Source: Orrella marina (lineage in GTDB: Bacteria; Pseudomonadota; Gammaproteobacteria; Burkholderiales; Burkholderiaceae_B). From it: DNA of 64,000 bases. The stretch spans positions 3,224,001 to 3,288,000 of the forward strand of contig NZ_CP028901.1 in the NCBI RefSeq assembly GCF_003058465.1. The letters run 5' to 3'. The translations under genes and the position numbers were made by a program. Position 1 is the first letter of the stretch; each line of letters starts with the position of its first letter. The notes below the pieces were generated by a model. That model ran no database searches. It saw only the letters and a program-made list of their open reading frames with translations, and was not told the origin of the DNA. Shown piece after piece: positions 1 through 64,000 of the stretch.

Positions 1-575
1 TGCCAGACAGCACAAAGTAGTGACAGCCAGAGGGCACGCGTGTTATCCCCTTGGCCCATTCAGTGCACCGTCAGAGAAAGATACATAACCGGTCGCAGAC
101 CACATACATCCCACGGTTTGCGAGCTGTGCAGTAGCGTCTCCAGACTTTTATCGCGGCAAACTGGCAATCTGGGCCAAACAGCTCCGGGCGAAGTCATCT
201 GACAGTACAAAGCCACGTTAGCCGGGTTGTTGATCACCAACCGGACATGGTCGTTCGAGCGATGTTACTGCCAGTCGATAACCCTAAGCCATGCTTGGTT
301 AACCTGGTCAAATGCAACAAACTTCTTACTATCGCTGCTTTGTGTTTGCGGGATCTGTTTCTTCACAGCCTGTGCAGATACTGTCATCCCCTTCATGAGC
401 AGACGCCGCCAGAAATCTGCGTTTACTTAACGGTTTACGCGTGCAAGATTTGACGCAACCGACTTTCAGAGCGGGTGGATAACCTACGGATCTGCCAAGC
501 GATGCTTCTGGACTCGGGGGAAGGTGGTGCCGATGTCCTTCAGAATCCGCTTTCAATATTTGGAGTAGACAAAAA
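1..575. other. Unassigned left end of window
   Basis: I recognise no gene in this stretch. Several short open frames exist on both strands (for example minus-strand ones at 43-240 and 329-583), but none has a recognisable domain, a convincing ribosome binding site or coding-like composition. The last part holds the ribosome binding site of the next gene (GGAG at 562-565). The remainder may be an upstream control region or gene debris. Confidence 0.4.
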
Positions 576-1889
576 ATGTTCAAAGTGCTTACTCGTGCCT
601 CGGTGCGACTGGTCGAGCGTTACCTTCCAGATCCCTTCATTTTTGTGTTGTTACTGACAGTGGTGGCAGGGACTGCTGCGGTAGTAGGAGAGAAGAATTC
701 TCCCATCCAGGTCATACGTATGTGGGGAAATGGCTTCTGGAGCCTGCTGACTTTTGCGATGCAGATGCTGCTGGTGCTGTTGACCGGACATATGCTGGCT
801 AACACACCGATCGTCAAACGCTGGTTGGCAGCGCTCGCGAGACTTGCACGATCTGCCGGAGCGGCCATCGTTCTCGTGACGGTTGTCTCACTGGTCGCAA
901 GCTGGATCAATTGGGGATTCGGACTCGTTGTCGGCGCGTTGTTTGCCAAACAACTGGCGAGTCAGGTCAGAGTGGATTACCGGCTACTCGTCGCAAGCGC
1001 TTACTCCGGTTTCCTTGTCTGGCATGGTGGGCTGGCAAGTTCGATTGCGTTGACGATCGCCACGCCGGGACATTTTTCTGCGAACAAGATCGGTGTCATC
1101 TCGACATCTGAAACGATCTTCTCGGTTTTTAATATCGCGATTGTTCTGGCGCTTTTTGTTGCTGTTCCTTTGATCAATCGGTTGATGCTACCCTCTGAGA
1201 AGGAAAGCGTCTATGTCAATCCAGCCCAGCTTGAAACCGAGGAGACCGAGCATGACGATACGAGCAATCGACCTGCAGACCGTCTGGAGAACAGCAAGCT
1301 AATTTCATGGTTGCTCGGTGCGGCAGGCCTGGCTTACATGTTTGACTACTTCGTAGTGCGATCCGGTAGCCTTAACCTGAACGTCATTAACTTCTCGTTC
1401 CTCTTTCTGGCGTTGATTTTGCACGGCACACCACGGCGTATCCTTCGGAGCCTTGATGCGGCAATCAAGGGCGGTGCAGGCATTGTGATCCAGTTTCCCT
1501 TCTACGCAGGGATCATGGCCATCATGATCGAATCGGGTCTGGCAACGAGTTTATCTGAATGGTTTGTATCGTTCTCGACCCCGACGACGCTGCCATTCTG
1601 GAGTTTTCTCAGTGCAGGTCTGGTGAATATCTTTGTGCCTTCCGGTGGTGGGCAGTGGGCTGTTCAGAGCCCGGTGGTCATATCGGCAGCGCAGGCGCTT
1701 GGGGCAGATATTCCACGTGTTGCGATGGCGGTCGCGTGGGGCGACAGCTGGACAAACATGCTCCAGCCATTCTGGGCCTTACCGGTGCTGGCAATTGCCG
1801 GGCTCAAAGCCAAAGACATCATGGGCTTTTGTCTGATTCAGCTTTTTGTGTCAGGTATCCTGATCTCGATTGGTCTGACCTGGCTCTGA
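576..1889 (+). CDS. atoE: Short-chain fatty acid transporter, AtoE family
   Basis: This is a 437-residue polytopic inner-membrane protein of the AtoE short-chain fatty acid carrier family, which is known to import substrates such as acetoacetate or butyrate. The whole chain is hydrophobic helices broken by one polar loop around residues 205-235. Conserved family segments are visible, including the WINWGFGLVVGA stretch near residues 108-120 and the VPSGGGQWAVQSP stretch in the C-terminal third. Length fits the family. The ATG start has a GGAG ten bases upstream. No acetoacetyl-CoA transferase or thiolase genes lie beside it, so the real substrate is open. Confidence 0.88.
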   Translation: MFKVLTRASVRLVERYLPDPFIFVLLLTVVAGTAAVVGEKNSPIQVIRMWGNGFWSLLTFAMQMLLVLLTGHMLANTPIVKRWLAALARLARSAGAAIVLVTVVSLVASWINWGFGLVVGALFAKQLASQVRVDYRLLVASAYSGFLVWHGGLASSIALTIATPGHFSANKIGVISTSETIFSVFNIAIVLALFVAVPLINRLMLPSEKESVYVNPAQLETEETEHDDTSNRPADRLENSKLISWLLGAAGLAYMFDYFVVRSGSLNLNVINFSFLFLALILHGTPRRILRSLDAAIKGGAGIVIQFPFYAGIMAIMIESGLATSLSEWFVSFSTPTTLPFWSFLSAGLVNIFVPSGGGQWAVQSPVVISAAQALGADIPRVAMAVAWGDSWTNMLQPFWALPVLAIAGLKAKDIMGFCLIQLFVSGILISIGLTWL

Positions 1890-2097
1890 TCCATGACCAC
1901 TGCGGTCTGTCAGAACCGGCTGCAGTGCAGGTATGGAGTTGATATGGTTGCCTGGAATCCAGAGTCGTGTTTCAGGCTGGCGGCCACGCAGCAGGAGCTT
2001 CAATTGAGGAATGTATGGATTTCAGTCAACAAATTCATTGATTGTTCACGTCCAGCGTGCCGATCATCAGCCCAACACTCCGGGGATCTGCTTGTTC

Positions 2098-3177
2098 ATG
2101 ACCCGTTCATCATCTTCCACATATCCCGTGCTTGATGTCGTTGTCATCGGAGCAGGACAGGCTGGCCTGGCAACGGCGTATTTTTTGCGTCGATCAAACC
2201 TGGCGTTTGTTTTACTGGATGACCAGCCAGGGCCTGGCGGGGCCTGGCTGCATGGCTGGAAATCCCTTCGATTGTTCTCCCCGGCCAACTGGAGTTCATT
2301 ACCAGGCTGGCCCATGCCCGCTTCCCAATCCGGCGTGTATCCCTCACGCGACGAGGTGCTGGACTATTTCAGGCGCTATGAAGAGCGCTACCAGTTTCCA
2401 GTCGACCGTCCCGTTCGAGTGCAGCATGTCACCAGAGAAGGTGAGCACTTTCTGATTCATACCGACAGGGGTGTCTGGGCAAGTCGGGCTCTGGTCAGTG
2501 CAACAGGCAACTGGAGCAATCCCTATATCCCGTGCTTCCCCGGAGCAGATCACTTCAAAGGCAGTCAGCAACACTCCGCCTTCTACGAGGATGCGCAGCC
2601 CTACCGAAACCAGCGTGTGGCCATTGTTGGTGGAGGCAACTCGGGTGCTCAGATCCTGGCTGAAGTCTCGAAGGTGGCACAAACGGTGTGGATCACGGTC
2701 GAGCATCCGACATTCCTGCCTGACGATGTCGATGGCAGGGTGCTTTTTGAGCGGGCCACCCAGCGCTGGCTGGCGCAAAAGGAAGGCCGGACGGTGGATA
2801 TACCGGCAGGTGGTCTGGGGGAGATTGTGATGGTGCCCCCCGTACGCGAGGCCCGCGAGCGAGGGGTTCTGGTGGCTGAGCGTCCCTTTGCAAGGTTCAC
2901 AGAAACGGGTATTGAATGGGATGATGGACGCCACAAACCTGTTGATGCCGTGATTTGGTGCACGGGGTTTCGTCCGGCGTTGCAGCACCTTGTCTCGTTG
3001 AAGATTGTCGAGCCGGACGGTAAGGTGCAGGTCAACGACAGTCAAAGCGTGAAGGAATCAGGCGTATGGCTAGTGGGATATGGAGACTGGACCGGCCCTG
3101 CTTCGGCGACGCTGGTTGGCGTCATGCGTGCGGCTCGAGGGGCTGCAAACCAGATAGCGCGTTATCTTGCCGGATGA
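2098..3177 (+). CDS. ArsO-like FAD/NAD(P)-dependent monooxygenase
   Basis: This is a flavoprotein of about 359 residues with two dinucleotide-binding folds: an N-terminal FAD motif ([12 protein letters not shown]) and a second GGGNSG motif in the middle ([12 protein letters not shown]) for NAD(P)H. The arrangement matches the small single-component monooxygenases such as ArsO and YUCCA/FMO relatives. The substrate is unknown and no ars genes are nearby. An in-frame ATG at 2011 would add 29 residues with no family similarity, so the start is placed at 2098, just before the Rossmann strand. It converges on the RpiR-type gene 47 bp away. Confidence 0.8.
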
Positions 3178-3224
3178 TCCATTCAGGCCGGTGAGCACGC
3201 GGGGATTCGTCTTGAACGGCCCGC

Positions 3225-4112
3225 TTACCGGACCGCTTTTTTACTGTCCTTCGCATACACCGCAAACTCTTGTAGCTGTGCTTCGCTCTTTTCGATCTCC
3301 TTCAAGCTTTGCCTGCCTGCACGGGCGATCAGCATGGCAACCAGCGTCTGGGCAATGGACAGGGCGGGAACCACTGACGGGAAAATAGAGGGTGTCGTGG
3401 TGGATACCAGAATCGTGACGGTCGCATGACGTGCGACGGGAGATACGGCACTGTCAGTGACCGCGATGATCTTTAGCCCGTGTTCGCGTGCGAACTTCAC
3501 CGCTGAAATGGCATCTTTTGCATATGGGTGATAGCTGAACACGATCAGTGTGTCGCCGGCTTTCGCATGTCTGAGATCGTCGGCAAACACACCCGCAACA
3601 CCTGAGAGCAAACGGGTATTGTCCCGGAACATGTTGCATGCGTAGTTGAAATAGTACGCAGCAGGAAACAGGCTGCGTAGTCCGGCGACGTACACATGGC
3701 GGGCAATGACCAGCAGGTCGCATGCGGCATTCAGAGACTGAGTTGTGGCGGGCTCCCGGATACCGGCGAGATTGTTGCAATCAGCTTCAACAATCTCCTG
3801 AATCAGACCGCTGGCACTGGCCTGGATGTCGTGCTGTTGCAGTGCGCTGGCGCGCTCTGTAAACATGCCTGGCCCTTGCGCAAGCCATCTTCGATAGACA
3901 TCTCGCAAGGGCTCGTAACCATCGAATCCAAGTTGGACGGCAAATCGATTCATTGCACTCGAAGGCAGGCCAGCGTCAAGCGCGACGGCACGCATGGAGT
4001 TCAGCGCTACTGCCTTGGGGTGGTCGATGACATAGCGGGCTGCCTGCTGAAGTTTGGGAGGCAACTCCGGATACGTTTCTTTGATCAGCTTGTCGACAGC
4101 GCGCTTGTCCAT
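3225..4112 (-). CDS. MurR/RpiR-family transcriptional regulator
   Basis: This 295-residue protein has an N-terminal helix-turn-helix of the RpiR type (roughly residues 1-80, with the typical LPPKLQQAARYVIDHP opening) and a C-terminal SIS phosphosugar-binding domain (about residues 120-260, with the VFSYHPYAKDA stretch). Such proteins are cytosolic regulators sensing a phosphosugar or a related small ligand. It lies 136 bp downstream of the aminotransferase gene on the same strand and probably shares its transcript. It is the likely regulator of the aminotransferase/receptor/M81 cluster, and possibly of the divergent promoter region at 5596-5896. That regulatory link is inference. Confidence 0.9.
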   Translation of the reverse strand: MDKRAVDKLIKETYPELPPKLQQAARYVIDHPKAVALNSMRAVALDAGLPSSAMNRFAVQLGFDGYEPLRDVYRRWLAQGPGMFTERASALQQHDIQASASGLIQEIVEADCNNLAGIREPATTQSLNAACDLLVIARHVYVAGLRSLFPAAYYFNYACNMFRDNTRLLSGVAGVFADDLRHAKAGDTLIVFSYHPYAKDAISAVKFAREHGLKIIAVTDSAVSPVARHATVTILVSTTTPSIFPSVVPALSIAQTLVAMLIARAGRQSLKEIEKSEAQLQEFAVYAKDSKKAVR

Positions 4113-4248
4113 GGCGATCCCGCTTTAAAACATGCATTGTAAGCAGCCCACCGGTATGAGCAACACGCACAGTCACGCACTGACAGACATATGAAAGCAC
4201 CTGCTGTCGAGCACTCACCCTGTCACGCGCGCTTGCTTGTGTTCGCAT

Positions 4249-5595
4249 TTACGTGCCTGATTTCCCCGCGGTTTCGTTCAGGACCAGATCGATTGCCTGG
4301 CCGAGACGATCAACGGCCATTTCAAGTACGCCTTCACGACTGTTGTAGGGCGGAGCGAGCAGCACATGATCACCGTGGACACCATCAATGCAGCCCCCTC
4401 CCGGATAGCACAGCAACCCAACTTGCTGGGCTTGCCTCTTGATCTTCGCGTGGATCTGCAGTGATGGATCAAATGGTCTGTCTGGATCACGGGATGCTAC
4501 CAGCTCAATTGCCTGAAACAGGCCTCGTCCACGAATATCGCCGACGTTGGCGTGGTCACCAAATCGTTGTGTCAGCAGTGCACGCAGGTGCTGTCCCATC
4601 GAGGCACTTCGTTGTACGAGCTGGTCGCGTTGGATGATGGTTTGTACGGCCAGCGCTGCCGCGCAGGCCACCGGGTGACCGACATAGGTATGTCCATGTT
4701 GAAATGCACCCGAGCCGGCAACGATGGCATCGACCACCTTGTCAGCTACCATGACCGCGGCGATGGGCTGGTAGCCGCCACCCAGGCCTTTTGCCATGGT
4801 AAGCAGGTCAGGCACCACGCCCTCCTGTTCAAACGCGTGATACGTGCCGGTACGACCGACTCCGCTCATTACTTCGTCCATGATGAGCAACACGCCGTAG
4901 CGATCGCATACTGCCCGGATTTTCTGGAAATAGCCGGGTACGGGTGCCACGGCACCGGCCGTGGCACCCACGACCGTCTCGGCCACGAATGTACTGACGG
5001 TGTCGGGTCCAAGCTCGAGAATCAGTTGTTCGAACTCGCTGGCCAGGCGACTTGCATACGCATCATCCGTTTCATCGGCCTGTCGATAGTGTCGTGCAAA
5101 GCAAGGAGAGACATGGTGTGCCTGGACAAGGAGCGGCTGATAAAGTGCTCGACGTCCGACGTGTCCTCCTATGGCCAGTGCGCCTAGCGTATTGCCGTGA
5201 TAGCTGAGTTTGCGCGCAATATTGTGCCGACGCTGCGGCTCACCACGCTCCACGTGATACTGCCGCGCCATCTTGAGGGTGGTTTCGATGGCTTCCGAGC
5301 CACTGGAAAGAAAGTAGACGTTGTTCAGAGTTGGAGGGGAGTGGCTGGCCAGCAGACTGGCGAGCTTTTCCGCTGGCTCAGAAGAAAAGAACCCCGTGTG
5401 TGCATACTCGAGCTTGTGCATCTGCTGTACGACTGCATCAATGACCTCAGGGTGTCCATGTCCCAGGCATGAGACGGCCGCACCGCCTGATCCGTCAAAG
5501 AACTGCCGACCATCTGCGCTGTGGATGAACCCGCCTTCACCGTGCACTGCGATTGCAGGTGGACTGGAGGGACTGCGGTGAAAGATGTGCGTCAT
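4249..5595 (-). CDS. Class III PLP-dependent aminotransferase
   Basis: This 448-residue fold-type I aminotransferase belongs to the class III (omega-aminotransferase) group. The PLP-contact acid is D240 in IMDEVMSGVGRTG, and the Schiff-base lysine is K269 in TMAKGLGGGY. The group uses amino donors with a distal or beta/gamma amino group, such as beta-alanine, GABA or diamines. It is divergent from the Bug receptor/M81 genes and upstream of the RpiR regulator, suggesting a shared catabolic function. It could conceivably act on an aminophosphonate, given the AEP operon 4 kb away, but nothing in the sequence shows this. Confidence 0.9.
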   Translation of the reverse strand: MTHIFHRSPSSPPAIAVHGEGGFIHSADGRQFFDGSGGAAVSCLGHGHPEVIDAVVQQMHKLEYAHTGFFSSEPAEKLASLLASHSPPTLNNVYFLSSGSEAIETTLKMARQYHVERGEPQRRHNIARKLSYHGNTLGALAIGGHVGRRALYQPLLVQAHHVSPCFARHYRQADETDDAYASRLASEFEQLILELGPDTVSTFVAETVVGATAGAVAPVPGYFQKIRAVCDRYGVLLIMDEVMSGVGRTGTYHAFEQEGVVPDLLTMAKGLGGGYQPIAAVMVADKVVDAIVAGSGAFQHGHTYVGHPVACAAALAVQTIIQRDQLVQRSASMGQHLRALLTQRFGDHANVGDIRGRGLFQAIELVASRDPDRPFDPSLQIHAKIKRQAQQVGLLCYPGGGCIDGVHGDHVLLAPPYNSREGVLEMAVDRLGQAIDLVLNETAGKSGT

Positions 5596-5896
5596 GGGTG
5601 CGGTGTCCTGCAGTTGCCCGCGGCCCGTCTGGGCAAGACGGGCACAACGGACGGTTCGGGTGAGAACTGTGATACTTTCTAAAAAAGATTGTTTGATCTA
5701 TATTATCAGAACATGGATCAATTGATACTTATAAGCCAGGCATCTCCTGTGACGTATCAGGACAGTGGTGGATGATCCGCTTGAGCGCACGCCAAAGCAT
5801 CCGTTCCTGGCGTCCAACAACCATTACCCATCTTCCATCGCCGACTAGTTCCGACCATCTCCAACCATTCATCAACTTCAAGAAGAGGCGTCCATC
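5596..5896. other. Divergent promoter region, aminotransferase / Bug receptor
   Basis: A 301 bp intergenic region separates two divergent genes. The part near 5680-5735 is strikingly AT-rich compared with its surroundings and contains an inverted repeat (TTGATC at 5693-5698, GATCAA at 5716-5721). The half next to the receptor gene has several CCAT tetramers of no clear meaning. No small gene is seen. Confidence 0.6.
5693..5721. promoter_or_regulatory. Inverted repeat TTGATC-N17-GATCAA, candidate operator
   Basis: Perfect 6 bp arms lie in an AT-rich core between divergent genes. The spacing places the half-sites about two helical turns apart, as expected for a dimeric regulator. The RpiR-type protein encoded at 3225-4112 is the obvious candidate binder, but this is inference. 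The arms are short, so chance occurrence is possible. Confidence 0.35.
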
Positions 5897-6910
5897 ATGC
5901 AGCACACCCGACCATCTCCGTTACCAAGACAGTTGCGCAGACGACTGACATCAGGAATCGCTCTTGTCCCTGTAGCAGCCGCGCTACTGGGTGCGCCGCT
6001 TGCACATGCCGATGCAAACTGGCCAGGAAAACCCATCGAGATTATTGTTCCCTTCGGTCCAGGCGGAACGACCGATGTGCTGGCGCGACTGGTTGCCGAA
6101 GGAATCTCAAGGGAGTTGCAACAACCAGTCGTGGTGCAGAACAAGCCCGGTGCAGGTGCCAATATTGGTGCAACCGAAGTGGCTCGGGCAGCGCCGGACG
6201 GTTACACCTTGCTGATGGGCACGCCTGGACCTTTGGCAATCAATCCCTATATCTACGACAACATGGCGTTTGATCCAGCCAAGGACTTCGCCGCTGTGTC
6301 CTATGTCGCGGACGTTCCCAATGTCATGCTCGCCAATCCCGGGACCAACATAAAGAACCTTGAGGAACTCATCGAGCAGGCAAAGGCCCGTCCGGGCAAG
6401 CTGAACTGGGGGTCTCCCGGCATTGGAAGTACCGGACATCTGCAGCTTGAGCTACTCAAGCAGATGACAGGCGTTGACATTGTTCACGTGCCTTACAAGG
6501 GCTCAGCTGCGGTGACGAACGATCTGATTGCAGGCCATATTGATCTGGCGGGGGATAACGTGCCGACAGCACTGGCCAATATCCGAGCAGGAAAGGTCAC
6601 CGCACTTGCCATCGCGGGAGAGGAGTCGCTTGAGGTGCTGCCTGGCGTACCGGCCGCATCTGAAACAGCACCTGGCTACCGCATGCCATCATGGTTTGTG
6701 CTCGTCGCGCCCGCTGGTACGCCAGTGGCCATTACTGAGAAAATTGCCAAAGCGGTCGATAACTTCGAAAAGCAACCCGAGACCATCGAGAAGTTCCGCG
6801 CGCTCGGCGCTGTCCCGGTGGGTGGTCCGCCCGACACGCTCGCAAAACACCTGTCCTCGGAACAGGAACGATTTGGTAATCTGCTCAAGCAAATGGAGAC
6901 AGAAAAGTAA
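5897..6910 (+). CDS. Bug-family tripartite tricarboxylate transporter receptor
   Basis: This 337-residue periplasmic solute receptor of the Bug (TctC) family has a signal peptide of about 33 residues ending near AHA. It then shows the canonical NWPGKPIEIIVPFGPGGTTDVLAR opening of the mature protein. The family binds carboxylates, amino acids or nicotinate-like ligands for TctAB transporters and is greatly expanded in Burkholderiales. No tctA or tctB lies beside it, as is usual for orphan Bug proteins. Its TAA stop overlaps the ATG of the M81 gene by one base, indicating translational coupling. The ligand is probably the M81 enzyme's substrate (inference). Confidence 0.93.
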   Translation: MQHTRPSPLPRQLRRRLTSGIALVPVAAALLGAPLAHADANWPGKPIEIIVPFGPGGTTDVLARLVAEGISRELQQPVVVQNKPGAGANIGATEVARAAPDGYTLLMGTPGPLAINPYIYDNMAFDPAKDFAAVSYVADVPNVMLANPGTNIKNLEELIEQAKARPGKLNWGSPGIGSTGHLQLELLKQMTGVDIVHVPYKGSAAVTNDLIAGHIDLAGDNVPTALANIRAGKVTALAIAGEESLEVLPGVPAASETAPGYRMPSWFVLVAPAGTPVAITEKIAKAVDNFEKQPETIEKFRALGAVPVGGPPDTLAKHLSSEQERFGNLLKQMETEK

Positions 6911-8409
6911 TGAAAAAGAAACGTCTGGCCGTCGCCCGCCTCTGGTTCGAAGGTAATGCCTTCTGTCCGTATCCTGCTGACAGGGACGCGTTCGAACGCT
7001 ATGAGTGGCAGTCTGGACCGGACGTGCTCGAGGCCATGCGCGGCACGGCGACCGAGATGGGAGCCGTCGCGCAGTTTGCTAGTGAGCGTGTGGACTGGGA
7101 GGTAGTGGTGTTGCGGTGTGCGGCCGCCTTGCCTGCCGGCCCCATTACTGAAGATGTATACCAGGCACTGTCCGGCGAGGTGCTCGACGGACTGAAGAAT
7201 GGTCTTTCGGCTGGCGGCTGGGATGCGGTCTATCTGTCTTTGCACGGTGCGGCCATCACAAGCAGTCGGGAAACACCAGAGCTTGAACTTGCGGGTAAGG
7301 TACGAACCCTTCTGCCAGATGTTCCCCTGGGGGCGAGCTTTGATCTGCATGGCAACATGCCTGCGGCATGGGCCGACGTCCTGGACGTTGCATCGGTGTA
7401 CCAAACCCACCCGCATGTGGATATGACACAGACAGCTGCCCGTGTACTGCAGGGATTGGTTGATTGCGCCGAAAATGGCCTCAAAACCCGGCGAGTGCTT
7501 CTGAATGAGCGTGTGATTCTGCCCAGCATCAACATGCGTACGGCAGGTGGTCCCATGCGTGAGCTTGAAGAGCTGGCCAGGTCCCTCACGCGTGACGCAG
7601 TCATTGATGTGTCTGTGTTTGGCGGGTTTCCGTATTCTGATACGGAATACACCGGTGCGTCAGTGTTCGTGGTCAGTGATGCACGCAAGGACCCCACAGG
7701 TGATCAGGCGAGGACCGCGGCAACCATCGTGATGCAACAGATCCATGAACTAGCCCCGCAGTTCAGGGCGTCATTGCCAGATGCACGGCAGGCGTTGAGC
7801 CAGGCACTTGCCATTGAAGAGCCCGGTTTGGTTGCCGTGACGGATTCTGGTGACAATCCGCTGTCCGGTGGTTGCAGCGATACGCCAGAGCTGTTTCGCC
7901 AGATGCTGGCAGTGAACCCGCAAGTGTCCACACTGTATGCAAGCTTTGCGGATCCGGTGGCGGTTGAGGTGGCCATTCAGGCAGGAGTCGGTGCGAAGGT
8001 CAGCATCGATCTGGGGGCGAGATTCGGCACTCAGTTCGGAGCGCCGGTGCCTGTTGATGTGGTGGTCGAGAAGCTGACAGACGGCAGGTTCGTCAATTCA
8101 GGTCCGATGCATAACGGGGTTGAGCGGCTGTGCGGGCGTACCGCATTGCTGCGTGTTGCGAGTCTGCCGGATGCACGCGTGATCGTTACAGAACGGGTGG
8201 TGGCCGGTGACGACCCGGCTTTTTACGCGTTGCACGACGTGGACCTGGAATCCCTGCGTCTCCTGTGTGTCAAAGCCAAGAATCACTTTCGGGCAGCATT
8301 TGTCGATCGTTGCGTAGCCATCATTGATTGTGACGCCCCCGGGCCAGCCTGTCTGGATCTGTCCCAGCTCCCGTTTCGGCACGAACACGTGTCAGCTGAC
8401 TATCGGTGA
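6910..8409 (+). CDS. M81-family metallohydrolase (MlrC-like)
   Basis: This 499-residue protein matches the M81 family, whose best-known member MlrC (microcystinase C) cleaves linearised microcystin peptides. Most members are uncharacterised hydrolases. Visible family features include the N-terminal WFEGNAFCP segment, the metal-site regions LSLHGAAI, FDLHGNM and YQTHPHVDM in the first half, and a DSGDNPLSGG segment near residue 315. It is translationally coupled to the preceding Bug receptor, an arrangement common in Burkholderiales, so receptor and hydrolase probably handle one compound. No signal peptide is seen, so it acts in the cytosol. Confidence 0.88.
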   Translation: MKKKRLAVARLWFEGNAFCPYPADRDAFERYEWQSGPDVLEAMRGTATEMGAVAQFASERVDWEVVVLRCAAALPAGPITEDVYQALSGEVLDGLKNGLSAGGWDAVYLSLHGAAITSSRETPELELAGKVRTLLPDVPLGASFDLHGNMPAAWADVLDVASVYQTHPHVDMTQTAARVLQGLVDCAENGLKTRRVLLNERVILPSINMRTAGGPMRELEELARSLTRDAVIDVSVFGGFPYSDTEYTGASVFVVSDARKDPTGDQARTAATIVMQQIHELAPQFRASLPDARQALSQALAIEEPGLVAVTDSGDNPLSGGCSDTPELFRQMLAVNPQVSTLYASFADPVAVEVAIQAGVGAKVSIDLGARFGTQFGAPVPVDVVVEKLTDGRFVNSGPMHNGVERLCGRTALLRVASLPDARVIVTERVVAGDDPAFYALHDVDLESLRLLCVKAKNHFRAAFVDRCVAIIDCDAPGPACLDLSQLPFRHEHVSADYR

Positions 8410-8417
8410 GGTGTTCT

Positions 8418-9551
8418 TCAGGCTGAGTCCAGGCTTTGCTGTACGGCCCGCTCTCCAATAGCAAGACCAGTGGTCATGCCAACGCCGGAGTGCATGACAG
8501 AAACAGAGAGTCCAGGTCGCGGAGTCAGAATCGAATACGGGCCGGGGCCTCTTGCACCGTACACTCCTTGCCATCGCGACAGGACTTCTAGCCTTGCGTT
8601 CAAGACACGTTCGGAAAGCTCTATGAGTGCCTGATCGATGCGCTCATCACCAAATGCAGGTGCATCCTTTCCGTAGTGGTGAGAGTCTCCGACGATAAGA
8701 TCGCCTTCGGGTGTGGGGCTGATCAGAAGATGGATACCGTTGTCGAGCAGGAAGGGTTCGGTTTCCTGAAGATGGTTTTTCAGGGTCTGGGCCGACGACA
8801 GATCACTGAAGGCGCCATAGTGAATCAGCGAGAGTCCGGTCAGAACAGGGCGATCAAGCTCGAATGCATTGTGTGCCATTCTCAGCCGTAGCATCTGCAG
8901 TCTGACGATCTGTAGATCCATGGGTTGCAGAATGTCATGGCAAAGTGTCTGGTAGTCGTGTCCCGGGCAGACAAAGATCCTGTCCGCGGTATAGTGACCT
9001 GCCGTTGTCACCAGCAAATCTTCTTCGATCGACTGGACCAGCGTACCGGTCCGGATGGTGATGCCGATACTTTGCAGATAGGTGGTCACAGCCGGCAGGG
9101 CTTGCCGGCTGTAGATCTGCAGATCATCCTTGCCGAGCAGAGCCATGTCATGGTGAGCAAAACGCCCATCCAGCAGACTTGCCAGTTCTGATCGGCTGAC
9201 CAGGTCAACGTTGTACCCGTCTTCGTCAGCCCGCTCGTGGGCGAACTGCTCCAGAACAGCACTTTCCCGGGGTTGCCGACTCAAGACAAGGCAGCCATTC
9301 TGTCTGACATGAAATCCGCACTGACTGGCAAGCTCAAGCCAGAGCTCGCGGGTGCGACGAGCCAGGTTGTGCATGTCACCGGGCGGCTGCCCGGTGATCA
9401 GTACCTGACCAAAGTTTCGTACGGTTGCGCCATGCGCCTGCTCGGCCCTCTCGAACATGATGACCGACAACCCCGCCCTGGCCGCAGCCCAGGCATGTGC
9501 CACGCCCAGAATGCCGGCCCCGACGACAGCAACATCAAAGTGGTTCTTCAA
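8418..9551 (-). CDS. FAD-dependent amine oxidoreductase of the phosphonate-linked (TIGR03364) type
   Basis: This 377-residue DAO-family flavoprotein has an N-terminal FAD motif (VAVVGAGILGVAHAWAAARAG) and the C-terminal glycine-rich segment MHSGVGMTTGLAIGE. It resembles FAD oxidoreductases that recur in AEP catabolic operons (the TIGR03364 group, related to enzymes described as PbfC/PbfD, which oxidatively deaminate AEP or its N-methyl forms). Translation starts at TTG: a GGGAG lies eight bases upstream and no ATG is possible before the Rossmann strand. It is last in the AEP operon and supplies a likely route to phosphonoacetaldehyde in place of PhnW (inference). Confidence 0.83.
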   Translation of the reverse strand: MKNHFDVAVVGAGILGVAHAWAAARAGLSVIMFERAEQAHGATVRNFGQVLITGQPPGDMHNLARRTRELWLELASQCGFHVRQNGCLVLSRQPRESAVLEQFAHERADEDGYNVDLVSRSELASLLDGRFAHHDMALLGKDDLQIYSRQALPAVTTYLQSIGITIRTGTLVQSIEEDLLVTTAGHYTADRIFVCPGHDYQTLCHDILQPMDLQIVRLQMLRLRMAHNAFELDRPVLTGLSLIHYGAFSDLSSAQTLKNHLQETEPFLLDNGIHLLISPTPEGDLIVGDSHHYGKDAPAFGDERIDQALIELSERVLNARLEVLSRWQGVYGARGPGPYSILTPRPGLSVSVMHSGVGMTTGLAIGERAVQQSLDSA

Positions 9552-9578
9552 CGCACAGACTCCCGTATCCTGTTGTGA

Positions 9579-10598
9579 TCAGTTCTTCGGTTCCGACTTG
9601 CCGTCGTAACGCTTTGCCCACTCGCCGAGGATCTTCTCGCGGTTCACGGCGGCCCACTCAAAATCGTTGTTGATCAGCAAACTCGAGAAGTCACCTGGCA
9701 GACCAGGCAGGGGTTCCTGAAGCGCCGGGATGGCGAGCACCGCAAAGTTCTTGCGGTAGAGCTTGTTGGCTTCATCCGACGCGGAGAAATCAGCGAGTTT
9801 CTGTGCGGCGTCGAGTTTCTTTGTACCTTTGACGATCGCAGCGGCCTCGATCTCCCATCCGAGCCCTTCCTTTGGAAATGCTGGTTTGATCGGGGCACCA
9901 TCAGCCATGAGCTTGACTGCACGGTAGTCAAAGGACACGCCGATCACGTACTCACCGGCGGCGGCCAGGTTGCAGGGTTTGGATCCCGAGTGTGTGTATG
10001 CGCCAATGTTCTTGTGCAGTGCGTCCATGTATGCCCAGCCCTTGTCCCAGCCAAACAGTTGCAGCCAGGAGCTCACGTCCAGGAACCCTGTACCGGAAGA
10101 CGCCGGATTTGGCATGACAATCTTGCCTTCGTAGGCAGGCTTGGTGAGATCCTCCCAGCTTGTGGGCATTGGAAGGTTGTTCTTCTCGAGTTCGATCGTG
10201 TTGACGCACAAGGTGGCTGCATAGCCATCCATTCCGACCCATGCAGGTGGATTGGCGCTGTCACGCATCTTGCTGTCAATATTGGCCAGGTTCTTTGGGG
10301 CATACGGGTGCAGCATGTTCTCCTTCTGAAACAGGCCCATTGATGTACCCGCTACACCCCAGATGACGTCCGCTTGCGGGTTGTTCTTCTCGGCGAGCAG
10401 TTTGGCCGTGATGATGCCAGTTGAGTCCCTCACCCACTGGATCTTGACGTCAGGATTCTGCTTCTCGAAGGCAGTTTGATAGGCGCGCATCTGGTCGGCC
10501 TCAAGTGCCGAGTAAACCGTCAATGTTGTTTGGGCATGAGCGCCAAATGAAGCACCAGCTGCCAATAAAACGCAGGCGCTCAGGTTAGAAAATTTCAT
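9579..10598 (-). CDS. phnS: 2-aminoethylphosphonate ABC transporter substrate-binding protein
   Basis: This is a periplasmic binding protein of about 339 residues in the family assigned to AEP uptake (iron(III)/AEP type, cluster D fold). The signal peptide is about 22 residues, ending AHA before QTTLTVYSALEADQ. The start at 10598 is chosen because a GGAGA lies seven bases upstream and the signal peptide begins there. A longer frame to 10697 would put 33 unrelated residues in front. It lies 74 bp downstream of phnX and upstream of the FAD oxidoreductase within one operon. The AEP assignment rests on context and general similarity. Confidence 0.87.
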   Translation of the reverse strand: MKFSNLSACVLLAAGASFGAHAQTTLTVYSALEADQMRAYQTAFEKQNPDVKIQWVRDSTGIITAKLLAEKNNPQADVIWGVAGTSMGLFQKENMLHPYAPKNLANIDSKMRDSANPPAWVGMDGYAATLCVNTIELEKNNLPMPTSWEDLTKPAYEGKIVMPNPASSGTGFLDVSSWLQLFGWDKGWAYMDALHKNIGAYTHSGSKPCNLAAAGEYVIGVSFDYRAVKLMADGAPIKPAFPKEGLGWEIEAAAIVKGTKKLDAAQKLADFSASDEANKLYRKNFAVLAIPALQEPLPGLPGDFSSLLINNDFEWAAVNREKILGEWAKRYDGKSEPKN

Positions 10599-10672
10599 GG
10601 GATGATCTCCAGTAGGTCGAGTAGGTCGGCAGTAAAGTGAAAGAAAAGGTGAGCCGAAATTCGGTGTCGGGT

Positions 10673-11521
10673 TCAGGCCAGCCGGGGATCCACACATCCT
10701 GGCAGTACAGACAGGTGAGGTCCGATTCCTCTGCGAAGACTGGCGTTGATGGAAGTGATGATGGCTGGCAGTTGCGCGATCGTGTCGATACAGAAATGCG
10801 GCGCAGCGGGCAGAAAGGTTTGCATTGCCTGGGTGCGAATGTCGGTTTTCTGGTGTTCGGGCAGGGAATCAAACTCTGCGAACGTGAGGCCACACGCGTT
10901 GCCGGACATCAGCAGTGCGACGGTCCAGGTCCCGGCGTGATGTCCCTCCAGGATGCCAACAGGGGTGTCATCAACCTTGACGCAGGAACGAACGTCCAGC
11001 GTGCCAAGCTCGGTCATATTGCGAAGGAGCATTCCTGGCCAGGGCCTGGATGACCGAACCTCATCTGTTGCAACATGGCAGTCCACGGTCAGGCCGGCAA
11101 GCTCAGACTGACGCACGACCTGGGACAAAATTCGTCGCGGATAACCAGAACAGGAACCGATCTGAACTGATTGTGCACGTAGCCAGGCCAGTGTTTCTTT
11201 TGCACCGGGAATGATGTCGGAATAATCTGCCACGCGCTGTTCCTGAAGCGGAAGGAACAGCTCATAAATCGCTGTGACGTCCTCATCGGTCGGATCTCGC
11301 TGATATAAAGCTTTGAACTGTTGTGTGATGTCGGGTAATGCACAGAGTGCGCGGATGTGTTCCCACTTGCCCATTCCCATGGGCCCTCTGGCCTGCGCGA
11401 GTGTGAGCGTCAGATCCATGGATGCAAACGCCTGCACCAGTACCTGTGTTGGTGCGAAGGACCCGAAATCAACCAACGTTCCAGCCCAGTCGAACACCAC
11501 AGTTTGCACCCGGTCGGACAT
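10673..11521 (-). CDS. phnX: Phosphonoacetaldehyde hydrolase
   Basis: This HAD-superfamily C-P hydrolase converts phosphonoacetaldehyde to acetaldehyde and phosphate. The nucleophile motif FDWAGT places the catalytic Asp at residue 11. The Schiff-base lysine of this family is K52 in MGMGKWEHI, and CSGYPR and KVDDT supply the later HAD motifs. Both hallmark residues sit where they do in characterised PhnX. The start at 11521 has GGAG eight bases upstream. An alternative ATG at 11596 also has a good GAGGA site and would add 25 residues, so the start is uncertain. It lies between the permease and binding-protein genes. Confidence 0.93.
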   Translation of the reverse strand: MSDRVQTVVFDWAGTLVDFGSFAPTQVLVQAFASMDLTLTLAQARGPMGMGKWEHIRALCALPDITQQFKALYQRDPTDEDVTAIYELFLPLQEQRVADYSDIIPGAKETLAWLRAQSVQIGSCSGYPRRILSQVVRQSELAGLTVDCHVATDEVRSSRPWPGMLLRNMTELGTLDVRSCVKVDDTPVGILEGHHAGTWTVALLMSGNACGLTFAEFDSLPEHQKTDIRTQAMQTFLPAAPHFCIDTIAQLPAIITSINASLRRGIGPHLSVLPGCVDPRLA

Positions 11522-11638
11522 ACGCCCGACTCCGTGATGTGTGCATGAGTCTGTACTGTGACCCGACACATTGTTCGCCGATTGGGTGGATGACATGAAA
11601 CGTTCCTCGAATGGTGGGTGGTGGAATGAGATGTCCGG

Positions 11639-13384
11639 TCAGGCGTGTGTCTGGGTGCGCCAGCGCTGGGTTTGTCTGACAGCCGCTCTGCTGATCCAGT
11701 GCAGCAGGGTGACGGCAGTGGCCGAGGTCAGCATGATCACGCAGCACATCGCTGCGGCCGGACCGATGAATCCGGCATCGTCCATATTCAGGACGGCCAC
11801 TGCGGCCAGAACCGTTGACGGACTATAAAGAAACACCACGGCTGAGACGGTCGTCATGGATGAGACAAACAGATAACGAGCGATATCGAGCAATGCGGGC
11901 AGGCAGATGGGCAGCTTGACCCGGATGAATGTTTCGGCTGCCGAGACTTTGAGAGAGGCCGCCGCGTAATCAAGATCAGGATCGATTGTGCGGATGGCTG
12001 TGACCGCGGTCAGGTGAGCGCTGGTGTAGAAGTGCACGATGGAGCAGATCACCAGGATGCTCATCGAGCCGTACAGCACACCCAGGGGGTTGTCCGGGTG
12101 ATTAAAGAAGAATATGTAACCAAGCCCCAGGACCATTCCGGGTATGGCCATGGGAGCCAGACACAACCCGTGCAGAATTTTCTGCATGATGCCGCTGATG
12201 CGACCGCATGCATTCTGTCGGGTCTCTGTGATCCAGGCACCGGTAAACACGATCAGCGACCCGAAAAGTGCGGCGAGCGCAGACATCTGCACACTGTTTC
12301 GCCAAGCCAGCCAGCCACCACCGTCCATATTGTTGAAGTCGTAGGATCGCAACGACAGCGACAGGTTGTACGGCCAGAAGCGGATGAAGGAGGCCCAGAC
12401 AGAAACGGCGATGATCGACACGATGACGCCTGACACCAGAGCGACCAGTACGGTAAAGCCAGTGTCCCGGTAGCGGCTCGCACGTAACTGCAGTGGCTGT
12501 GCCCGGGCGCTGATGAAGCTGCCTCTGCGATGTCTGAGCCAGTGATCGAGCGCAAACGTCAGCAAGGCCGGCGTAAGCAGTAACAGGCCGATCACCGCAC
12601 CTTTAGAAAAGTTCATCTGGCCGACCACGGCCTTGTAGGCTTCGATGGCCAGTACTGTGTAGTCGCCTCCAATCACCTTTGCCACCCCAAAATCCGTGAC
12701 CGTGAGGGTGAACACCAGACACGCGGCGGAGAACACGCCATGTCTGCTGGACGGAAACGTGATGATGCGAAACGCGCGCCAGGGACTTGCGCCCATGGCT
12801 TTGGCAGCATCGTAAAGCCGCGCATCAGCGAGCATCAGACTGGTGGTCAGGACCATCAGCGCATGTGGAAACGTGTAGAACGCTTCGCCGATGACAATGC
12901 CCCAGAATCCGTAGATCGATGCATCACCCATCCATGGGCGAAACAGTCCCTGGTTGCCGAACAGGTATACGAGCGAGATGCCCGGAAGTAACGAGGGAGC
13001 CAGTAGAGGCATCAGTGCCAGCAGTCTCCACAGGCTCTTTGCCGGTATGCACGTGCGCTGCAATGCATAAGCAAAGCCATAGGCGAGCGGAATCACAATC
13101 AATGTGGTGGTAACGCCGACAGCCAGACTTCGCAGCGTCTGTTGCACGAACCAGGGTTGTAGAACAATCGAGTTGATGAGCGAAAGACCAAGCCAGTTGC
13201 CCCCGGAATCAAACAACGCCCGCAACAGAATGGCCACCATCGGCCAGGCCAGAAAAATCAGGAGCCAGAGCAGCAATGCCCCGAGTACTCCGGTGAGAAT
13301 CCAGCGATCAACAGGTTTGCGCGGAACCGGTCTGGCCAGAAGGTGCACACTGTGCATGAGCGGCCTTGTGGCGGTGCTAACCAT
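11639..13384 (-). CDS. 2-aminoethylphosphonate ABC transporter permease, fused two-domain
   Basis: This inner-membrane permease of about 581 residues has two consecutive binding-protein-dependent transport domains, each with about six helices and an EAA-type loop (first half near residues 175-215, second near 490-535). It is of the kind found in AEP and iron(III) importers where both permease subunits are fused. The ATG at 13384 overlaps the end of the ATPase gene by 8 bp, supporting coupling. A TTG two codons earlier is less likely. It works with the ATPase encoded upstream and the binding protein encoded downstream. Confidence 0.9.
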   Translation of the reverse strand: MVSTATRPLMHSVHLLARPVPRKPVDRWILTGVLGALLLWLLIFLAWPMVAILLRALFDSGGNWLGLSLINSIVLQPWFVQQTLRSLAVGVTTTLIVIPLAYGFAYALQRTCIPAKSLWRLLALMPLLAPSLLPGISLVYLFGNQGLFRPWMGDASIYGFWGIVIGEAFYTFPHALMVLTTSLMLADARLYDAAKAMGASPWRAFRIITFPSSRHGVFSAACLVFTLTVTDFGVAKVIGGDYTVLAIEAYKAVVGQMNFSKGAVIGLLLLTPALLTFALDHWLRHRRGSFISARAQPLQLRASRYRDTGFTVLVALVSGVIVSIIAVSVWASFIRFWPYNLSLSLRSYDFNNMDGGGWLAWRNSVQMSALAALFGSLIVFTGAWITETRQNACGRISGIMQKILHGLCLAPMAIPGMVLGLGYIFFFNHPDNPLGVLYGSMSILVICSIVHFYTSAHLTAVTAIRTIDPDLDYAAASLKVSAAETFIRVKLPICLPALLDIARYLFVSSMTTVSAVVFLYSPSTVLAAVAVLNMDDAGFIGPAAAMCCVIMLTSATAVTLLHWISRAAVRQTQRWRTQTHA

Positions 13385-14447
13385 AGGCAATCAGACTGTT
13401 TGCCGGCAGATGGACAGAACACTCCTGGCTGCCGTTCAGATGGTCCGCAAGACTGGCATCGTTGGCTGGTACCCAGGCGCGAAGGCATTGTTCCGGCAGG
13501 CAGGCCAGTTTGAGCGTGACCCGGAAATGCGTTCCGAGAAATACGGTCTCGGAAATCCGGACATTCAACGTGTTGGGGGCGATGTCACGCGAAGGGGCAA
13601 TGATCTGGATCGATTCTGGCCGGATGCAGAGTCTGCCGCTCGTTGCAGGCGGGACTGCGCCTCCAAGGCTCAGGATGTTGTTGCCGACCCTGACTCGGGA
13701 GGCATCAACCCGCTCATAGGGCAGCCAGTTCGCGTCGCCGACAAACCCGGCCACAAAGTCGTTGCCGGGCGACCGGTACAGTTGCTGGGCGTTACCGATC
13801 TGGCGAATGGCGCCAGACTGCATCACTGCAATGCGATCAGCCATGGCCATGGCTTCATGCTGATCATGCGTCACCATGACCGTTGTGACGGATAGCTTCT
13901 TTTGCAGTTGTCGAAGCTCTGATTGCAGGTGTTCACGAACCTTGGCGTCCAGTGCCGACATGGGCTCATCTAGCAACAGCAACGATGGTGCAGGTGCGAG
14001 CGCGCGGGCCATGGCGACCCGCTGTTGCTGTCCGCCAGAGAGCTGGCCTGGATACCGGCCCTCCATGCCAGGAAGACCGACCATTTCGAGCATTTCCCTG
14101 ACGCGAGCCGTCACTTTGCTGCGATCTGTGCGACGCTGGGACAGGCCAAAGGCAATGTTCTGAGAGACAGTCAGGTTGGGAAACAGCGCGTAGGACTGAA
14201 ACAGAATGCCATAGTCGCGCTGCTGGGGATCGAGATGGGAAATGTCACGCCCATCCAGGTTCAGTGTTCCGGAGTCTTGTTTTTCCAGGCCGGCAATGAC
14301 ACGCAAGAGTGTCGTCTTGCCGCAGCCAGACGGACCCACCAGACAGACAAGTTCTCCTTGCGCAACGTCAAGGCTCACGTTGTCCAGTGCGACAACATCA
14401 CCAAACTGCTTGTTGATGCCTTTGATCGAAAGAAACGGGTTATGCAT
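13377..14447 (-). CDS. 2-aminoethylphosphonate ABC transporter ATP-binding protein
   Basis: This ABC ATPase of about 356 residues has Walker [10 protein letters not shown], signature LSGGQQQR, Walker B LLLLDEP and the H-loop [11 protein letters not shown]-terminal TOBE-like regulatory region starts near residue 245. It energises the AEP importer with the downstream permease. The ATG at 14447 gives the family-like [10 protein letters not shown] opening. An ATG at 14459 and a TTG at 14474 are alternatives. It is the first gene of the operon, which runs to 8418, and its upstream region contains a tandem 11 bp repeat. Confidence 0.9.
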
Positions 14448-14525
14448 CGGATGCCCCATATAACCAGAAGGCAAGTCTGCATGATCAGTGTTGCAGGCTC
14501 ATGACCATATGGGCACATCGATTGC

Positions 14526-14547
14526 TTAACGATTGATTAACAATTGA
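14526..14547. promoter_or_regulatory. Tandem 11 bp repeat, candidate AEP-operon operator
   Basis: Two adjacent copies, TTAACGATTGA and TTAACAATTGA, differ at one base. The one-helical-turn period puts both copies on the same DNA face. They lie 79-100 bp upstream of the ATPase start codon within the only AT-rich stretch of the region. No regulator gene sits next to the operon, so the binding factor is unknown. Confidence 0.45.
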
Positions 14548-14630
14548 TTTTTATTAAAAGGGGCAGAGCTTATCCGGCGAGGCAAATCTGCACTCCTGCG
14601 GATACGATGCGTCTCTGGATTGCGTAAAGA

Positions 14631-14658
14631 CAGGGTCCCGCAAACAAGCGGGGCCCTG
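14631..14658 (-). terminator. GC-rich hairpin, possible terminator of the lipoprotein gene
   Basis: An 11 bp stem (CAGGGTCCCGC pairing with GCGGGGCCCTG, one G-U pair) encloses a 6-base loop. Read on the minus strand it is followed by TCTTTAC, a poor U-tract. It lies about 180 bp past the stop of the lipoprotein gene. Confidence 0.4.
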
Positions 14659-14837
14659 GCGTCGACCCGGGAAAAGTCATCAGGAACCGGTCAATGGCGT
14701 GGACCTTCGCCGGGTTTGTACGGGATCTGGCTCAGCCGTCGATACCGTAAGCTTTGTAAATATGAGTCAGCACGAAACCCGAACGTTCTGGCCCATGCTC
14801 CTCAGCATGACCTCCCGGTTACCTCAGGTCAGCTCTG

Positions 14838-15899
14838 TCAAGCGCGCAGTTCCGCCATCTTGTCGATCAACATGTCGTTTGCCTTGTCGAGTGCCTCCTG
14901 TGCGGCCTCTGTGTAGGCGGCCGGATCGGCATCGTAGACAAACTCGCGTGTCTGGCTCGCCTGCTGGGAGACGGCCCCCATGAGCCCTCCTTGCAATAGT
15001 CCGACAAAGGCATTGGCCGTGGCCTGCATGGCGACATCACCATCAGAGGTCATGTTGGTGATTTTGGCAAACGGTTTATCTGATATGACTGGCTGACCGA
15101 GTGTCACTGTTCCGGTTTGGGCTGTACGTATGCCTTTGTCAGCCCGGCTAATGATGATCTGTCCTTTATCGACAGACATCAACTGGCCAACTTCGAGTCG
15201 GGTTGAGGAGAACATCGCGCCCTCTGAGGCACCGGCAAAATCCAGCATCAGACTGACACCAAGAACGCGAATATCAGTGTCCTGGCTGAACTTGTCGCTG
15301 ACCTGCATGGAGCTTGTGCCGCCGAATGTGCTGAAGAAATCGGCATCATTCTCGCCAGGGAAGAATATCTGCTTGTTTCCAATCTGCGTTGGCGAATAGT
15401 AGTACCCGACACCGTAAGAGGAGAATATGCCGGACTGGTCAACCTTGAACGGAAACTCCGACTGCGTCATGGCCCGATACTCCGGAGTACTTGTGAACTG
15501 CTCGCGAGGGACAACTTCGAACCCTTTTTGCTTGAGATAGCTGACGAATTCTTCGTAAACCTTGTCTGTGATTTGCTGTTGAACCGAGGAATCAATCCCC
15601 TCAAGATCGACCAGTGCTGTGGCCGTCGTTGCAGGGCTCAGGATGCCAGACGACGTCTGGGAGAACTTCTTGCTGTCGTTGAAACCAACTTTGAATCCGC
15701 CGATAACGACCCTCGTGACACCTTTAAACGCTGGCGCATACGAGACTTCAACATCATCTTTCGTGCCAAGCCCCATAAAACCAGTCGTGCGCTTTTGTGC
15801 GGTTGCAGGACCGTCTTCACGTACCTGCACAGCGGCACAGCCCGCTAGCAGAACAACAGCAACCACAGAACCAATCAAGGTAAAGTATCGTGACATCAT
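14838..15899 (-). CDS. Outer-membrane-type lipoprotein of unknown function
   Basis: This is a predicted lipoprotein of about 353 residues. A short N-terminal helix leads to a lipobox LLAGC with the acylated Cys at about residue 21. The start at 15899 is supported by GAGAG just upstream; the frame continues to 15983 without a better site. The rest looks periplasmic: a segment near residues 60-140 resembles the alpha/beta folds of CsgG-like or DUF4136-like lipoproteins (GVTRVVIGGFKVGF, YLKQKGFEVVPREQF). The C-terminus is helical and Ala-rich. I cannot name a family. The neighbours are unrelated in function. Confidence 0.72.
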   Translation of the reverse strand: MMSRYFTLIGSVVAVVLLAGCAAVQVREDGPATAQKRTTGFMGLGTKDDVEVSYAPAFKGVTRVVIGGFKVGFNDSKKFSQTSSGILSPATTATALVDLEGIDSSVQQQITDKVYEEFVSYLKQKGFEVVPREQFTSTPEYRAMTQSEFPFKVDQSGIFSSYGVGYYYSPTQIGNKQIFFPGENDADFFSTFGGTSSMQVSDKFSQDTDIRVLGVSLMLDFAGASEGAMFSSTRLEVGQLMSVDKGQIIISRADKGIRTAQTGTVTLGQPVISDKPFAKITNMTSDGDVAMQATANAFVGLLQGGLMGAVSQQASQTREFVYDADPAAYTEAAQEALDKANDMLIDKMAELRA

Positions 15900-16278
15900 T
15901 GTTCTCTCGATTATCAACATTGGTAGCGCAACGTCGCAATCATGCCGAAACTGCGCCATGAAACCCGTAGGGTGGATCTGCATATTTCGAGAAAATCACC
16001 CTCATGTCAAAGAGGGATTACCCTCGCTGAGACCGCCACAATTCAACGAGGATGCGTGTCTGTTCGAAGCCGTCTGAGTCATCTGATTCACCGGATTGCC
16101 GAGCTTCCCGGATGTTCTGAGGCAACGATTTTTCAGCTCCAGGAGGGCTTGACGGTGCCCGGTACTTTTCCAGCAGGGTGATCACGTGTTGAGACTCGAT
16201 TGTGGCCAATCGCGAGGCATCCTGATTCTGCACAGGCAGTGGGGCAGGGCAACTCACACGGAGGTGTTGCGCAGGCTC
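15900..16278. other. Gene-poor stretch between lipoprotein and YkgJ-like gene
   Basis: About 380 bp. A minus-strand open frame of 79 codons (16018-16257) would follow the YkgJ-like gene, but it starts at GTG without a plausible ribosome binding site and shows no domain. I treat the stretch as non-coding. Confidence 0.45.
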
Positions 16279-16542
16279 TCAGGACTTGACAGGACTAGTC
16301 GATATTTCCAGCGCGTGCAGCCACGTCATGGCATGTTCGCGGGTCTCACCACACATCTCGGGTTCCGGTTCGAGCGAAAGACAGACGATGGGTCGTTCCG
16401 GCTTGCCGAAGATCTTGCAGCGACCCTCTTCAGTTAACTGGATGCAGGGCACACCAGCAGGCTTGCCGTGTGGCATGCCAGGGATGGGACTGGAAATTGA
16501 GGGTGCAATACAGCACGCGGCGCAACCGGGACGACAGATCAT
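16279..16542 (-). CDS. YkgJ-family cysteine cluster protein
   Basis: This 87-residue protein has the Cys-rich signature of the YkgJ/CxxCxxCC zinc- or iron-chelating family: CRPGCAACC at residues 3-11, then single cysteines at CIQL, GRCKIF, CLSLE and MCGE. Eight or more conserved Cys residues suggest metal or Fe-S binding. Its function is not established in the family. It follows the DUF934 gene by 24 bp and appears to be the last gene of the sulfite/siroheme operon. Confidence 0.82.
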
Positions 16543-16566
16543 CCCGGGATTAAAACATTGATCGCC

Positions 16567-17043
16567 TTAGTGGTGCTGGCGCTGTGCCCAGATCGGCTGG
16601 CTACCATCCTGTGCACCTTGGTAGTATGCCTTGAACGGATTGAGCACTGCTGGGTCCAGCGATTCGTCATCGCCCAGATCAAGATGAAAGTGGGTGAAAC
16701 CGACTCGCCGTAACAGAAAGATCAGATCCTGTGTGATGTCGCCACTTGCATGCAACTCACCTTGGTAGCCAGCTTCGCGAAACCGGGCGGCGAGTGAAGC
16801 GCTGCGGCCGTCCGTAAATTTGGCAATCCTGATTTCGATGGCGCGCACATCGGGATGAGCGGCCAGCCATGCAATCACTTTCTCACGCGTACTGCGGTCA
16901 CTTTCATTGGAGATGAACACATCGGTGTCGATCATAAAGTCGATGACAGTGTTCGAGTCGTCCCTGTCGTCAAGGAGATTGCCATGGAGATCGCAGACGA
17001 TGCGCGCTGCTTGTCTTTCTGTTTCAAGAAGAATGTCGGACAT
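16567..17043 (-). CDS. DUF934 protein of the sulfite assimilation operon
   Basis: This protein of about 158 residues belongs to the DUF934 family, which is typically encoded next to sulfite reductase and cysH in beta- and alphaproteobacteria. It is thought to assist assimilatory sulfate/sulfite reduction, though its exact role is unknown. The start at 17043 gives the natural opening MSDILLETERQAAR; the frame extends to 17166 but that part overlaps cbiX. It lies 34 bp downstream of cbiX and before the YkgJ-like gene, on the same strand as the sulfite reductase. Confidence 0.86.
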   Translation of the reverse strand: MSDILLETERQAARIVCDLHGNLLDDRDDSNTVIDFMIDTDVFISNESDRSTREKVIAWLAAHPDVRAIEIRIAKFTDGRSASLAARFREAGYQGELHASGDITQDLIFLLRRVGFTHFHLDLGDDESLDPAVLNPFKAYYQGAQDGSQPIWAQRQHH

Positions 17044-17077
17044 GATGAGGGTTTTCCGGTAACAGGTGTCGGGAAGT

Positions 17078-17494
17078 TCAGGTGACTGGCTCGTGCTGGC
17101 CAAGTGCGATGTCAGTGAGCACATCGATGACGCGTTCACTCTCCCCGAGCGGAGGTGTGGACTCAAACTGCACCGATGGGTAAGCGATTCGAGCGTGACC
17201 GATCAGGTCCGGAATGCACTGGCGGACATGACCACCGGCGGCCAGAAACAGTGGCACCACACGGATGTGGGTTGCGCCTTGCCCGATCAGATCGGCACTG
17301 ACTTGCTTGAAATCAGGTTGCATGTGCTCCAGAAACCCGAGCGCAACAGGACCCGTATGAGTCTGACTGACACGAACCAGTACACGTTCGAATGGTGTAC
17401 GCCAGACAGGATCACGTGATCCGTGGGCAAACAGCAGAATGCCGGTTGTGACCGCTGGCTGTGTTTTCAGTGGTGTTGCCTGCGCTACGTTCAT
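17078..17494 (-). CDS. cbiX: CbiX/SirB-type sirohydrochlorin chelatase
   Basis: This 138-residue single-domain short chelatase has the conserved opening ILLFAHGSRDP with the metal-site His near residue 24, and VVPLFLAAGGHVRQ containing the second catalytic His near residue 89. It inserts Fe2+ (siroheme) or Co2+ into sirohydrochlorin. Beside a sulfite reductase and cobA, the siroheme role is favoured. Its ATG overlaps the TGA of the reconstructed cobA frame (ATGA at 17494-17491), strong evidence that cobA once ran to that point. Confidence 0.88.
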   Translation of the reverse strand: MNVAQATPLKTQPAVTTGILLFAHGSRDPVWRTPFERVLVRVSQTHTGPVALGFLEHMQPDFKQVSADLIGQGATHIRVVPLFLAAGGHVRQCIPDLIGHARIAYPSVQFESTPPLGESERVIDVLTDIALGQHEPVT

Positions 17495-18344
17495 TGTGCA
17501 ACGGGTTCCAGGTTCGTAGCGTAAGTACTGTATGCGCTGTATGCGTCATGCGCTCTGTGCAACTCACGCTGGTCGCTCTTGATGATGGTGTCTGTCTTGT
17601 CAACAGCACGTTCTGTTCCCGTCGAAGGCAAGGTCGCAAGTCTGAACGCCTCACCCACCATCAGCACCACCGGACCTGCCATGGCAGGGAGTCCTTGCAA
17701 CGAAAGTTCTCGCAGGGTCAGGGCCAGCGACTGCCCTTTCAGACTGACGTTCTCAAGTACGCAGACCGGGGTCTGGGGGATTTGCCACCGTGGATCAGTC
17801 GGGTGCCGATTTCTCTGGCCATGGCGCTTGCCATGTACAGGACGACTGTACTGGCGGCCAGACTCGCGCGTAACCACTCCGAGTCTTGCTCCCGCTCGTT
17901 GCGACCCACTCTGGGTGTCACAAATACGACGCTTCGCGATATGCCGCGTAGTGTCAGACTCGACTGCAGGTGTGCGGCCGCCGCGCTGGCAGTGGTCACG
18001 CCAGGCACGATCTCGACGGCGATACCTGCCTCCTGACAGGCTTCGATCTCTTCGCTCATTCGCCCAAAAATGCTGGGATCACCGCCTTTGAGTCGTACGA
18101 CCTTCAGGCCTTGCCGGGCGTAACTCACAAGCAGGCGACCGATAAATGCCTGTTCGACGGAGACCTTGCCGCCACGCTTTCCGACCGCGATCCAGCGAGC
18201 ATGAGGGGCTGCTTCTTTCATGCCTTCGGCATCGAGCAAGGCATCGTGCAATACGATATCGGCCTGACCAAGCATGCGCCAGCCCTTGCGAGTCATCAGT
18301 TCCGGGTCACCGGGTCCGGCACCGACCAGGGTAACGGCCATCAT
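17491..18344 (-). pseudogene. cobA: Uroporphyrinogen-III C-methyltransferase, frameshifted
   Basis: SUMT makes precorrin-2 for siroheme. The intact frame runs from ATG 18344 for 201 codons and ends early at 17739. The normal C-terminus (PQTPVCVLENVSLKGQ through GPVVLMVGEAF) is present in the next frame and ends at 17491. The switch falls at a run of five G on the plus strand (17775-17779), where six would restore a protein of about 284 residues. The N-terminal motifs VGAGPGDPELMT and RLKGGDPSIFGR are intact. The start overlaps the sulfite reductase stop (ATGA) and the restored stop overlaps cbiX (ATGA), so the operon was built for the full-length product. Sequencing error, true mutation or -1 slippage are all possible. 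Confidence 0.88.
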
Positions 18345-20065
18345 GCCGGGGTTCCTTCTGCTTCGCGTTTGCCAGATCCTGATCCGGCCTTGCGCACGGT
18401 CGAGGTACGGATCGTGTCGGCTGCATCGGCAAAGGTTTTTTTACCGAGTCGTTCAACGGCCTGGCGGAAAGTCTCACCCGACGTACGCTGTTCAAGATAG
18501 GTGTTGAGGATCTCTTCGATTGCATCGGCAATCTCGTCTTCAGCAAACGCCCGCCCGATGATGGTTCCCAGTGCGGCGGGTGCGCCATGACCTGAGTGCC
18601 CACCGAGCAACACCTGGTAGAAGGCCGCGCCATCTTTGTCCACGCCCAGGATTCCGATGTGACCGGTGTGGTGGTGACCGCAACTGTTCATGCAGCCAGA
18701 AATGCGTAAGTCCAGCGGACCCAGGTCCTCTTGCGCGTCCAGGTTCGCGTAGCGTCTGGCGATTTCGTCTGCGATCGGCAGCGAACGGGCGTTGGCCAGC
18801 GCACAGTAGTCTCCGCCCGGACAGGCGACCATGTCACCGATCAGGCCGCCGACAGAAGATGCCAGTCCCAATGCGTTCAGCGCCTGGTAGACGGCTGGCA
18901 GGTCCGCCTGGCGGACAGCCGGCAGGACCAGATCCTGAGCATGGCTGACACGGAGGTAGCCCTGGCTGAACTGATCTGCCAGATCGGCGATGGCTTCCAT
19001 CTCCTGGCTCGTGACATCTCCAGGCGGACGTCCTGCGTTCTTGAGGGCAATCAGCACGGCTGCGTGGCCGGATATGCGATGCGGTAAAACGTTGCGCGTA
19101 CGCCAGCGATCCCAGGCCAGCTTTTCTTCACCTGTGAGCAGGATCTGTTGTTCGTCGAGCAGGGCGCCAGCGCTCCAGTCGGGTTCCTTGAAAGACGCGC
19201 GTATCCTCTCAAGTTCGCTCAATGGCAGCTTCTGCGGACCGTCCTTGAGCGTTTCCCATTCGGCTTCTACCATGTCTCTGAAACGCTCCAGTCCGACCGT
19301 TCTCACCAGAATCTTGATGCGAGCCTTGGTGAGATTGTCGCGTCGGCCAAGCTCGTTGTAGACACGCATGATGGCGTGTGTGTAGGTCAGCAGGTCAGTC
19401 CAGTCCAGACGCTCCCGGATGACGGGTCCAAGAATGGGTGTTCGACCAAGGCCACCTCCAACGCGAACCCGGAACACCGCAGAAGGTTGCGCATCTACGA
19501 CTTCGAAGGCGAGGTCGTGAATCTGAACCAGTGCGCGATCTTCCGGTGTGCCGGTCAAGGCAACCTTGAATTTGCGGGGCAGGAACGCAAACTCAGGATG
19601 AAAGGTGCTCCATTGCCGCAACAGTTCTGCATAGGGGCGGGGGTCGATGATCTCGTCAGGCGCAATACCAGCGAGGGCGTCGCTGGTGATATTACGCAGG
19701 CAGTTTCCGCTGGACTGTATGCCGTGCAGACCGACTTCAGCCAGGTCTGAGAGGGCTGACGGGGTGTCTTCGACTTCGATCCAGTTCAACTGCATGTTCT
19801 GGCGGGTGGTGAAGTGCCCGTAACCGCGGTCATAGCGACGCGCTACATCTGCCAGAGCACGCAGTTGGTCACTGTTAAGCATGCCGTAGGCGATGGCAAT
19901 ACGCAGCATCGGCGCGTGTCGCTGGATGTACAGACCGTTTTGCAACCGCAACGGCTTGAGCTGATCGTCGCTTAGCAATCCCTGCTTGTTGCGACTGATC
20001 TGCGTGGAAAGCTGAACGGCTCGCTCTTTAAGTCTGGCCAGATCGAATTCAGAAGGTTGGTACAT
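18341..20065 (-). CDS. cysI: Assimilatory nitrite/sulfite reductase, siroheme/4Fe-4S
   Basis: This siroheme-dependent reductase of about 574 residues probably carries out six-electron reduction of sulfite to sulfide. The two ferredoxin-like half domains are followed by the cluster ligands: CPGGDYC near residue 411 and CMNSC near residue 456. The start at 20065 gives MYQPSEFDLARLKERAV; an upstream extension of the frame has no family similarity and overlaps the divergent gene. Its TGA overlaps the cobA ATG. The DUF934, cobA and cbiX neighbours support sulfite rather than nitrite as substrate. Confidence 0.88.
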   Translation of the reverse strand: MYQPSEFDLARLKERAVQLSTQISRNKQGLLSDDQLKPLRLQNGLYIQRHAPMLRIAIAYGMLNSDQLRALADVARRYDRGYGHFTTRQNMQLNWIEVEDTPSALSDLAEVGLHGIQSSGNCLRNITSDALAGIAPDEIIDPRPYAELLRQWSTFHPEFAFLPRKFKVALTGTPEDRALVQIHDLAFEVVDAQPSAVFRVRVGGGLGRTPILGPVIRERLDWTDLLTYTHAIMRVYNELGRRDNLTKARIKILVRTVGLERFRDMVEAEWETLKDGPQKLPLSELERIRASFKEPDWSAGALLDEQQILLTGEEKLAWDRWRTRNVLPHRISGHAAVLIALKNAGRPPGDVTSQEMEAIADLADQFSQGYLRVSHAQDLVLPAVRQADLPAVYQALNALGLASSVGGLIGDMVACPGGDYCALANARSLPIADEIARRYANLDAQEDLGPLDLRISGCMNSCGHHHTGHIGILGVDKDGAAFYQVLLGGHSGHGAPAALGTIIGRAFAEDEIADAIEEILNTYLEQRTSGETFRQAVERLGKKTFADAADTIRTSTVRKAGSGSGKREAEGTPA

Positions 20066-20137
20066 GGCTTGCCCGGATTGGTAACTATTCTTTGATGGTA
20101 TGAATCCGGGCGCAGCCGTGTCCAATACTGGATTGCG

Positions 20138-20147
20138 ATTTGCAAAT
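20138..20147. promoter_or_regulatory. 10 bp palindrome upstream of the sulfite reductase operon
   Basis: ATTTGCAAAT is a perfect palindrome between the divergent sulfite reductase and rhodanese genes, with a related half-site (ATGCAAAT) about 30 bp to the right. It may be an operator. A CysB-type regulator would be expected for such an operon, but CysB sites are too loosely defined to call here. Confidence 0.25.
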
Positions 20148-20237
20148 TGCGTGCGGTCATTAGGATTTGTGTGGATATGCAAATCAGTTATCAGTATTTT
20201 CTTTTCTGGCTGGGTGTGAATAAGCTGGACTGGTTGA

Positions 20238-21326
20238 ATGCAAACAGGTTCCGATGTCATGGCACAGTCCACCTATCCAGCAATGCTCTCCATGAAAAAA
20301 GTCCATCGTCCGGTCTGGACAGTCGCGACCTTGTTGCTGATCATCCTCGCGACACAGTGGGTCACGTATCAGGGATCGGCTTATGCAACGGGGAGCTCGC
20401 AAGCCGCCTTCAGTCCAGCCGCACCACAAGGACAGGATGACCCAGATCTGGCGCCAGAAAGTCAGTGGGTTATCGGCCCGCATGACGCACTGGGGATGAT
20501 TGCGGCGGGTGCAACCTTGCTGGACGCTCGCACCCTGGCGGCCAGAAAAATCTGGCCTGCCTCGTTGAACGCACTGCCAGTGCATTGGCAGGACTTCTCG
20601 TACAAGGCGTTTCAGGATCGGGGGGTTCCTTTGCCAGCGCAAGAAGGAGCCGGGATCCTGCATGAAATGGCTGTGACAAGTGAGCGTCCTGTGATCGTGC
20701 TGGGTGACTGGGCAGAGGGCTGGGGCGAGGACGGTCGGGTTGTCTGGACCTTGCGACAGTGGGGGTATCGACAAGTGTTCATGGTTGATGGTGGCCATGC
20801 AGCACTGGAAAAAGCCCGGGCGCTCGGTAAGTCCTCTACCCTTGTTGATGGCATGGCGCATCAGACATCTCATCAGTTGCCTGCTCAGAAGGCGGCGCAA
20901 CCCGCTCAAGATGTGGCCGAGGTGTCGACCAGCCAGGTGCGTGAACTGCTGGATCACGAGGACATCGTGTTTCTCGATGTGCGTGAGCCGCGTGAATATG
21001 CTGGTGCGACGCCCTATGGAGAGTCCAGAGGTGGTCACCTGCCCGGTGCGGTCAATGTCTGGTTCAAGGCATTTCTGAGCGAGGAAGGTACGCTCAGATC
21101 TGCCAGCGAGGTGCACAACATACTTGTGCGGGCCGGCGCTCTGGACGCATCTTCTGCCCAGGAGAGTCCCATGATCGTGGTGTATGGGTCTGGCGGCTTT
21201 CGGTCTGCCTGGGTGGCGGGCGTCCTGAGTCACTATGGTTACGATGTGCGACATTATGCCGGATCGATGTGGCAGTGGTCGGACAGACCCTGGTTCTGGT
21301 ACCCCCTGGTCACAGCCTCACGCTGA
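20238..21326 (+). CDS. Membrane-anchored tandem rhodanese-like protein lacking the catalytic Cys
   Basis: This 362-residue protein has an N-terminal membrane helix (about residues 26-44) and then two rhodanese-like domains (roughly 80-195 and 228-350), presumably facing the periplasm. The structural motifs DARTL and MVDGGHAAL (domain 1) and LDVREPREY plus GHLPGAVNVWF (domain 2) are present. The active-site loop that should begin with Cys reads IVVYGSGGFRSAW, with Tyr316 at the Cys position. A Cys-dependent sulfur transfer reaction is therefore unlikely. It diverges from the sulfite reductase operon. The start is uncertain (ATGs at 20259 and 20289 also possible). Confidence 0.8.
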   Translation: MQTGSDVMAQSTYPAMLSMKKVHRPVWTVATLLLIILATQWVTYQGSAYATGSSQAAFSPAAPQGQDDPDLAPESQWVIGPHDALGMIAAGATLLDARTLAARKIWPASLNALPVHWQDFSYKAFQDRGVPLPAQEGAGILHEMAVTSERPVIVLGDWAEGWGEDGRVVWTLRQWGYRQVFMVDGGHAALEKARALGKSSTLVDGMAHQTSHQLPAQKAAQPAQDVAEVSTSQVRELLDHEDIVFLDVREPREYAGATPYGESRGGHLPGAVNVWFKAFLSEEGTLRSASEVHNILVRAGALDASSAQESPMIVVYGSGGFRSAWVAGVLSHYGYDVRHYAGSMWQWSDRPWFWYPLVTASR

Positions 21327-21443
21327 CTGGCGCAGGGGGTGATGCAGGCCATGTCGATCAGGTCGTTCAGCACGTATTCGAATCTGCGTATACACTCGGT
21401 CAGGACTCATCTCTGCTAGGTATATTGCTATCGAGTGTTTGCC

Positions 21444-23735
21444 ATGATGACTGCCGGGAGGCTGCGTGCATGCGTGTTCTGGTTGATATTGACAGTTCTG
21501 TTCCTGTCTTGTTTCGGTCAGGCTCGTGCTGAAGACGCCAGGTCGCTGACCCTTGGCGTGTTCGCCTATCGTCCCGCTGAACAGATGCAAAGGCTGTGGG
21601 AGCCGGTTGCACAGTTTCTGGAGAACGCACTGGGTGATCATCAAGTTGACCTGCGCGTACTGAATCAGGAAGAACTGGCCCTGGCGATTCGCAATGGTGA
21701 GCTCGATCTCGTCTTTACCAATCCGACGCATTAAATCCGCCTGCGGGCAGAGAATCACCTGTCCGGTGCGATTGCGACGCAGGTGACGGTCGAGAACGCA
21801 CAGCCGGTATCCGAGCTTGGCGGGGTGGTCATTCGTCGCAAAGACCGATCCGACATTGCCAGACTGGAAGACCTTGCGGGCAAACAGGTTGCGATTCCAG
21901 GTCGAGAATACCTGGGTGGTTTCATCACGCAGGCCATGTTGCTTAAAAAGCGCGGTATGAGTCTGGGAGATATCCGGTTCGTCGAGCTTGGCAGTCCACA
22001 CGACAAGATTGTCCGGGCGGTTGTGCAAGGCGATGTTGATGCCGGATTTGTGCGCTCCGGCATTCTCGAGAGTCTCCGGTCAGCGGGCAGTCCTCAGGCG
22101 GATGAACTCGAGGTGGTCGAACCCGCTCACTACGACGGATTCCCGTTTGCGATCACGACGCCGCTCTATCCAGAGTGGGCCGTTGTGGCCATGCCCCAGC
22201 TTGATCAGGATGTCGCCAGGCGCCTGGCTTCGGCCCTGCTGTCGCTGGATTCGTCTGACCCGGCCGCCCGTGCTGCTGGCATATACGGTTTTACCATTCC
22301 GAAGGATTATCGTCCGGTTGAGGAGGCTATGGTGGCTTTACGCGTGCCACCGTTTGAGACCGCACCTGAGGTCAGCTGGGTCGAGTTTGTTGGTCAGAAC
22401 AGACCGGTGTTTTTTCTGGGGATGCTGCTGTTCACTTTTCTGGTCGGCGCCGGCCTGGTTCTGTTGTTGTTGCAACGTAAACTTCGGGCTTCAAAGAGGC
22501 TGACCGACTCGCTGAACCAGCGTTTCCAGGATCTGGCAGACAATGTGCCTGGTGTTCTCTTTCAGTTCCGTTTGCGCCCGGATGGTACGTCTCACTTTCC
22601 GTTGGTGTCCACCCGGATCCAGGCAATCTATCGTTGTTCGCAGAGTCAGGTTCAGGACGATGCGAGCTCAGTGTTCCAGGTGATCCATCCGGACGATCTG
22701 GACGTTGTCAGGCGAAGCATCCAGGATTCAGCCAGACAGATGAGTGTCTGGCATGCCACGTATCGTGTGCTGCATCCGCAACGAGGTGAAATCTGGGTCG
22801 AGGGTAGCTCCACTCCGACGCTGCAGGATGATGGCAGTGTTCTCTGGCACGGGGTGATCATCGACATCACTGAGTTGCAGCACAATCGCCAGGCGTTGCG
22901 ACTGGCAGGGCAGGTCGTACAGTTCACCAGTGATGCTGTGGTCATTTTCGACAAGGATGGGTCCGTACAACAGGTGAACCCGGCATTTATACGGATGACG
23001 GGGTACGACTTTGCCACGATTGCGCAAAATGGGCTGAACTGTCTGGATCCAGTCTCGTTTCCCGCCAATGAGGCCGCTGTTCGTGTCGACCGACGCGACA
23101 CAGTCTGGATGACGGCAACGGGCGAGCCGCTTCCCGTCCTGCTCTCTATTTCGCCCGTGAGGGGAGAGAGCGATGACATTACCCATTTCGTGCTGGTGGC
23201 CAAGGACATCAGCGAGATGCGTTCCAAGCAGGACGAGCTGGACAGACTCGCGCATTATGATGCGCTGACGGGCCTGCCGAATCGGCGATTGCTCGCTGAC
23301 CGCCTCGATCAGGCCGTTGCCCATGCCAGACGAACAGGGGAAAGCCTGGCACTGGCCATGCTGGATCTGGATGACTTCAAGCCTGTCAACGATCGCTACG
23401 GACATGATGCTGGTGACCGTCTGCTGGTCGAGGTGTCAAACAGGCTCAAGGCAACGGTGCGTGCCGAGGATACGGTTGCGCGGCTTGGTGGAGACGAGTT
23501 CACCCTGATACTGTGGAATGTTCAGGGCGACACTCCATTTGAGCGAGTGATCGCTTGTGTGCGTGAGCCGGTTGTCCTTGATCAGGGTGTGGTGCAGGTC
23601 AGTGCCAGCATGGGGGTGACCTTCTTTGATCCTGTGCAACCCATGAACGGCGAACAGCTGATGCGCCAGGCTGATGTCGCCCTGTATCGGTCCAAGGAGC
23701 AGGGCAGAAACCGCTATACGTTGTTTGAAGAGTAG
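21444..23735 (+). pseudogene. PhnD-like sensor with PAS and GGDEF domains, interrupted by an in-frame TAA
   Basis: Read through one stop, this frame encodes about 763 residues: signal peptide, a PhnD/phosphonate-binding-type periplasmic domain (about 30-300), one membrane helix (about 322-344), two PAS regions (about 355-480 and 490-600) and a diguanylate cyclase domain with intact GGDEF at about 682-686. Codon 97 (21732-21734) is TAA where homologues commonly have Tyr after NPTH. Reading continues in the same frame with matching sequence on both sides, so this is a point change, not a frameshift. It may be a non-functional sensor, a sequencing error, or produce only the C-terminal part by restart near 21783. 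Confidence 0.83.
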
Positions 23736-23837
23736 GTTGCAGGACCTGCTTCCCAGGCCAGTGCGCTGCCGGCTACAGCGACAGAAGTCAGACCCGACTT
23801 CTGCCAGTACGTATTCCGGCTGGCGTGCTTTTGGGGA

Positions 23838-24191
23838 TTACCAGCCTGATCCGGTTTCCCACATGACCGGTGCGTTGGCCTGCTTGGACTTGCGCATCAT
23901 CTGCATGAGTGGCGATGCGCGTTGGGCGAGCAGGACGACTTCTTTTGTTTTGGGTTTGCGATCATCCTCGTCTTCATCCTGATCATCCGGGTGCCTGTCC
24001 ATCGAGGCGGATTCCTGACCGATGGCCAGTTGCAGGCTATGCAGTGCTTCATCAATCTGTTCGACTGTGAAAACCCCTCTTTCCGGGATCTCTGGTCCGG
24101 TGATCTTGCCGGCGGCAGTCAGGACCTGCCGGGCGTCCTTTTCCATCATCATGACGTCCATATCGGCTTTACTGCTGAAGGTGACCAACAT
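23838..24191 (-). CDS. DUF1840 protein
   Basis: This small cytosolic protein of about 117 residues has the DUF1840 pattern: an MLVTF opening, a central ERGVFTVEQIDEALHSLQLAI segment, an acidic linker and a VVLLAQRASPLMQMM C-terminal motif. The family is typical of Burkholderiales and has no known function. The start at 24191 has GGGAG upstream; ten further codons in frame carry no similarity. It diverges from argS across a region containing a perfect inverted repeat. Confidence 0.83.
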   Translation of the reverse strand: MLVTFSSKADMDVMMMEKDARQVLTAAGKITGPEIPERGVFTVEQIDEALHSLQLAIGQESASMDRHPDDQDEDEDDRKPKTKEVVLLAQRASPLMQMMRKSKQANAPVMWETGSGW

Positions 24192-24236
24192 CGCTAATTT
24201 TCTCCCGCTAGAACTGGACACTGAGGCTGAGTGCCT

Positions 24237-24271
24237 CTTGATTCATCAACAATGTATCTCAATGAATCAAG
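24237..24271. promoter_or_regulatory. Perfect 10 bp inverted repeat between DUF1840 gene and argS
   Basis: Arms CTTGATTCAT (24237-24246) and ATGAATCAAG (24262-24271) flank a 15-base spacer. The arms are AT-rich and about 25 bp centre to centre, which suits a dimeric DNA-binding protein better than an RNA hairpin. It lies 37-71 bp upstream of argS and 46-80 bp upstream of the DUF1840 gene, so it could control both. Confidence 0.5.
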
Positions 24272-24307
24272 TTATCATTCAATACTTTACTATTACATGG
24301 TCTGACT

Positions 24308-25993
24308 ATGCTGCCCGAGCACGCAATTATTCTCACCGACAGCCTCAAACGCATTGTCCAGGAGCTTTTGCCTGATGCAGAGCCCACCATTTTGCTGGAG
24401 CGCCCTAAAGTGGCTGCACACGGTGATGTGGCGACTAATGTGGCGATGCAGCTCGCAAAGAAAGCCGGGTTGCGTCCACGCGATCTGGCCCAGACAATCA
24501 TTGAAAGGCTCGAGCATGACTCCCTTGTGAGCCCGCTGATCGACAGCGCAGAGATTGCTGGTCCGGGGTTCATCAACCTGCGTCTGTCGAACTCTGCAGT
24601 GGTGGCAGTACTCGACACAGTTGACTCGGAAGCTGACCGTTACGGGTACGCCGAGTCGCGTAACGAGAAAGTGATGGTCGAGTTTGTGTCGGCCAATCCG
24701 ACCGGACCCTTGCATGTGGGGCATGCCAGGCAGGCAGCATTGGGCGATGCCTTGTGTCGACTCTACACGGCCAGCGGTTATGAGGTTACGCGCGAGTTCT
24801 ACTACAACGACGCGGGCAATCAGATCGACAATCTCGCCATCAGTGTCCAGGCGCGTGCCAATGGAATCGAACCATCTGATCCGGCGTACCCGGCCGATGG
24901 CTATCGTGGCGACTACATTCTGGAAATCGCGAACGATTACCTCGCCCGCAAGACCGTACAGGCAAGCGATGGCGAACCAGTCCAGGCGGCGGGAGATGCC
25001 GGTGATCTGGAGGCCATCAGGCGGTTTGCCGTGGCGTATCTGCGGCACGAGCAAGACCTGGATCTCAAGGCCTTTGGTCTGGTGTTTGACAACTATTACC
25101 TTGAGAGTTCTTTGTACGAGACTGGTCGGGTACAGGCAGTCGTGCATCGCCTGGTCGAGAATGAACACACTTATGAGCAGGATGGTGCGCTTTGGCTGCG
25201 CACCACTGAACTGGGTACGGGTGACGACAAGGACCGGGTGATGCGCAAGCGCGAAGGGGGGTATACCTACTTCGTGCCGGATGTCGCGTATCACGTCTCC
25301 AAATGGGTGCGGGGCTTCAGAAAGGCGATCAACATCCAGGGTAGCGACCATCACGGAACCGTGGCGCGGGTCCGAGCTGGTCTGCAAGGTCTGGACATGG
25401 GAATCCCCAAGGATTTCCCCGAGTACATCCTGCACAAAATGGTCAAGGTTGTGCGTGACAACGAGGAGGTCAAGATCTCCAAGCGTGCGGGCAGTTACGT
25501 GACGCTGCGCGAGTTGATCGACTGGGTAGGGCGCGACGCTGTGCGTTTTTTTCTGATTCAGCGCCGCGCTGACACGGAGTTCGTGTTTGACGTCGATCTG
25601 GCCCGCTCGCAGACAGAGGAGAATCCGGTCTATTACGTGCAATATGCGCATGCCCGGATCTGCTCGATTCTTCTGCAAAGCGGGGTGCCACTTTCCGAGG
25701 TCCAGAAGGCAGACGCTTCTGTTCTGACGTCTGCGACCGAGCAGACACTGATGAAGCGTCTGGCGGAGTTCCCTGCCGTAGTCAGACAGGCTACCCAGGA
25801 TCTGTCGCCCCATCTGATCGCATTCTGGCTGCGCGATTGCGCGTCGGACTTCCATGGGTGGTATAACGCAGAGCGGGTGCTGGTCGATGATATTGCGATC
25901 AGGCATGCGCGTTTGAGACTGGCTGATGCTACCCGCCAGGTGCTCGCAAACGGGCTGGCGCTGCTAGGCGTGTCGGCTCCTGAACGGATGTAA
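24308..25993 (+). CDS. argS: Arginyl-tRNA synthetase
   Basis: This 561-residue class I synthetase charges tRNA-Arg. It shows the Arg-specific N-terminal domain, the HIGH-type motif HVGHAR near residue 136, the KMSKS-type motif KISKR near residue 390 and the DALR anticodon-binding domain ending [17 protein letters not shown]. Length is normal. It is followed 10 bp later by the SPOR-domain gene and then dsbA, an order common in Burkholderiales, implying one transcript. Confidence 0.97.
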
Positions 25994-26003
25994 CATATTC
26001 CTT

Positions 26004-26618
26004 ATGGCTAGACAGAAACGCACAACCCAGAAAAGAGGTGGTAGCACCTTCTACGGGATCCTCGTCGGATTAATTGGTGGTCTGGCCGCTGCCGCGGCTG
26101 TGGCGTACTTCGTCATGTCGTCACCGATGCCGTTTATCGACAAGGCCAGCCGGGAGGATCCGGTTGCCAATTTTGACCCGCGCACAGCACCGGACCCCAA
26201 CAAGGGTTTGTTCGGAGGTTCGGAGTCAGGTAGTTCGGGCGCGAGCGGTCAGGTTGCGCCCGCGCCAAAACCCAAGGATGAGCTCGGTGAACTGATTGCT
26301 ACCTTGCCGGTCGAACCAGGCAAGCGTCCACCGCCATTGCCAGAGGTGCCCAGGACGACCCCGAGTCCGAGCAAACCGGCTCAGGATGGCCGCTCGTACT
26401 ACCTTCAAGTGGGGGCGTTTCGCGTACTGGAGGACGCCGAAGCGTTGCAGGCGCAGATGCTGTTGATTGGTTTGCCAGTGCAGATTCAGCGCGCTGACGT
26501 AAACGGTGTGCTGGTCAACCGTGTCAGGGTAGGTCCGTTTTCTCAGTTAGACGAAATGAACAAAGCGCGATCCCGGCTGTCTCAAGAGAGTATTCAGTCC
26601 AACGTGGTCCGTCAGTGA
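26004..26618 (+). CDS. SPOR-domain membrane protein (FtsN-like)
   Basis: This 204-residue bitopic protein has a basic cytosolic N-terminus, a membrane helix at about residues 17-39, a Pro/Gly/Ser-rich periplasmic linker and a C-terminal SPOR domain (about 128-204; YYLQVGAFRVLEDAEALQAQ). SPOR domains bind denuded septal peptidoglycan. FtsN-type cell-division proteins have this layout and are often encoded next to argS. It lies between argS and dsbA in the same orientation. Confidence 0.9.
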   Translation: MARQKRTTQKRGGSTFYGILVGLIGGLAAAAAVAYFVMSSPMPFIDKASREDPVANFDPRTAPDPNKGLFGGSESGSSGASGQVAPAPKPKDELGELIATLPVEPGKRPPPLPEVPRTTPSPSKPAQDGRSYYLQVGAFRVLEDAEALQAQMLLIGLPVQIQRADVNGVLVNRVRVGPFSQLDEMNKARSRLSQESIQSNVVRQ

Positions 26619-26712
26619 TGGGTTGATCCGTGCGATTAGCCATTGTCTGCAACCGGACGTTTCTGATGGAATGTCCGGTCTCCCTCCAGATTTATCTTCA
26701 AGGAGTTTCAAG

Positions 26713-27315
26713 TTGAAGTCGATTGTCAAATTGTTTGCGGCCGCCATTTTTGCGGTGTCAGGATCGGTAGCATTTGCTCAGGAAACCTACGTCAACGTGA
26801 ACCCGCCACAGCCAACCGAGCCCGGCAAGATTGAAGTGCTGGAGTTCTTTTCTTACGGTTGCCCGCACTGTGCGGTACTCGAGCCCATGGTGGCAGAGTG
26901 GAAGAAAGACCTGCCTTCGGATGTGACGTTCAGTTCAGTCCCGGTGGCTTTCAATGCCGGCATGAAGCCACTGCAGCAGCTTTTCTACACGCTTCAGGCG
27001 CTTGGGCGTGAAGATCTCCACCCGGAGGTCTTCAATGCGATCCATTCCGATGGCAAACGCATTTTCACCAAGGAAGCGATTGTTGACTGGGCAGCGAGCC
27101 AGGGGCTTGATCGCTCGGCCTTTCTGGCCACCATGGATTCTTTTGGAGTTGCTTCCAAGATGACCCGTGCTGACCAGTTAGTCGAGGGTTATGTTATCCG
27201 AGGTACACCGTCCATTGCTGTCGATGGCCGATTCGTGACCTCCCCGACAGAAGCTGGCGGTTACCAGCAGACGCTTGAAGTCGCCAGCGAGCTGATCGAG
27301 CGAGCCGGTTCCTGA
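26713..27315 (+). CDS. dsbA: Thiol:disulfide interchange protein DsbA
   Basis: This periplasmic thioredoxin-fold oxidase of about 200 residues introduces disulfides into exported proteins. The signal peptide ends near SVAFA. The active site CPHC is at residues 50-53, and the cis-Pro region reads VIRGTPSIAVDG. The start is a TTG at 26713: AAGGAG lies seven bases upstream and the signal peptide begins exactly there, while upstream frame extension is unlike a signal sequence. The gene abuts metC tail to tail with the two stop codons forming TGATCA. Confidence 0.95.
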   Translation: MKSIVKLFAAAIFAVSGSVAFAQETYVNVNPPQPTEPGKIEVLEFFSYGCPHCAVLEPMVAEWKKDLPSDVTFSSVPVAFNAGMKPLQQLFYTLQALGREDLHPEVFNAIHSDGKRIFTKEAIVDWAASQGLDRSAFLATMDSFGVASKMTRADQLVEGYVIRGTPSIAVDGRFVTSPTEAGGYQQTLEVASELIERAGS

Positions 27316-28506
27316 TCAGCTCGCTGAGATTTGATCCAGGGCCTGATTCAGGTCCTGGATCAAATCCTCAACCTTCTCCAGACCGATGTGAAGTCGTACC
27401 AGGGCTTTGCCCGGTTCTTTCCAGTAGCTGTGGGGTTCCAGTGCACCTGGACTGACCCATTGCACCAGACTCTCGAATCCACCCCAGGAAAAACCGATTC
27501 CGAACAGCTCGAGCGCGTTGACAAACGCCTTGGCAGCGTCCGGGCTGCAGTTGAGTGATACGCTCAGCAGACCGTTTGAACCGAGACAATCCCGTTTCCA
27601 GAGTGCGTGACCCGGGTCTTTCTCCCACGCAGGGAAATAGATCCTGCTCACCAGTGGATGGCTATCCAGAAACTCGCATACCTGCAAGGCGCTACGGGCG
27701 TGATGCTCGAGTCTGACCGCCATGGTCTTGACGCCGCGTAGCGCCAGCCAGACATCATCGGCACTGACACTGTTGCCGACGGCATACTGGGTTGCGTGAA
27801 TCTGGCGGGCCAGGTCGTCACGATTGGTGACGACAGCACCCAGCATGACGTCCGAGTGCCCGTTGATGTATTTGGTCCCGGCGATAACCGAGATATCTGC
27901 ACCCAGAGCAAGCGGTTGGTAGAGCATGCCGGCTCCCCAGGTGTTGTCGATTGCCAGAACGATGTCATGTTCTCTGGCAATGCCGGCAAGTCTGGGCAGG
28001 TCCAGCATTTCCATGAGCAACGACCCCGGTGATTCCACGTACATCATCCGGGTGTTGGGTTGGATCAGTGATGCGGGATCGGGGTGCTCTGCCGAGAAGT
28101 ACGTGAGCTCGATATTCAGCCTTTTGAGCAGCGTTTCATGCATGACCCGGACAGGCCCGTATACGTTGTCCGAGACCAGGACATGATCGCCGCTCTTGAG
28201 CACACTCATGAAAGCCAGATGAATGGAAGCGAGCCCAGATGGGTTGAGCACGCAGTAGCTTCCACCCTCTAGCGTGTTGATGACATTCTCGAGGGCCCGG
28301 TGGGTGTCAAGCCCGGCAATGCCATAACTGACCACCTTCTCACCCTTGTTCTTGCGTGCCATCGTCTGGTCCAGCACATCCAGATCCCGGAACCGGACCG
28401 TACTGGTCCGGATGGCAGGCAGACTCACCGGTGCGATGCCGGATTCGGGGTCAAAGTCAGCGCTGTCGGTGTGCAGAAGCCGGGTGTTCAGATGATGTTT
28501 AGTCAT
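27316..28506 (-). CDS. metC: Cystathionine beta-lyase
   Basis: This 396-residue PLP enzyme of the Cys/Met metabolism family cleaves cystathionine to homocysteine. The PLP lysine is K212 in VIAGTKYINGHSD, and the phosphate-binding region is near residue 88 (LNPSGLAS). Length is normal for proteobacterial MetC; paralogues such as cystathionine gamma-synthase are less likely from the overall pattern. Its ATG overlaps the TGA of the MBL-fold gene upstream (ATGA), indicating coupling. Confidence 0.9.
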   Translation of the reverse strand: MTKHHLNTRLLHTDSADFDPESGIAPVSLPAIRTSTVRFRDLDVLDQTMARKNKGEKVVSYGIAGLDTHRALENVINTLEGGSYCVLNPSGLASIHLAFMSVLKSGDHVLVSDNVYGPVRVMHETLLKRLNIELTYFSAEHPDPASLIQPNTRMMYVESPGSLLMEMLDLPRLAGIAREHDIVLAIDNTWGAGMLYQPLALGADISVIAGTKYINGHSDVMLGAVVTNRDDLARQIHATQYAVGNSVSADDVWLALRGVKTMAVRLEHHARSALQVCEFLDSHPLVSRIYFPAWEKDPGHALWKRDCLGSNGLLSVSLNCSPDAAKAFVNALELFGIGFSWGGFESLVQWVSPGALEPHSYWKEPGKALVRLHIGLEKVEDLIQDLNQALDQISAS

Positions 28507-29561
28507 AGCGTCTTGAAAAGGTAGATTCCATCATCGCTTAGTGTACGACTAAGTTTTCCGCGGAAGTAGAGTGCATTCAGGTGGGCGATGGCTTCACCCA
28601 TTGCAAAGGTGGTCTGGTGGGTGTCGAGCTTGCGTTTGAACATGATTGGCAGAATTTCAAAGGCCGACAGTGGCGTCACGCAGGCCGTGAGGACCTCGTC
28701 AAACCGCTCCTGGTGGTGCTGATGCTGCTGCGCGATGCGCTCGTGCAGTCCTTTGAACGGTCGGCCGTGTGAGGGCAGCACGAGCGTGTCCTCAGGCAAA
28801 GGCTGGTAGCGGTCGAGCGAGCTCAGATACAGCTGCAATGGATTGGCTTCTGGCTCGTAATTCGGGACGCTTACGTTAGTCGAAATGCGTGGCAGGACCA
28901 TGTCGCCCGAAATCAGTACTTTCTTGTCTGCACAGAAAAGTGACATATGTTCGGGCGAGTGACCGTATCCGACGATGGCTTCCCACTTGTGGCCACCGAT
29001 GTCGATCTGGTGTCCATCCATGATGCGGACAAACTTGGCGGGCACACGAGGCACCAGACCGACATAGTAGGACTTGCGAGCACGAATTTCTTCAAGGGTC
29101 TCCGGGACGCGCAAACCATGTTTCGAGAAGTGGTCCACGGTCGCCTGGCCGCCGTTGGACGAACCGCCGGTGCTGGTGGTCCAGTAACAGGCCGTGACAT
29201 AATCGGTCATGCTGATCCACAGCGGGACGTTCCACCGTTCGCACAACCAGTGGGCCAGACCAATATGGTCAGGGTGCATGTGCGTCACGATGACTCGCAA
29301 AACCGGCAGACCGTCGAGTTCGTTGACGAACACCTGCTCCCATTGCTCCTTGATTTCGTCGCGCGTGACTCCGCAGTCGACGATCGTCCAGCCATCCTGT
29401 CCATCAATGTTGTCCCTGAGCAACCAGAGATTGATGTGATCCAGTGCGAACGGCAGGGGCATCTTGATCCAGCGCACACCCGGTGCGAGCTCAAGGCTGC
29501 GACCAGGCTCAGGCAGCTGTTTGTCCAGCGGGTATGTCAGCTTGTGTTCCAAAGGATTCAT
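28503..29561 (-). CDS. MBL-fold metallo-hydrolase
   Basis: This metallo-beta-lactamase-fold hydrolase of about 352 residues has the binuclear zinc motif THMHPDHIGL (ligands H94, H96, D98, H99), a later VGYGHSPEHMSLF His and a GDMVLP Asp, and a LPSHGRPF C-terminal His. A winged-helix-like C-terminal part resembles the LACTB2 type. The substrate is unknown; thioesters or glutathione conjugates are typical. The start at 29561 is chosen over a longer frame to 29753, which would run into aceK. It is translationally coupled to metC. Confidence 0.88.
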   Translation of the reverse strand: MNPLEHKLTYPLDKQLPEPGRSLELAPGVRWIKMPLPFALDHINLWLLRDNIDGQDGWTIVDCGVTRDEIKEQWEQVFVNELDGLPVLRVIVTHMHPDHIGLAHWLCERWNVPLWISMTDYVTACYWTTSTGGSSNGGQATVDHFSKHGLRVPETLEEIRARKSYYVGLVPRVPAKFVRIMDGHQIDIGGHKWEAIVGYGHSPEHMSLFCADKKVLISGDMVLPRISTNVSVPNYEPEANPLQLYLSSLDRYQPLPEDTLVLPSHGRPFKGLHERIAQQHQHHQERFDEVLTACVTPLSAFEILPIMFKRKLDTHQTTFAMGEAIAHLNALYFRGKLSRTLSDDGIYLFKTL

Positions 29562-29661
29562 GTCGGTCTTCTCTCCAAAGATTTGCATTATTCTCTGTGC
29601 ATCATATACGGGCGCGTTGCACTGCGCCAAAGTTTGGACATCAGACAACAAGTGATAGCGA

Positions 29662-31488
29662 ATGGTTGATACAGCGGATATCGTCAAGATCGAGAGAAGG
29701 CGTCCTGACCCGAAACCGGACAAGCTGGCCGGGATCATTCTGGAAGGCTTCAATCGGCATTACGCCCTGTTTCGTTATGGTGCGCAGCGCGCGAAGTCGC
29801 TGTTCGAGGCCGGGGACTGGCATGGTATCCAGCAGCTCTCCAAGGAGCGGATCGAGTATTACGACATGCGAGTGCGCGAATGTGCCGCGCGCCTGAATCC
29901 GATTCTGGCCACCATGAGCCAGGATGCTTCTCGAGAACCGTCGAGTCGCCAGACGCTTTCTGATGAGCAGACGCGACTCTGGCAATCTATCAAGCAGGCG
30001 TTTGTCGGTCTGCTCGGTGCTCATCGTCAGCCAGAGTGTGCAGAAACGTTCTTCAATTCCGTTTCGTCCAGAGTTCTGCATCGCAACTATTTCAATAACG
30101 ATTTTCTGTTTGTACGCCCTGCCATTGCATCGGAGTATCTGGACAGCGAACGACCTGTCTATCGTGTTTACTATCCGACCACAGAAGGTTTGAAGCGCAC
30201 CTTGAGAAAGGTGATGGCTGACTTCGGCCTGGCCTGTGGCTTTGAAGACCTGCCACGGGATGCCCGGGTGCTGGCCAGGGAAGGGTGTCGCAGGCTGGCC
30301 AGAACCGTGCCGCGCAGCAGTGGCCACCGGCTGGCTCCGGATTGCCAGCTGCACGTCCTGGGAAGTCTTTTCTTTCGGAATAAGGCAGCGTTCGTGATAG
30401 GCCGGCTGATCAACCAGGGGAATATTTATCCGTTCGCCATTGCTCTGATCAAGAATCCCGCGGGGCAGGTGCGCATTGATGCCTTGTTGACCGAGGAAAT
30501 TGACCTGAGCACGCTCTTCAGTTTCACGCGGGCCTACTTTCTGGTGGACATGGAGGTGCCGGCCGCCTACGTCCAGTTTCTGTCCACGCTTATGCCTCGC
30601 AAGCCCAAAGCCGAGCTCTACACCATTATCGGTCTTCAAAAGCAGGGCAAGACCCTGTTTTACAGGGATTTTCTGCATCACTTAGGGCATTCGCACGACC
30701 AGTTTGACCTTGCACCTGGCATCCCCGGGATGGTCATGTCGGTTTTTACGCTCAGCTCTTACCCTTATGTGTTCAAGCTCATCAAGGACCGTATCAGCAA
30801 AGATGGCATGACGCGTGAAACGGTGCGCGAGAAGTACCAGATGGTCAAACTCCACGATCGTGTCGGGCGTATGGCTGATACATGGGAGTACTCGCTGGTT
30901 GCCCTGCCAAGAGAGAGGTTCTCGCAGGCGCTGATCGAAGAGCTACAGAGGGTCGCCGCGGATCAGGTTGATGTGCAGGCCGACAGCGTTGTATTCCGCC
31001 ACCTGTACATCGAACGAAGGATGACACCGCTCAATCTTTATCTCGTGAACGCCCCGGCCCACTTCAGGGAGCAGGCTGTCAGAGATTACGGTCAGGCGAT
31101 CAAGGAACTTGCCGAAGCCAATATTTTCCCGGGGGACATGCTGTACAAGAACTTTGGTGTCACGCGTTTCGGGCGGGTGGTCTTCTATGACTACGACGAG
31201 ATTCAGCGCATGACGGAGATGAACTTTCGCAACATCCCGCCTGCCCCAAACGAAGAGGCAGAGATGGCAGCTGAGCCTTGGTACTCGGTCGGGTCTAATG
31301 ATGTGTTTCCGGAAGAGTTTTCGACATTTCTGCTTGGCCAGCCGGAGATTCGTGGCTTTTTCATGAAGTATCACGCTGATCTTTTAACTGCAGAATGGTG
31401 GCAGCGAAGCAGACAACGGTCGCTGCATGGTCATGTGGTGGATTGCCTGCCTTACCCGCAGGAGCGCCGGTTCGGGCACATCGCTTAG
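29662..31488 (+). CDS. aceK: Isocitrate dehydrogenase kinase/phosphatase
   Basis: This 608-residue bifunctional AceK phosphorylates and dephosphorylates isocitrate dehydrogenase, switching carbon between the TCA cycle and the glyoxylate bypass. Family segments include GFNRHYALFRYGAQRAK at the N-terminus, the ATP-binding LYTIIGLQKQGKTLFYRDFL region near residue 320 and FGRVVFYDYDEIQRMTEMNFR near residue 510. Length is normal. It stands alone, without aceA or aceB, as is usual in Burkholderiales. Confidence 0.96.
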   Translation: MVDTADIVKIERRRPDPKPDKLAGIILEGFNRHYALFRYGAQRAKSLFEAGDWHGIQQLSKERIEYYDMRVRECAARLNPILATMSQDASREPSSRQTLSDEQTRLWQSIKQAFVGLLGAHRQPECAETFFNSVSSRVLHRNYFNNDFLFVRPAIASEYLDSERPVYRVYYPTTEGLKRTLRKVMADFGLACGFEDLPRDARVLAREGCRRLARTVPRSSGHRLAPDCQLHVLGSLFFRNKAAFVIGRLINQGNIYPFAIALIKNPAGQVRIDALLTEEIDLSTLFSFTRAYFLVDMEVPAAYVQFLSTLMPRKPKAELYTIIGLQKQGKTLFYRDFLHHLGHSHDQFDLAPGIPGMVMSVFTLSSYPYVFKLIKDRISKDGMTRETVREKYQMVKLHDRVGRMADTWEYSLVALPRERFSQALIEELQRVAADQVDVQADSVVFRHLYIERRMTPLNLYLVNAPAHFREQAVRDYGQAIKELAEANIFPGDMLYKNFGVTRFGRVVFYDYDEIQRMTEMNFRNIPPAPNEEAEMAAEPWYSVGSNDVFPEEFSTFLLGQPEIRGFFMKYHADLLTAEWWQRSRQRSLHGHVVDCLPYPQERRFGHIA

Positions 31489-31637
31489 AGATGATCACGC
31501 GCAGCCTGATGTGTCGACGCGGATTTGTGCGCGCTCTCGAGGGGGCTCGTTTGTTTGAAGTCCAATTTGAGCGTACAGTTGAACGCGTTGCAGCGAGGAA
31601 TATCTCATGCTGTTGAACTGAAAAGGGGGAGCTGGTG

Positions 31638-32095
31638 ATGTTTGATGTTCTGGTTTATCTGTTCCACAACTACTACACCCCGAGGCCTGTCCATCTGCCG
31701 ATGTGCTGGCCAAAAGGCTGGCTGCAGCCGGCTTCGAGCATGAGGACATAGACGAGGCACTCGGGTGGTTGATGGGGTTGGCAGAGGCGACAGAAGATTG
31801 TGTTGAACTGGCCAATCGTGATACGGACGGGTTGCGCTATTACGCTCACGCCGAGCAGCAGCAGCTTGGTGTTGAAGCGATTGGATTCATCACTTTTCTG
31901 GAAAACAGTGGTGTGCTGCATGCTCCGGTGCGAGAAATCGTGATCGAGCGGGCGCTGGCCTGCTCCGAGTCTCCGGTTGCGCTCGAGACGATCAAGATCA
32001 TTGCGCTGATGGTGCTGTGGAGCCAGGAGGCCGAGGTTGACCGCCTGATTCTTGAGGAGTTGCTGCGTCACGATGGTGATCGTCTCACCCACTGA
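31638..32095 (+). pseudogene. smg: Smg/DUF494 family protein, frameshifted
   Basis: The start is at ATG 31638, six bases after GGGAG, giving MFDVLVYLFHNYYTP. The expected continuation (EACPSADVLAKRLAAAGFEHEDI) is in the -1 frame and runs to the stop at 32095. The switch is at a run of four C (31678-31681); five C would restore a protein of about 152 residues. Smg proteins are conserved in proteobacteria near dprA and topA/topB; their function is unknown. The rest of the sequence looks well preserved, so a one-base sequencing error or very recent mutation is likely. Confidence 0.87.
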
Positions 32096-32115
32096 ACGCT
32101 TCTAACACGCCTTGA

Positions 32116-33012
32116 ATGCACGTGGATTACGCAGGACGATTTGCACCCAGCCCGAGTGGCCCGCTACATGCAGGGTCAGTCGTGGCGGCGCTGGCGAGCT
32201 ATCTGGACGCCAGGGCCGCTGGTGGCCGTTGGCTGGTACGAATGGAGGACCTCGACACCCCCCGCAATGTGGAGGGTGCTGATCAGCTTATCTTGCAGCA
32301 AATGCTGGCCCTGGGATTCAGGTGGGACGGCGAGGTTTGTTACCAGTCGCACCGTCTGGCTGCTTATGAGAGCGCATTCTTGCAGTTACAAGCGTATGGA
32401 CTGGTCTATCCTTGTGGATGCACCCGCAAGGAAATAGCGGACTCGGTTCTTGCGATTCACGGCAAGTTTCCGCATGGGGAGCGTCCTTATCCGGGAAGTT
32501 GTCGTGCCGGACTGCCTGCGGGACGGGCCGCCAAGTCGTGGCGACTGCGAGTGGATCCGGTGGTTGTCAGCTTTGAGGATCGCTGGTTTGGCCCGCAGTC
32601 GCAGACGGTCGACAAGCTGGTAGGGGATTTTGTGTTGCGCCGTGCAGACGGGCTGTGGGCGTATCAGCTCGCAGTGGTGGTCGACGATGCCTGGCAGGGT
32701 GTCACACATGTCGTACGTGGCTCAGACTTGCTCTCCAGCACCGCCAGGCAGATACTCCTGGGCCGTATGCTGGGTTTGCCGGTGCTGCAGTACATGCACG
32801 TTCCGGTTTTAATGGATGGACAGGGCAGGAAACTGTCCAAACAGAATGGTGCTCAGGCTGTGCAGACTGACAGGCCGCTGGTTGTGCTTGAACAGGCGTG
32901 GATGGCTCTGGGTTTTGAAACATTTGGCGCAGATGATCTGCAGACGTTTTTTTCTGGTGCAATTGAGCGCTGGGCAGGGCGGTTTCGTGAAACCCGACTT
33001 GCACCATCCTGA
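32116..33012 (+). CDS. gluQ: Glutamyl-Q tRNA(Asp) synthetase
   Basis: This 298-residue truncated GluRS paralogue attaches glutamate to queuosine in tRNA-Asp. The class I motif is [11 protein letters not shown] near residues 11-21 and the KMSKS-like motif is KLSKQ near residue 240. No anticodon-binding domain is present, as expected. A zinc-site pair (CGC at about 97-99) is seen in [10 protein letters not shown]. It sits 20 bp after smg and before topB on the same strand. Confidence 0.95.
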
Positions 33013-33065
33013 GTTGCGCCCGTATCATCGCCGCTGGTATCGCGAGCAGCGACTTCAGGATCTGA

Positions 33066-35705
33066 ATGACCAAAGCACTTATCATCGCCGAAAAGCCCTC
33101 CGTGGCTCTGGACGTCTCCCGCGCACTGGGTGGTTTCACCCGTGAAGGAGATTATTTTGAGAGCGAGCAGTACGTTCTGGCTTCCAGCATAGGACACTTG
33201 CTCAGCCTTGTTGCGCCCAACGACCCGGTCAAGGGCAAGTGGAGTTTCACCCATCTGCCGGTGATTCCGCCGAGTTTCGAGCTCAATCCGACCGACAAAA
33301 AGTCGGCTGAAAGGCTCAAATTACTTGTGCGGCTGATCAAGCGCAAAGACGTCGATCGTCTGATCAACGCTTGCGATGCCGGGCGCGAGGGTGAGCTTAT
33401 ATTTCGGTATATCCAGCAGTTTGCGGGCACCAGCAAACCTGTACAGCGTCTCTGGCTGCAGTCGATGACGCGTGATGCGATCCGCGACGCCTTTGCCAAT
33501 CTACGCCCTGATGAGGCTCTCAAGCCGTTAGAAAAGGCTGCTCGTTCGCGTGCAGAGGCGGACTGGCTGGTCGGCATCAATGGCACTCGTGCCATGACCG
33601 CGTTCAACAGCAAGGATGGTGGCTTCTTCAAGACGCCAGTGGGACGGGTTCAGACGCCGACACTGGCGATTGTGAGTGAACGTGAGACCCGGATTCGCGA
33701 TTTTGTGTCGAGAGACTACTGGGAGGTTAAAGCTACGTTTGTGGCGGCAGCAGGTCTCTACGAAGGCAAGTGGTTTGATCCAGATTTCAAGAAAGATCCG
33801 CAGGACCCGGAAAAGCGTGAAACCCGTCTCTGGAGCGAAGCTGCCGCTCACACCATCGAAGCGGCGTGTCGGAATCAGACGGGTGAGGTGAAGGAAGAAT
33901 CCAAACCCACCTCACAGTTGTCTCCATTGCTGTTTGACTTGACGTCGTTGCAACGCGAAGCCAACAGTCGTTTCGGGTTCTCGGCCAAAGCCACGCTATC
34001 TCTGGCGCAGTCGCTGTATGAGCGCCACAAGGCCTTGACCTACCCGAGGACGGACTCGCGTTACCTTCCGGAAGACTACCTCGCGACGGTCAAGGATACG
34101 TTTGGGGCGATTTCTGGCGCCGAGGGAACGGTTGCAGCCGGTCTCGCCCACCATGCCGCCAAGGCGCTGTCTCAGGGCTGGGTTCGACCTAATCGCAGGG
34201 TGTTCGACAACAAGAAGGTATCGGACCACTTCGCCATCATTCCGACACTGCAGATTCCCAAAGATCTCAGTGAGGCTGAGCGCAAGCTCTACGACCTGGT
34301 GCTCAAGCGTTTTCTGGCGATTTTCTTTCCAGCCGCCGAGTACAGAGTTACCACTCGAACCACCTATGTTGCGGCGTATCAGTTCCGCACAGACGGCAAA
34401 GTGCTGACGGCTCCGGGATGGCTTGCGGTTTATGGCCGTGAAGCGCAGGGCGAAGACGCCACATTGGTGCCAGTCGAGGAAGGGGAAACCGTCCAGACGG
34501 AATCCATTGAATCCGTTGGGCTTGTCACCAAACCACCTCCCAGGTACACAGAAGCGACGCTGCTGTCAGCGATGGAAGGTGCTGGAAAGCTGGTGGATGA
34601 TGAGGAGCTGCGAGAGGCCATGTCCGAGCGTGGTCTTGGCACGCCGGCAACGCGTGCAGCCATAATTGAAGGCTTGCTCAACGAAGCCTATTTGCGTCGC
34701 GAAGGGCGGGATCTCGTTCCAACCTCCAAGGCACGTCAGTTGATGACGCTGCTGAGGGGGCTCGATGTCAAAGAACTCACCTCACCCGAACTCACGGGGG
34801 AATGGGAGCACAAGCTCAAGCAGATCGAACAAGGTTCGCTTGGTCGTGAGGACTTCATGCGCGAGATCGCGCAGATGACCCAGATCATTGTCAAGCGGGC
34901 CAAGGAATACGACCGGGACACCGTACCGGGTGATTATGTAACGCTCTCAACCCCTTGCCCGAAATGCGGTGCGGTGGTCAAGGAGAACTACAGGCGATAC
35001 GCCTGCACCCAGTGTGACTTCTCGATAGGCAAGCACCCAGGCGGACGAACGTTCGAACCTGTTGAGGTTGAGTCGTTGATCAAGGAACGTCAGATCGGTC
35101 CCCTGCAGGGATTTATCAGCAAAATGGGGCGTCCGTTTGCGGCATTGCTCAAGCTGGACGCAGACTGCAAGCTAGAGTTTGATTTTGGTCAGAAGGACGA
35201 GGACGACGACACACCCGTCGATTTCTCTAGGCAGACTTCGCTTGGAGCATGCCCTAAGTGCCACGGCCATGTCTATGAGCATGGGATGAGTTATGTGTGC
35301 GAGAAATCCGTTGGTCCGCAGAAGTCCTGCGACTTCCGGACTGGAAAGGTTATCTTGCAGCAGGAGATTGCGCCGGAACAGATTCAGAAGCTTTTGAGCA
35401 CTGGCAAGACGGATCTCCTGGAGGGCTTTGTTTCCAGTCGCACGAATCGCAAGTTCAAGGCCTTTCTCGTGACCGATGCCAAAGGCAAGGTCGGGTTTGA
35501 GTTCGAGCCCAGACCGGTTCGTGCAGGAAAGACGGCCAGCAAGTCTGCTGCCCGCAGTACGGCAGACACGGCGCAGAACGGAGTTGTTGCCAAGAAAACC
35601 GCCAGGAAGGCTGCGAAGAAAGCTACCAAGAGTGCGACCAGGCGAGCCACCAAGAGCACCGCGAAAAAGGCTGTCAAGTCGGCTCGCAGTACAGCGACGA
35701 GCTAG
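33066..35705 (+). CDS. topB: DNA topoisomerase III with C-terminal zinc domains and basic tail
   Basis: This 879-residue type IA topoisomerase has an N-terminal TOPRIM domain (KALIIAEKPSVA; NACDAGREGELIF near residue 105) and the catalytic tyrosine Y326 in LTYPRTDSRYL. The C-terminal region carries a C4 zinc finger (PCPKCGAVV to ACTQC, about 635-660) and two further topoisomerase C-terminal repeats (GACPKCHGHVYEHG). It ends with a Lys/Ala-rich tail of about 70 residues with histone-H1-like repeats. This long form is typical of beta- and gammaproteobacterial TopB. It presumably relaxes or decatenates recombination intermediates. Confidence 0.96.
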   Translation: MTKALIIAEKPSVALDVSRALGGFTREGDYFESEQYVLASSIGHLLSLVAPNDPVKGKWSFTHLPVIPPSFELNPTDKKSAERLKLLVRLIKRKDVDRLINACDAGREGELIFRYIQQFAGTSKPVQRLWLQSMTRDAIRDAFANLRPDEALKPLEKAARSRAEADWLVGINGTRAMTAFNSKDGGFFKTPVGRVQTPTLAIVSERETRIRDFVSRDYWEVKATFVAAAGLYEGKWFDPDFKKDPQDPEKRETRLWSEAAAHTIEAACRNQTGEVKEESKPTSQLSPLLFDLTSLQREANSRFGFSAKATLSLAQSLYERHKALTYPRTDSRYLPEDYLATVKDTFGAISGAEGTVAAGLAHHAAKALSQGWVRPNRRVFDNKKVSDHFAIIPTLQIPKDLSEAERKLYDLVLKRFLAIFFPAAEYRVTTRTTYVAAYQFRTDGKVLTAPGWLAVYGREAQGEDATLVPVEEGETVQTESIESVGLVTKPPPRYTEATLLSAMEGAGKLVDDEELREAMSERGLGTPATRAAIIEGLLNEAYLRREGRDLVPTSKARQLMTLLRGLDVKELTSPELTGEWEHKLKQIEQGSLGREDFMREIAQMTQIIVKRAKEYDRDTVPGDYVTLSTPCPKCGAVVKENYRRYACTQCDFSIGKHPGGRTFEPVEVESLIKERQIGPLQGFISKMGRPFAALLKLDADCKLEFDFGQKDEDDDTPVDFSRQTSLGACPKCHGHVYEHGMSYVCEKSVGPQKSCDFRTGKVILQQEIAPEQIQKLLSTGKTDLLEGFVSSRTNRKFKAFLVTDAKGKVGFEFEPRPVRAGKTASKSAARSTADTAQNGVVAKKTARKAAKKATKSATRRATKSTAKKAVKSARSTATS

Positions 35706-35716
35706 CGTATGGCATA

Positions 35717-35747
35717 CCGGGATACTCTGCTTGATGCGAGTACCCGG
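35717..35747 (+). terminator. Hairpin after topB
   Basis: CCGGGATACTC pairs with GAGTACCCGG, leaving one bulged A, around a 10-base loop, starting 12 bp after the topB stop. No U-tract follows, so it may be a weak or Rho-linked 3' structure rather than a classical terminator. Confidence 0.4.
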
Positions 35748-35854
35748 ACCACTTGAGGGCGGGACTCGCTTTCAAGGGATCCTCAGCCGAATGAGCACGC
35801 CGCTCCTGGCGTGGTCATTCTTCCTCGATTCATACACCGTTGCAGGAAACAGAA

Positions 35855-36684
35855 GTGAGCGTACATTCCACCGTCAAACGTATTACCGCCCCTCAGTTGC
35901 GTTCTTTCAAAGGCCATAGAAAGATCGCTGCGCTGACGGCATATAGCAGCGTCATGGCTTCCCTGATGGATGAGTACCTGGACTTCATCCTGATCGGGGA
36001 CTCGACAGCCATGGTGGCCTACGGCCTGCCCAATACGCTGTCGTTCACGATTGAACAGGTTGCCGCGCACACGGCTGCCGTTGTGAGAGCGACCCAGCGC
36101 GTCTGCGTGATCGCAGACATGCCATTCGGCAGCTATCACGAGTCGCCAGAGCAGGCGTTTCGCAATGCTGCGATACTGCTTTCGCAGGGGGGCGCGGATG
36201 CGGTCAAGCTCGAAGGAGGGGCCGTCATGGCACCCACGATCGAGTTTCTCGTGCAACGCGGCATTCCGGTACTCGCCCACGTGGGGCTGATGCCCCAGCA
36301 TGTCAACACCATGGGGGATTCAAGGCACAGGGACTGGATGAAGAAACGGCAAGCATCATCAAGGCTGATGCGCGTGCAGTCCAGACAGCCGGGGCCTTTG
36401 GGGTCGTGCTGGAAGGGGTAGCACACACACTTGCCGCTGAAATCACGAAAGACCTGGCGATTCCGACTATCGGTATTGGTGCATCGGCTTCTTGCGATGG
36501 TCAGATACTGGTCACCGAAGACATGCTTGGCATGAACGGGACCCGCGTTCCCCGATTCGTCAAGCGGTTTGCCGATCTGGACGTACAGGTCAAGCGCGCT
36601 GTCGAACGCTATGCCGATGAGGTGCGTACAGGAACGTTTCCTGATATCAGTCATTGTTTCGGTGTCAAGCGCAATGGCGGGTAG
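35855..36684 (+). pseudogene. panB: 3-methyl-2-oxobutanoate hydroxymethyltransferase, frameshifted
   Basis: PanB makes ketopantoate for pantothenate and CoA. The likely start is GTG 35855 with AGGA seven bases upstream. Frame 1 encodes the conserved N-terminal two thirds ([56 protein letters not shown]) and then goes out of frame. The C-terminal part ([29 protein letters not shown]) continues in the -1 frame to 36684. The switch is at five G (36313-36317); six G would restore about 276 residues, the normal size. No panC is nearby. The catalytic parts look unchanged, so error or recent loss is likely. Confidence 0.9.
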
Positions 36685-37243
36685 ACGCTCTCAGTCGGTT
36701 CGACCGGAATCCGCGGATGAATTGGTGGATTCCCGTTCCGCAGCAAAATCCCCTGGACCTGTCTGGCACCAGGTCAGGAAGTCTGCGCTGCATGGGCAGG
36801 GAGTTTTTGCGAGAAGACGGATCCCGGCCGGGACACGGATTTTCGAGTATGAGGGCAAACGGATCAGTAGCGAGCAAGCGGACAGGCAGGTCGCATCAGA
36901 TCCGGATGACCCCTTTCACACCTTTTTCTTCATGCTCAGTAGCGGCAAGATCATCGACGGCAATCAGGATGGCAATGACTCGCGCTGGATCAACCATTCC
37001 TGCGAGCCAAATTGTGAAACCGAAGAGGATGACAAGGGTGAAAAGGTATTCGTGGTGGCCATGCGGGATATTGAGCGAGGCGAAGAGCTGAGCTTTGACT
37101 ACGCTCTGGTCATAGAGGGTCGCAAGACCGCAAAAGTCAGAGCACAGTACGCCTGCTACTGCGGTGCCCCGGGTTGTCGTACGACGATGCTCGCGCTTTC
37201 ATCCCGGGCGATCAAGGCAGCTCGAGCGGTGAAAGCTCAATAG
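36674..37243 (+). CDS. SET-domain protein-lysine methyltransferase-like protein
   Basis: This protein of about 189 residues has a SET domain beginning at about residue 32 (VRKSALHGQGVFARRRIPAGTRIFEYEG). It shows the signature NHSCEPNCE near residue 109, GEELSFDYA near residue 137 and a post-SET-like CYCGAPGC motif, so the S-adenosylmethionine and zinc sites look intact. Its bacterial target is unknown. The ATG lies 11 bp before the panB stop, so the two reading frames overlap. Its final basic Ala-rich tail might bind nucleic acid. Confidence 0.85.
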   Translation: MAGRRSQSVRPESADELVDSRSAAKSPGPVWHQVRKSALHGQGVFARRRIPAGTRIFEYEGKRISSEQADRQVASDPDDPFHTFFFMLSSGKIIDGNQDGNDSRWINHSCEPNCETEEDDKGEKVFVVAMRDIERGEELSFDYALVIEGRKTAKVRAQYACYCGAPGCRTTMLALSSRAIKAARAVKAQ

Positions 37244-37334
37244 GTCGAGGACTGCTTGACTCACCTTCCGTCGGGATGCTGATTTTTGCCTTTAAACTTT
37301 TTTCGAGAATTTGCGTCCCGAAGGTGATCAACGC

Positions 37335-38420
37335 ATGCTCATCAGCATGCGGGAGCAGGTTTCGACGACATTTGGCTTGCTATCAAAGGTGGGTGGTGAG
37401 TGTGCCGGATCAATCGTACTCCTGCCGGATGGAGAGGAGCCTCAGGCACCAATCTATCAGCAATTGACGTGGGAGCAGGTTAGGGCACTGACCTACAACG
37501 GAACACGGATAGAAGAACGTGAGGAAATCGAGCGGGCTGCGCAAGGGTTGCCAAAGCCCCGGATGTCCATTTCAGGCGCTCAATACAAACTACTGCTGTA
37601 TATCCAGAAAGACGAAAAACCGTCCCGTCCAATGGGGAGTTCACCTTCAACACATATCCTCAAACCAGATATTGTTCGGCCCGACATTAATGTCTTCGCA
37701 TCTGCTGCGAACGAGACCATCATAATGTTAGCCGCGCACAAGTGCGGCTTACCCACAGCGAAGGTGTCATATCAACCGGTAACCCACGCGTGTCTCATTG
37801 AACGCTATGACCGGAAACTCGGAGAAGATGGTGTCGTGCGTCGGGTCTGGCAAGCCGATTTCTGTCAGTTGCTCGGGAAGAGTTCAGAGGTGAAATACGA
37901 ATACGACGGCGGCCCAAACTTCAACGATTGCTTTGCGCTGTTAAAACAGTCGACTCAGCCAGGTGTGGATCAGCGGAATCTGTTGCGCTGGCTATTCTTC
38001 AATCTCTACACGGGGAATAACGACTCACATGCGAAGAATTTGTCCATGATTGCAAGCGGACGGGGGATGCGGCTCGCCCCATTTTATGACCTGATGTGCA
38101 CTCGGGTGTACACCGGCCTCGGTTCCAGATTTGCTTTTTCGATTGCAGGAGAGAGTGATCCAGAACAGCTGACGGTGGCGCATTTCGTGGAGCTGGCCAA
38201 GTCCCTCAGCATTGGCCCAAAATACTTGCAGAAACTGGCAAAGGAGATGGCTGACGCAGTCGAGGAGGCCGTCCCCGCAGCGACAGTCCAAGTGATCCCT
38301 TTACTGGAACCCAGCCAGCGCGTACTCGCAGAGCGAGTCATTGAGAAAGTTGGCTCCATCATAAGGAGGATGCGCAAGCGAATCGCAGGCGAAGATTCAG
38401 CTTCACAGGTTGATGCTTAA
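37335..38420 (+). CDS. HipA-like kinase lacking the N-terminal subdomain
   Basis: This protein of about 361 residues matches the HipA Ser/Thr kinase core: SISGAQYK loop near residue 80, ATP-binding Lys in THILKPD near residue 110, catalytic Asp in GNNDSHAKN near residue 230 and metal Asp in PFYDLM near residue 252. E. coli HipA has about 70-90 more N-terminal residues; here the frame opens only after a TAA at about 37293, within sequence resembling FFENLRPEGDQR. No hipB-like helix-turn-helix gene adjoins. An AAGG lies ten bases before the chosen ATG, but a TTG at 37311 is possible. It is either a 5'-truncated remnant or a HipT-like short form. Confidence 0.75.
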   Translation: MLISMREQVSTTFGLLSKVGGECAGSIVLLPDGEEPQAPIYQQLTWEQVRALTYNGTRIEEREEIERAAQGLPKPRMSISGAQYKLLLYIQKDEKPSRPMGSSPSTHILKPDIVRPDINVFASAANETIIMLAAHKCGLPTAKVSYQPVTHACLIERYDRKLGEDGVVRRVWQADFCQLLGKSSEVKYEYDGGPNFNDCFALLKQSTQPGVDQRNLLRWLFFNLYTGNNDSHAKNLSMIASGRGMRLAPFYDLMCTRVYTGLGSRFAFSIAGESDPEQLTVAHFVELAKSLSIGPKYLQKLAKEMADAVEEAVPAATVQVIPLLEPSQRVLAERVIEKVGSIIRRMRKRIAGEDSASQVDA

Positions 38421-38607
38421 CAACCAGCGCGCCGTCCAGTGACGTAAGCAGAAATTGTTAGCTTGGTGATAGCAATTCGGAGCGTGAGCTGGATTCCATC
38501 ATCAGCGAGGCCCCGAATGCTCGGGAATAAGTCATACTGAAATGAGAACCCGACACGAACGCGTTCAGTCTGATACTTGCTTGATGACTTTCATGGTTAA
38601 TGAGAAT

Positions 38608-39069
38608 TCAGACCAGCAACCACCAGGCACAGACTAATGCTCCCAGGACACCGAGGGTAAGAATTGTGCGCAATTTGATCACCCAGACCGGAATGCCAAG
38701 TCTGCCGAACATGGTGATATCCAGTAGCCACTGAATCGCAAACCCTGCCATCAGAATCAGCAACCCGATGTCTGCCGGCATGATGGGAGCCGCAGCGACC
38801 CAGCCGATCAACGCCGGCACGACACTCCAGCAGAACATGGCGCTTCTCGGTGCATTGGGTAGCGTGACGGCCAGTCCCCACCAGATCGCGCCTACAAACG
38901 ATAGAATCACCGCACCGTACGTGTTCAGGATGAACAACGAAATCACGGGAGCGAAATCGAGTTCAGCGAGCGGTGAAAGCGCCAGCGCCCAGAACGGGAC
39001 CAGGCCGCCGAGCCCAGTCACCAGCGCCGCAACTGGAATCCGGGATTCAGAGGTTTCAGACAACGACAT
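38608..39069 (-). CDS. DUF3429 membrane protein
   Basis: This 153-residue inner-membrane protein has about five hydrophobic helices and matches the DUF3429/TMEM69-like family (GLGGLVPFWALAL opening, YGAVILSFVGAIWWGLA central motif). Its function is unknown. The ATG at 39069 has GGAG ten bases upstream. It diverges from the DUF455 gene 62 bp away. Confidence 0.85.
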   Translation of the reverse strand: MSLSETSESRIPVAALVTGLGGLVPFWALALSPLAELDFAPVISLFILNTYGAVILSFVGAIWWGLAVTLPNAPRSAMFCWSVVPALIGWVAAAPIMPADIGLLILMAGFAIQWLLDITMFGRLGIPVWVIKLRTILTLGVLGALVCAWWLLV

Positions 39070-39131
39070 TACATGCTCTCCACAGCGAATTCAAAATGTA
39101 GCTTTGACGAGAAACAGACAGGTCAGATCAT

Positions 39132-39962
39132 ATGTCATCGAAAGCAGTCACCATCGGTTTACAGACTGAAGTATTAAGGGAATCCAGGGCTCAAGCCTTG
39201 CACGCACTGTTGACGTCAGACGTTGTCCTCAAGTGTCAGCTGACCCAACAGATCGGAGACGGGAGCGCAATTGATAGTGGTGCGGTCTACGAACCCGACG
39301 CAGTCTTGCCCGGAAGACCTGCAGTGCCTGAGCTCGTCAGTCCGGCAAGGCTGAAGCACCGCGGTGTCCAGACCGTTGAAGGTCGGGCGGTGATGCTGCA
39401 TGCAATCGCCCACATCGAGTTCAATGCGATCAATCTGGCGCTGGATATTGTTTGGCGATTCTCTGGACTGCCTGACGCTTTTTACAGAGACTGGTTGCGC
39501 GTTGCGCGTGAAGAAGCTTCACACTTTACGATGTTGCGACAACACCTGCTGTCACTGGGATATGACTATGGTGACTTCCCCGCCCACGATGGGCTATGGG
39601 AGATGGCTGTCAAGACATCGGATGATCTGCTGGGGCGATTGGCGATGGTTCCCAGAACGCTTGAAGCAAGAGGGCTGGATGCATCTCCGCCGATTCGTCA
39701 GAAGCTTTACCAGGCGGGTGATCTGCGTGGTGCCGAGATTCTTGATGTGATTCTGCGCGAAGAGATCGGTCATGTCGCGATCGGCAACCGCTGGTATCAC
39801 TGGTGCTGTGAGCAACGAGGGCTGGACAGTGAGCAGGCAGAACAGGTTCTACGACAGAAATACTCGGCCCCCAGAGTACGGGGGCCGTTCAACCTGCAGG
39901 CTCGTCGCGAAGCCGGCTTTGATGAGGCTGAGCTATCGCGACTGGTTCAGCAAGACACCTGA
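39132..39962 (+). CDS. DUF455 ferritin-like protein
   Basis: This 276-residue protein of the DUF455 family is a predicted ferritin-like four-helix di-iron protein. Candidate metal ligands are the helix motifs AHIEFNAINLALD, AREEASHFTMLRQH and ILREEIGHVAIGNRWYHW, which contain paired E-x-x-H elements. The biochemical role is unknown. It ends tail to tail with leuA, the two stop codons forming a single TGATCA hexamer. Confidence 0.85.
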   Translation: MSSKAVTIGLQTEVLRESRAQALHALLTSDVVLKCQLTQQIGDGSAIDSGAVYEPDAVLPGRPAVPELVSPARLKHRGVQTVEGRAVMLHAIAHIEFNAINLALDIVWRFSGLPDAFYRDWLRVAREEASHFTMLRQHLLSLGYDYGDFPAHDGLWEMAVKTSDDLLGRLAMVPRTLEARGLDASPPIRQKLYQAGDLRGAEILDVILREEIGHVAIGNRWYHWCCEQRGLDSEQAEQVLRQKYSAPRVRGPFNLQARREAGFDEAELSRLVQQDT

Positions 39963-41675
39963 TCAGGCGGTCGTGCTGGTTGTGCTGGCCTCCACAGCCT
40001 CCATGCCGTTTTCCTGAATGTAACGGTTCACTGCGCTGAGAACGGCTTTGAACGAAGCAGTCACGATATCGACATCTACGCCGACACCGAATCCTGGCAG
40101 CGAGTCACCGATCTTGACTTCTACATAGCAGGCCGCCCGCGTTTCTGTCCCAGTCCCGATGGCATGCTCGTGGTAGTCCACAATCCGTACGGGCAGGCTC
40201 AGGCTGTTGACGAAGGCCGAAATTGCCCCGTCGCCTTGTCCGCTCAGGGATTGACGCTGGCCGTTGACATCGAATTCTGCATCAATCGAAAAGTGTTGTC
40301 CTTGCGCAGCAGATGGATCACCTGTGATGCGATGTTTGATCAGCTTCCAGGGGCTGCTCTTGCCCAGATACTCCTTGAAGAACAGGCTGTATACATCGTC
40401 GGATGTGACTTCACGGCCTGTCTCGTCGGTTACGCGCTGGATGGCCCGACTGAACTCGATCTGCAGGCGGCGAGGCAACACCAGCCCGTGCTCTTGCTCG
40501 AGCAGATAGGACACACCACCCTTGCCTGACTGGCTGTTTACGCGAATGACTGCGTCGTACGTACGGCCAAGGTCAGCCGGATCGATCGGCAGATAGGGAA
40601 CCTCCCATACTGCGTCTGGCTTTTGCTGGGCCAGTCCTTTCTTGATCGCATCCTGGTGTGACCCGGAAAATGCTGTAAACACCAAGTCCCCGACATAGGG
40701 GTGACGCGGATGAACAGGCAACTGGTTACAGTACTCGACGCAACGGCGCACTTCGTCAATGTCCGAGAAGTCGAGCCCGGGATGGATTCCCTGTGTGTAG
40801 AGGTTAAGCGCTAACGTGACGAGATCCACGTTGCCGGTACGCTCACCGTTCCCGAAAAGGCATCCCTCGACCCTGTCCGCACCAGCCATCATGGCCAGTT
40901 CGGCTGCAGCCACGGCTGTGCCGCGATCATTGTGAGGGTGGACGCTGATGACGATGCTGTCACGCTTGTTCAGGCGTGTGTGCATGAATTCCACCTGGTC
41001 CGCGTACATGTTCGGCGTTGTCGCCTCTACAGTGGCTGGCAGGTTGAACACAATCTTCTTTTGCGGGGTGGGTTTCCACACCTCGGTTACCGCGTTGCAG
41101 ACGTCCAGGGCAAACTCAGGCTCGGTGGTGCTGAACACTTCAGGCGAATACTCGTAGTACCAGTCGGTCTCTGGATGCTTGGCCATGTTTTCCATCACCC
41201 AGCGAGTGCCGTCAACGGCGACTTGTTTGACCTCGTCGCGGGACATGTTGAACACAATTTTGCGAAACGCCGGGGCGCAGGCGTTGTAGAGGTGGATCAT
41301 GGCCTTCTTGGCGCCAGCCGCGGCTTCGACCGTGCGTTCGATCAGCTCTGGACGTGACTGGGTAAGGGCAATGATGGTGACGTCTTCAGGGATCCTGTTT
41401 TCGTCAACGAGCTTGCGCACGAAGTCGAAGTCTGTCTGCGAAGCCGACGGAAAGCCGACCTCGATCTCCTTGAGGCCAGTCTTGATCAGCATCTCGAAAA
41501 AGCGCAGCTTGCGCTCGACGCTCATGGGCTCGATCAGGGACTGGTTGCCATCACGCAAGTCGGTGCTCATCCAGACTGGAGGATGAGTGATGCGCTTGCT
41601 TGGCCAGGTTCGCTCAGAAAAGTCTTTTGTGAACGGCTTGAAGGGAATGTATTTCTTGGATGGGTCGGTCAACAT
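39963..41675 (-). CDS. leuA: 2-isopropylmalate synthase, long form
   Basis: This enzyme of about 570 residues catalyses the first committed step of leucine synthesis from 2-oxoisovalerate and acetyl-CoA. It shows the catalytic [11 protein letters not shown] motif near residue 40, the [12 protein letters not shown] metal-site motif near residue 250 and a C-terminal regulatory (leucine-binding) domain. It belongs to the longer subgroup found in Burkholderiales. The start at 41675 has AGAGAGG upstream. The frame continues further but that part is leader sequence. A leucine-rich leader peptide lies 145 bp upstream, suggesting leucine-dependent attenuation. Confidence 0.95.
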
Positions 41676-41688
41676 GGAATCCTCTCTC

Positions 41689-41705
41689 GCCCCGATCGGC
41701 GGGGC
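41689..41705 (-). promoter_or_regulatory. GC-rich hairpin next to the leuA ribosome binding site
   Basis: GCCCCG and CGGGGC form a 6 bp stem around a 5-base loop, ending only a few bases upstream of the leuA AGAGAGG site on the minus strand. There is no U-tract. It could be the last element of a leader-controlled switch affecting ribosome access. Confidence 0.35.
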
Positions 41706-41788
41706 CAACTGGCAACGATTTAAATGTGAATGGTTTTGAACTGGAGTGTGCCCGCGAGCGCACGAATCGTGCATCACCGCACAGGTGT

Positions 41789-41825
41789 GGCACTAGGCTG
41801 CCGGACTTGCCACGGGGCACTAGGC
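41789..41825 (-). repeat. Two direct copies of GGCACTAGGC at the leuA leader stop codon
   Basis: Identical 10 bp copies at 41789-41798 and 41816-41825 (plus-strand sequence) flank the segment just after the leader peptide; the second contains the leader's stop codon. Each copy can pair with nearby GC-rich segments, so the two may compete in alternative RNA structures. Confidence 0.5.
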
Positions 41826-41885
41826 CCGGCAACCGATCGCTAGTAGTAGGGATAGGGAGTTGGTGGCGAGGGTTGCCGAAGACAT
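41820..41885 (-). CDS. Candidate leucine leader peptide of leuA
   Basis: An ATG frame of 21 codons upstream of leuA contains the run NSLSLLLAIGC with four CUA leucine codons (three consecutive) plus one CUC. CUA is rare in this GC-rich sequence. The layout (short peptide rich in the pathway's amino acid, encoded by rare codons, 145 bp before the biosynthetic gene, followed by repeats and hairpins) is that of an amino-acid attenuation leader. The ribosome binding site is weak (GGGAC). Expression is not proven, but the codon pattern is unlikely by chance. Confidence 0.6.
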   Translation of the reverse strand: MSSATLATNSLSLLLAIGCRA

Positions 41886-42023
41886 GGCGTCCCGTGCGCT
41901 GGTCGAAGCACACTGACGAGCAAAAGCCGACAGCGTTGCTGCCTGTGCAATCATCTCGCGAGGACCCATTGAGGTATTCATGTCTATAGCAAAACATATT
42001 CTGAGGAAAAATGCAAGTTTGAT

Positions 42024-42092
42024 CGGGTCATTGACCCGAGCTTGCTGCCCGTTTGCGGGTCTCAGGCCACATCGTGTTCGGACGTGCGGGTC
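42024..42092. repeat. CGGGTC/GACCCG repeat cluster
   Basis: CGGGTC occurs at 42024-42029, 42056-42061 and 42087-42092, and its complement GACCCG at 42033-42038. The first two form a tight hairpin with a 3-base loop; the complement can alternatively pair with the copy at 42056. On the minus strand this lies downstream of the membrane protein gene and upstream of the leuA leader, so it could be a terminator, a leader element or both. Confidence 0.4.
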
Positions 42093-42166
42093 GGATCCAC
42101 GACACCAGTCAGAACCTTCATCTCCCGACCATGACTGGAACGGGAATCAGATGATGGCGATCTCGC

Positions 42167-42847
42167 TTACAAGCTGGGTTCGCTGCGTGTCCTGGGCTCA
42201 GCACGGATCGTCGGTGGGTCCTTGCGCTCGCCGCTTTCTGTTGCACGCGAGTCGATAACGGGCTCTGGCCGAGTCTGTGGTGTGTCAGCGTCGCGCATGT
42301 TGAACGAGGGTGGCTTGCTTGCAGAAGCCAGCGCAAGCGCCTGTGCCTGTGCCATCGCAAGTTTGCGTACCCGCCCCGAACCAAGCTGCTGACGCGTGGT
42401 GATCAGATCGCCGACCGTGACCGGGTCCGCGCTCTCGTCCCAGACCCAGCGAAGTACCTGGATGCCTTCCACCGAGAGTGTGTTTGCGAGTCTCTGTACA
42501 TCTGCAACGGGCACCAGGACGGTTCGGGAACGTTTCTGGCTGTTGATCAGCCAGGTGCGCGTGACTGAAAGTACAATCAGACTCAGAATGGCGACCACAC
42601 CCCACCAAAGGTATGGGTTGATATCGGTCATGATCCTGACGAACTCAGGTCCCAGGGACTTTAGACCGTCGTAGCGAATCATCCCGCCCAGCCGCAATAT
42701 TTGCTGGGCAATCCAGACCCAGATGATGACGACTGCAGCGATGACACCCGCCTGTAACAGGCGGGTGGGCAGCAGAAGTTTTCTGATGGTGGTGCTCAGG
42801 GACCGGGTATCGTCCCGGCTTGTGGTCGATCGGCTATTTGTTTGCAT
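42167..42847 (-). CDS. Membrane protein of unknown function
   Basis: This 226-residue protein has two membrane helices (about residues 31-54 and 78-102), a central soluble part with an alpha/beta look (VPVADVQRLANTLSVEGIQVLRWVWDE) and a polar, Pro/Glu/Arg-rich C-terminus. I do not recognise the family. Its start codon lies only 15 bp from the divergent rpoN start, so the two promoters must overlap each other's coding sequence or start regions. Confidence 0.68.
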   Translation of the reverse strand: MQTNSRSTTSRDDTRSLSTTIRKLLLPTRLLQAGVIAAVVIIWVWIAQQILRLGGMIRYDGLKSLGPEFVRIMTDINPYLWWGVVAILSLIVLSVTRTWLINSQKRSRTVLVPVADVQRLANTLSVEGIQVLRWVWDESADPVTVGDLITTRQQLGSGRVRKLAMAQAQALALASASKPPSFNMRDADTPQTRPEPVIDSRATESGERKDPPTIRAEPRTRSEPSL

Positions 42848-42862
42848 CGGATTAATTCACTA

Positions 42863-44290
42863 ATGAGTCGTCAGTCTCTCGAGCTTCGCATGGGTCAGCA
42901 TTTGACGCTGACCCCCGCATTGCAGCAGTCTATACGATTGTTGCAACTTTCTACGCTCGATCTTGAACTTGAGGTGGCACGGGCCCTTGCAGAGAACCCT
43001 CTGCTTGACACGCCGGAGCCGTCTGAAGCCGCAGATACCGGAACGGACGGCAATGACATACCCGTGCAGACCATTGAGGCCGAACCATCGCCACAAACGG
43101 CAGCCGAGACGCCCGCAGGCGGTTTGCGACGTGAGCGCGATGATGAGCAACTCGAACGACCTGAGTCTGCGGGTGAGATATCCTTGCGCGAGCACTTGTT
43201 ACAACAACTGGGGACGACCCATGTCAGCGAACGCGATGCCGCGCTGGTGTCGTTGCTGATCGACGATCTGAACGATGACGGCATGATGGAGTCCTCATTG
43301 CCAGAAGTGCTGTCCATGCTGGATCCGCAAACCGGTGTTGAACTGGATGAGCTTGCTGCTGCGCTGCGGCTGCTTCAGTCCTTCGATCCGCCGGGTGTTG
43401 GTGCACGGGATTTGTCCGAGTGTCTGCTGCTGCAACTGGAACAACCGGATCTCGCCGTGTTGCCGGTGTTCGCCGATGAACAGGTGCTTGCGCTGGGCCG
43501 GGAGATTTGCCAGCATCACCTTGACACGCTGGCAACGGGTAATCTTGGCCGTTTGCGCGAACAGCTTGACTGCCCTGCTGACTTGTTGCAACAAGCCTGT
43601 ACAGGCATACGGCGCCTGAACCCCCGTCCCGCAAGCCAGTGGACACGTCCAGCCGCTGATTTTGCTGTGCCCGATGTGATTGCGCGACGAACTGCCAAGG
43701 GGTGGCAGATCCAGCTCAATGAGTCAGTGGTTCCTAAATTGTGTATCAACGAAGTCTATGCCCAGGCGCTTGGCTCAGCCCGAAGCGGTGAGCACACTGC
43801 CTTGCACGGGCAGTTGCAGGAAGCAAGATGGCTGATTCGCAACGTGTCGCAGCGATTCGAGACAATCATGCGAGTTTCTCAGGCGATTGCCGACCACCAG
43901 CAAGCGTTCTTTGATGAGGGATGGGGAGCCATTCGTCCCCTGACGTTGCGAGAAATTTCTGGAGAACTAGGGTTGCATGAGTCGACGGTTTCCAGAGCGA
44001 CTACTCAGAAGTTCATGCTGACACCGTTTGGGACGGTGGAGCTCAAGCGATTTTTTGGGGGCGGATTAAGTACCGAGGGTCGGGAGGCTACATCCTCGAC
44101 GGCTGTCCAGAGCAGAATCAAAGGGTTCATTCAGTCCGAGGATCGTGCCAAACCTCTTTCGGATGCACAGTTGGTCAAACTGCTTGAGGAGCAGGGCATC
44201 ACGATTGCCCGGCGGACCGTGGCGAAGTATCGGGAACAGATGCGTATTCCGACGGCATCACTGCGTAAGTCCCAGGCATCGATTGTCTGA
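42863..44290 (+). CDS. rpoN: RNA polymerase sigma-54 factor
   Basis: This sigma-54 of about 475 residues is used for promoters needing enhancer-binding ATPases. Region I is Gln/Leu-rich (SLELRMGQHLTLTPALQQSIRLLQLS), followed by an acidic region II, the core-binding domain, the helix-turn-helix (LGLHESTVSRATTQKF) and the RpoN box ARRTVAKYRE near residues 449-458. Length is normal. The usual lptB and hpf neighbours are absent. The ATG at 42863 has no clear Shine-Dalgarno sequence; a TTG at 42842 would overlap the divergent gene. Confidence 0.95.
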   Translation: MSRQSLELRMGQHLTLTPALQQSIRLLQLSTLDLELEVARALAENPLLDTPEPSEAADTGTDGNDIPVQTIEAEPSPQTAAETPAGGLRRERDDEQLERPESAGEISLREHLLQQLGTTHVSERDAALVSLLIDDLNDDGMMESSLPEVLSMLDPQTGVELDELAAALRLLQSFDPPGVGARDLSECLLLQLEQPDLAVLPVFADEQVLALGREICQHHLDTLATGNLGRLREQLDCPADLLQQACTGIRRLNPRPASQWTRPAADFAVPDVIARRTAKGWQIQLNESVVPKLCINEVYAQALGSARSGEHTALHGQLQEARWLIRNVSQRFETIMRVSQAIADHQQAFFDEGWGAIRPLTLREISGELGLHESTVSRATTQKFMLTPFGTVELKRFFGGGLSTEGREATSSTAVQSRIKGFIQSEDRAKPLSDAQLVKLLEEQGITIARRTVAKYREQMRIPTASLRKSQASIV

Positions 44291-44322
44291 GCAAGGAAGG
44301 CGGTAGGTGACACCGGTCCAGA

Positions 44323-44354
44323 CGTCGTAACAAGGCCGTGACGGCCTCACGACG
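44323..44354. terminator. Two-tier hairpin between rpoN and a convergent gene
   Basis: The outer stem is CGTCGT with ACGACG, the inner stem AGGCCG with CGGCCT around a TGA loop, with a small internal loop. All pairs are Watson-Crick, so it would fold on either strand. It lies 33 bp after the rpoN stop and 47 bp beyond the end of the convergent gene. No U-tract is seen. Confidence 0.45.
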
Positions 44355-44400
44355 GGAACGACAGGGGTCAGAGAGCTTGCAAGGTGAGTGACCCGCCTTG

Positions 44401-45072
44401 TCAGGCACCACCGCCAGAGGGACCAAAACCCTGCTGGGCCGGGCAGTGGCGGTAACGTCCCCAGGCATTGTTCGGCCCACAAAACCGCTGGCGAGCCTGC
44501 TCGATACATCCCGGCCGACTGAAAAAGCCAACCGAGTCGCAGGCACGGATTGCCTCATCAAGTGCTTGCTGCCAGTTGCCAGGAGCCGAGCCACCCTGTG
44601 TGTTGCCGCTTCCCCCCTGCTGTCTGGCAATGTCTCCGACCCGATCATTCGCGGAAGATCCACCGCCGCCCTGCGTGACGTCTAAGGTCGCAATGTCTGA
44701 AGAACCGTCACTGAGTCCGGCACCCGCTTGATTGAGCACATCAGCGATAGTGAAACTCTGACTGCCGATCGCCAGTGACACCATCGGATCGAGGTTCGAG
44801 TCAAACAGAGAGACAGCCTGAATTTCCCACATTGGCTGAATCCGGTTCTGTGGAACGCCGAGCGTGCCGTCAGTTAGCGGCTGCGGCGCAATGCCGGCAA
44901 GGGGCCGACCAGATGCGTCCAGAACCTGCTCAGTATTCAGTCCTGCGTTTGTGCGTGTACCTTCGTCGACAACAGGCGCTTCGCTGACCAGCCAGTTGCC
45001 CACGACCATTCCCGCCAGAGCAGAACCGGCCATGCAGAACACCACAAAGAAAATCAGGAATCGCCAGGACAT
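44401..45072 (-). CDS. Exported or membrane-anchored protein of unknown function
   Basis: This 223-residue protein has an N-terminal hydrophobic segment (about residues 4-28), probably a signal anchor, and a periplasmic remainder. A Gly/Ser-rich low-complexity linker (about 130-165) leads to a compact C-terminal motif with four Cys residues (RACDSVGFFSRPGCIEQARQ, then RFCGPNNAWGRYRHCP), probably two disulfides. The C-terminal motif has the look of a conserved Burkholderiales family, but I cannot assign a function. Confidence 0.68.
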   Translation of the reverse strand: MSWRFLIFFVVFCMAGSALAGMVVGNWLVSEAPVVDEGTRTNAGLNTEQVLDASGRPLAGIAPQPLTDGTLGVPQNRIQPMWEIQAVSLFDSNLDPMVSLAIGSQSFTIADVLNQAGAGLSDGSSDIATLDVTQGGGGSSANDRVGDIARQQGGSGNTQGGSAPGNWQQALDEAIRACDSVGFFSRPGCIEQARQRFCGPNNAWGRYRHCPAQQGFGPSGGGA

Positions 45073-45148
45073 CTTGGAACATCAACGTTAATAGGTGCGG
45101 GCTTTACGCCTGTCAGCATGAAGCAAGGGGACCTGCCGAGGGTCAGAA

Positions 45149-46768
45149 TCAGCCCGCCTGATCAAACACTTTGCCACCGTGTTCACGCATTGTATGAAAC
45201 TGGATCTGCGGATACCGCTCTTGTGCAACCCGTAGCTGGGCAACAGATGATGCCAGAAACGCGGGCGCATCAACAACATCGTAGGCGATATTTGCCATGT
45301 TTGCATCCAGGAACTTGCGCAATTCCTTCGAGTCTTCTGCCGAAACCCACCGAGCCAGACTGTACCTTGACGGCATCATCCGGGCTTCGACACCGTATTC
45401 TGTTTTAAGGCGATGGGCAACGACCTCAAACTGCAGGACCCCCACTGCGCCAAGCAGCATCGCCCCGCCCGCAGCCTCTGGCCTGAAGACCTGGATGGCA
45501 CCTTCCTCACCGAGTTGCGTCAGCCCTACCCGCAACTGCTTGGTTCGCAACGGATCTTTGACTTCAACTGCCTGGAAGAGCTCAGGCGCAAAGAAGGGTA
45601 ACCCGGTGAAGTGCAGTGTCTCGCCTTCGGTCAGCACGTCGCCCAGGTGCAGTATGCCGTGGTTGGGAATGCCGATGATATCTCCGGCGACCGCGTCTTC
45701 AACCAGTTCGCGACGTTGCGACAGAAATGACACCACATTGTTGGGTCGAATGTCTTTGCCGGTGCGACTCACACGTAACTTCATACCGCGTGTGAAGCGT
45801 CCCGAACTGACCCGCACGAAAGCGACGCGGTCTCGATGGGCAGGATCCATGTTGGCCTGAACCTTGAAAACCACCCCGGTGAACTTGGGTTCATCAGGCT
45901 CGACGGTGCGCTCTAGCGCTTTGCGGGGACCGGGGGAAGGAGCCATCTCGACTAAAGTGTCGAGGACTTCCTGCACCCCGAAGTTGTTGATGGCCGAGCC
46001 GAAGAGAACGGGCGTCTGCCTGCCGTCCAGGAACGCTTGACGGTCAAGGGTCGGGGAAGCCTCCCGGATGAGCTCGATTTCATCGAGTGCCTGAACCCAG
46101 GACTCGTTGAAGCGGTTGCCGATCTCGGGATTGTCCAGACCCTCGATGAAAGCCTGATCGGATTCGTCAAACTTGTTCCGGCCTGCCCGGAACAAGCGCA
46201 TTCGGTCGTGCCGGATATCGAACACGCCACCAAACGCCTTGCCCATGCCAACAGGCCAGGTCAGGGGTACCGCATCCATCTTGAGATGAGACTCGACTTC
46301 GGCAATTAGATCCAGTGGCTGCTTGACCTCTCGATCGAACTTGTTGATGAAGGTGATGATGGGTGTCTGGCGGGCGCGACAGACCTCAAGCAACCGCAAT
46401 GTCTGAGGTTCGACACCGTTGGCGCCGTCGATCACCATCAGTGCCGCGTCGACCGCAGTCAGTACGCGGTACGTGTCTTCCGAGAAGTCTTGGTGACCGG
46501 GGGTGTCGAGAAGATTGATTACGCAATCCTGGTACTCGATCTGCATCACCGATGAGGCCACCGAGATGCCGCGTTGTTTCTCGATTTCCATCCAGTCTGA
46601 GGCGGCGTGGCGTGAGGCTTTGCGTGCCTTGACGCTGCCAGCGATCTGAATGGCACCCGCAAACAGCAGAACCTTCTCGGTCAGTGTTGTTTTACCTGCG
46701 TCTGGGTGGGAGATGATGGCGAAGGTGCGTCTGCGTCTGACTTCATCTGCGACCGATTCTTGGGACAT
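45149..46768 (-). CDS. prfC: Peptide chain release factor 3
   Basis: This translational GTPase of about 539 residues recycles RF1/RF2 from the ribosome. The P-loop is SHPDAGKTTLTE near residues 20-30, switch II is DTPGHQDFSEDTYR, and NKFD is the G4 motif. The RF3 C-terminal domain follows. The ATG at 46768 has AGGA upstream; a longer frame up to 47005 overlaps unrelated repeat-bearing intergenic DNA. Confidence 0.96.
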   Translation of the reverse strand: MSQESVADEVRRRRTFAIISHPDAGKTTLTEKVLLFAGAIQIAGSVKARKASRHAASDWMEIEKQRGISVASSVMQIEYQDCVINLLDTPGHQDFSEDTYRVLTAVDAALMVIDGANGVEPQTLRLLEVCRARQTPIITFINKFDREVKQPLDLIAEVESHLKMDAVPLTWPVGMGKAFGGVFDIRHDRMRLFRAGRNKFDESDQAFIEGLDNPEIGNRFNESWVQALDEIELIREASPTLDRQAFLDGRQTPVLFGSAINNFGVQEVLDTLVEMAPSPGPRKALERTVEPDEPKFTGVVFKVQANMDPAHRDRVAFVRVSSGRFTRGMKLRVSRTGKDIRPNNVVSFLSQRRELVEDAVAGDIIGIPNHGILHLGDVLTEGETLHFTGLPFFAPELFQAVEVKDPLRTKQLRVGLTQLGEEGAIQVFRPEAAGGAMLLGAVGVLQFEVVAHRLKTEYGVEARMMPSRYSLARWVSAEDSKELRKFLDANMANIAYDVVDAPAFLASSVAQLRVAQERYPQIQFHTMREHGGKVFDQAG

Positions 46769-46849
46769 AAGGGGGTCCTGATCTGTTCTGGCTAACTGGG
46801 TTGGCGGTGGCGATTGACGACCGGCGTTGATGACAGACACTGAGCCAAA

Positions 46850-46870
46850 GCCCAAGGCCCAAGGCCCAAA
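46850..46870. repeat. Three tandem GCCCAAG-type heptamers
   Basis: GCCCAAG, GCCCAAG and GCCCAAA follow each other in the region upstream of prfC. A simple short tandem repeat of unknown meaning. Confidence 0.6.
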
Positions 46871-47408
46871 GGCAGGGTAACCTTCTGGCTGGCCAGCTCT
46901 GCGGGCTGTCTGGAGAGAGCAGGTGATCAACAGGCCTGACGCTGGATCCATTCCGGAGGTTCGCCGTCTAAAATGACTGTGAGCGGTGAGGATGCACTTA
47001 ACCATTCAGGTCGGTGGGCGTCATACTCAGTTGATCTCATCACTGAGACGGCAAAGATCGGGTACAGGACAGGCATATTCGGCCCACCCGCACACTCTTT
47101 TTCAAGCACCTGATGATCTGGTAAGCAGGGCTACCTGAACGTGCAACTGGCACAACACCGGATGTGGTCCAGATTGTCACCATAGACCGTCAATGAAAGT
47201 CCGGATTTTAGCACCGCCCAGCTCTTGCTGAGAGTTTGACGCCGGATGCACGACGCTACGCAGAATATCAGCCTGACGGCGGTCAGCAGAAACAGGATTC
47301 CCGGTTTGCCTTCAGCAGGCTCTGGCAGATGCCATCACAGAGACTCGGCATTGGCCACCCTGTCTGTGTTCGCGTCCGGTCAACGCATGAGTGGGACGAT
47401 CAGGTATG

Positions 47409-47422
47409 TTGATTTGCATCAA
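47409..47422. promoter_or_regulatory. Perfect FNR/Anr-type box
   Basis: TTGATTTGCATCAA matches the established FNR/Anr consensus TTGAT-N4-ATCAA at every defined base. It lies 195 bp upstream of the GGDEF-EAL gene start in a non-coding region, a reasonable place for oxygen-dependent control of that gene. No other target is close on the plus strand. Confidence 0.6.
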
Positions 47423-47561
47423 TGAAAATCGGAGCGCACCAGAAATGACAAAGGCGAACAAGTGGTTTTGCGTTTATCGTTAAAGCTGTAGAGGAACGTC
47501 TGTTGAAATGATCGCTGTTGTGGCGATCTGAGTGTTCACAGATAGCAACGTAAAGTTAATC

Positions 47562-47597
47562 GAACAGGTGGGCGAACAGATGTGCGCACGTCTGTTC
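47562..47597. promoter_or_regulatory. 24 bp near-perfect palindrome with an added direct half-site
   Basis: Half-sites GAACAGATGTGC (47574-47585) and GCACGTCTGTTC (47586-47597) are inverted with 11 of 12 bases matching. A third copy, GAACAGGTGGGC (47562-47573), stands directly before them in tandem. The set ends 19 bp before the GTG start codon. This suggests an operator for a cooperative dimeric repressor or a 5' mRNA stem controlling ribosome access. Confidence 0.55.
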
Positions 47598-47616
47598 AAG
47601 TAGAAGGCTTTCATTC

Positions 47617-50600
47617 GTGTCACATTCATCGCAGCGCTCAGATGTCCGCATGGCTTTGACCTGGATCGGCACACTGGCTGTTGTGCTTGTCTTGCTCCTG
47701 CTCCTGCCGGCACCCGAAATGAGTCGTGGGCTGGCTTCCTACGTTCCGTTGCACACGATTCTGGAAGTGCTGGCGATCAGTGTTGGCGCCATGATATTCG
47801 CGGTGTCCTGGAGCACCCAGAGTTACGCACGTGCCGCCAGACTGGCGATCCTGGGTGTGTTTGTGCTGGGTGTGAGCATCCTGGATCTGCTACACGCCCT
47901 CTCATATCAGGGTATGCCGGATTTTGTGACGCCTAGCGATCCGGAGAAAGCGATCAATTTCTGGCTTGCAGCGCGGTTTATGCTTGCGCTAGGACTGTTG
48001 CTGGTTGCGTGGGTTCCGCATTCCGCAGACGCCTGGCTAGGCAGACAGTCACGCTATCTCTGGCTCGGATTGATCACCCCGGTTCTGGTGGTGGTTTCAG
48101 TGTTGCTGCTGTTCTTTCCGCAGTACCTGCCCCGCACTTTCATCGAAGGCAGCGGGCTGACAGACTTCAAGCTTTACTTTGAGTATGTGCTGGTTGTTTT
48201 GTATCTCCTGGCAGCGTTTGGATTTTATCGCCATGCCGGACATGGCTGTCATCTAAGCGCGGCCAACCTCGCCGCAGCGAGTGTCATCTTTGCGATGAGT
48301 GAGTATCTCCTCACACTCTACGCAGATGTCACGGACGTCTTCAACCTGATGGGGCACATCTTCAAGATCGCCGGATTTGCCTTTCTGTACCGGGGGGTGT
48401 TTGTACGTCTGGTGCACCAACCGTTTCAGGAACTTGAGCAAGCCCGGTCAAGTCTCGAACTCACAATTGATACTTTGCCTGACCAGTTGATCGAAGTTGA
48501 TCGAGACGGCACTTTGCAGAAGGTGCATTCAGGAGAAGGCGCAGGCACGCATTTCAAACGCTTCACCAAGGGACTCAAGCCGCAGGACCTGTTGCCAGGT
48601 GACCAGGTACAGCGTGTGCTGGATGCCTTGAAGTTTGCCCAGGCTGCAGGTGGTGCACGCAATATACGGATTGAGTTGCCAACAGAGGATGCAGTCCGGC
48701 ATCTGGATTTGTCCATTTCGCGCAAGCCCCATCCAGATGGTGCTGCACCTTCCTTTCTGGTGCTGGTCAGGGACATGACCGAAGCAGTCGAGCAGCAGCA
48801 ACGCCTGGCATTAGAGGCACGGGTCAACGCGCTATTGCTTGGGCTGGAAGAGCATGAATCGATCAACAATGAGCAGACGTATCTGCAGATGGCCACAGAA
48901 GGTGTTCTGAATATTTCCGCTAGTCAGTTCGCTTTCATTCATTTGCTTGATCGTCAGGAACAGGTGGTCCAGACGATCACGAGCGCGACTAGACTGACGG
49001 GGTTGGCTGATTCGAAGGGAGTGACCGGTGAAGACGGCTCAATGGGGTTTGAGACGTTGAACGAACTCTGGCAACCGGTTCTTGCATCGCACGCGGTCTG
49101 CGTCGTCAACAGCCCGACAGAGGTTGCGAGGCGTCTCACGCCAACACACGGACTGGTGGTCGAACGTTTTGTGGCGGTGCCGGTTTTTGATGCTGGCAGA
49201 GTTCGTATGGTTCTGTCTGTCGGTAATCGTAAAGTTCGCTACGAACAGGTTGACATCGAGGTCCTGCAGCGTGTGGCAGAATTCGTGTGGCGCGGGGTCA
49301 GGCTGCATCGGCAGGAGCAGATGATCAGCCGGCTATCGACAGCCCTGGGGCAGAGTCCGTATCCCGTACTGATCACAGACACCCAGTCGCGCATTGAGTA
49401 CGTCAACAGGGCGTTTACCAAGGTCAGCGGTTACGAATCCTGGGAAGTGATCGGCAAGACGCCGCATGTTCTGAAGTCAGGCCAGACTCCCCCCTCTGTC
49501 TACCAGGAGATGTGGGAAAAGCTGAGCCAGGGGCTGACGTGGCAGGGCGAACTGATTAATCAACGCAAAGATGGTTCGACTTATACCGAAAAGGCGATGA
49601 TCTATCCTGTGCGTAACAACGCTGGTGTGGTGACGAATTACGTCGCCCACAAGGAAGACATCACGCTGCAGCGTGAGAATGAAGAGCGCATTCATCAGCT
49701 CTCGAACTATGACCAGATCACAGGGCTGGCCAATCGCGAGGTGCTGGAGGAGCGACTCAAACAGTTCATCACCCGTCCAAGCGAGATGGACCTTCCGCTG
49801 ACCGTGCTCTGGCTCGATCTGGACAACTTCAAGGCGGTCAACGATTCGCTGGGCCACGACGCAGGCAATCTCTTGCTCGTCAAAGTATCGAACAGGCTGC
49901 GCAAGGAGTTCGGTGATCAGGTCACGCTGTCGCGAGTAGCCGGTGATGGTTTTGTGGCCTTGTTGCCACATACGGATCAGCAGACGGCTGCCTTGCTGGC
50001 CCGCCATCTGCTCGATGTGCTGCAACAGCCGATTCGCCTGCATTCGCGTCAGCTGGCGGTCAGCGCCTCGATCGGGATGTCGATCTATCCGGGCGACAGT
50101 GACTCGGTGACGGGCCTCATGATGAACGCCGAGACCGCCATGTACCGGGTCAAGATGGAAGGGCGCAATGGTCTGCGGTTTTTCTCGCAGGACATGCAGG
50201 AGCATTCGTTGCGAGCACTTGAAATCGCAAGTTCGCTCAAACAGGCTGACATGGATCGGGAGTTTCATATGGTCTTTCAGCCCCAGATGTCGATTGCTGA
50301 TGGTCGCTTTGTGGGCGCGGAGGCGTTGTTGCGCTGGGTTCATCCGGTCTGGGGCAATGTGTCACCCGGCGAGTTCATTCCGATTGCCGAACAGAGTGGC
50401 CGTATCCTCGAGATTGGCACCTGGGTCCTGCGACATGTGGCTCACCAGATGCGTCAGTGGCGAGATGCGGGTCTAGGTGACTTCAGCGTGGCGGTGAACC
50501 TGTCCGCCTTGCAGTTTGTACAGACAGACATGGTCAAGAACATCATCGAGACGGTTGCCAGAGCCGGGATTCCGTCGCGTTGCATTGAAGTGGAGCTCAC

Positions 50601-51009
50601 CGAAACGGTTGCCCTGAATAATCCGATCGCGGCCGGGCAAGCCATCAGCGCATTAAGAAATGCCGGTTTTCTGGTGTCGATTGATGATTTCGGGACGGGC
50701 TACTCTTCCATGAGCTATCTGAAGCGGTTCGCCGTTGACAAGCTCAAGATTGACCAGTCTTTCGTCAGAGAACTTGGCAAGGATGCGGACGATCGGGCAA
50801 TTGTCTCGGCGATCGTGCAGATGGCGCACAGTCTCGGGATGAAAACCATCGCCGAAGGTGTCGAGACCGAGCAGCAACTCGCCATTCTCAAGGAGAAGGC
50901 GTGTGACGAAATCCAGGGTTATCTCTACAGCAAACCCCTGCCCGCGGATGTGTTTGAGCAATTTCTGCGAGACTGCCGGCAACAGGATGGGTCGGCCAAC
51001 CTCGGGTGA
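47617..51009 (+). CDS. Membrane sensor with PAS, GAF, degenerate GGDEF and EAL domains
   Basis: This 1130-residue cyclic-di-GMP protein has an N-terminal MASE-type membrane sensor of about seven helices (10-270), a PAS-like region (about 275-385), a GAF-like region (400-550), a PAS domain (565-685), a GGDEF domain and a C-terminal EAL domain. The GGDEF signature reads AGDGF (775-779), so cyclase activity is unlikely. The EAL domain keeps EALLRW (from residue 902), the ELTET Glu and DDFGTGYSS (about 1023), so phosphodiesterase activity is likely. The start is GTG with AAGG ten bases upstream. The protein presumably lowers c-di-GMP in response to a membrane or small-molecule signal. Confidence 0.9.
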   Translation: MSHSSQRSDVRMALTWIGTLAVVLVLLLLLPAPEMSRGLASYVPLHTILEVLAISVGAMIFAVSWSTQSYARAARLAILGVFVLGVSILDLLHALSYQGMPDFVTPSDPEKAINFWLAARFMLALGLLLVAWVPHSADAWLGRQSRYLWLGLITPVLVVVSVLLLFFPQYLPRTFIEGSGLTDFKLYFEYVLVVLYLLAAFGFYRHAGHGCHLSAANLAAASVIFAMSEYLLTLYADVTDVFNLMGHIFKIAGFAFLYRGVFVRLVHQPFQELEQARSSLELTIDTLPDQLIEVDRDGTLQKVHSGEGAGTHFKRFTKGLKPQDLLPGDQVQRVLDALKFAQAAGGARNIRIELPTEDAVRHLDLSISRKPHPDGAAPSFLVLVRDMTEAVEQQQRLALEARVNALLLGLEEHESINNEQTYLQMATEGVLNISASQFAFIHLLDRQEQVVQTITSATRLTGLADSKGVTGEDGSMGFETLNELWQPVLASHAVCVVNSPTEVARRLTPTHGLVVERFVAVPVFDAGRVRMVLSVGNRKVRYEQVDIEVLQRVAEFVWRGVRLHRQEQMISRLSTALGQSPYPVLITDTQSRIEYVNRAFTKVSGYESWEVIGKTPHVLKSGQTPPSVYQEMWEKLSQGLTWQGELINQRKDGSTYTEKAMIYPVRNNAGVVTNYVAHKEDITLQRENEERIHQLSNYDQITGLANREVLEERLKQFITRPSEMDLPLTVLWLDLDNFKAVNDSLGHDAGNLLLVKVSNRLRKEFGDQVTLSRVAGDGFVALLPHTDQQTAALLARHLLDVLQQPIRLHSRQLAVSASIGMSIYPGDSDSVTGLMMNAETAMYRVKMEGRNGLRFFSQDMQEHSLRALEIASSLKQADMDREFHMVFQPQMSIADGRFVGAEALLRWVHPVWGNVSPGEFIPIAEQSGRILEIGTWVLRHVAHQMRQWRDAGLGDFSVAVNLSALQFVQTDMVKNIIETVARAGIPSRCIEVELTETVALNNPIAAGQAISALRNAGFLVSIDDFGTGYSSMSYLKRFAVDKLKIDQSFVRELGKDADDRAIVSAIVQMAHSLGMKTIAEGVETEQQLAILKEKACDEIQGYLYSKPLPADVFEQFLRDCRQQDGSANLG

Positions 51010-51122
51010 CGCGTCAGTCAGCGGTGTGACTATTGATCGGGCGAACGACAGACCCGTAGGCAACACCCTGGCAATGCAGTACTCTTTTGTGGTGTTTGAC
51101 CATCAACAGAGGCCGTCCCATC

Positions 51123-51983
51123 ATGTCCTATTCAACCCTCATTTCCGTCGAGCAGCTTCAGTCACTGATGCAGGCCGATCCTGCCAGTGTAGTGCTGCTG
51201 GACTGCAGTCATGACCTCTTTGATGCCCAGGCGGGTCAGCGATCCTATGCGCAGGGTCATTTGCCCGGTGCCCGGTTCGTGGGGATGGATGCGCCGCAGA
51301 TGAGTGGTGCCAAAACAGGACAAAATGGCAGACATCCATTGCCCGAACGCGAGGAAGTGGTTGATCTGATGCGCATGCTGGGGGTTGATGACGATACCCA
51401 GATCGTTGTGTACGACAGCAGCCAGGGAACCCACGCGGGACGCGTCTGGTGGACATTGCGCTGGCTGGGGCATGAGGCAGTCGCCGTACTGGACGGTGGG
51501 ATACAGGCCTGGAAGGCCGCAGATGGTTCGGTGACCACCGACGTGCCGGTTGTAACAAGGCATGGCACCTTCAGTGATCGCGGCCAGAAAGTTCATGCCG
51601 TGTCCTTTGAAGACGTGCTGGCCAATGTGGCATCACAGGAAAAGCTGGTTGTTGATGCCCGGGCGCAGGACCGGTTCCGGGGAGAGAATGAAACACTCGA
51701 TCCCGTGGGTGGGCATATTCCAGGTGCCGTCAACCGTTTCTACAAATTGAATCTCAAGGAAGATGGCACTTTCAAGGATCCGGATGTGCTTGCCCGTGAG
51801 CTCAGGGAGCATTTCGGTGGTCGGCCTGCCGAGGATCTGATCATGCAGTGTGGTTCAGGCGTATCTGCCTGCCATAACCTGCTGGCACTTGAGGTGGCGG
51901 GCCTGGGTACTGCTCCATTGTATGTTGGGTCCTGGAGCGAGTGGTGCGCCAGAAAGGAAGCACCGATCGCAACAGGTGACTGA
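51123..51983 (+). CDS. Thiosulfate/3-mercaptopyruvate sulfurtransferase
   Basis: This tandem-rhodanese enzyme of about 286 residues carries the catalytic loop QCGSGVSAC with active-site C243 in the second domain. The CGSGV sequence resembles mercaptopyruvate sulfurtransferases (SseA type) more than thiosulfate-specific rhodaneses. The first domain has the usual VVYDSSQGTHAGRVWW segment. It is cytosolic, with no signal peptide. The start at 51123 is the first codon of the MSYSTLIS opening, with AGAGG upstream. It contrasts with the Cys-less paralogue at 20238-21326. Confidence 0.9.
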   Translation: MSYSTLISVEQLQSLMQADPASVVLLDCSHDLFDAQAGQRSYAQGHLPGARFVGMDAPQMSGAKTGQNGRHPLPEREEVVDLMRMLGVDDDTQIVVYDSSQGTHAGRVWWTLRWLGHEAVAVLDGGIQAWKAADGSVTTDVPVVTRHGTFSDRGQKVHAVSFEDVLANVASQEKLVVDARAQDRFRGENETLDPVGGHIPGAVNRFYKLNLKEDGTFKDPDVLARELREHFGGRPAEDLIMQCGSGVSACHNLLALEVAGLGTAPLYVGSWSEWCARKEAPIATGD

Positions 51984-52143
51984 CTCCGGGAGACCCTTGC
52001 ACGACCGGAGCATCCGGTTGTGGCATGATGCCCTGTGGCGAATGGCTGCCTTCTGATTCGACAGGTCAGACTCGTCAGTTCGGATTAACGTGCACCCGTT
52101 CGCAACACCTTTACTTTTGTCACGATTTTTGCGATTCAACAAC

Positions 52144-52947
52144 ATGAACTCTGAAACACTCGACGTTCCTTACACCTTCATTCAAGGTACGGCACCGCTG
52201 CTGATATCGATCCCGCACATGGGTCAGGAAATTCCTGAAGACATCAAGGCACGTATGACCCCGGTTGCCCATCAGGTGCCAGATACGGACTGGCATCTGG
52301 ACATCATGTATGACTTTGCTCGCGAGATGGGTGCATCGCTGCTTCACGCCAGGTACTCGCGTTATGTGGTGGACCTGAATCGTCCTCCGACAGACGACAA
52401 CCTGTATCCCGGCCAGACTAAAACGGGGCTGTACCCCGAATACGCGTTTCGTGGAGAACCTCTCTATCTAGACGGTCAGGGTGTCACCGAGCAGGAAAAG
52501 ACGGCTCGCCTGGAGAAGTACTGGAAGCCTTATCACGACAAGCTCCAACAGGCTCTCAAGGACATCCGTGACCAGCACGGGAAAGTCCTGCTGTGGGAAG
52601 GCCATTCGATCGCCAGCGAGCTGCCACGTCTGTTTCCGGGCAAACTGCCGGATCTGAACATAGGGACTGACAACGGAAAGGCTTGCGATGCAGGCATGCT
52701 CGAGGCGGTTGAGGCATCTCTGACTGACTGTCCTTTCACCTGGGTCCTGAATGGCCGTTTCAAGGGCGGGTACATCACCCGTCAGTACGGCAATCCGTCT
52801 GAAGGCATTCATGCGATCCAGCTCGAGATGTGCCAGAGCACATACATGAACGAAGACTACCCGTTCGAATATCGAGAAGCCGTCGCCAGCAAGGTCAAGC
52901 CCTTTGTTCAGGGCATGGTTGACGCGGCCTTCAAGGCCATGAAGTAG
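52144..52947 (+). CDS. hutG: N-formylglutamate amidohydrolase-like protein
   Basis: This protein of about 267 residues belongs to the N-formylglutamate amidohydrolase (HutG/FGase) family of zinc-dependent amidohydrolases. Motifs include PLLISIPHMGQEIP, DTDWHLDIMYDFA, VVDLNRPP and LWEGHSIAS, the last with a probable metal ligand. In histidine catabolism the enzyme yields glutamate and formate, but no other hut gene is present here. A GTG at 52090 would extend it by 18 residues. It is followed by a hydroxyacid dehydrogenase, an enolase-family enzyme and an FAD dehydrogenase, so a different N-acyl amino acid substrate is possible. Confidence 0.87.
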   Translation: MNSETLDVPYTFIQGTAPLLISIPHMGQEIPEDIKARMTPVAHQVPDTDWHLDIMYDFAREMGASLLHARYSRYVVDLNRPPTDDNLYPGQTKTGLYPEYAFRGEPLYLDGQGVTEQEKTARLEKYWKPYHDKLQQALKDIRDQHGKVLLWEGHSIASELPRLFPGKLPDLNIGTDNGKACDAGMLEAVEASLTDCPFTWVLNGRFKGGYITRQYGNPSEGIHAIQLEMCQSTYMNEDYPFEYREAVASKVKPFVQGMVDAAFKAMK

Positions 52948-53012
52948 GCCAGTATTTCCGACGCCGTGTTGCCCGACACTTTCCGGCCCTAACTGTCCAA
53001 GGAGTTCTGCCA

Positions 53013-53972
53013 ATGTCAGCTCGAGTGCTGTTGACCAATCCGATCCACCCTCACTATCAGGCCTTGCTGGCCGAGAAGGTTGATGTGGTACTGGCAGAGA
53101 ATCCTTCGCCGCAAACGATTCTGCGTCTTGCCAGGGACTGTGACGCGATGATCGTACGCGCACATCTGCCGGAGGATGTGTTTGATCACGCACCGAGCAT
53201 GAAGTACGTGGTGCGTCACGGCGTCGGGCTCGACATGATTCCAATGGAGCAGGCCACTGCGCGTGGCATTGCCGTGGCGAACATGCCTGGTGGCAACACG
53301 GTGGCAGTTACGGAGTACGCGCTAGCCGCGATTTTTCATATTCGGCGCGGGCTGGCAACGATCGACAGAACGTTGCGTGAGAAAGGCTGGCATGCCGCCA
53401 AGCCCATGTCCAACGACTGTATCGAACTGGCTGGAAGCACCTGCGGGATTATCGGTGTCGGATCGATCGGCAAGCGTCTGGCAGCCGCCTTGCATGCGCT
53501 CGATGTGAAGGTGCTGGGCCTGACCCGGCGTCCGCAAACCATGCCGTCGTTCGTCGAGGCGGTGGACAAGCAGACACTGCTGGAGCGATCTGACATCGTC
53601 ATTCTTGCCTGCCCGCATAATGCGCAGACACACCATCTGATCAATGCCGATGCGATCGCAGCAATGAAGCCTGGTGCTGCTATTGTCAATGTGGCTCGTG
53701 GTCCGGTTGTCGATACGGCAGCGCTGGTGCAAGCACTCAACAGTGGTCAGGTCGGTGCCGCAGTGCTCGATGTACACGAATCGGCGATGCTGACAGGCGA
53801 GGAGCCCATTTTCGGATGTCCAAATACGCTTCTGACCCCCCATCTGGCCGGGCTGACGGCAACCAGCCTGGAGAATCTCAGCCGTGGCAGCGTGGAAACC
53901 GTCCTGGCACTGCTGGCTGGCGAGCGTCCGGACAACGTCGTCAATCCGGAGGTGTTTGACGCCAGTTCATGA
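53013..53972 (+). CDS. D-isomer-specific 2-hydroxyacid dehydrogenase
   Basis: This 319-residue NAD-dependent oxidoreductase has the nucleotide-binding motif GIIGVGSIGKRLAAAL near residue 147, the catalytic Arg in NVARGPVVD and the catalytic His in TPHLAG. The family reduces 2-oxo acids or oxidises D-2-hydroxy acids; phosphoglycerate dehydrogenase-like and hydroxypyruvate reductase-like members look similar. AAGGAG lies eight bases before the ATG. It starts 65 bp after the hutG-like gene. Confidence 0.9.
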   Translation: MSARVLLTNPIHPHYQALLAEKVDVVLAENPSPQTILRLARDCDAMIVRAHLPEDVFDHAPSMKYVVRHGVGLDMIPMEQATARGIAVANMPGGNTVAVTEYALAAIFHIRRGLATIDRTLREKGWHAAKPMSNDCIELAGSTCGIIGVGSIGKRLAAALHALDVKVLGLTRRPQTMPSFVEAVDKQTLLERSDIVILACPHNAQTHHLINADAIAAMKPGAAIVNVARGPVVDTAALVQALNSGQVGAAVLDVHESAMLTGEEPIFGCPNTLLTPHLAGLTATSLENLSRGSVETVLALLAGERPDNVVNPEVFDASS

Positions 53973-54093
53973 GAGTTCGCGAGTAGTAGTTGATCTGGCA
54001 CTGAAGCCGACCCGTAGAGGTCAGGTGCCTTTCTCGAGCCGGCGCTGAGTCGATGGTGACTGCCAGAGCTCGATGACGCAGGAGGAGACATAG

Positions 54094-55236
54094 ATGAAAA
54101 TCACGCAAATCAAGGCGTTTCCGGTTTCGTTCCCGGTGCCGCCCGAGAAATCGGTGACGCTGGGGATCGGTCGCAGCGTCAAGCGCGATGCCGTGCTGGT
54201 GCAGGTGCACACGGATGATGGTTTGATTGGATGGGGGGAGGCTCATCACGGACGCTGCCCCGGCGCAATTGCCCGCCTGATCGACACCACAATGTCCGAA
54301 CTGGTAGTTGGAATGGAGGCAACCGACGTGGTCGGCGTCTGGCACAAGGTTTACCGGATGCAGCTGGCGAGCCACGGTATGGGTGCGGCCGCCGCAATGG
54401 CCCTGAGCGGCCTGGACATGGCGCTTTGGGATATCCGTTGTCAGGTTGCGAATCAACCCTTGTGCGTGCTTCTGGGTGGTCATACCCGACTGGTTAAGGC
54501 CTATGCCGGCGGCATCGCACTTGGCTGGCAAGCACCGCAGGCGCTGGCAGAGGAAGCACTGTCGCATATCGCAACGGGTTATCGAGCCGTCAAGCTCAGA
54601 ATGGGTGACTCACCTGCCCGTGACATTGAGCGGGTGCAGGCGGTTCGCGCGGCAACAGGTGACGAGATCGAGATCCTGGTCGATGCCAACACCAGTTACA
54701 CCCTCGAGCAGGCCAGGCGCGTGGTGCGTGCGTTCGACGAGTGCGGTGTTGCCTGGCTTGAGGAGCCGTTTCCTGCTCATGATCGCCATGCATATCGAAC
54801 ACTGGCGCGTGTCAGTCCGGTGCCGCTCGCAGCAGGGGAGAATCACTTCACCCGCTTCGAGTTTGACACATTGCTTGAAGATGACTGTGTGGGCTTTGTT
54901 CAACCCGATATTTCCAAGACAGGCGGTCTGACCGAGACCATGCGCATTGCCTCCATGGCCAGCGCCAGAAAGCTCTCAGTCAACCCTCACACCTCGCTGA
55001 CTGCGCTCAACATGGCTGCAAGCATCCATCTGCTTTGTGCTGTGGACAATCCGGGCTACTTTGAAGGCGATGTGACTGCGTTCAATCCTTTCCGGGATGA
55101 GCTCGGCTCGGGGCCACCGTATTCCCTCGATGCGCAGGGGTTTGTGCAGCCAGCCCCCGGTGTCGGGACAGGAGTCGGGATCGACCTCGAGTTCGTCAAG
55201 AAACATCCACTGATCGAAGGGCCCTGCTATGTCTGA
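54094..55236 (+). CDS. Mandelate racemase/muconate lactonizing enzyme family protein
   Basis: This 380-residue enolase-superfamily enzyme has the acid-base pair region VKLRMGD (K-x-R), metal ligands in VDANTSY (Asp), LEEPFP (Glu) and AGENHF (Glu), and the catalytic His in NPHTSL. These fit the MR/MLE subgroup, whose members dehydrate or racemise sugar acids and similar carboxylates. GGAGGAG precedes the ATG. Its stop overlaps the next gene's start by 8 bp, tying it to the FAD-linked dehydrogenase. Confidence 0.9.
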   Translation: MKITQIKAFPVSFPVPPEKSVTLGIGRSVKRDAVLVQVHTDDGLIGWGEAHHGRCPGAIARLIDTTMSELVVGMEATDVVGVWHKVYRMQLASHGMGAAAAMALSGLDMALWDIRCQVANQPLCVLLGGHTRLVKAYAGGIALGWQAPQALAEEALSHIATGYRAVKLRMGDSPARDIERVQAVRAATGDEIEILVDANTSYTLEQARRVVRAFDECGVAWLEEPFPAHDRHAYRTLARVSPVPLAAGENHFTRFEFDTLLEDDCVGFVQPDISKTGGLTETMRIASMASARKLSVNPHTSLTALNMAASIHLLCAVDNPGYFEGDVTAFNPFRDELGSGPPYSLDAQGFVQPAPGVGTGVGIDLEFVKKHPLIEGPCYV

Positions 55237-56614
55237 TGTGTTACTCAAGGCTTTGATTCAAGCGCTCGGTGATGAGCGGGTTCTGCACGGTGCGGCCATC
55301 GAAGACCGCTACCGGACCGACTGGTCTGGTCAGTACCACCACGATCCGCTCGCTGTTGTGCGAGTTCAGGGTACAGAGGATGTGGCTACGACGCTCAGGC
55401 TATGTCATGCCCACCGCCATCCGGTCACTGTTCAGGGAGGCATGACCGGACTGGTCGGGGGAGGGCAGACAGGCGTGGGTGACGTGGTGATCAGCCTGGA
55501 GCGTCTGGCCGGTGTCCAGGAGATCGATGCTGATGCGGCCACGATGACGGTGTGGGCCGGCACGCCGCTGCAAGCAGTCCAGGAAGCGGCGCTGGAACAG
55601 CATCTGTACTTTGCGGTTGATCTGGGTGCCCGGGGGACTTGTCAGGTGGGTGGCAACATATCGACCAATGCAGGCGGAAACAGGGTGATCCGTTACGGCA
55701 TGATGCGCGAACAAGTGCTGGGTCTGGAGGTCGTGCTCGCTGATGGGACGATTGTGACGAGCCTGAACAAAATGCTCAAGAACAACGCGGGATACGATAT
55801 CAAGCAGCTGTTTATTGGTGCAGAAGGGACGCTTGGGATCATCACCCGGGCGGTATTGAGACTGCACCCTGCACCTGAACAGACCACGTGTGCACTGTGT
55901 GTTCTACCCAGTTATGAAGCGGTTCTGCGGTTTCTCAGTCGTGCGAGAAAACAGTGCGGTGCTTCGCTGCTCGCCTTTGAGGCGATGTGGCCAGATTTCT
56001 ATGGATTCATGACCCGGTTGCCAGGTATCGAGACGCCGGTGCAGGCCGACGGCCAGCTGGTTGTGCTGGTGGAGTGTGATAGTGGTCCTTCAGGACTCTC
56101 CCAGGATGCGTTCGAGACGTTCGTCGAACAGGCGCTTGAGGGTGAGGAGATCACGGATGCTGCGATTGCCAGTTCGCTCAAGCAGGCGCAGGCGTTCTGG
56201 AAAATCCGCGACTCCGTCTCCGAGTTTCCGGTCAGGCTGTCGCCCTACACAAGTTTTGATGTCAGTCTGCCCATCCGGCAGATCGGACGTTTTGTGGAGC
56301 AGCTGCGCGAGCAGCTTCAGTCGCGGATTCCGGGATCGGTGTCACTGTACTTTGGGCATGTAGGCGACAGTAATCTGCACGTGGTTGTGCATGTGCCACG
56401 GGAGTCGGGCGGGTTTCCCAAGCCGCTGATCGAGGAGGTCGTCTATGGCCTGGTAGGCGATTATCAGGGCTCGGTGTCAGCTGAACACGGCATCGGTACC
56501 CGCAAGAAAGCCTGGCTGGGCCATACCCGTAACGAGGCAGAGATCAGTCTGATGAGCCGTATCAAGCAGGCACTCGACCCGCTGGGTATTCTGAATCCTG
56601 GCAAGGTGCTCTGA
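55229..56614 (+). CDS. FAD-binding oxidase/dehydrogenase, GlcD/D-2-hydroxyglutarate type
   Basis: This 461-residue PCMH-type flavoprotein has an N-terminal FAD-binding part (VTVQGGMTGLVGGG; NISTNAGGNRVIRYGMMREQ) and a C-terminal FAD-oxidase domain with FGHVGDSNLHVVVH and the signature AEHGIGTRKK near the end. Members oxidise D-lactate, glycolate or D-2-hydroxyglutarate and pass electrons to an ETF or quinone. It is translationally coupled to the enolase-family gene. The pair, with the hydroxyacid dehydrogenase, suggests breakdown of a hydroxy or sugar acid. Confidence 0.9.
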   Translation: MSDVLLKALIQALGDERVLHGAAIEDRYRTDWSGQYHHDPLAVVRVQGTEDVATTLRLCHAHRHPVTVQGGMTGLVGGGQTGVGDVVISLERLAGVQEIDADAATMTVWAGTPLQAVQEAALEQHLYFAVDLGARGTCQVGGNISTNAGGNRVIRYGMMREQVLGLEVVLADGTIVTSLNKMLKNNAGYDIKQLFIGAEGTLGIITRAVLRLHPAPEQTTCALCVLPSYEAVLRFLSRARKQCGASLLAFEAMWPDFYGFMTRLPGIETPVQADGQLVVLVECDSGPSGLSQDAFETFVEQALEGEEITDAAIASSLKQAQAFWKIRDSVSEFPVRLSPYTSFDVSLPIRQIGRFVEQLREQLQSRIPGSVSLYFGHVGDSNLHVVVHVPRESGGFPKPLIEEVVYGLVGDYQGSVSAEHGIGTRKKAWLGHTRNEAEISLMSRIKQALDPLGILNPGKVL

Positions 56615-56621
56615 AATCGGT

Positions 56622-56643
56622 GGCGGACAAGGCTCAGTCCGCC
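56622..56643 (+). terminator. Hairpin terminator-like structure after the acid-catabolism operon
   Basis: GGCGGAC pairs perfectly with GTCCGCC around an 8-base loop, starting 8 bp after the flavoprotein stop codon. It is followed by GTTAAT, a weak U-tract. The position and perfect stem make it the likely transcript end. Confidence 0.5.
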
Positions 56644-56691
56644 GTTAATCCGCCCTGGCAGTATGTGCTTCGCAACCCGGGTGTGCGCTAT

Positions 56692-57801
56692 TTACTTCTT
56701 GTCACTAAGAATGCTGATATTCCAGGGATTGTTCAGATTGAAATTGCGAATCTCGGGGATTTCGGGGTCGATGTCTGACATCCGGATTGCCTGAACGCTC
56801 GGGTCACCAAACGTGCGAATATAAAAAATCTGGTTCTTCAGGTCCGATACAGCCGACCAGTATGTGATCTCGTACCCACCTGACGACCCCCCGAAACCGC
56901 CGCCCAGACTCACCATGCCAGGAGCGATGTCAAAGTTGTTCAGAATGTGGAACGCTGTGCCCACCTGTTGCTTCGAATCGAGCTTGCGCGGGGCATTGTG
57001 CGACATGAAAAACGCCCGTACAAATCTCGATGGTGAGGACATGTCGCCTGGAAGACCAACCATGCCACCGCCTGAACTGGGGGGGCCAAAATTGGCGTCG
57101 CCGACTTTGACGGGGGCCGGGTTGCTGGTCGAGAGGTTGGCGTAATTACCCAGATTGTTCAGATGCCAGGAAAAATGTGGTGCGTTGGTAAGCACACCGG
57201 TCGGGTTGTCATTGATCTGCAGGTCGCCCCCGATATACTCGATCACGATACTCTTGCCGGAGGCATCGTGCAGGGTAAGGTGCAGTGGCACCACGCCCTT
57301 GAACAGCTTCTGCGGAGACTCGTTTACCTTGATCTGGCGAAAACCCTCGCGCGCCTCGTCGACTGTAGCGAAATTGGTGAGCGCGTAGACCAGCATTTCA
57401 TAAGAAGCGATGGATTTGGAAGAATCCGCGGGTGAGACTTCCTGGAACTGGGAAATGTTGGGTGCATAAAGCATCCCGCCTGCCAGACCTTTCTCGTTGA
57501 ATCCATCGACCAGAATGGGCAGGTTCAGACCGGATGCACCGATTGCTGCGTACTGGGTTTTCCAGGCAAGTCCGGAACCAGCTTTGCCGTCAATTCCGGT
57601 GCCTTTCATTTCCACGCCGCGTCCGATCGAGATGCCGCGCGAATCAATGTCCATGCCAAATTCCAGTGTCCGTCCGTAGACGAAGCCGCCATCTGATGCA
57701 GGCAGCAGAAAGCTGGTGCATGCTGTTGCTACGGATGATGCGAGAAGGCTGGCACTTGTAATGGTTGCGGCGAGCAATCGAGTCAGTGATTTCATTTTCA
57801 C
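56692..57801 (-). CDS. Periplasmic linear amide C-N hydrolase (choloylglycine hydrolase/penicillin V acylase family)
   Basis: This 369-residue Ntn hydrolase has a signal peptide ending ASSVATA directly followed by the nucleophile C28 (CTSFLLPASDGG). Removal of the signal peptide would expose the catalytic N-terminal Cys. Family segments FVYGRTLEFGMD and GASGLNLPILVDGFNEKGL follow. Gram-negative members degrade penicillin V or acyl-homoserine lactones. The start is taken as GTG 57801, with AAGGA eight bases upstream, which overlaps the TGA of the PLP enzyme (GTGA). An ATG two codons later is possible. Confidence 0.88.
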   Translation of the reverse strand: MKMKSLTRLLAATITSASLLASSVATACTSFLLPASDGGFVYGRTLEFGMDIDSRGISIGRGVEMKGTGIDGKAGSGLAWKTQYAAIGASGLNLPILVDGFNEKGLAGGMLYAPNISQFQEVSPADSSKSIASYEMLVYALTNFATVDEAREGFRQIKVNESPQKLFKGVVPLHLTLHDASGKSIVIEYIGGDLQINDNPTGVLTNAPHFSWHLNNLGNYANLSTSNPAPVKVGDANFGPPSSGGGMVGLPGDMSSPSRFVRAFFMSHNAPRKLDSKQQVGTAFHILNNFDIAPGMVSLGGGFGGSSGGYEITYWSAVSDLKNQIFYIRTFGDPSVQAIRMSDIDPEIPEIRNFNLNNPWNISILSDKK

Positions 57802-58859
57802 GCGAAAATTCCTTTGTTCAGTCGATCAATATGATCCTGCAGACCTTGTCCAAAATGGGCGTCGACCCAGGCGTCATCATAGAGATGGTCGTAACGATCT
57901 CCTGAATCGCAAATCAGGGACACGATACTGCCTTGCGTACCATCTTGCTGCATTTCCCGCATCAGGCGCAAGACACCAATCAGGTTGGTGCCGGTTGACG
58001 GGCCCACCCGACGTCCGGTCCACTGGCTCATCAGGCGCATGGCAGCCAGCGAATCCAGGTCCGACACCCGGATGGCACGATCAACCGTCTCCCGTATAAA
58101 GGATGGTTCCACTCTGGGTCGCCCAATGCCTTCAATCCTGCTGCCGTTCTGGCAAGTCAGACTGATATCCCCTGAGTCTACATAGTCCGCAAACACCGAG
58201 TTCTCGGGGTCGGCGATAGCAATCCGGGAGAACAGTCGTTGATAGCGTACAAACCGCCCAAATGTGGCTGACGTGCCACCCGTGCCAGCACCCACCACGA
58301 TCCAGGCTGGCTCGGGATAGCGTTCGTTCTCCATCTGCCGAAAGACCGATTCGGCGATGTTGTTATTGCCCCGCCAGTCGGTGGCTCGCTCGGCATAGGT
58401 GAACTGGTCCATGAAATGACCGTTGGTCTGTCGCGCGAGCTCTCGCGACTGCTCGTAGATCTGGCCGGGGTGATCCACAAAGTGCACATCACCCCCGTAG
58501 AAGCGGATCTGTTCGATCTTGTGGTGGGCAGTTGAGCGAGGTACTACGGCGTAAAACGGCAGGCCAGTCAGTCTGGCGAAATAGGCTTCACTGATGGCTG
58601 TTGAACCAGAGGAGGCTTCCACCACCGTCGTGCCTTCATGGATCCAGCCGTTACAGATGGCATACAGGAACAGCGAACGAGCCAGGCGATGCTTCAGGCT
58701 TCCACTCGGGTGCGTCGATTCGTCCTTGAAGTAGATGTCAACGCCAGGCACGGTGAGTGATTCGGGCAGCATCAGTGGAATCAGGTGTGTGTCGGCCGAG
58801 CGCCGATAGTCTCCCTCGAGCTTGAGCATTGTGTTGCGAACCCAGCTGCGATCATCCAT
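57798..58859 (-). CDS. Cysteine synthase family PLP enzyme
   Basis: This beta-family (fold-type II) PLP enzyme of about 353 residues has the Schiff-base lysine in HPSGSLKHRLARS near residue 57, an EASSGSTAISEAYFA substrate-binding loop and a GAGTGGTSATFGRF phosphate-binding loop. It groups with atypical cysteine synthase-like proteins, so O-acetylserine sulfhydrylase or Cys lyase activity is possible. The start at 58859 has GGAGG five to six bases upstream. The frame extends to 59207 but that part has no similarity. Its stop overlaps the start of the Ntn hydrolase gene. Confidence 0.87.
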   Translation of the reverse strand: MDDRSWVRNTMLKLEGDYRRSADTHLIPLMLPESLTVPGVDIYFKDESTHPSGSLKHRLARSLFLYAICNGWIHEGTTVVEASSGSTAISEAYFARLTGLPFYAVVPRSTAHHKIEQIRFYGGDVHFVDHPGQIYEQSRELARQTNGHFMDQFTYAERATDWRGNNNIAESVFRQMENERYPEPAWIVVGAGTGGTSATFGRFVRYQRLFSRIAIADPENSVFADYVDSGDISLTCQNGSRIEGIGRPRVEPSFIRETVDRAIRVSDLDSLAAMRLMSQWTGRRVGPSTGTNLIGVLRLMREMQQDGTQGSIVSLICDSGDRYDHLYDDAWVDAHFGQGLQDHIDRLNKGIFA

Positions 58860-58998
58860 GTGCCCCTCCCGGGCAGTCGATTCAGAAAGTGCAAGTGTAT
58901 GGGTATTTGCCCATTGGCCGGAATTATCGTTTTCGAGAGACTCACTGTGAGCGAGTGTGAGTGGAAGGCACGCTCGAGCAGGTGGGTGACGGGAGGAT

Positions 58999-59301
58999 TC
59001 AACCGTGATAGAGGATCTCTGCCACTCTGGATTTGACCCAGGAAATTTCCTGAGCTGACAGCGACAGAGGTGCCGGGTCGGCGTCGAGTCCACGTGCCAC
59101 GCGCTCGAGTGCATCATCTCGGGTGATGCCCAGATCCAGCACCTTCGCCTGGACCTGCTGGGCCAGCAGCTGAGAAAAATCTTCACACAGTTCGTGCCTT
59201 TCCTCAAGCCAGGCGCGGGGCGCGATCGGCTTGCCGCTCACCGGATGCTGGTACAGACGCAAAAATGCTTGTGGAATCAGGATCTGTCGTTCGTCGCTCA
59301 T
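58999..59301 (-). CDS. Small conserved hypothetical protein
   Basis: This soluble protein of about 100 residues opens MSDERQILIPQAFLRLYQHP, with a helical middle (HELCEDFSQLLAQQVQ) and an ending typical of a conserved Burkholderiales family. Family members are sometimes labelled 'ATPase with chaperone activity', but I see no ATPase motif. It lies 139 bp upstream of the PLP enzyme on the same strand and may share its transcript. Confidence 0.68.
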   Translation of the reverse strand: MSDERQILIPQAFLRLYQHPVSGKPIAPRAWLEERHELCEDFSQLLAQQVQAKVLDLGITRDDALERVARGLDADPAPLSLSAQEISWVKSRVAEILYHG

Positions 59302-59525
59302 GGAAATGTAATCGTCTGGACACGGGACTGCATTCTGAGGTGTTTGCCGGATCCTGGCAACAGCAGGTGGACGCAACCAGCACACGCGGTTCATCGGATC
59401 CGGTGGCCGATGCAATGAAACGGGATCAACTGTTCCCGTGATGCGCCAGCCTTTGCGAGCGCCCGGGGCTCTCGTTCAACGTGGTACAACAGCTGTACTT
59501 TTTCTATGCACTGGAGGCTTGCTGC

Positions 59526-60179
59526 ATGTACCAGCCTGCTCACTTCAATGCCCCCGATACGGCTGCAGTTGACGAGATCGTTCGCCGCTATCCACTTGCA
59601 AACCTGGTGCTTGCGACAGCCCCTGGTCAACCGTTGTCGGTCGATCCTGTGGTGCTGTCCTGCTCGGGACCCGTCGTCGCAGGTGCACAGTTGATGGGGC
59701 ATATTGCACGCGCCAACCCGCTCAGCGCAATGATCACATCAGCTGATCAGCCTTTGCAGGTGACCGCAATATTTATGGGGCCCAGAGCCTACATCACTCC
59801 AAACTGGTATCCCTCCAAGCAGGTTCATCACCGCGTGGTGCCAACGTACAACTACTGTACGGTTGTCGTCCATGGCAGGATATGCCTGGCTGATGATCCG
59901 GCACAGAAGCTGGAGATCGTGCGCGAGTTGACGCAACAGATGGAGAGGGGGCGACCAGATGCCTGGTCAGTCGACGATGCTCCAGCTGAATACATCGACC
60001 AGATGCTCAAGTCCATCACCGGATTACGCATCGAGATCGACCAGGTTCAGGCCAAGTTCAAGATCAGCCAGAACCGGGATCCACTGGACAGGGGTTCGGT
60101 CCAGATGGAGCTGGAGTCCCAGTCGTATCAGACCGATGCACAGGTCATGGCGAACCTGATGGAACGATTTCAACCTTAA
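59526..60179 (+). CDS. FMN-binding negative transcriptional regulator, PaiB family
   Basis: This protein of about 217 residues has the PaiB-type split-barrel flavin fold: opening MYQPAHFNAPD, central FMGPRAYITPNWYPSK and TYNYCTVVVHG, and the C-terminal GLRIEIDQVQAKFKISQN segment. Characterised PaiB represses degradative enzyme genes in Bacillus; proteobacterial members are mostly untested and might be flavin enzymes. The start at 59526 has GGAGG nine bases upstream. It is followed 18 bp later by nitronate monooxygenase. Confidence 0.9.
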   Translation: MYQPAHFNAPDTAAVDEIVRRYPLANLVLATAPGQPLSVDPVVLSCSGPVVAGAQLMGHIARANPLSAMITSADQPLQVTAIFMGPRAYITPNWYPSKQVHHRVVPTYNYCTVVVHGRICLADDPAQKLEIVRELTQQMERGRPDAWSVDDAPAEYIDQMLKSITGLRIEIDQVQAKFKISQNRDPLDRGSVQMELESQSYQTDAQVMANLMERFQP

Positions 60180-60197
60180 CTGATAGAGAAACACGAT

Positions 60198-61169
60198 ATG
60201 GATATGTCTCACTTGCCTGCCGCACTGCAGAATCTGGCACTACCTGTTATTTCCTCTCCCATGTTCACGGTGAGTTATCCGGAACTGGTACTTGCCCAGT
60301 GCAAGGCTGGAATTGTTGGATCATTTCCGGCACTCAACGCTAGACCACCCGAGTTGCTCGGAGACTGGCTGAGCCAGATGAAAGAGGAGCTTGATTCTCA
60401 CAAGAAGGCCAATCCCGATGCCGTGATTGGCCCCATTGCGGTGAACCAGATTGTGCACAATTCCAATGTCCGGCTGGAGCAGGACGTGGCAACGTGCGTC
60501 AAGCATGAAGTGCCTATCTTCATCACTTCACTGCGCGCACCAGTGCCGGAGATCATCGATGCGGTTCACTCGTACGGCGGAATCGTTCTGCACGACGTCA
60601 TCAACATGCGCCATGCGGCCAAGGCACTTGAGGCCGGTGTGGATGGTCTGATCGTGGTAGCAGCCGGCGCGGGCGGCCATGCAGGTGCACAGTCGCCTTT
60701 TGCACTGGTAGGTGAGTTGCGGCGTCACTATCAGGGTCCCATCATTCTTTCCGGGGCGATTGCAACAGGTGACGCCATTCTTGCTGCACAGGCCATGGGC
60801 GCAGACCTGGCTTACATCGGCACTCGCTTCATCGCAAGTGCCGAGGCCAATGCCAGCCAGGGCTACAAGGATTCAATTCTGAATGCCAGCGGCTCGGACA
60901 TTATCTACACCAATTTCTTCACCGGAGTACACGGTAACTACATTCGCGAAAGCATCCAGAACGCAGGACTGGATCCTGACGATCTGCCGGTCAAGGACAA
61001 GAACACGATGAACTTCTCGGCCGGCTCCTCCAAGGCCAAGGCCTGGAAGGACATCTGGGGGGCCGGTCAGGGCGTTGGGCAGATTGATGAGGTGTTGCCG
61101 GTTGCGCAGATCGTCGAGCGCCTCAAGCGAGAGTACGACCAGGCCAGAAACCGCATATGTGGCGGTTGA
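60198..61169 (+). CDS. Nitronate monooxygenase
   Basis: This 323-residue FMN-dependent TIM-barrel enzyme of the 2-nitropropane dioxygenase family oxidises alkyl nitronates or propionate 3-nitronate. Visible are the N-terminal LALPVISSPMFTVSYPELV, the FMN-loop AAGAGGHAGAQSPFALV containing the conserved His, and SGAIATGDAILAAQAMGADLAYIGTRFIAS near the phosphate-binding end. It follows the PaiB-like gene and ends before a strong terminator. Confidence 0.92.
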   Translation: MDMSHLPAALQNLALPVISSPMFTVSYPELVLAQCKAGIVGSFPALNARPPELLGDWLSQMKEELDSHKKANPDAVIGPIAVNQIVHNSNVRLEQDVATCVKHEVPIFITSLRAPVPEIIDAVHSYGGIVLHDVINMRHAAKALEAGVDGLIVVAAGAGGHAGAQSPFALVGELRRHYQGPIILSGAIATGDAILAAQAMGADLAYIGTRFIASAEANASQGYKDSILNASGSDIIYTNFFTGVHGNYIRESIQNAGLDPDDLPVKDKNTMNFSAGSSKAKAWKDIWGAGQGVGQIDEVLPVAQIVERLKREYDQARNRICGG

Positions 61170-61228
61170 CTGCATTGGCAATCAAAGCCATGAAGTGGTG
61201 ATGTGAGGCCAGATCATGGGCAGTTCAG

Positions 61229-61254
61229 CGGGGCTCCGGTTTGGGGCCCCGTTT
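61229..61254 (+). terminator. Rho-independent terminator after nitronate monooxygenase
   Basis: CGGGGCTCC pairs along all nine positions with GGGGCCCCG (one G-U) around a 5-base GGTTT loop and is followed by TTT. It lies 60 bp after the stop codon. This is the best classical terminator in the window. Confidence 0.75.
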
Positions 61255-61587
61255 GCTATGGTGCGCCCAGCATCGGCGCATACCTTCGGGGGAAGGTCCC
61301 GCTGCAAGCTGGTCACAACGAGTGAAGTGAAGCGCAACTGCATGAGGGCGACCAGATGCGGAGAACACGCGTGTCGAATAAGTCGCGAGCCGATGGACAA
61401 GAATCGGATACAAGGCAATGCAAGGCAGCCTGGATGCGACTGTTATGTGATGAAGGTATGTGTTACTTGCCCGGGGAGATCTTGCCTTATCAGCGAGAAA
61501 CCGGTTTCACCGAACCAGACACCGACACGCCAAGTGTCAAAGTCGGGAGTAAAACACAAGTTCTGATGACCTCAACCATTTCAATCG

Positions 61588-61613
61588 CCCGGTGCGGATA
61601 TCCGCATGCCGGG
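61588..61613 (-). terminator. Palindromic hairpin after the lipoprotein gene
   Basis: A perfect 14 bp palindrome, TGCGGATATCCGCA (61593-61606), is extended by CCCGG and CCGGG outer arms with a 2-base bulge. It lies 36 bp beyond the end of the minus-strand lipoprotein gene and may end its transcript, but there is no U-tract. A protein-binding site is an alternative. Confidence 0.45.
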
Positions 61614-61649
61614 TGGTGAGGGAGGGGCGCGGTCTGTGAGGATCGCCTC

Positions 61650-62018
61650 CTATCGCGATATGGCAGGTAGTGAGTCGCTCAGGCTTGTTTCGTCAAACGA
61701 GTCGCTGCATTTGACCGTGGCAGTGAGCTTGCGTGCATCGTCCGGGTCGACGACCGAATGGATGGCCTGGCAGTCAGACACCAGTTCGATTGCCTTGATC
61801 TGACGTTCGAACAGAGCAGTGCGCTGCTCCGGGCGACCTGCAGACCCGCCACCCCATGCTTCCCACTGATCCTTACCCGTCTGCAGCACACTGACCGGCT
61901 CACGATCAAGCACCACGACATGTCTGCCGGGGTCTGTGTGGTAGTAAACAGGTGTCGAGCATCCGGCAATGATCAGCAAGATGGGTGCAAGCAGCAGTCT
62001 GTGAATGTTCTGATTCAT
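61650..62018 (-). CDS. Small lipoprotein of unknown function
   Basis: This precursor of about 122 residues has a short signal peptide and lipobox IIAGC with the acylated Cys near residue 20. The mature part has one aromatic/His-rich segment (VYYHTDPGRHVVV) and two further Cys residues that could pair. I recognise no family. It lies 90 bp downstream of the transglutaminase-like gene on the same strand. Confidence 0.7.
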   Translation of the reverse strand: MNQNIHRLLLAPILLIIAGCSTPVYYHTDPGRHVVVLDREPVSVLQTGKDQWEAWGGGSAGRPEQRTALFERQIKAIELVSDCQAIHSVVDPDDARKLTATVKCSDSFDETSLSDSLPAISR

Positions 62019-62108
62019 CCCGGTGGACACGATTCCATTTGATTCAAGGGGCGTTTTGCGCCTGGAAGGCGTCATACTCGTTCGCTTCTTCGGCGGTGAC
62101 GGCGATAC

Positions 62109-62963
62109 TCAGCTGGTGTGCCCCGCCTCCCGAATGATCCCCCGTAAAGGAGACACATCTCCAAAGTCCCGCCCAATGGCCAGGCAGACGTGAGACATAT
62201 CCGGGATTGTATCGTTGGTGGGATCGAGTTCAAGCCAGTCGCCGGGCGCACCCGGGCAGTAGACGCTCACCCAGGCATGGGATGCGTCAGCGCCACGCAG
62301 ACGTGGCTGACCGGGCGGTGGCGTCGTGAGCAGGTAACCACTTACATACCTTGCGGCCAATCCGATGGCCCGCAGGCAGCCGATCATGATGTGCGAGAAG
62401 TCCTGACAGACACCATGCCGGTTTACAAACGCCTGGGCGAGCGGAGTATGAATTTCGGTCACACCTGAAACGTAGCTGAAGTCTTCATAGATCCGGTGAT
62501 TCAGATCCAGGCACGCTTGTGCAAGGGGAGTACCCCGGTTGAACGAAGGCAGGGCGTAGTCCCTGAGTTCGGACAACCAGGGAATGTAGGGGCTGGGCCA
62601 GACAAACTCTGATGCAGGATCAAATGGCTGATCGAGCGAATATTTCATGCCCGCCTCGATCATGTCCCACGCAGGCGTTTGCGCCGGATCAAAAAATGTG
62701 TAGCGTGGCAATTTCCGGACTTCACTCAGCGCTGTGACCACCAGGTTCTGGTGGGCATGTGTGAGGGTAAAGAAAAGTCGCGAGTTTCCGAACGCATCCA
62801 CGTCTTCGTGCCTGGAGTCCACGTCGGGCTCGATGCAGACTTTGCTGGAAAGTCGCTTTTGCCAGGGTGTCTCGACTGGGCGCAGATAGGCCAGATGCTG
62901 TGCCAGCAGCACATCGGTCTGGTAAAGATAATGTGTCTGATGCTCGATTCGGATATGTTTCAT
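62109..62963 (-). CDS. Transglutaminase-like cysteine protein
   Basis: This 284-residue protein has a bacterial transglutaminase-like N-terminal beta domain (MKHIRIEHQTHYLYQTDV) and a papain-like transglutaminase core with an intact triad: C186 in RHGVCQDFSH, H229 in ADASHAWV and D247 in LDPTND. Members act as proteases or amidases rather than cross-linkers. It is 38 bp downstream of the alpha-E gene, a recurring genomic association with circularly permuted ATP-grasp ligases in proposed peptide-tag or peptide-synthesis systems. Confidence 0.92.
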   Translation of the reverse strand: MKHIRIEHQTHYLYQTDVLLAQHLAYLRPVETPWQKRLSSKVCIEPDVDSRHEDVDAFGNSRLFFTLTHAHQNLVVTALSEVRKLPRYTFFDPAQTPAWDMIEAGMKYSLDQPFDPASEFVWPSPYIPWLSELRDYALPSFNRGTPLAQACLDLNHRIYEDFSYVSGVTEIHTPLAQAFVNRHGVCQDFSHIMIGCLRAIGLAARYVSGYLLTTPPPGQPRLRGADASHAWVSVYCPGAPGDWLELDPTNDTIPDMSHVCLAIGRDFGDVSPLRGIIREAGHTS

Positions 62964-63001
62964 CGGGCGCTCCGTGAAGCCTCGGTGTCAGGATCGGGAT
63001 G

Positions 63002-64000
63002 TCAAGACGCAAAATGCTGATCTGACACGTGGGCAAACAGTCGCTTGCCAATTTCGTCGGAGATAGCGTAACCGGTTTGCCCGGCGCCGCAGATCTGGGC
63101 GATCAGCGAGGTGATGGCGTCGTCCTGCCACTGGAGATCGGGCAGCTGGGTCATGATGGCATCCCTGTCTGGCAGTACTTGAAGCTGGGTACGCAGGTCG
63201 CTGATGACTGAAACAATGGACCGAGGATTGGTTGGGTCCATGGCGATCAGATCCAGCAGTGCCAGAATATCCTGCTGGCGCTGGTAACGGCTACGAAACG
63301 TGATGGTGCTGTCAAAAAGCACCAGTAACGAGTCAAACCCGCGAGGACTGTAGACTGCTGCATGCCGAAAGAAGGCATCAACAACCTTCGACAGGTGAAT
63401 CAGCCTTTCAATCAGTCGGCCTGCGGTCAGCAAACGCCATCCCAGATCGCGAGTCATGCGGTCAAGCTGAAACCCGACCAGTGCAGCCAGCGGCACTTCG
63501 ACCAGGTCAAGCTGTTCGATCGCGTCAATGAGATACTGAGAGTGTCGCTGAGAGGATGCGGATGTCTCGTTCTGTGCTGATTTCAGGAGTGCCTTGATGC
63601 GCCCCGGGATTTCGACGTGCTCTGGCGGCAGACGGTCGCGCACGCTACGCATGATGCGCTCCAGTGTGTCGACTGTATCGTAGAGTCCGCCCACACCCGG
63701 TTGCCACAGACGTTGCATCAGATTGCGTCCAAACGCGGCCGGGTCCGTCTGGATTCCTGGTGTGTCGGAGTTGATCAGGCCTTGCTGGACGGCCAGTTCG
63801 CTCATTGCATCGTGCAAGGGCGGGTGGCTGTCGCGCTGGTTGATACTCAGCAGCACCAGGCTCTCGCGCGCGCAGCGCAGCATGGTTTCAGCCCGCTCCG
63901 TGTAGCGTCCCAGCCAGAACAGATTCTCGGCTGATCTGCTTGAGACCAGCTCATGTTCGTTGTACCGCTTGGGCAGACCGCCACTTGTGGGCAGCATAGA
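63002..64000 (-). CDS. Alpha-E domain protein, 5' part beyond the window
   Basis: This all-helical alpha-E (DUF403) domain is recognisable from SRSAENLFWLGRYTERAETMLRCARE near its start through ALVGFQLDRMTRDLGWRLLTAGRLIERL. The frame stays open to the last base. The segment before the domain (LPTSGGLPKRYNEHE) looks like the end of a preceding domain rather than a natural N-terminus. The gene may therefore be a fusion with a circularly permuted ATP-grasp domain encoded beyond 64000, though an ATG at 63997 is possible. It works presumably with the downstream transglutaminase-like protein. Confidence 0.85.
   Translation of the reverse strand, partial: SMLPTSGGLPKRYNEHELVSSRSAENLFWLGRYTERAETMLRCARESLVLLSINQRDSHPPLHDAMSELAVQQGLINSDTPGIQTDPAAFGRNLMQRLWQPGVGGLYDTVDTLERIMRSVRDRLPPEHVEIPGRIKALLKSAQNETSASSQRHSQYLIDAIEQLDLVEVPLAALVGFQLDRMTRDLGWRLLTAGRLIERLIHLSKVVDAFFRHAAVYSPRGFDSLLVLFDSTITFRSRYQRQQDILALLDLIAMDPTNPRSIVSVISDLRTQLQVLPDRDAIMTQLPDLQWQDDAITSLIAQICGAGQTGYAISDEIGKRLFAHVSDQHFAS

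Follow-up and report, generated by a model that had tools for sequence, protein, structure and literature searches.

A conserved leucine-codon leader with interlocked helices upstream of leuA in Orrella marina: a probable ribosome-controlled switch

A short leucine-rich reading frame and a stretch of structured RNA precede leuA in Orrella marina, and the question raised by this locus is whether the two form a leader that responds to leucine and, if so, by which output the gene is controlled. The window, meaning the whole 64,000-nucleotide stretch of DNA that was analysed, contains the locus on its minus strand, and all coordinates below are positions in it. The leucine frame and the RNA structure before leuA are real and larger than first described. 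The preferred reading, held at a probability of roughly 0.7 on comparative sequence evidence, is a ribosome-controlled leucine leader of leuA that most likely acts by ending transcription early, with no intrinsic terminator involved. In the literature searched, with subscription papers mostly outside it, no account was found of a leader of this kind that puts leuA under leucine control, be it in Burkholderiales or in Proteobacteria at large.

The gene and the frame in front of it are laid out as follows:

39963..41675, minus strand: leuA, 2-isopropylmalate synthase, 570 aa, type TIGR00970/NF002991
41820..41981, minus strand: probable leader frame, 53 codons plus stop UAG, with no evident Shine-Dalgarno sequence, containing the 21-codon frame
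41885-41820, minus strand: 21-codon frame MSSATLATNSLSLLLAIGCRA with its stop, 144 nt upstream of the leuA ATG (41675)
41841..41855, minus strand: Leu codons CUA UCC CUA CUA CUA, ending 6 nt before helix P1
41820..41822, minus strand: leader stop codon UAG, inside the loop of P1, at the same place in 108 of 148 loci

The 21-codon frame on which the original prediction was built is present, but it is probably only the 3' end of a longer leader. The frame stays open upstream to an ATG at 41981, and since the leaders of same-genus relatives start at the corresponding, promoter-proximal place, the leader of the window is probably 53 codons long rather than 21. The four CUA codons assigned to LSLLL all lie there, whereas the CUC codon that had been placed with them lies earlier, in ATLA.

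The leucine codons before the structure are regularly placed. Counts are given for 148 loci, left after duplicates were removed from 157; these 157 were kept out of 162 loci with model matches, the other five (L044, L069, L073, L075 and L134) having no leuA start near enough to use. The loci are related to one another. On average 4.29 of the ten codons ahead of P1 are Leu codons, compared with 0.47 in a control stretch in the same frame, and Leu stands at codons -3, -5 and -7 before P1 in 142, 138 and 110 of the 148 loci. Codon choice is biased as well: CUA makes up 374 of the 635 Leu codons (59%) in these ten codons versus 12 of 1872 (0.6%) in leuA. Four of the 148 loci have no Leu codon in this stretch, a point against the preferred reading.

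Upstream of the leader ATG, two promoter-like elements can be read from the sequence and from aligned relatives:

42011..42016, minus strand: -35-like hexamer TTGCAT (in relatives often TTGCCA)
41988..41996, minus strand: extended -10-like element TG-T-TTTGCT, 17 nt from the -35-like hexamer and 6 nt before the leader ATG

Alignment of same-genus loci places the leader start directly after the promoter-like element. A strict pattern (TTG.., 16-18 nt with TG, T....T, 3-9 nt, in-frame ATG) is matched by 32 of the 148 loci versus 4 of 2960 shuffles, and in all 32 the spacing is 17 nt and the frame reaches P1 without a stop. The window falls outside these 32 because its -35 hexamer is weaker (3/6 match to TTGACA), and a generic promoter scan of the window found no promoter. 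With the leader ATG only 6 nt after the promoter-like element, translation without a ribosome-binding site is possible, and the leader mRNA is probably leaderless, translated from its first codon.

Two helices follow the Leu codons, the 5' arm of the second lying within the loop of the first:

41824..41834, minus strand: 5' arm of P1, GGUUGCCGGGC (alignment, covariance model)
41809..41813, minus strand: 5' arm of P2, GUGGC, within the P1 loop (alignment, co-variation)
41796..41806, minus strand: 3' arm of P1, GUCCGGCAGCC (alignment, covariance model)
41787..41791, minus strand: 3' arm of P2, GCCAC, 4 nt after P1 (alignment, co-variation)

An alignment of 27 loci defines P1 as GGUUGCCGGGC/GUYCGGCARCC (11 bp) and P2 as GUGGC/GCCAC (5 bp), interlocked with P1. 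Among 43 model-found sequences (set A2), P1 is paired in 99.2% of cells, and P2 in 95.3% at its outer pair and 97.6% at the inner four. In seven of the 16 pairs both partners vary, and not one of 500 shuffles attains the values observed, a result that is not a probability, the 43 sequences being related. Set A2 was fitted to P1, with P2 outside the model structure, and it overlaps with set A1; co-variation is quoted from the model-found set because the structure pattern fixes some P1 and P2 letters. Across the 148 loci, all 11 pairs of P1 are present in 132, while 14 loci have 10 pairs and two have 7. P2, with the best placement allowed within 45 nt, forms all five pairs in 144 and reads exactly GUGGC/GCCAC in 111. 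In the distant loci L171, L213, L214 and L219 the sequence of P1 is largely replaced and its pairing kept.

The spacer between P1 and the 3' arm of P2 is often 3-5 nt in the 148 loci, most commonly 4 nt (40 loci), with 3 nt in 12. By ordinary helix lengths, 3-4 nt can hardly span 11 bp, so the two helices may exclude each other, or P1 may give up some of its pairs when P2 forms as well. A separate variant of the element accompanies a more diverged leuA in L040, L069, L071, L100 and their kin L152; L069, L071 and L100 are Achromobacter records, of which L069 stops short of leuA, and the P1-P2 spacer measures 24 nt in L071 and 23 nt in L152.

Two further features had been described between the leader and the gene:

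41789-41798 and 41816-41825: 10-bp repeat GGCACTAGGC, read from the window sequence
41705-41689, minus strand: GC-rich hairpin GCCCCG-CCGAT-CGGGGC, just upstream of the leuA Shine-Dalgarno sequence

The direct repeat exists in two copies but is not conserved in the alignment of 27 loci. As a functional unit it was discarded, its second copy consisting of the P1 end GCC, a variable spacer (UAGU here) and the GCC of P2. The GC-rich hairpin does adjoin the leuA Shine-Dalgarno sequence, where it had been placed. A hairpin at this position is kept, with sequence changes, in seven of eight same-genus loci tested (L001, L002, L004, L005, L008, L009 and L010); in L027 the best hairpin lies elsewhere.

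The element is common in Burkholderiales and stands before leuA wherever this can be judged among the pattern matches listed. A DNA search with a 361-base query matched 27 of 61 genomes, its own included; apart from its own genome and a stray second match (L028), the matches cover the region of the CUA run and stop. leuA lies just downstream in 27 of the 28 matched loci, the 28th being L028, located elsewhere in genome G036. Of 300 genomes of the order, 21 have a match to the covariance model of P1; a phylum sample of 299 genomes yields four, all of them from the order and the own genome among them, and leuA is downstream in all 16 further model-found loci. A structure-only pattern, from which the Leu codons were left out, matched at least 119 named stretches, with Achromobacter, Bordetella, Cupriavidus, Massilia, Herbaspirillum and Zoogloea among the matches listed. 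Among these listed matches, 115 of 119 stretches have leuA 84-207 nt downstream, and the other four end 53-196 nt past the motif start, too early for leuA to be judged.

A second model (R2) extends this range. In the window's family it matches 133 of 151 genomes, spread over 38 of 42 genera, and in three other families of the order 69 of 116, 27 of 120 and 3 of 60 genomes, these figures being counts of model matches. Across 115 genomes of the class, nine have a model match at E up to 0.1. Five of them, the own genome and four not used for the model, score E <1e-5, and each of these five matches lies directly before a TIGR00970 leuA that was located independently. Weaker class-wide matches (E 5e-4 to 0.09) lie away from leuA in G605 (5e-4), G360, G688 and G652, and G1046 has a weak match (3e-4) with leuA on another contig. 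Judged by these matches, the element reaches families and orders beyond the window's own.

Many leuA genes of this type nevertheless have no such leader. When 32 genomes were looked at again (29 of them without a match), 25 had a TIGR00970-type leuA over the cut-off, three of these from 0.8-0.9-Mb genomes. Two of the 25 loci (L214, L219) are model matches and one (L213) carries an element that the model missed; the remaining loci showed no clear copy by eye, so TIGR00970-type leuA often occurs without the element. A geometry search on element-less leuA loci gave some scores up to 39, with no Leu codons in front. A leuA protein tree (FastTree), for which 91 of the 93 selected rows could be used (there was no usable protein for L060 or L153), places element-bearing leuA in several parts with at least 15 label changes, a distribution that does not separate one old origin with losses from transfers.

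The Leu frame, the CUA bias, the co-variation of P1 and P2 and the position before leuA are kept across genera and families, so the lack of conservation that would have spoken against the original prediction is not what relatives display. Conservation and co-variation together rule out chance or a coding artefact. These same features, which sequence comparison establishes, strongly support the proposal that the leader is leucine-responsive, and leucine-dependent ribosome stalling is well supported as its putative input.

A mechanism can be proposed on this basis. The leader would be transcribed from the promoter just before the AUG and translated from its first codon. When charging of Leu-tRNA is low, the ribosome would stall on the rare CUA codons that end 6 nt before P1; at all CUA codons but the last, the front edge of the stalled ribosome would fall short of P1, and P1, together with P2, would form and leuA would be expressed. 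When leucine is plentiful, the ribosome would enter the 5' arm of P1 and usually reach the stop in the P1 loop, the structure would be kept open and leuA expression would be cut. This direction of the switch is suggested by the ribosome footprint, which leaves P1 free or nearly so at the Leu codons and covers the P1 5' arm at the usual stop. The stop lies at P1+12 in 108 of the 148 loci, at +18 in 14 and at +24 in 2 (124 of 148 together). Its location elsewhere, from +3 to +99, in 24 of 148 loci counts against the proposed mechanism, as does Herbaspirillum, in which a different frame containing Leu codons stops immediately ahead of P1.

The output of the switch would most likely be an early stop of transcription in which no intrinsic terminator takes part. 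A terminator scan of the window found no site behind the leader structure, its single site (41943-41929) lying inside the leader. Composition by position and folding were analysed in 141 of the 148 loci, seven being left out with P2 of fewer than 5 pairs or a spacer longer than 12 nt. The 30 nt after P2 are on average pyrimidine-rich and G-poor, with a C/G ratio of 2.18 compared with 1.20 upstream, which weakly supports Rho as the leading candidate for the output; the window itself has no pyrimidine-rich tract there, with 8 C and 10 G in 30 nt.

The original prediction leaned towards translational attenuation, in which the leader structure hides or exposes the ribosome-binding site of leuA, and this leaning did not find support. 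Predicted accessibility of the leuA start is 0.482 with P1 formed and 0.474 with P1 masked, a shift larger than 0.2 between the states being seen in only four of the 141 loci (three drop, one rises). Sequestration of the Shine-Dalgarno sequence by the leader structure was rejected on this prediction, and the unchanged accessibility counts in favour of a non-translational output. Pairing between Leu codons and the Shine-Dalgarno sequence reaches p<0.05 in 12% of the 148 loci, slightly over the 5% expected, and gives p 0.99 in the window. What speaks for a translational output is partly distance, since in many records of Massilia and Cupriavidus only 84-100 nt separate the motif start from the leuA ATG, and partly the leader frame itself. 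In nine of the 148 loci (L041, L054, L092, L106, L113, L133, L146, L153 and L154) the Leu frame meets no stop within P1 or P2 and stays open as far as the leuA start; eight of these frames stop at leuA's own first letters, AUGUUGA or AUGUUAA. Since the stop sits in the gene's own letters there, coupling is possible and the arrangement may be incidental; as they stand, these frames would suit coupling better than termination, a point against the preferred reading. Support also comes from Actinobacteria, where the description of the LEU element includes a stem between Leu codons and the Shine-Dalgarno sequence (PMC1262725). Among the actinobacterial loci collected here, L199 has a 10-bp match of this kind (p 0.005), and L198 and L200 give p 0.055 and 0.08. 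Taken together, translational control appears unlikely.

A classical attenuator, with P1 as antiterminator and the P2 hairpin plus a U-rich tail as intrinsic terminator, is also a quite unlikely account. When the 5' arm of P1 is left out, the P2 hairpin appears in the minimum-energy fold of 128 of the 141 loci (median -7.7 kcal/mol), and the usual spacer of 3-5 nt is short for P1 and P2 together, as mutually exclusive helices would have it. A U-rich tail, counted as five or more U among 8 nt no further than 16 nt behind P2, follows in 54 of 141 loci; of background pieces about 6% have one. The other 87 have no such tail, the window has no terminator-like site there, and P2 is a helix of just 5 pairs with a long loop; P2 was accordingly set aside as a general intrinsic terminator.

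That the structure is the binding site of a regulatory protein, with the Leu codons of minor importance, is improbable: it was proposed by the authors of the LEU element (PMC1262725) and would suit the strongly conserved P1 and P2 sequence of the first 27 loci, but Leu at fixed alternate codons and 59% CUA are hard to explain without translation, and the distant loci have replaced most of the P1 sequence while keeping its pairing.

The ribosome-controlled leader preferred here can be set beside several known systems. The closest is the LEU element, published for Actinobacteria in 2005 and described as lying before leuA with a leader containing a run of Leu codons, interlocked helices and a base stem between Leu codons and the Shine-Dalgarno sequence (PMC1262725). 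Its authors left the mechanism open, and their report, citing its ref. 22, mentions codon changes in an actinobacterial leader that do not fit classical attenuation (PMC1262725), which counts against the preferred reading as well. The leuL1 leader of Streptomyces lividans, MRFGLLLLSCRGEGL, is reported to be leaderless and without an intrinsic terminator (PMC8079986), and a leuA leader of Corynebacterium glutamicum is the subject of another source (PMC4046766).

Actinobacterial and alphaproteobacterial leaders were taken from plasmid-borne leuA records. In those of Nocardia, Microbacterium, Nonomuraea and Tsukamurella, Leu codons come first, the leader stop falls within the loop of P1, and an arm of P2 lies near the P1 3' arm. 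Going by the published description of the LEU element, these four leaders are taken here to belong with it. A geometry search of 19 loci scored above all 60 shuffles in nine, two of these being Cupriavidus loci with the element itself; the score was reached by 1-7 of 60 shuffles in five loci and by 24 in L207, and no such structure was found in L195, L196, L203 and L212. For the six actinobacterial loci, the score was reached by 0 of 60 shuffles in three, by 1 and 2 of 60 in two and by 4 of 60 in L202, with the best shuffles close.

The element described here shares with the LEU element its place before a TIGR00970-type leuA, the upstream run of Leu codons and the two interlocked helices that follow, and it resembles leuL1, as reported (PMC8079986), in its missing intrinsic terminator and, probably, in a leaderless start. 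It differs in four respects: the base stem between Leu codons and the leuA Shine-Dalgarno sequence is absent (p 0.99 in the window), the preferred codon is CUA whereas CUU and CUC prevail there, the leader has about 36-55 codons in place of 13-16, and the sequence has diverged, model R2 finding none of the actinobacterial leaders. Because the base stem is absent, the element is called LEU-like rather than a LEU element. Alphaproteobacterial loci are matched weakly by R2 (L209, E 7e-4; L204, 0.005; L197, 0.035). A single ancient leader class may accompany TIGR00970-type leuA across Actinobacteria as well as alpha-, beta- and gammaproteobacteria. Expression would then be switched by a Leu-rich, leaderless frame together with two interlocked RNA helices, with no intrinsic terminator involved and the ribosome-binding site left exposed; this wider view is tentative and carries less confidence than the local reading. 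With the leader described here, the puzzling LEU element gains a second host group without the proposed stem between Leu codons and the Shine-Dalgarno sequence, and since that stem is missing there, the mechanism becomes testable by the parts that both groups keep.

Likeness to the enteric leader is more general. In enteric leuL, several Leu codons in a row, CUA among them, precede a structured region and the ribosome is the sensor; the window's leader has the same two parts. The differences are that no Rfam family matches the element in the window, Leu_leader (RF00512, the enteric leu operon leader) included, and that no intrinsic terminator follows it; E. coli leuA is of another type. Compared with a classical ribosome-mediated transcription attenuator, a leader rich in codons for the end product is found and an intrinsic terminator is not. 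Proteobacterial attenuators were reportedly surveyed by Vitreschak and others in 2004. In Rho-dependent leader attenuators such as tna and mgtCBR, translation of the leader decides termination, and the proposed leader would share with them this decision and the missing U-tract; it differs in that the case for Rho comes from average base composition, unlike the window's own.

Other leaders were seen upstream of leuA during these comparisons. L195 (Burkholderia arboris), L221, L231 and L233 have a leader of a different kind, rich in Leu and with a GLGL/GRGL-like part; the C- and G-rich stretches behind it could pair, and the P1/P2 element is absent. L196, from a Sphingomonas plasmid, has the leader LLLRSLRLIRP and then a 13-bp hairpin that holds the stop, with no P2 seen. 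Elsewhere in the window, positions 61342-61463 on the plus strand match the group II intron family RF02001 at 36.9 bits, over its gathering score.
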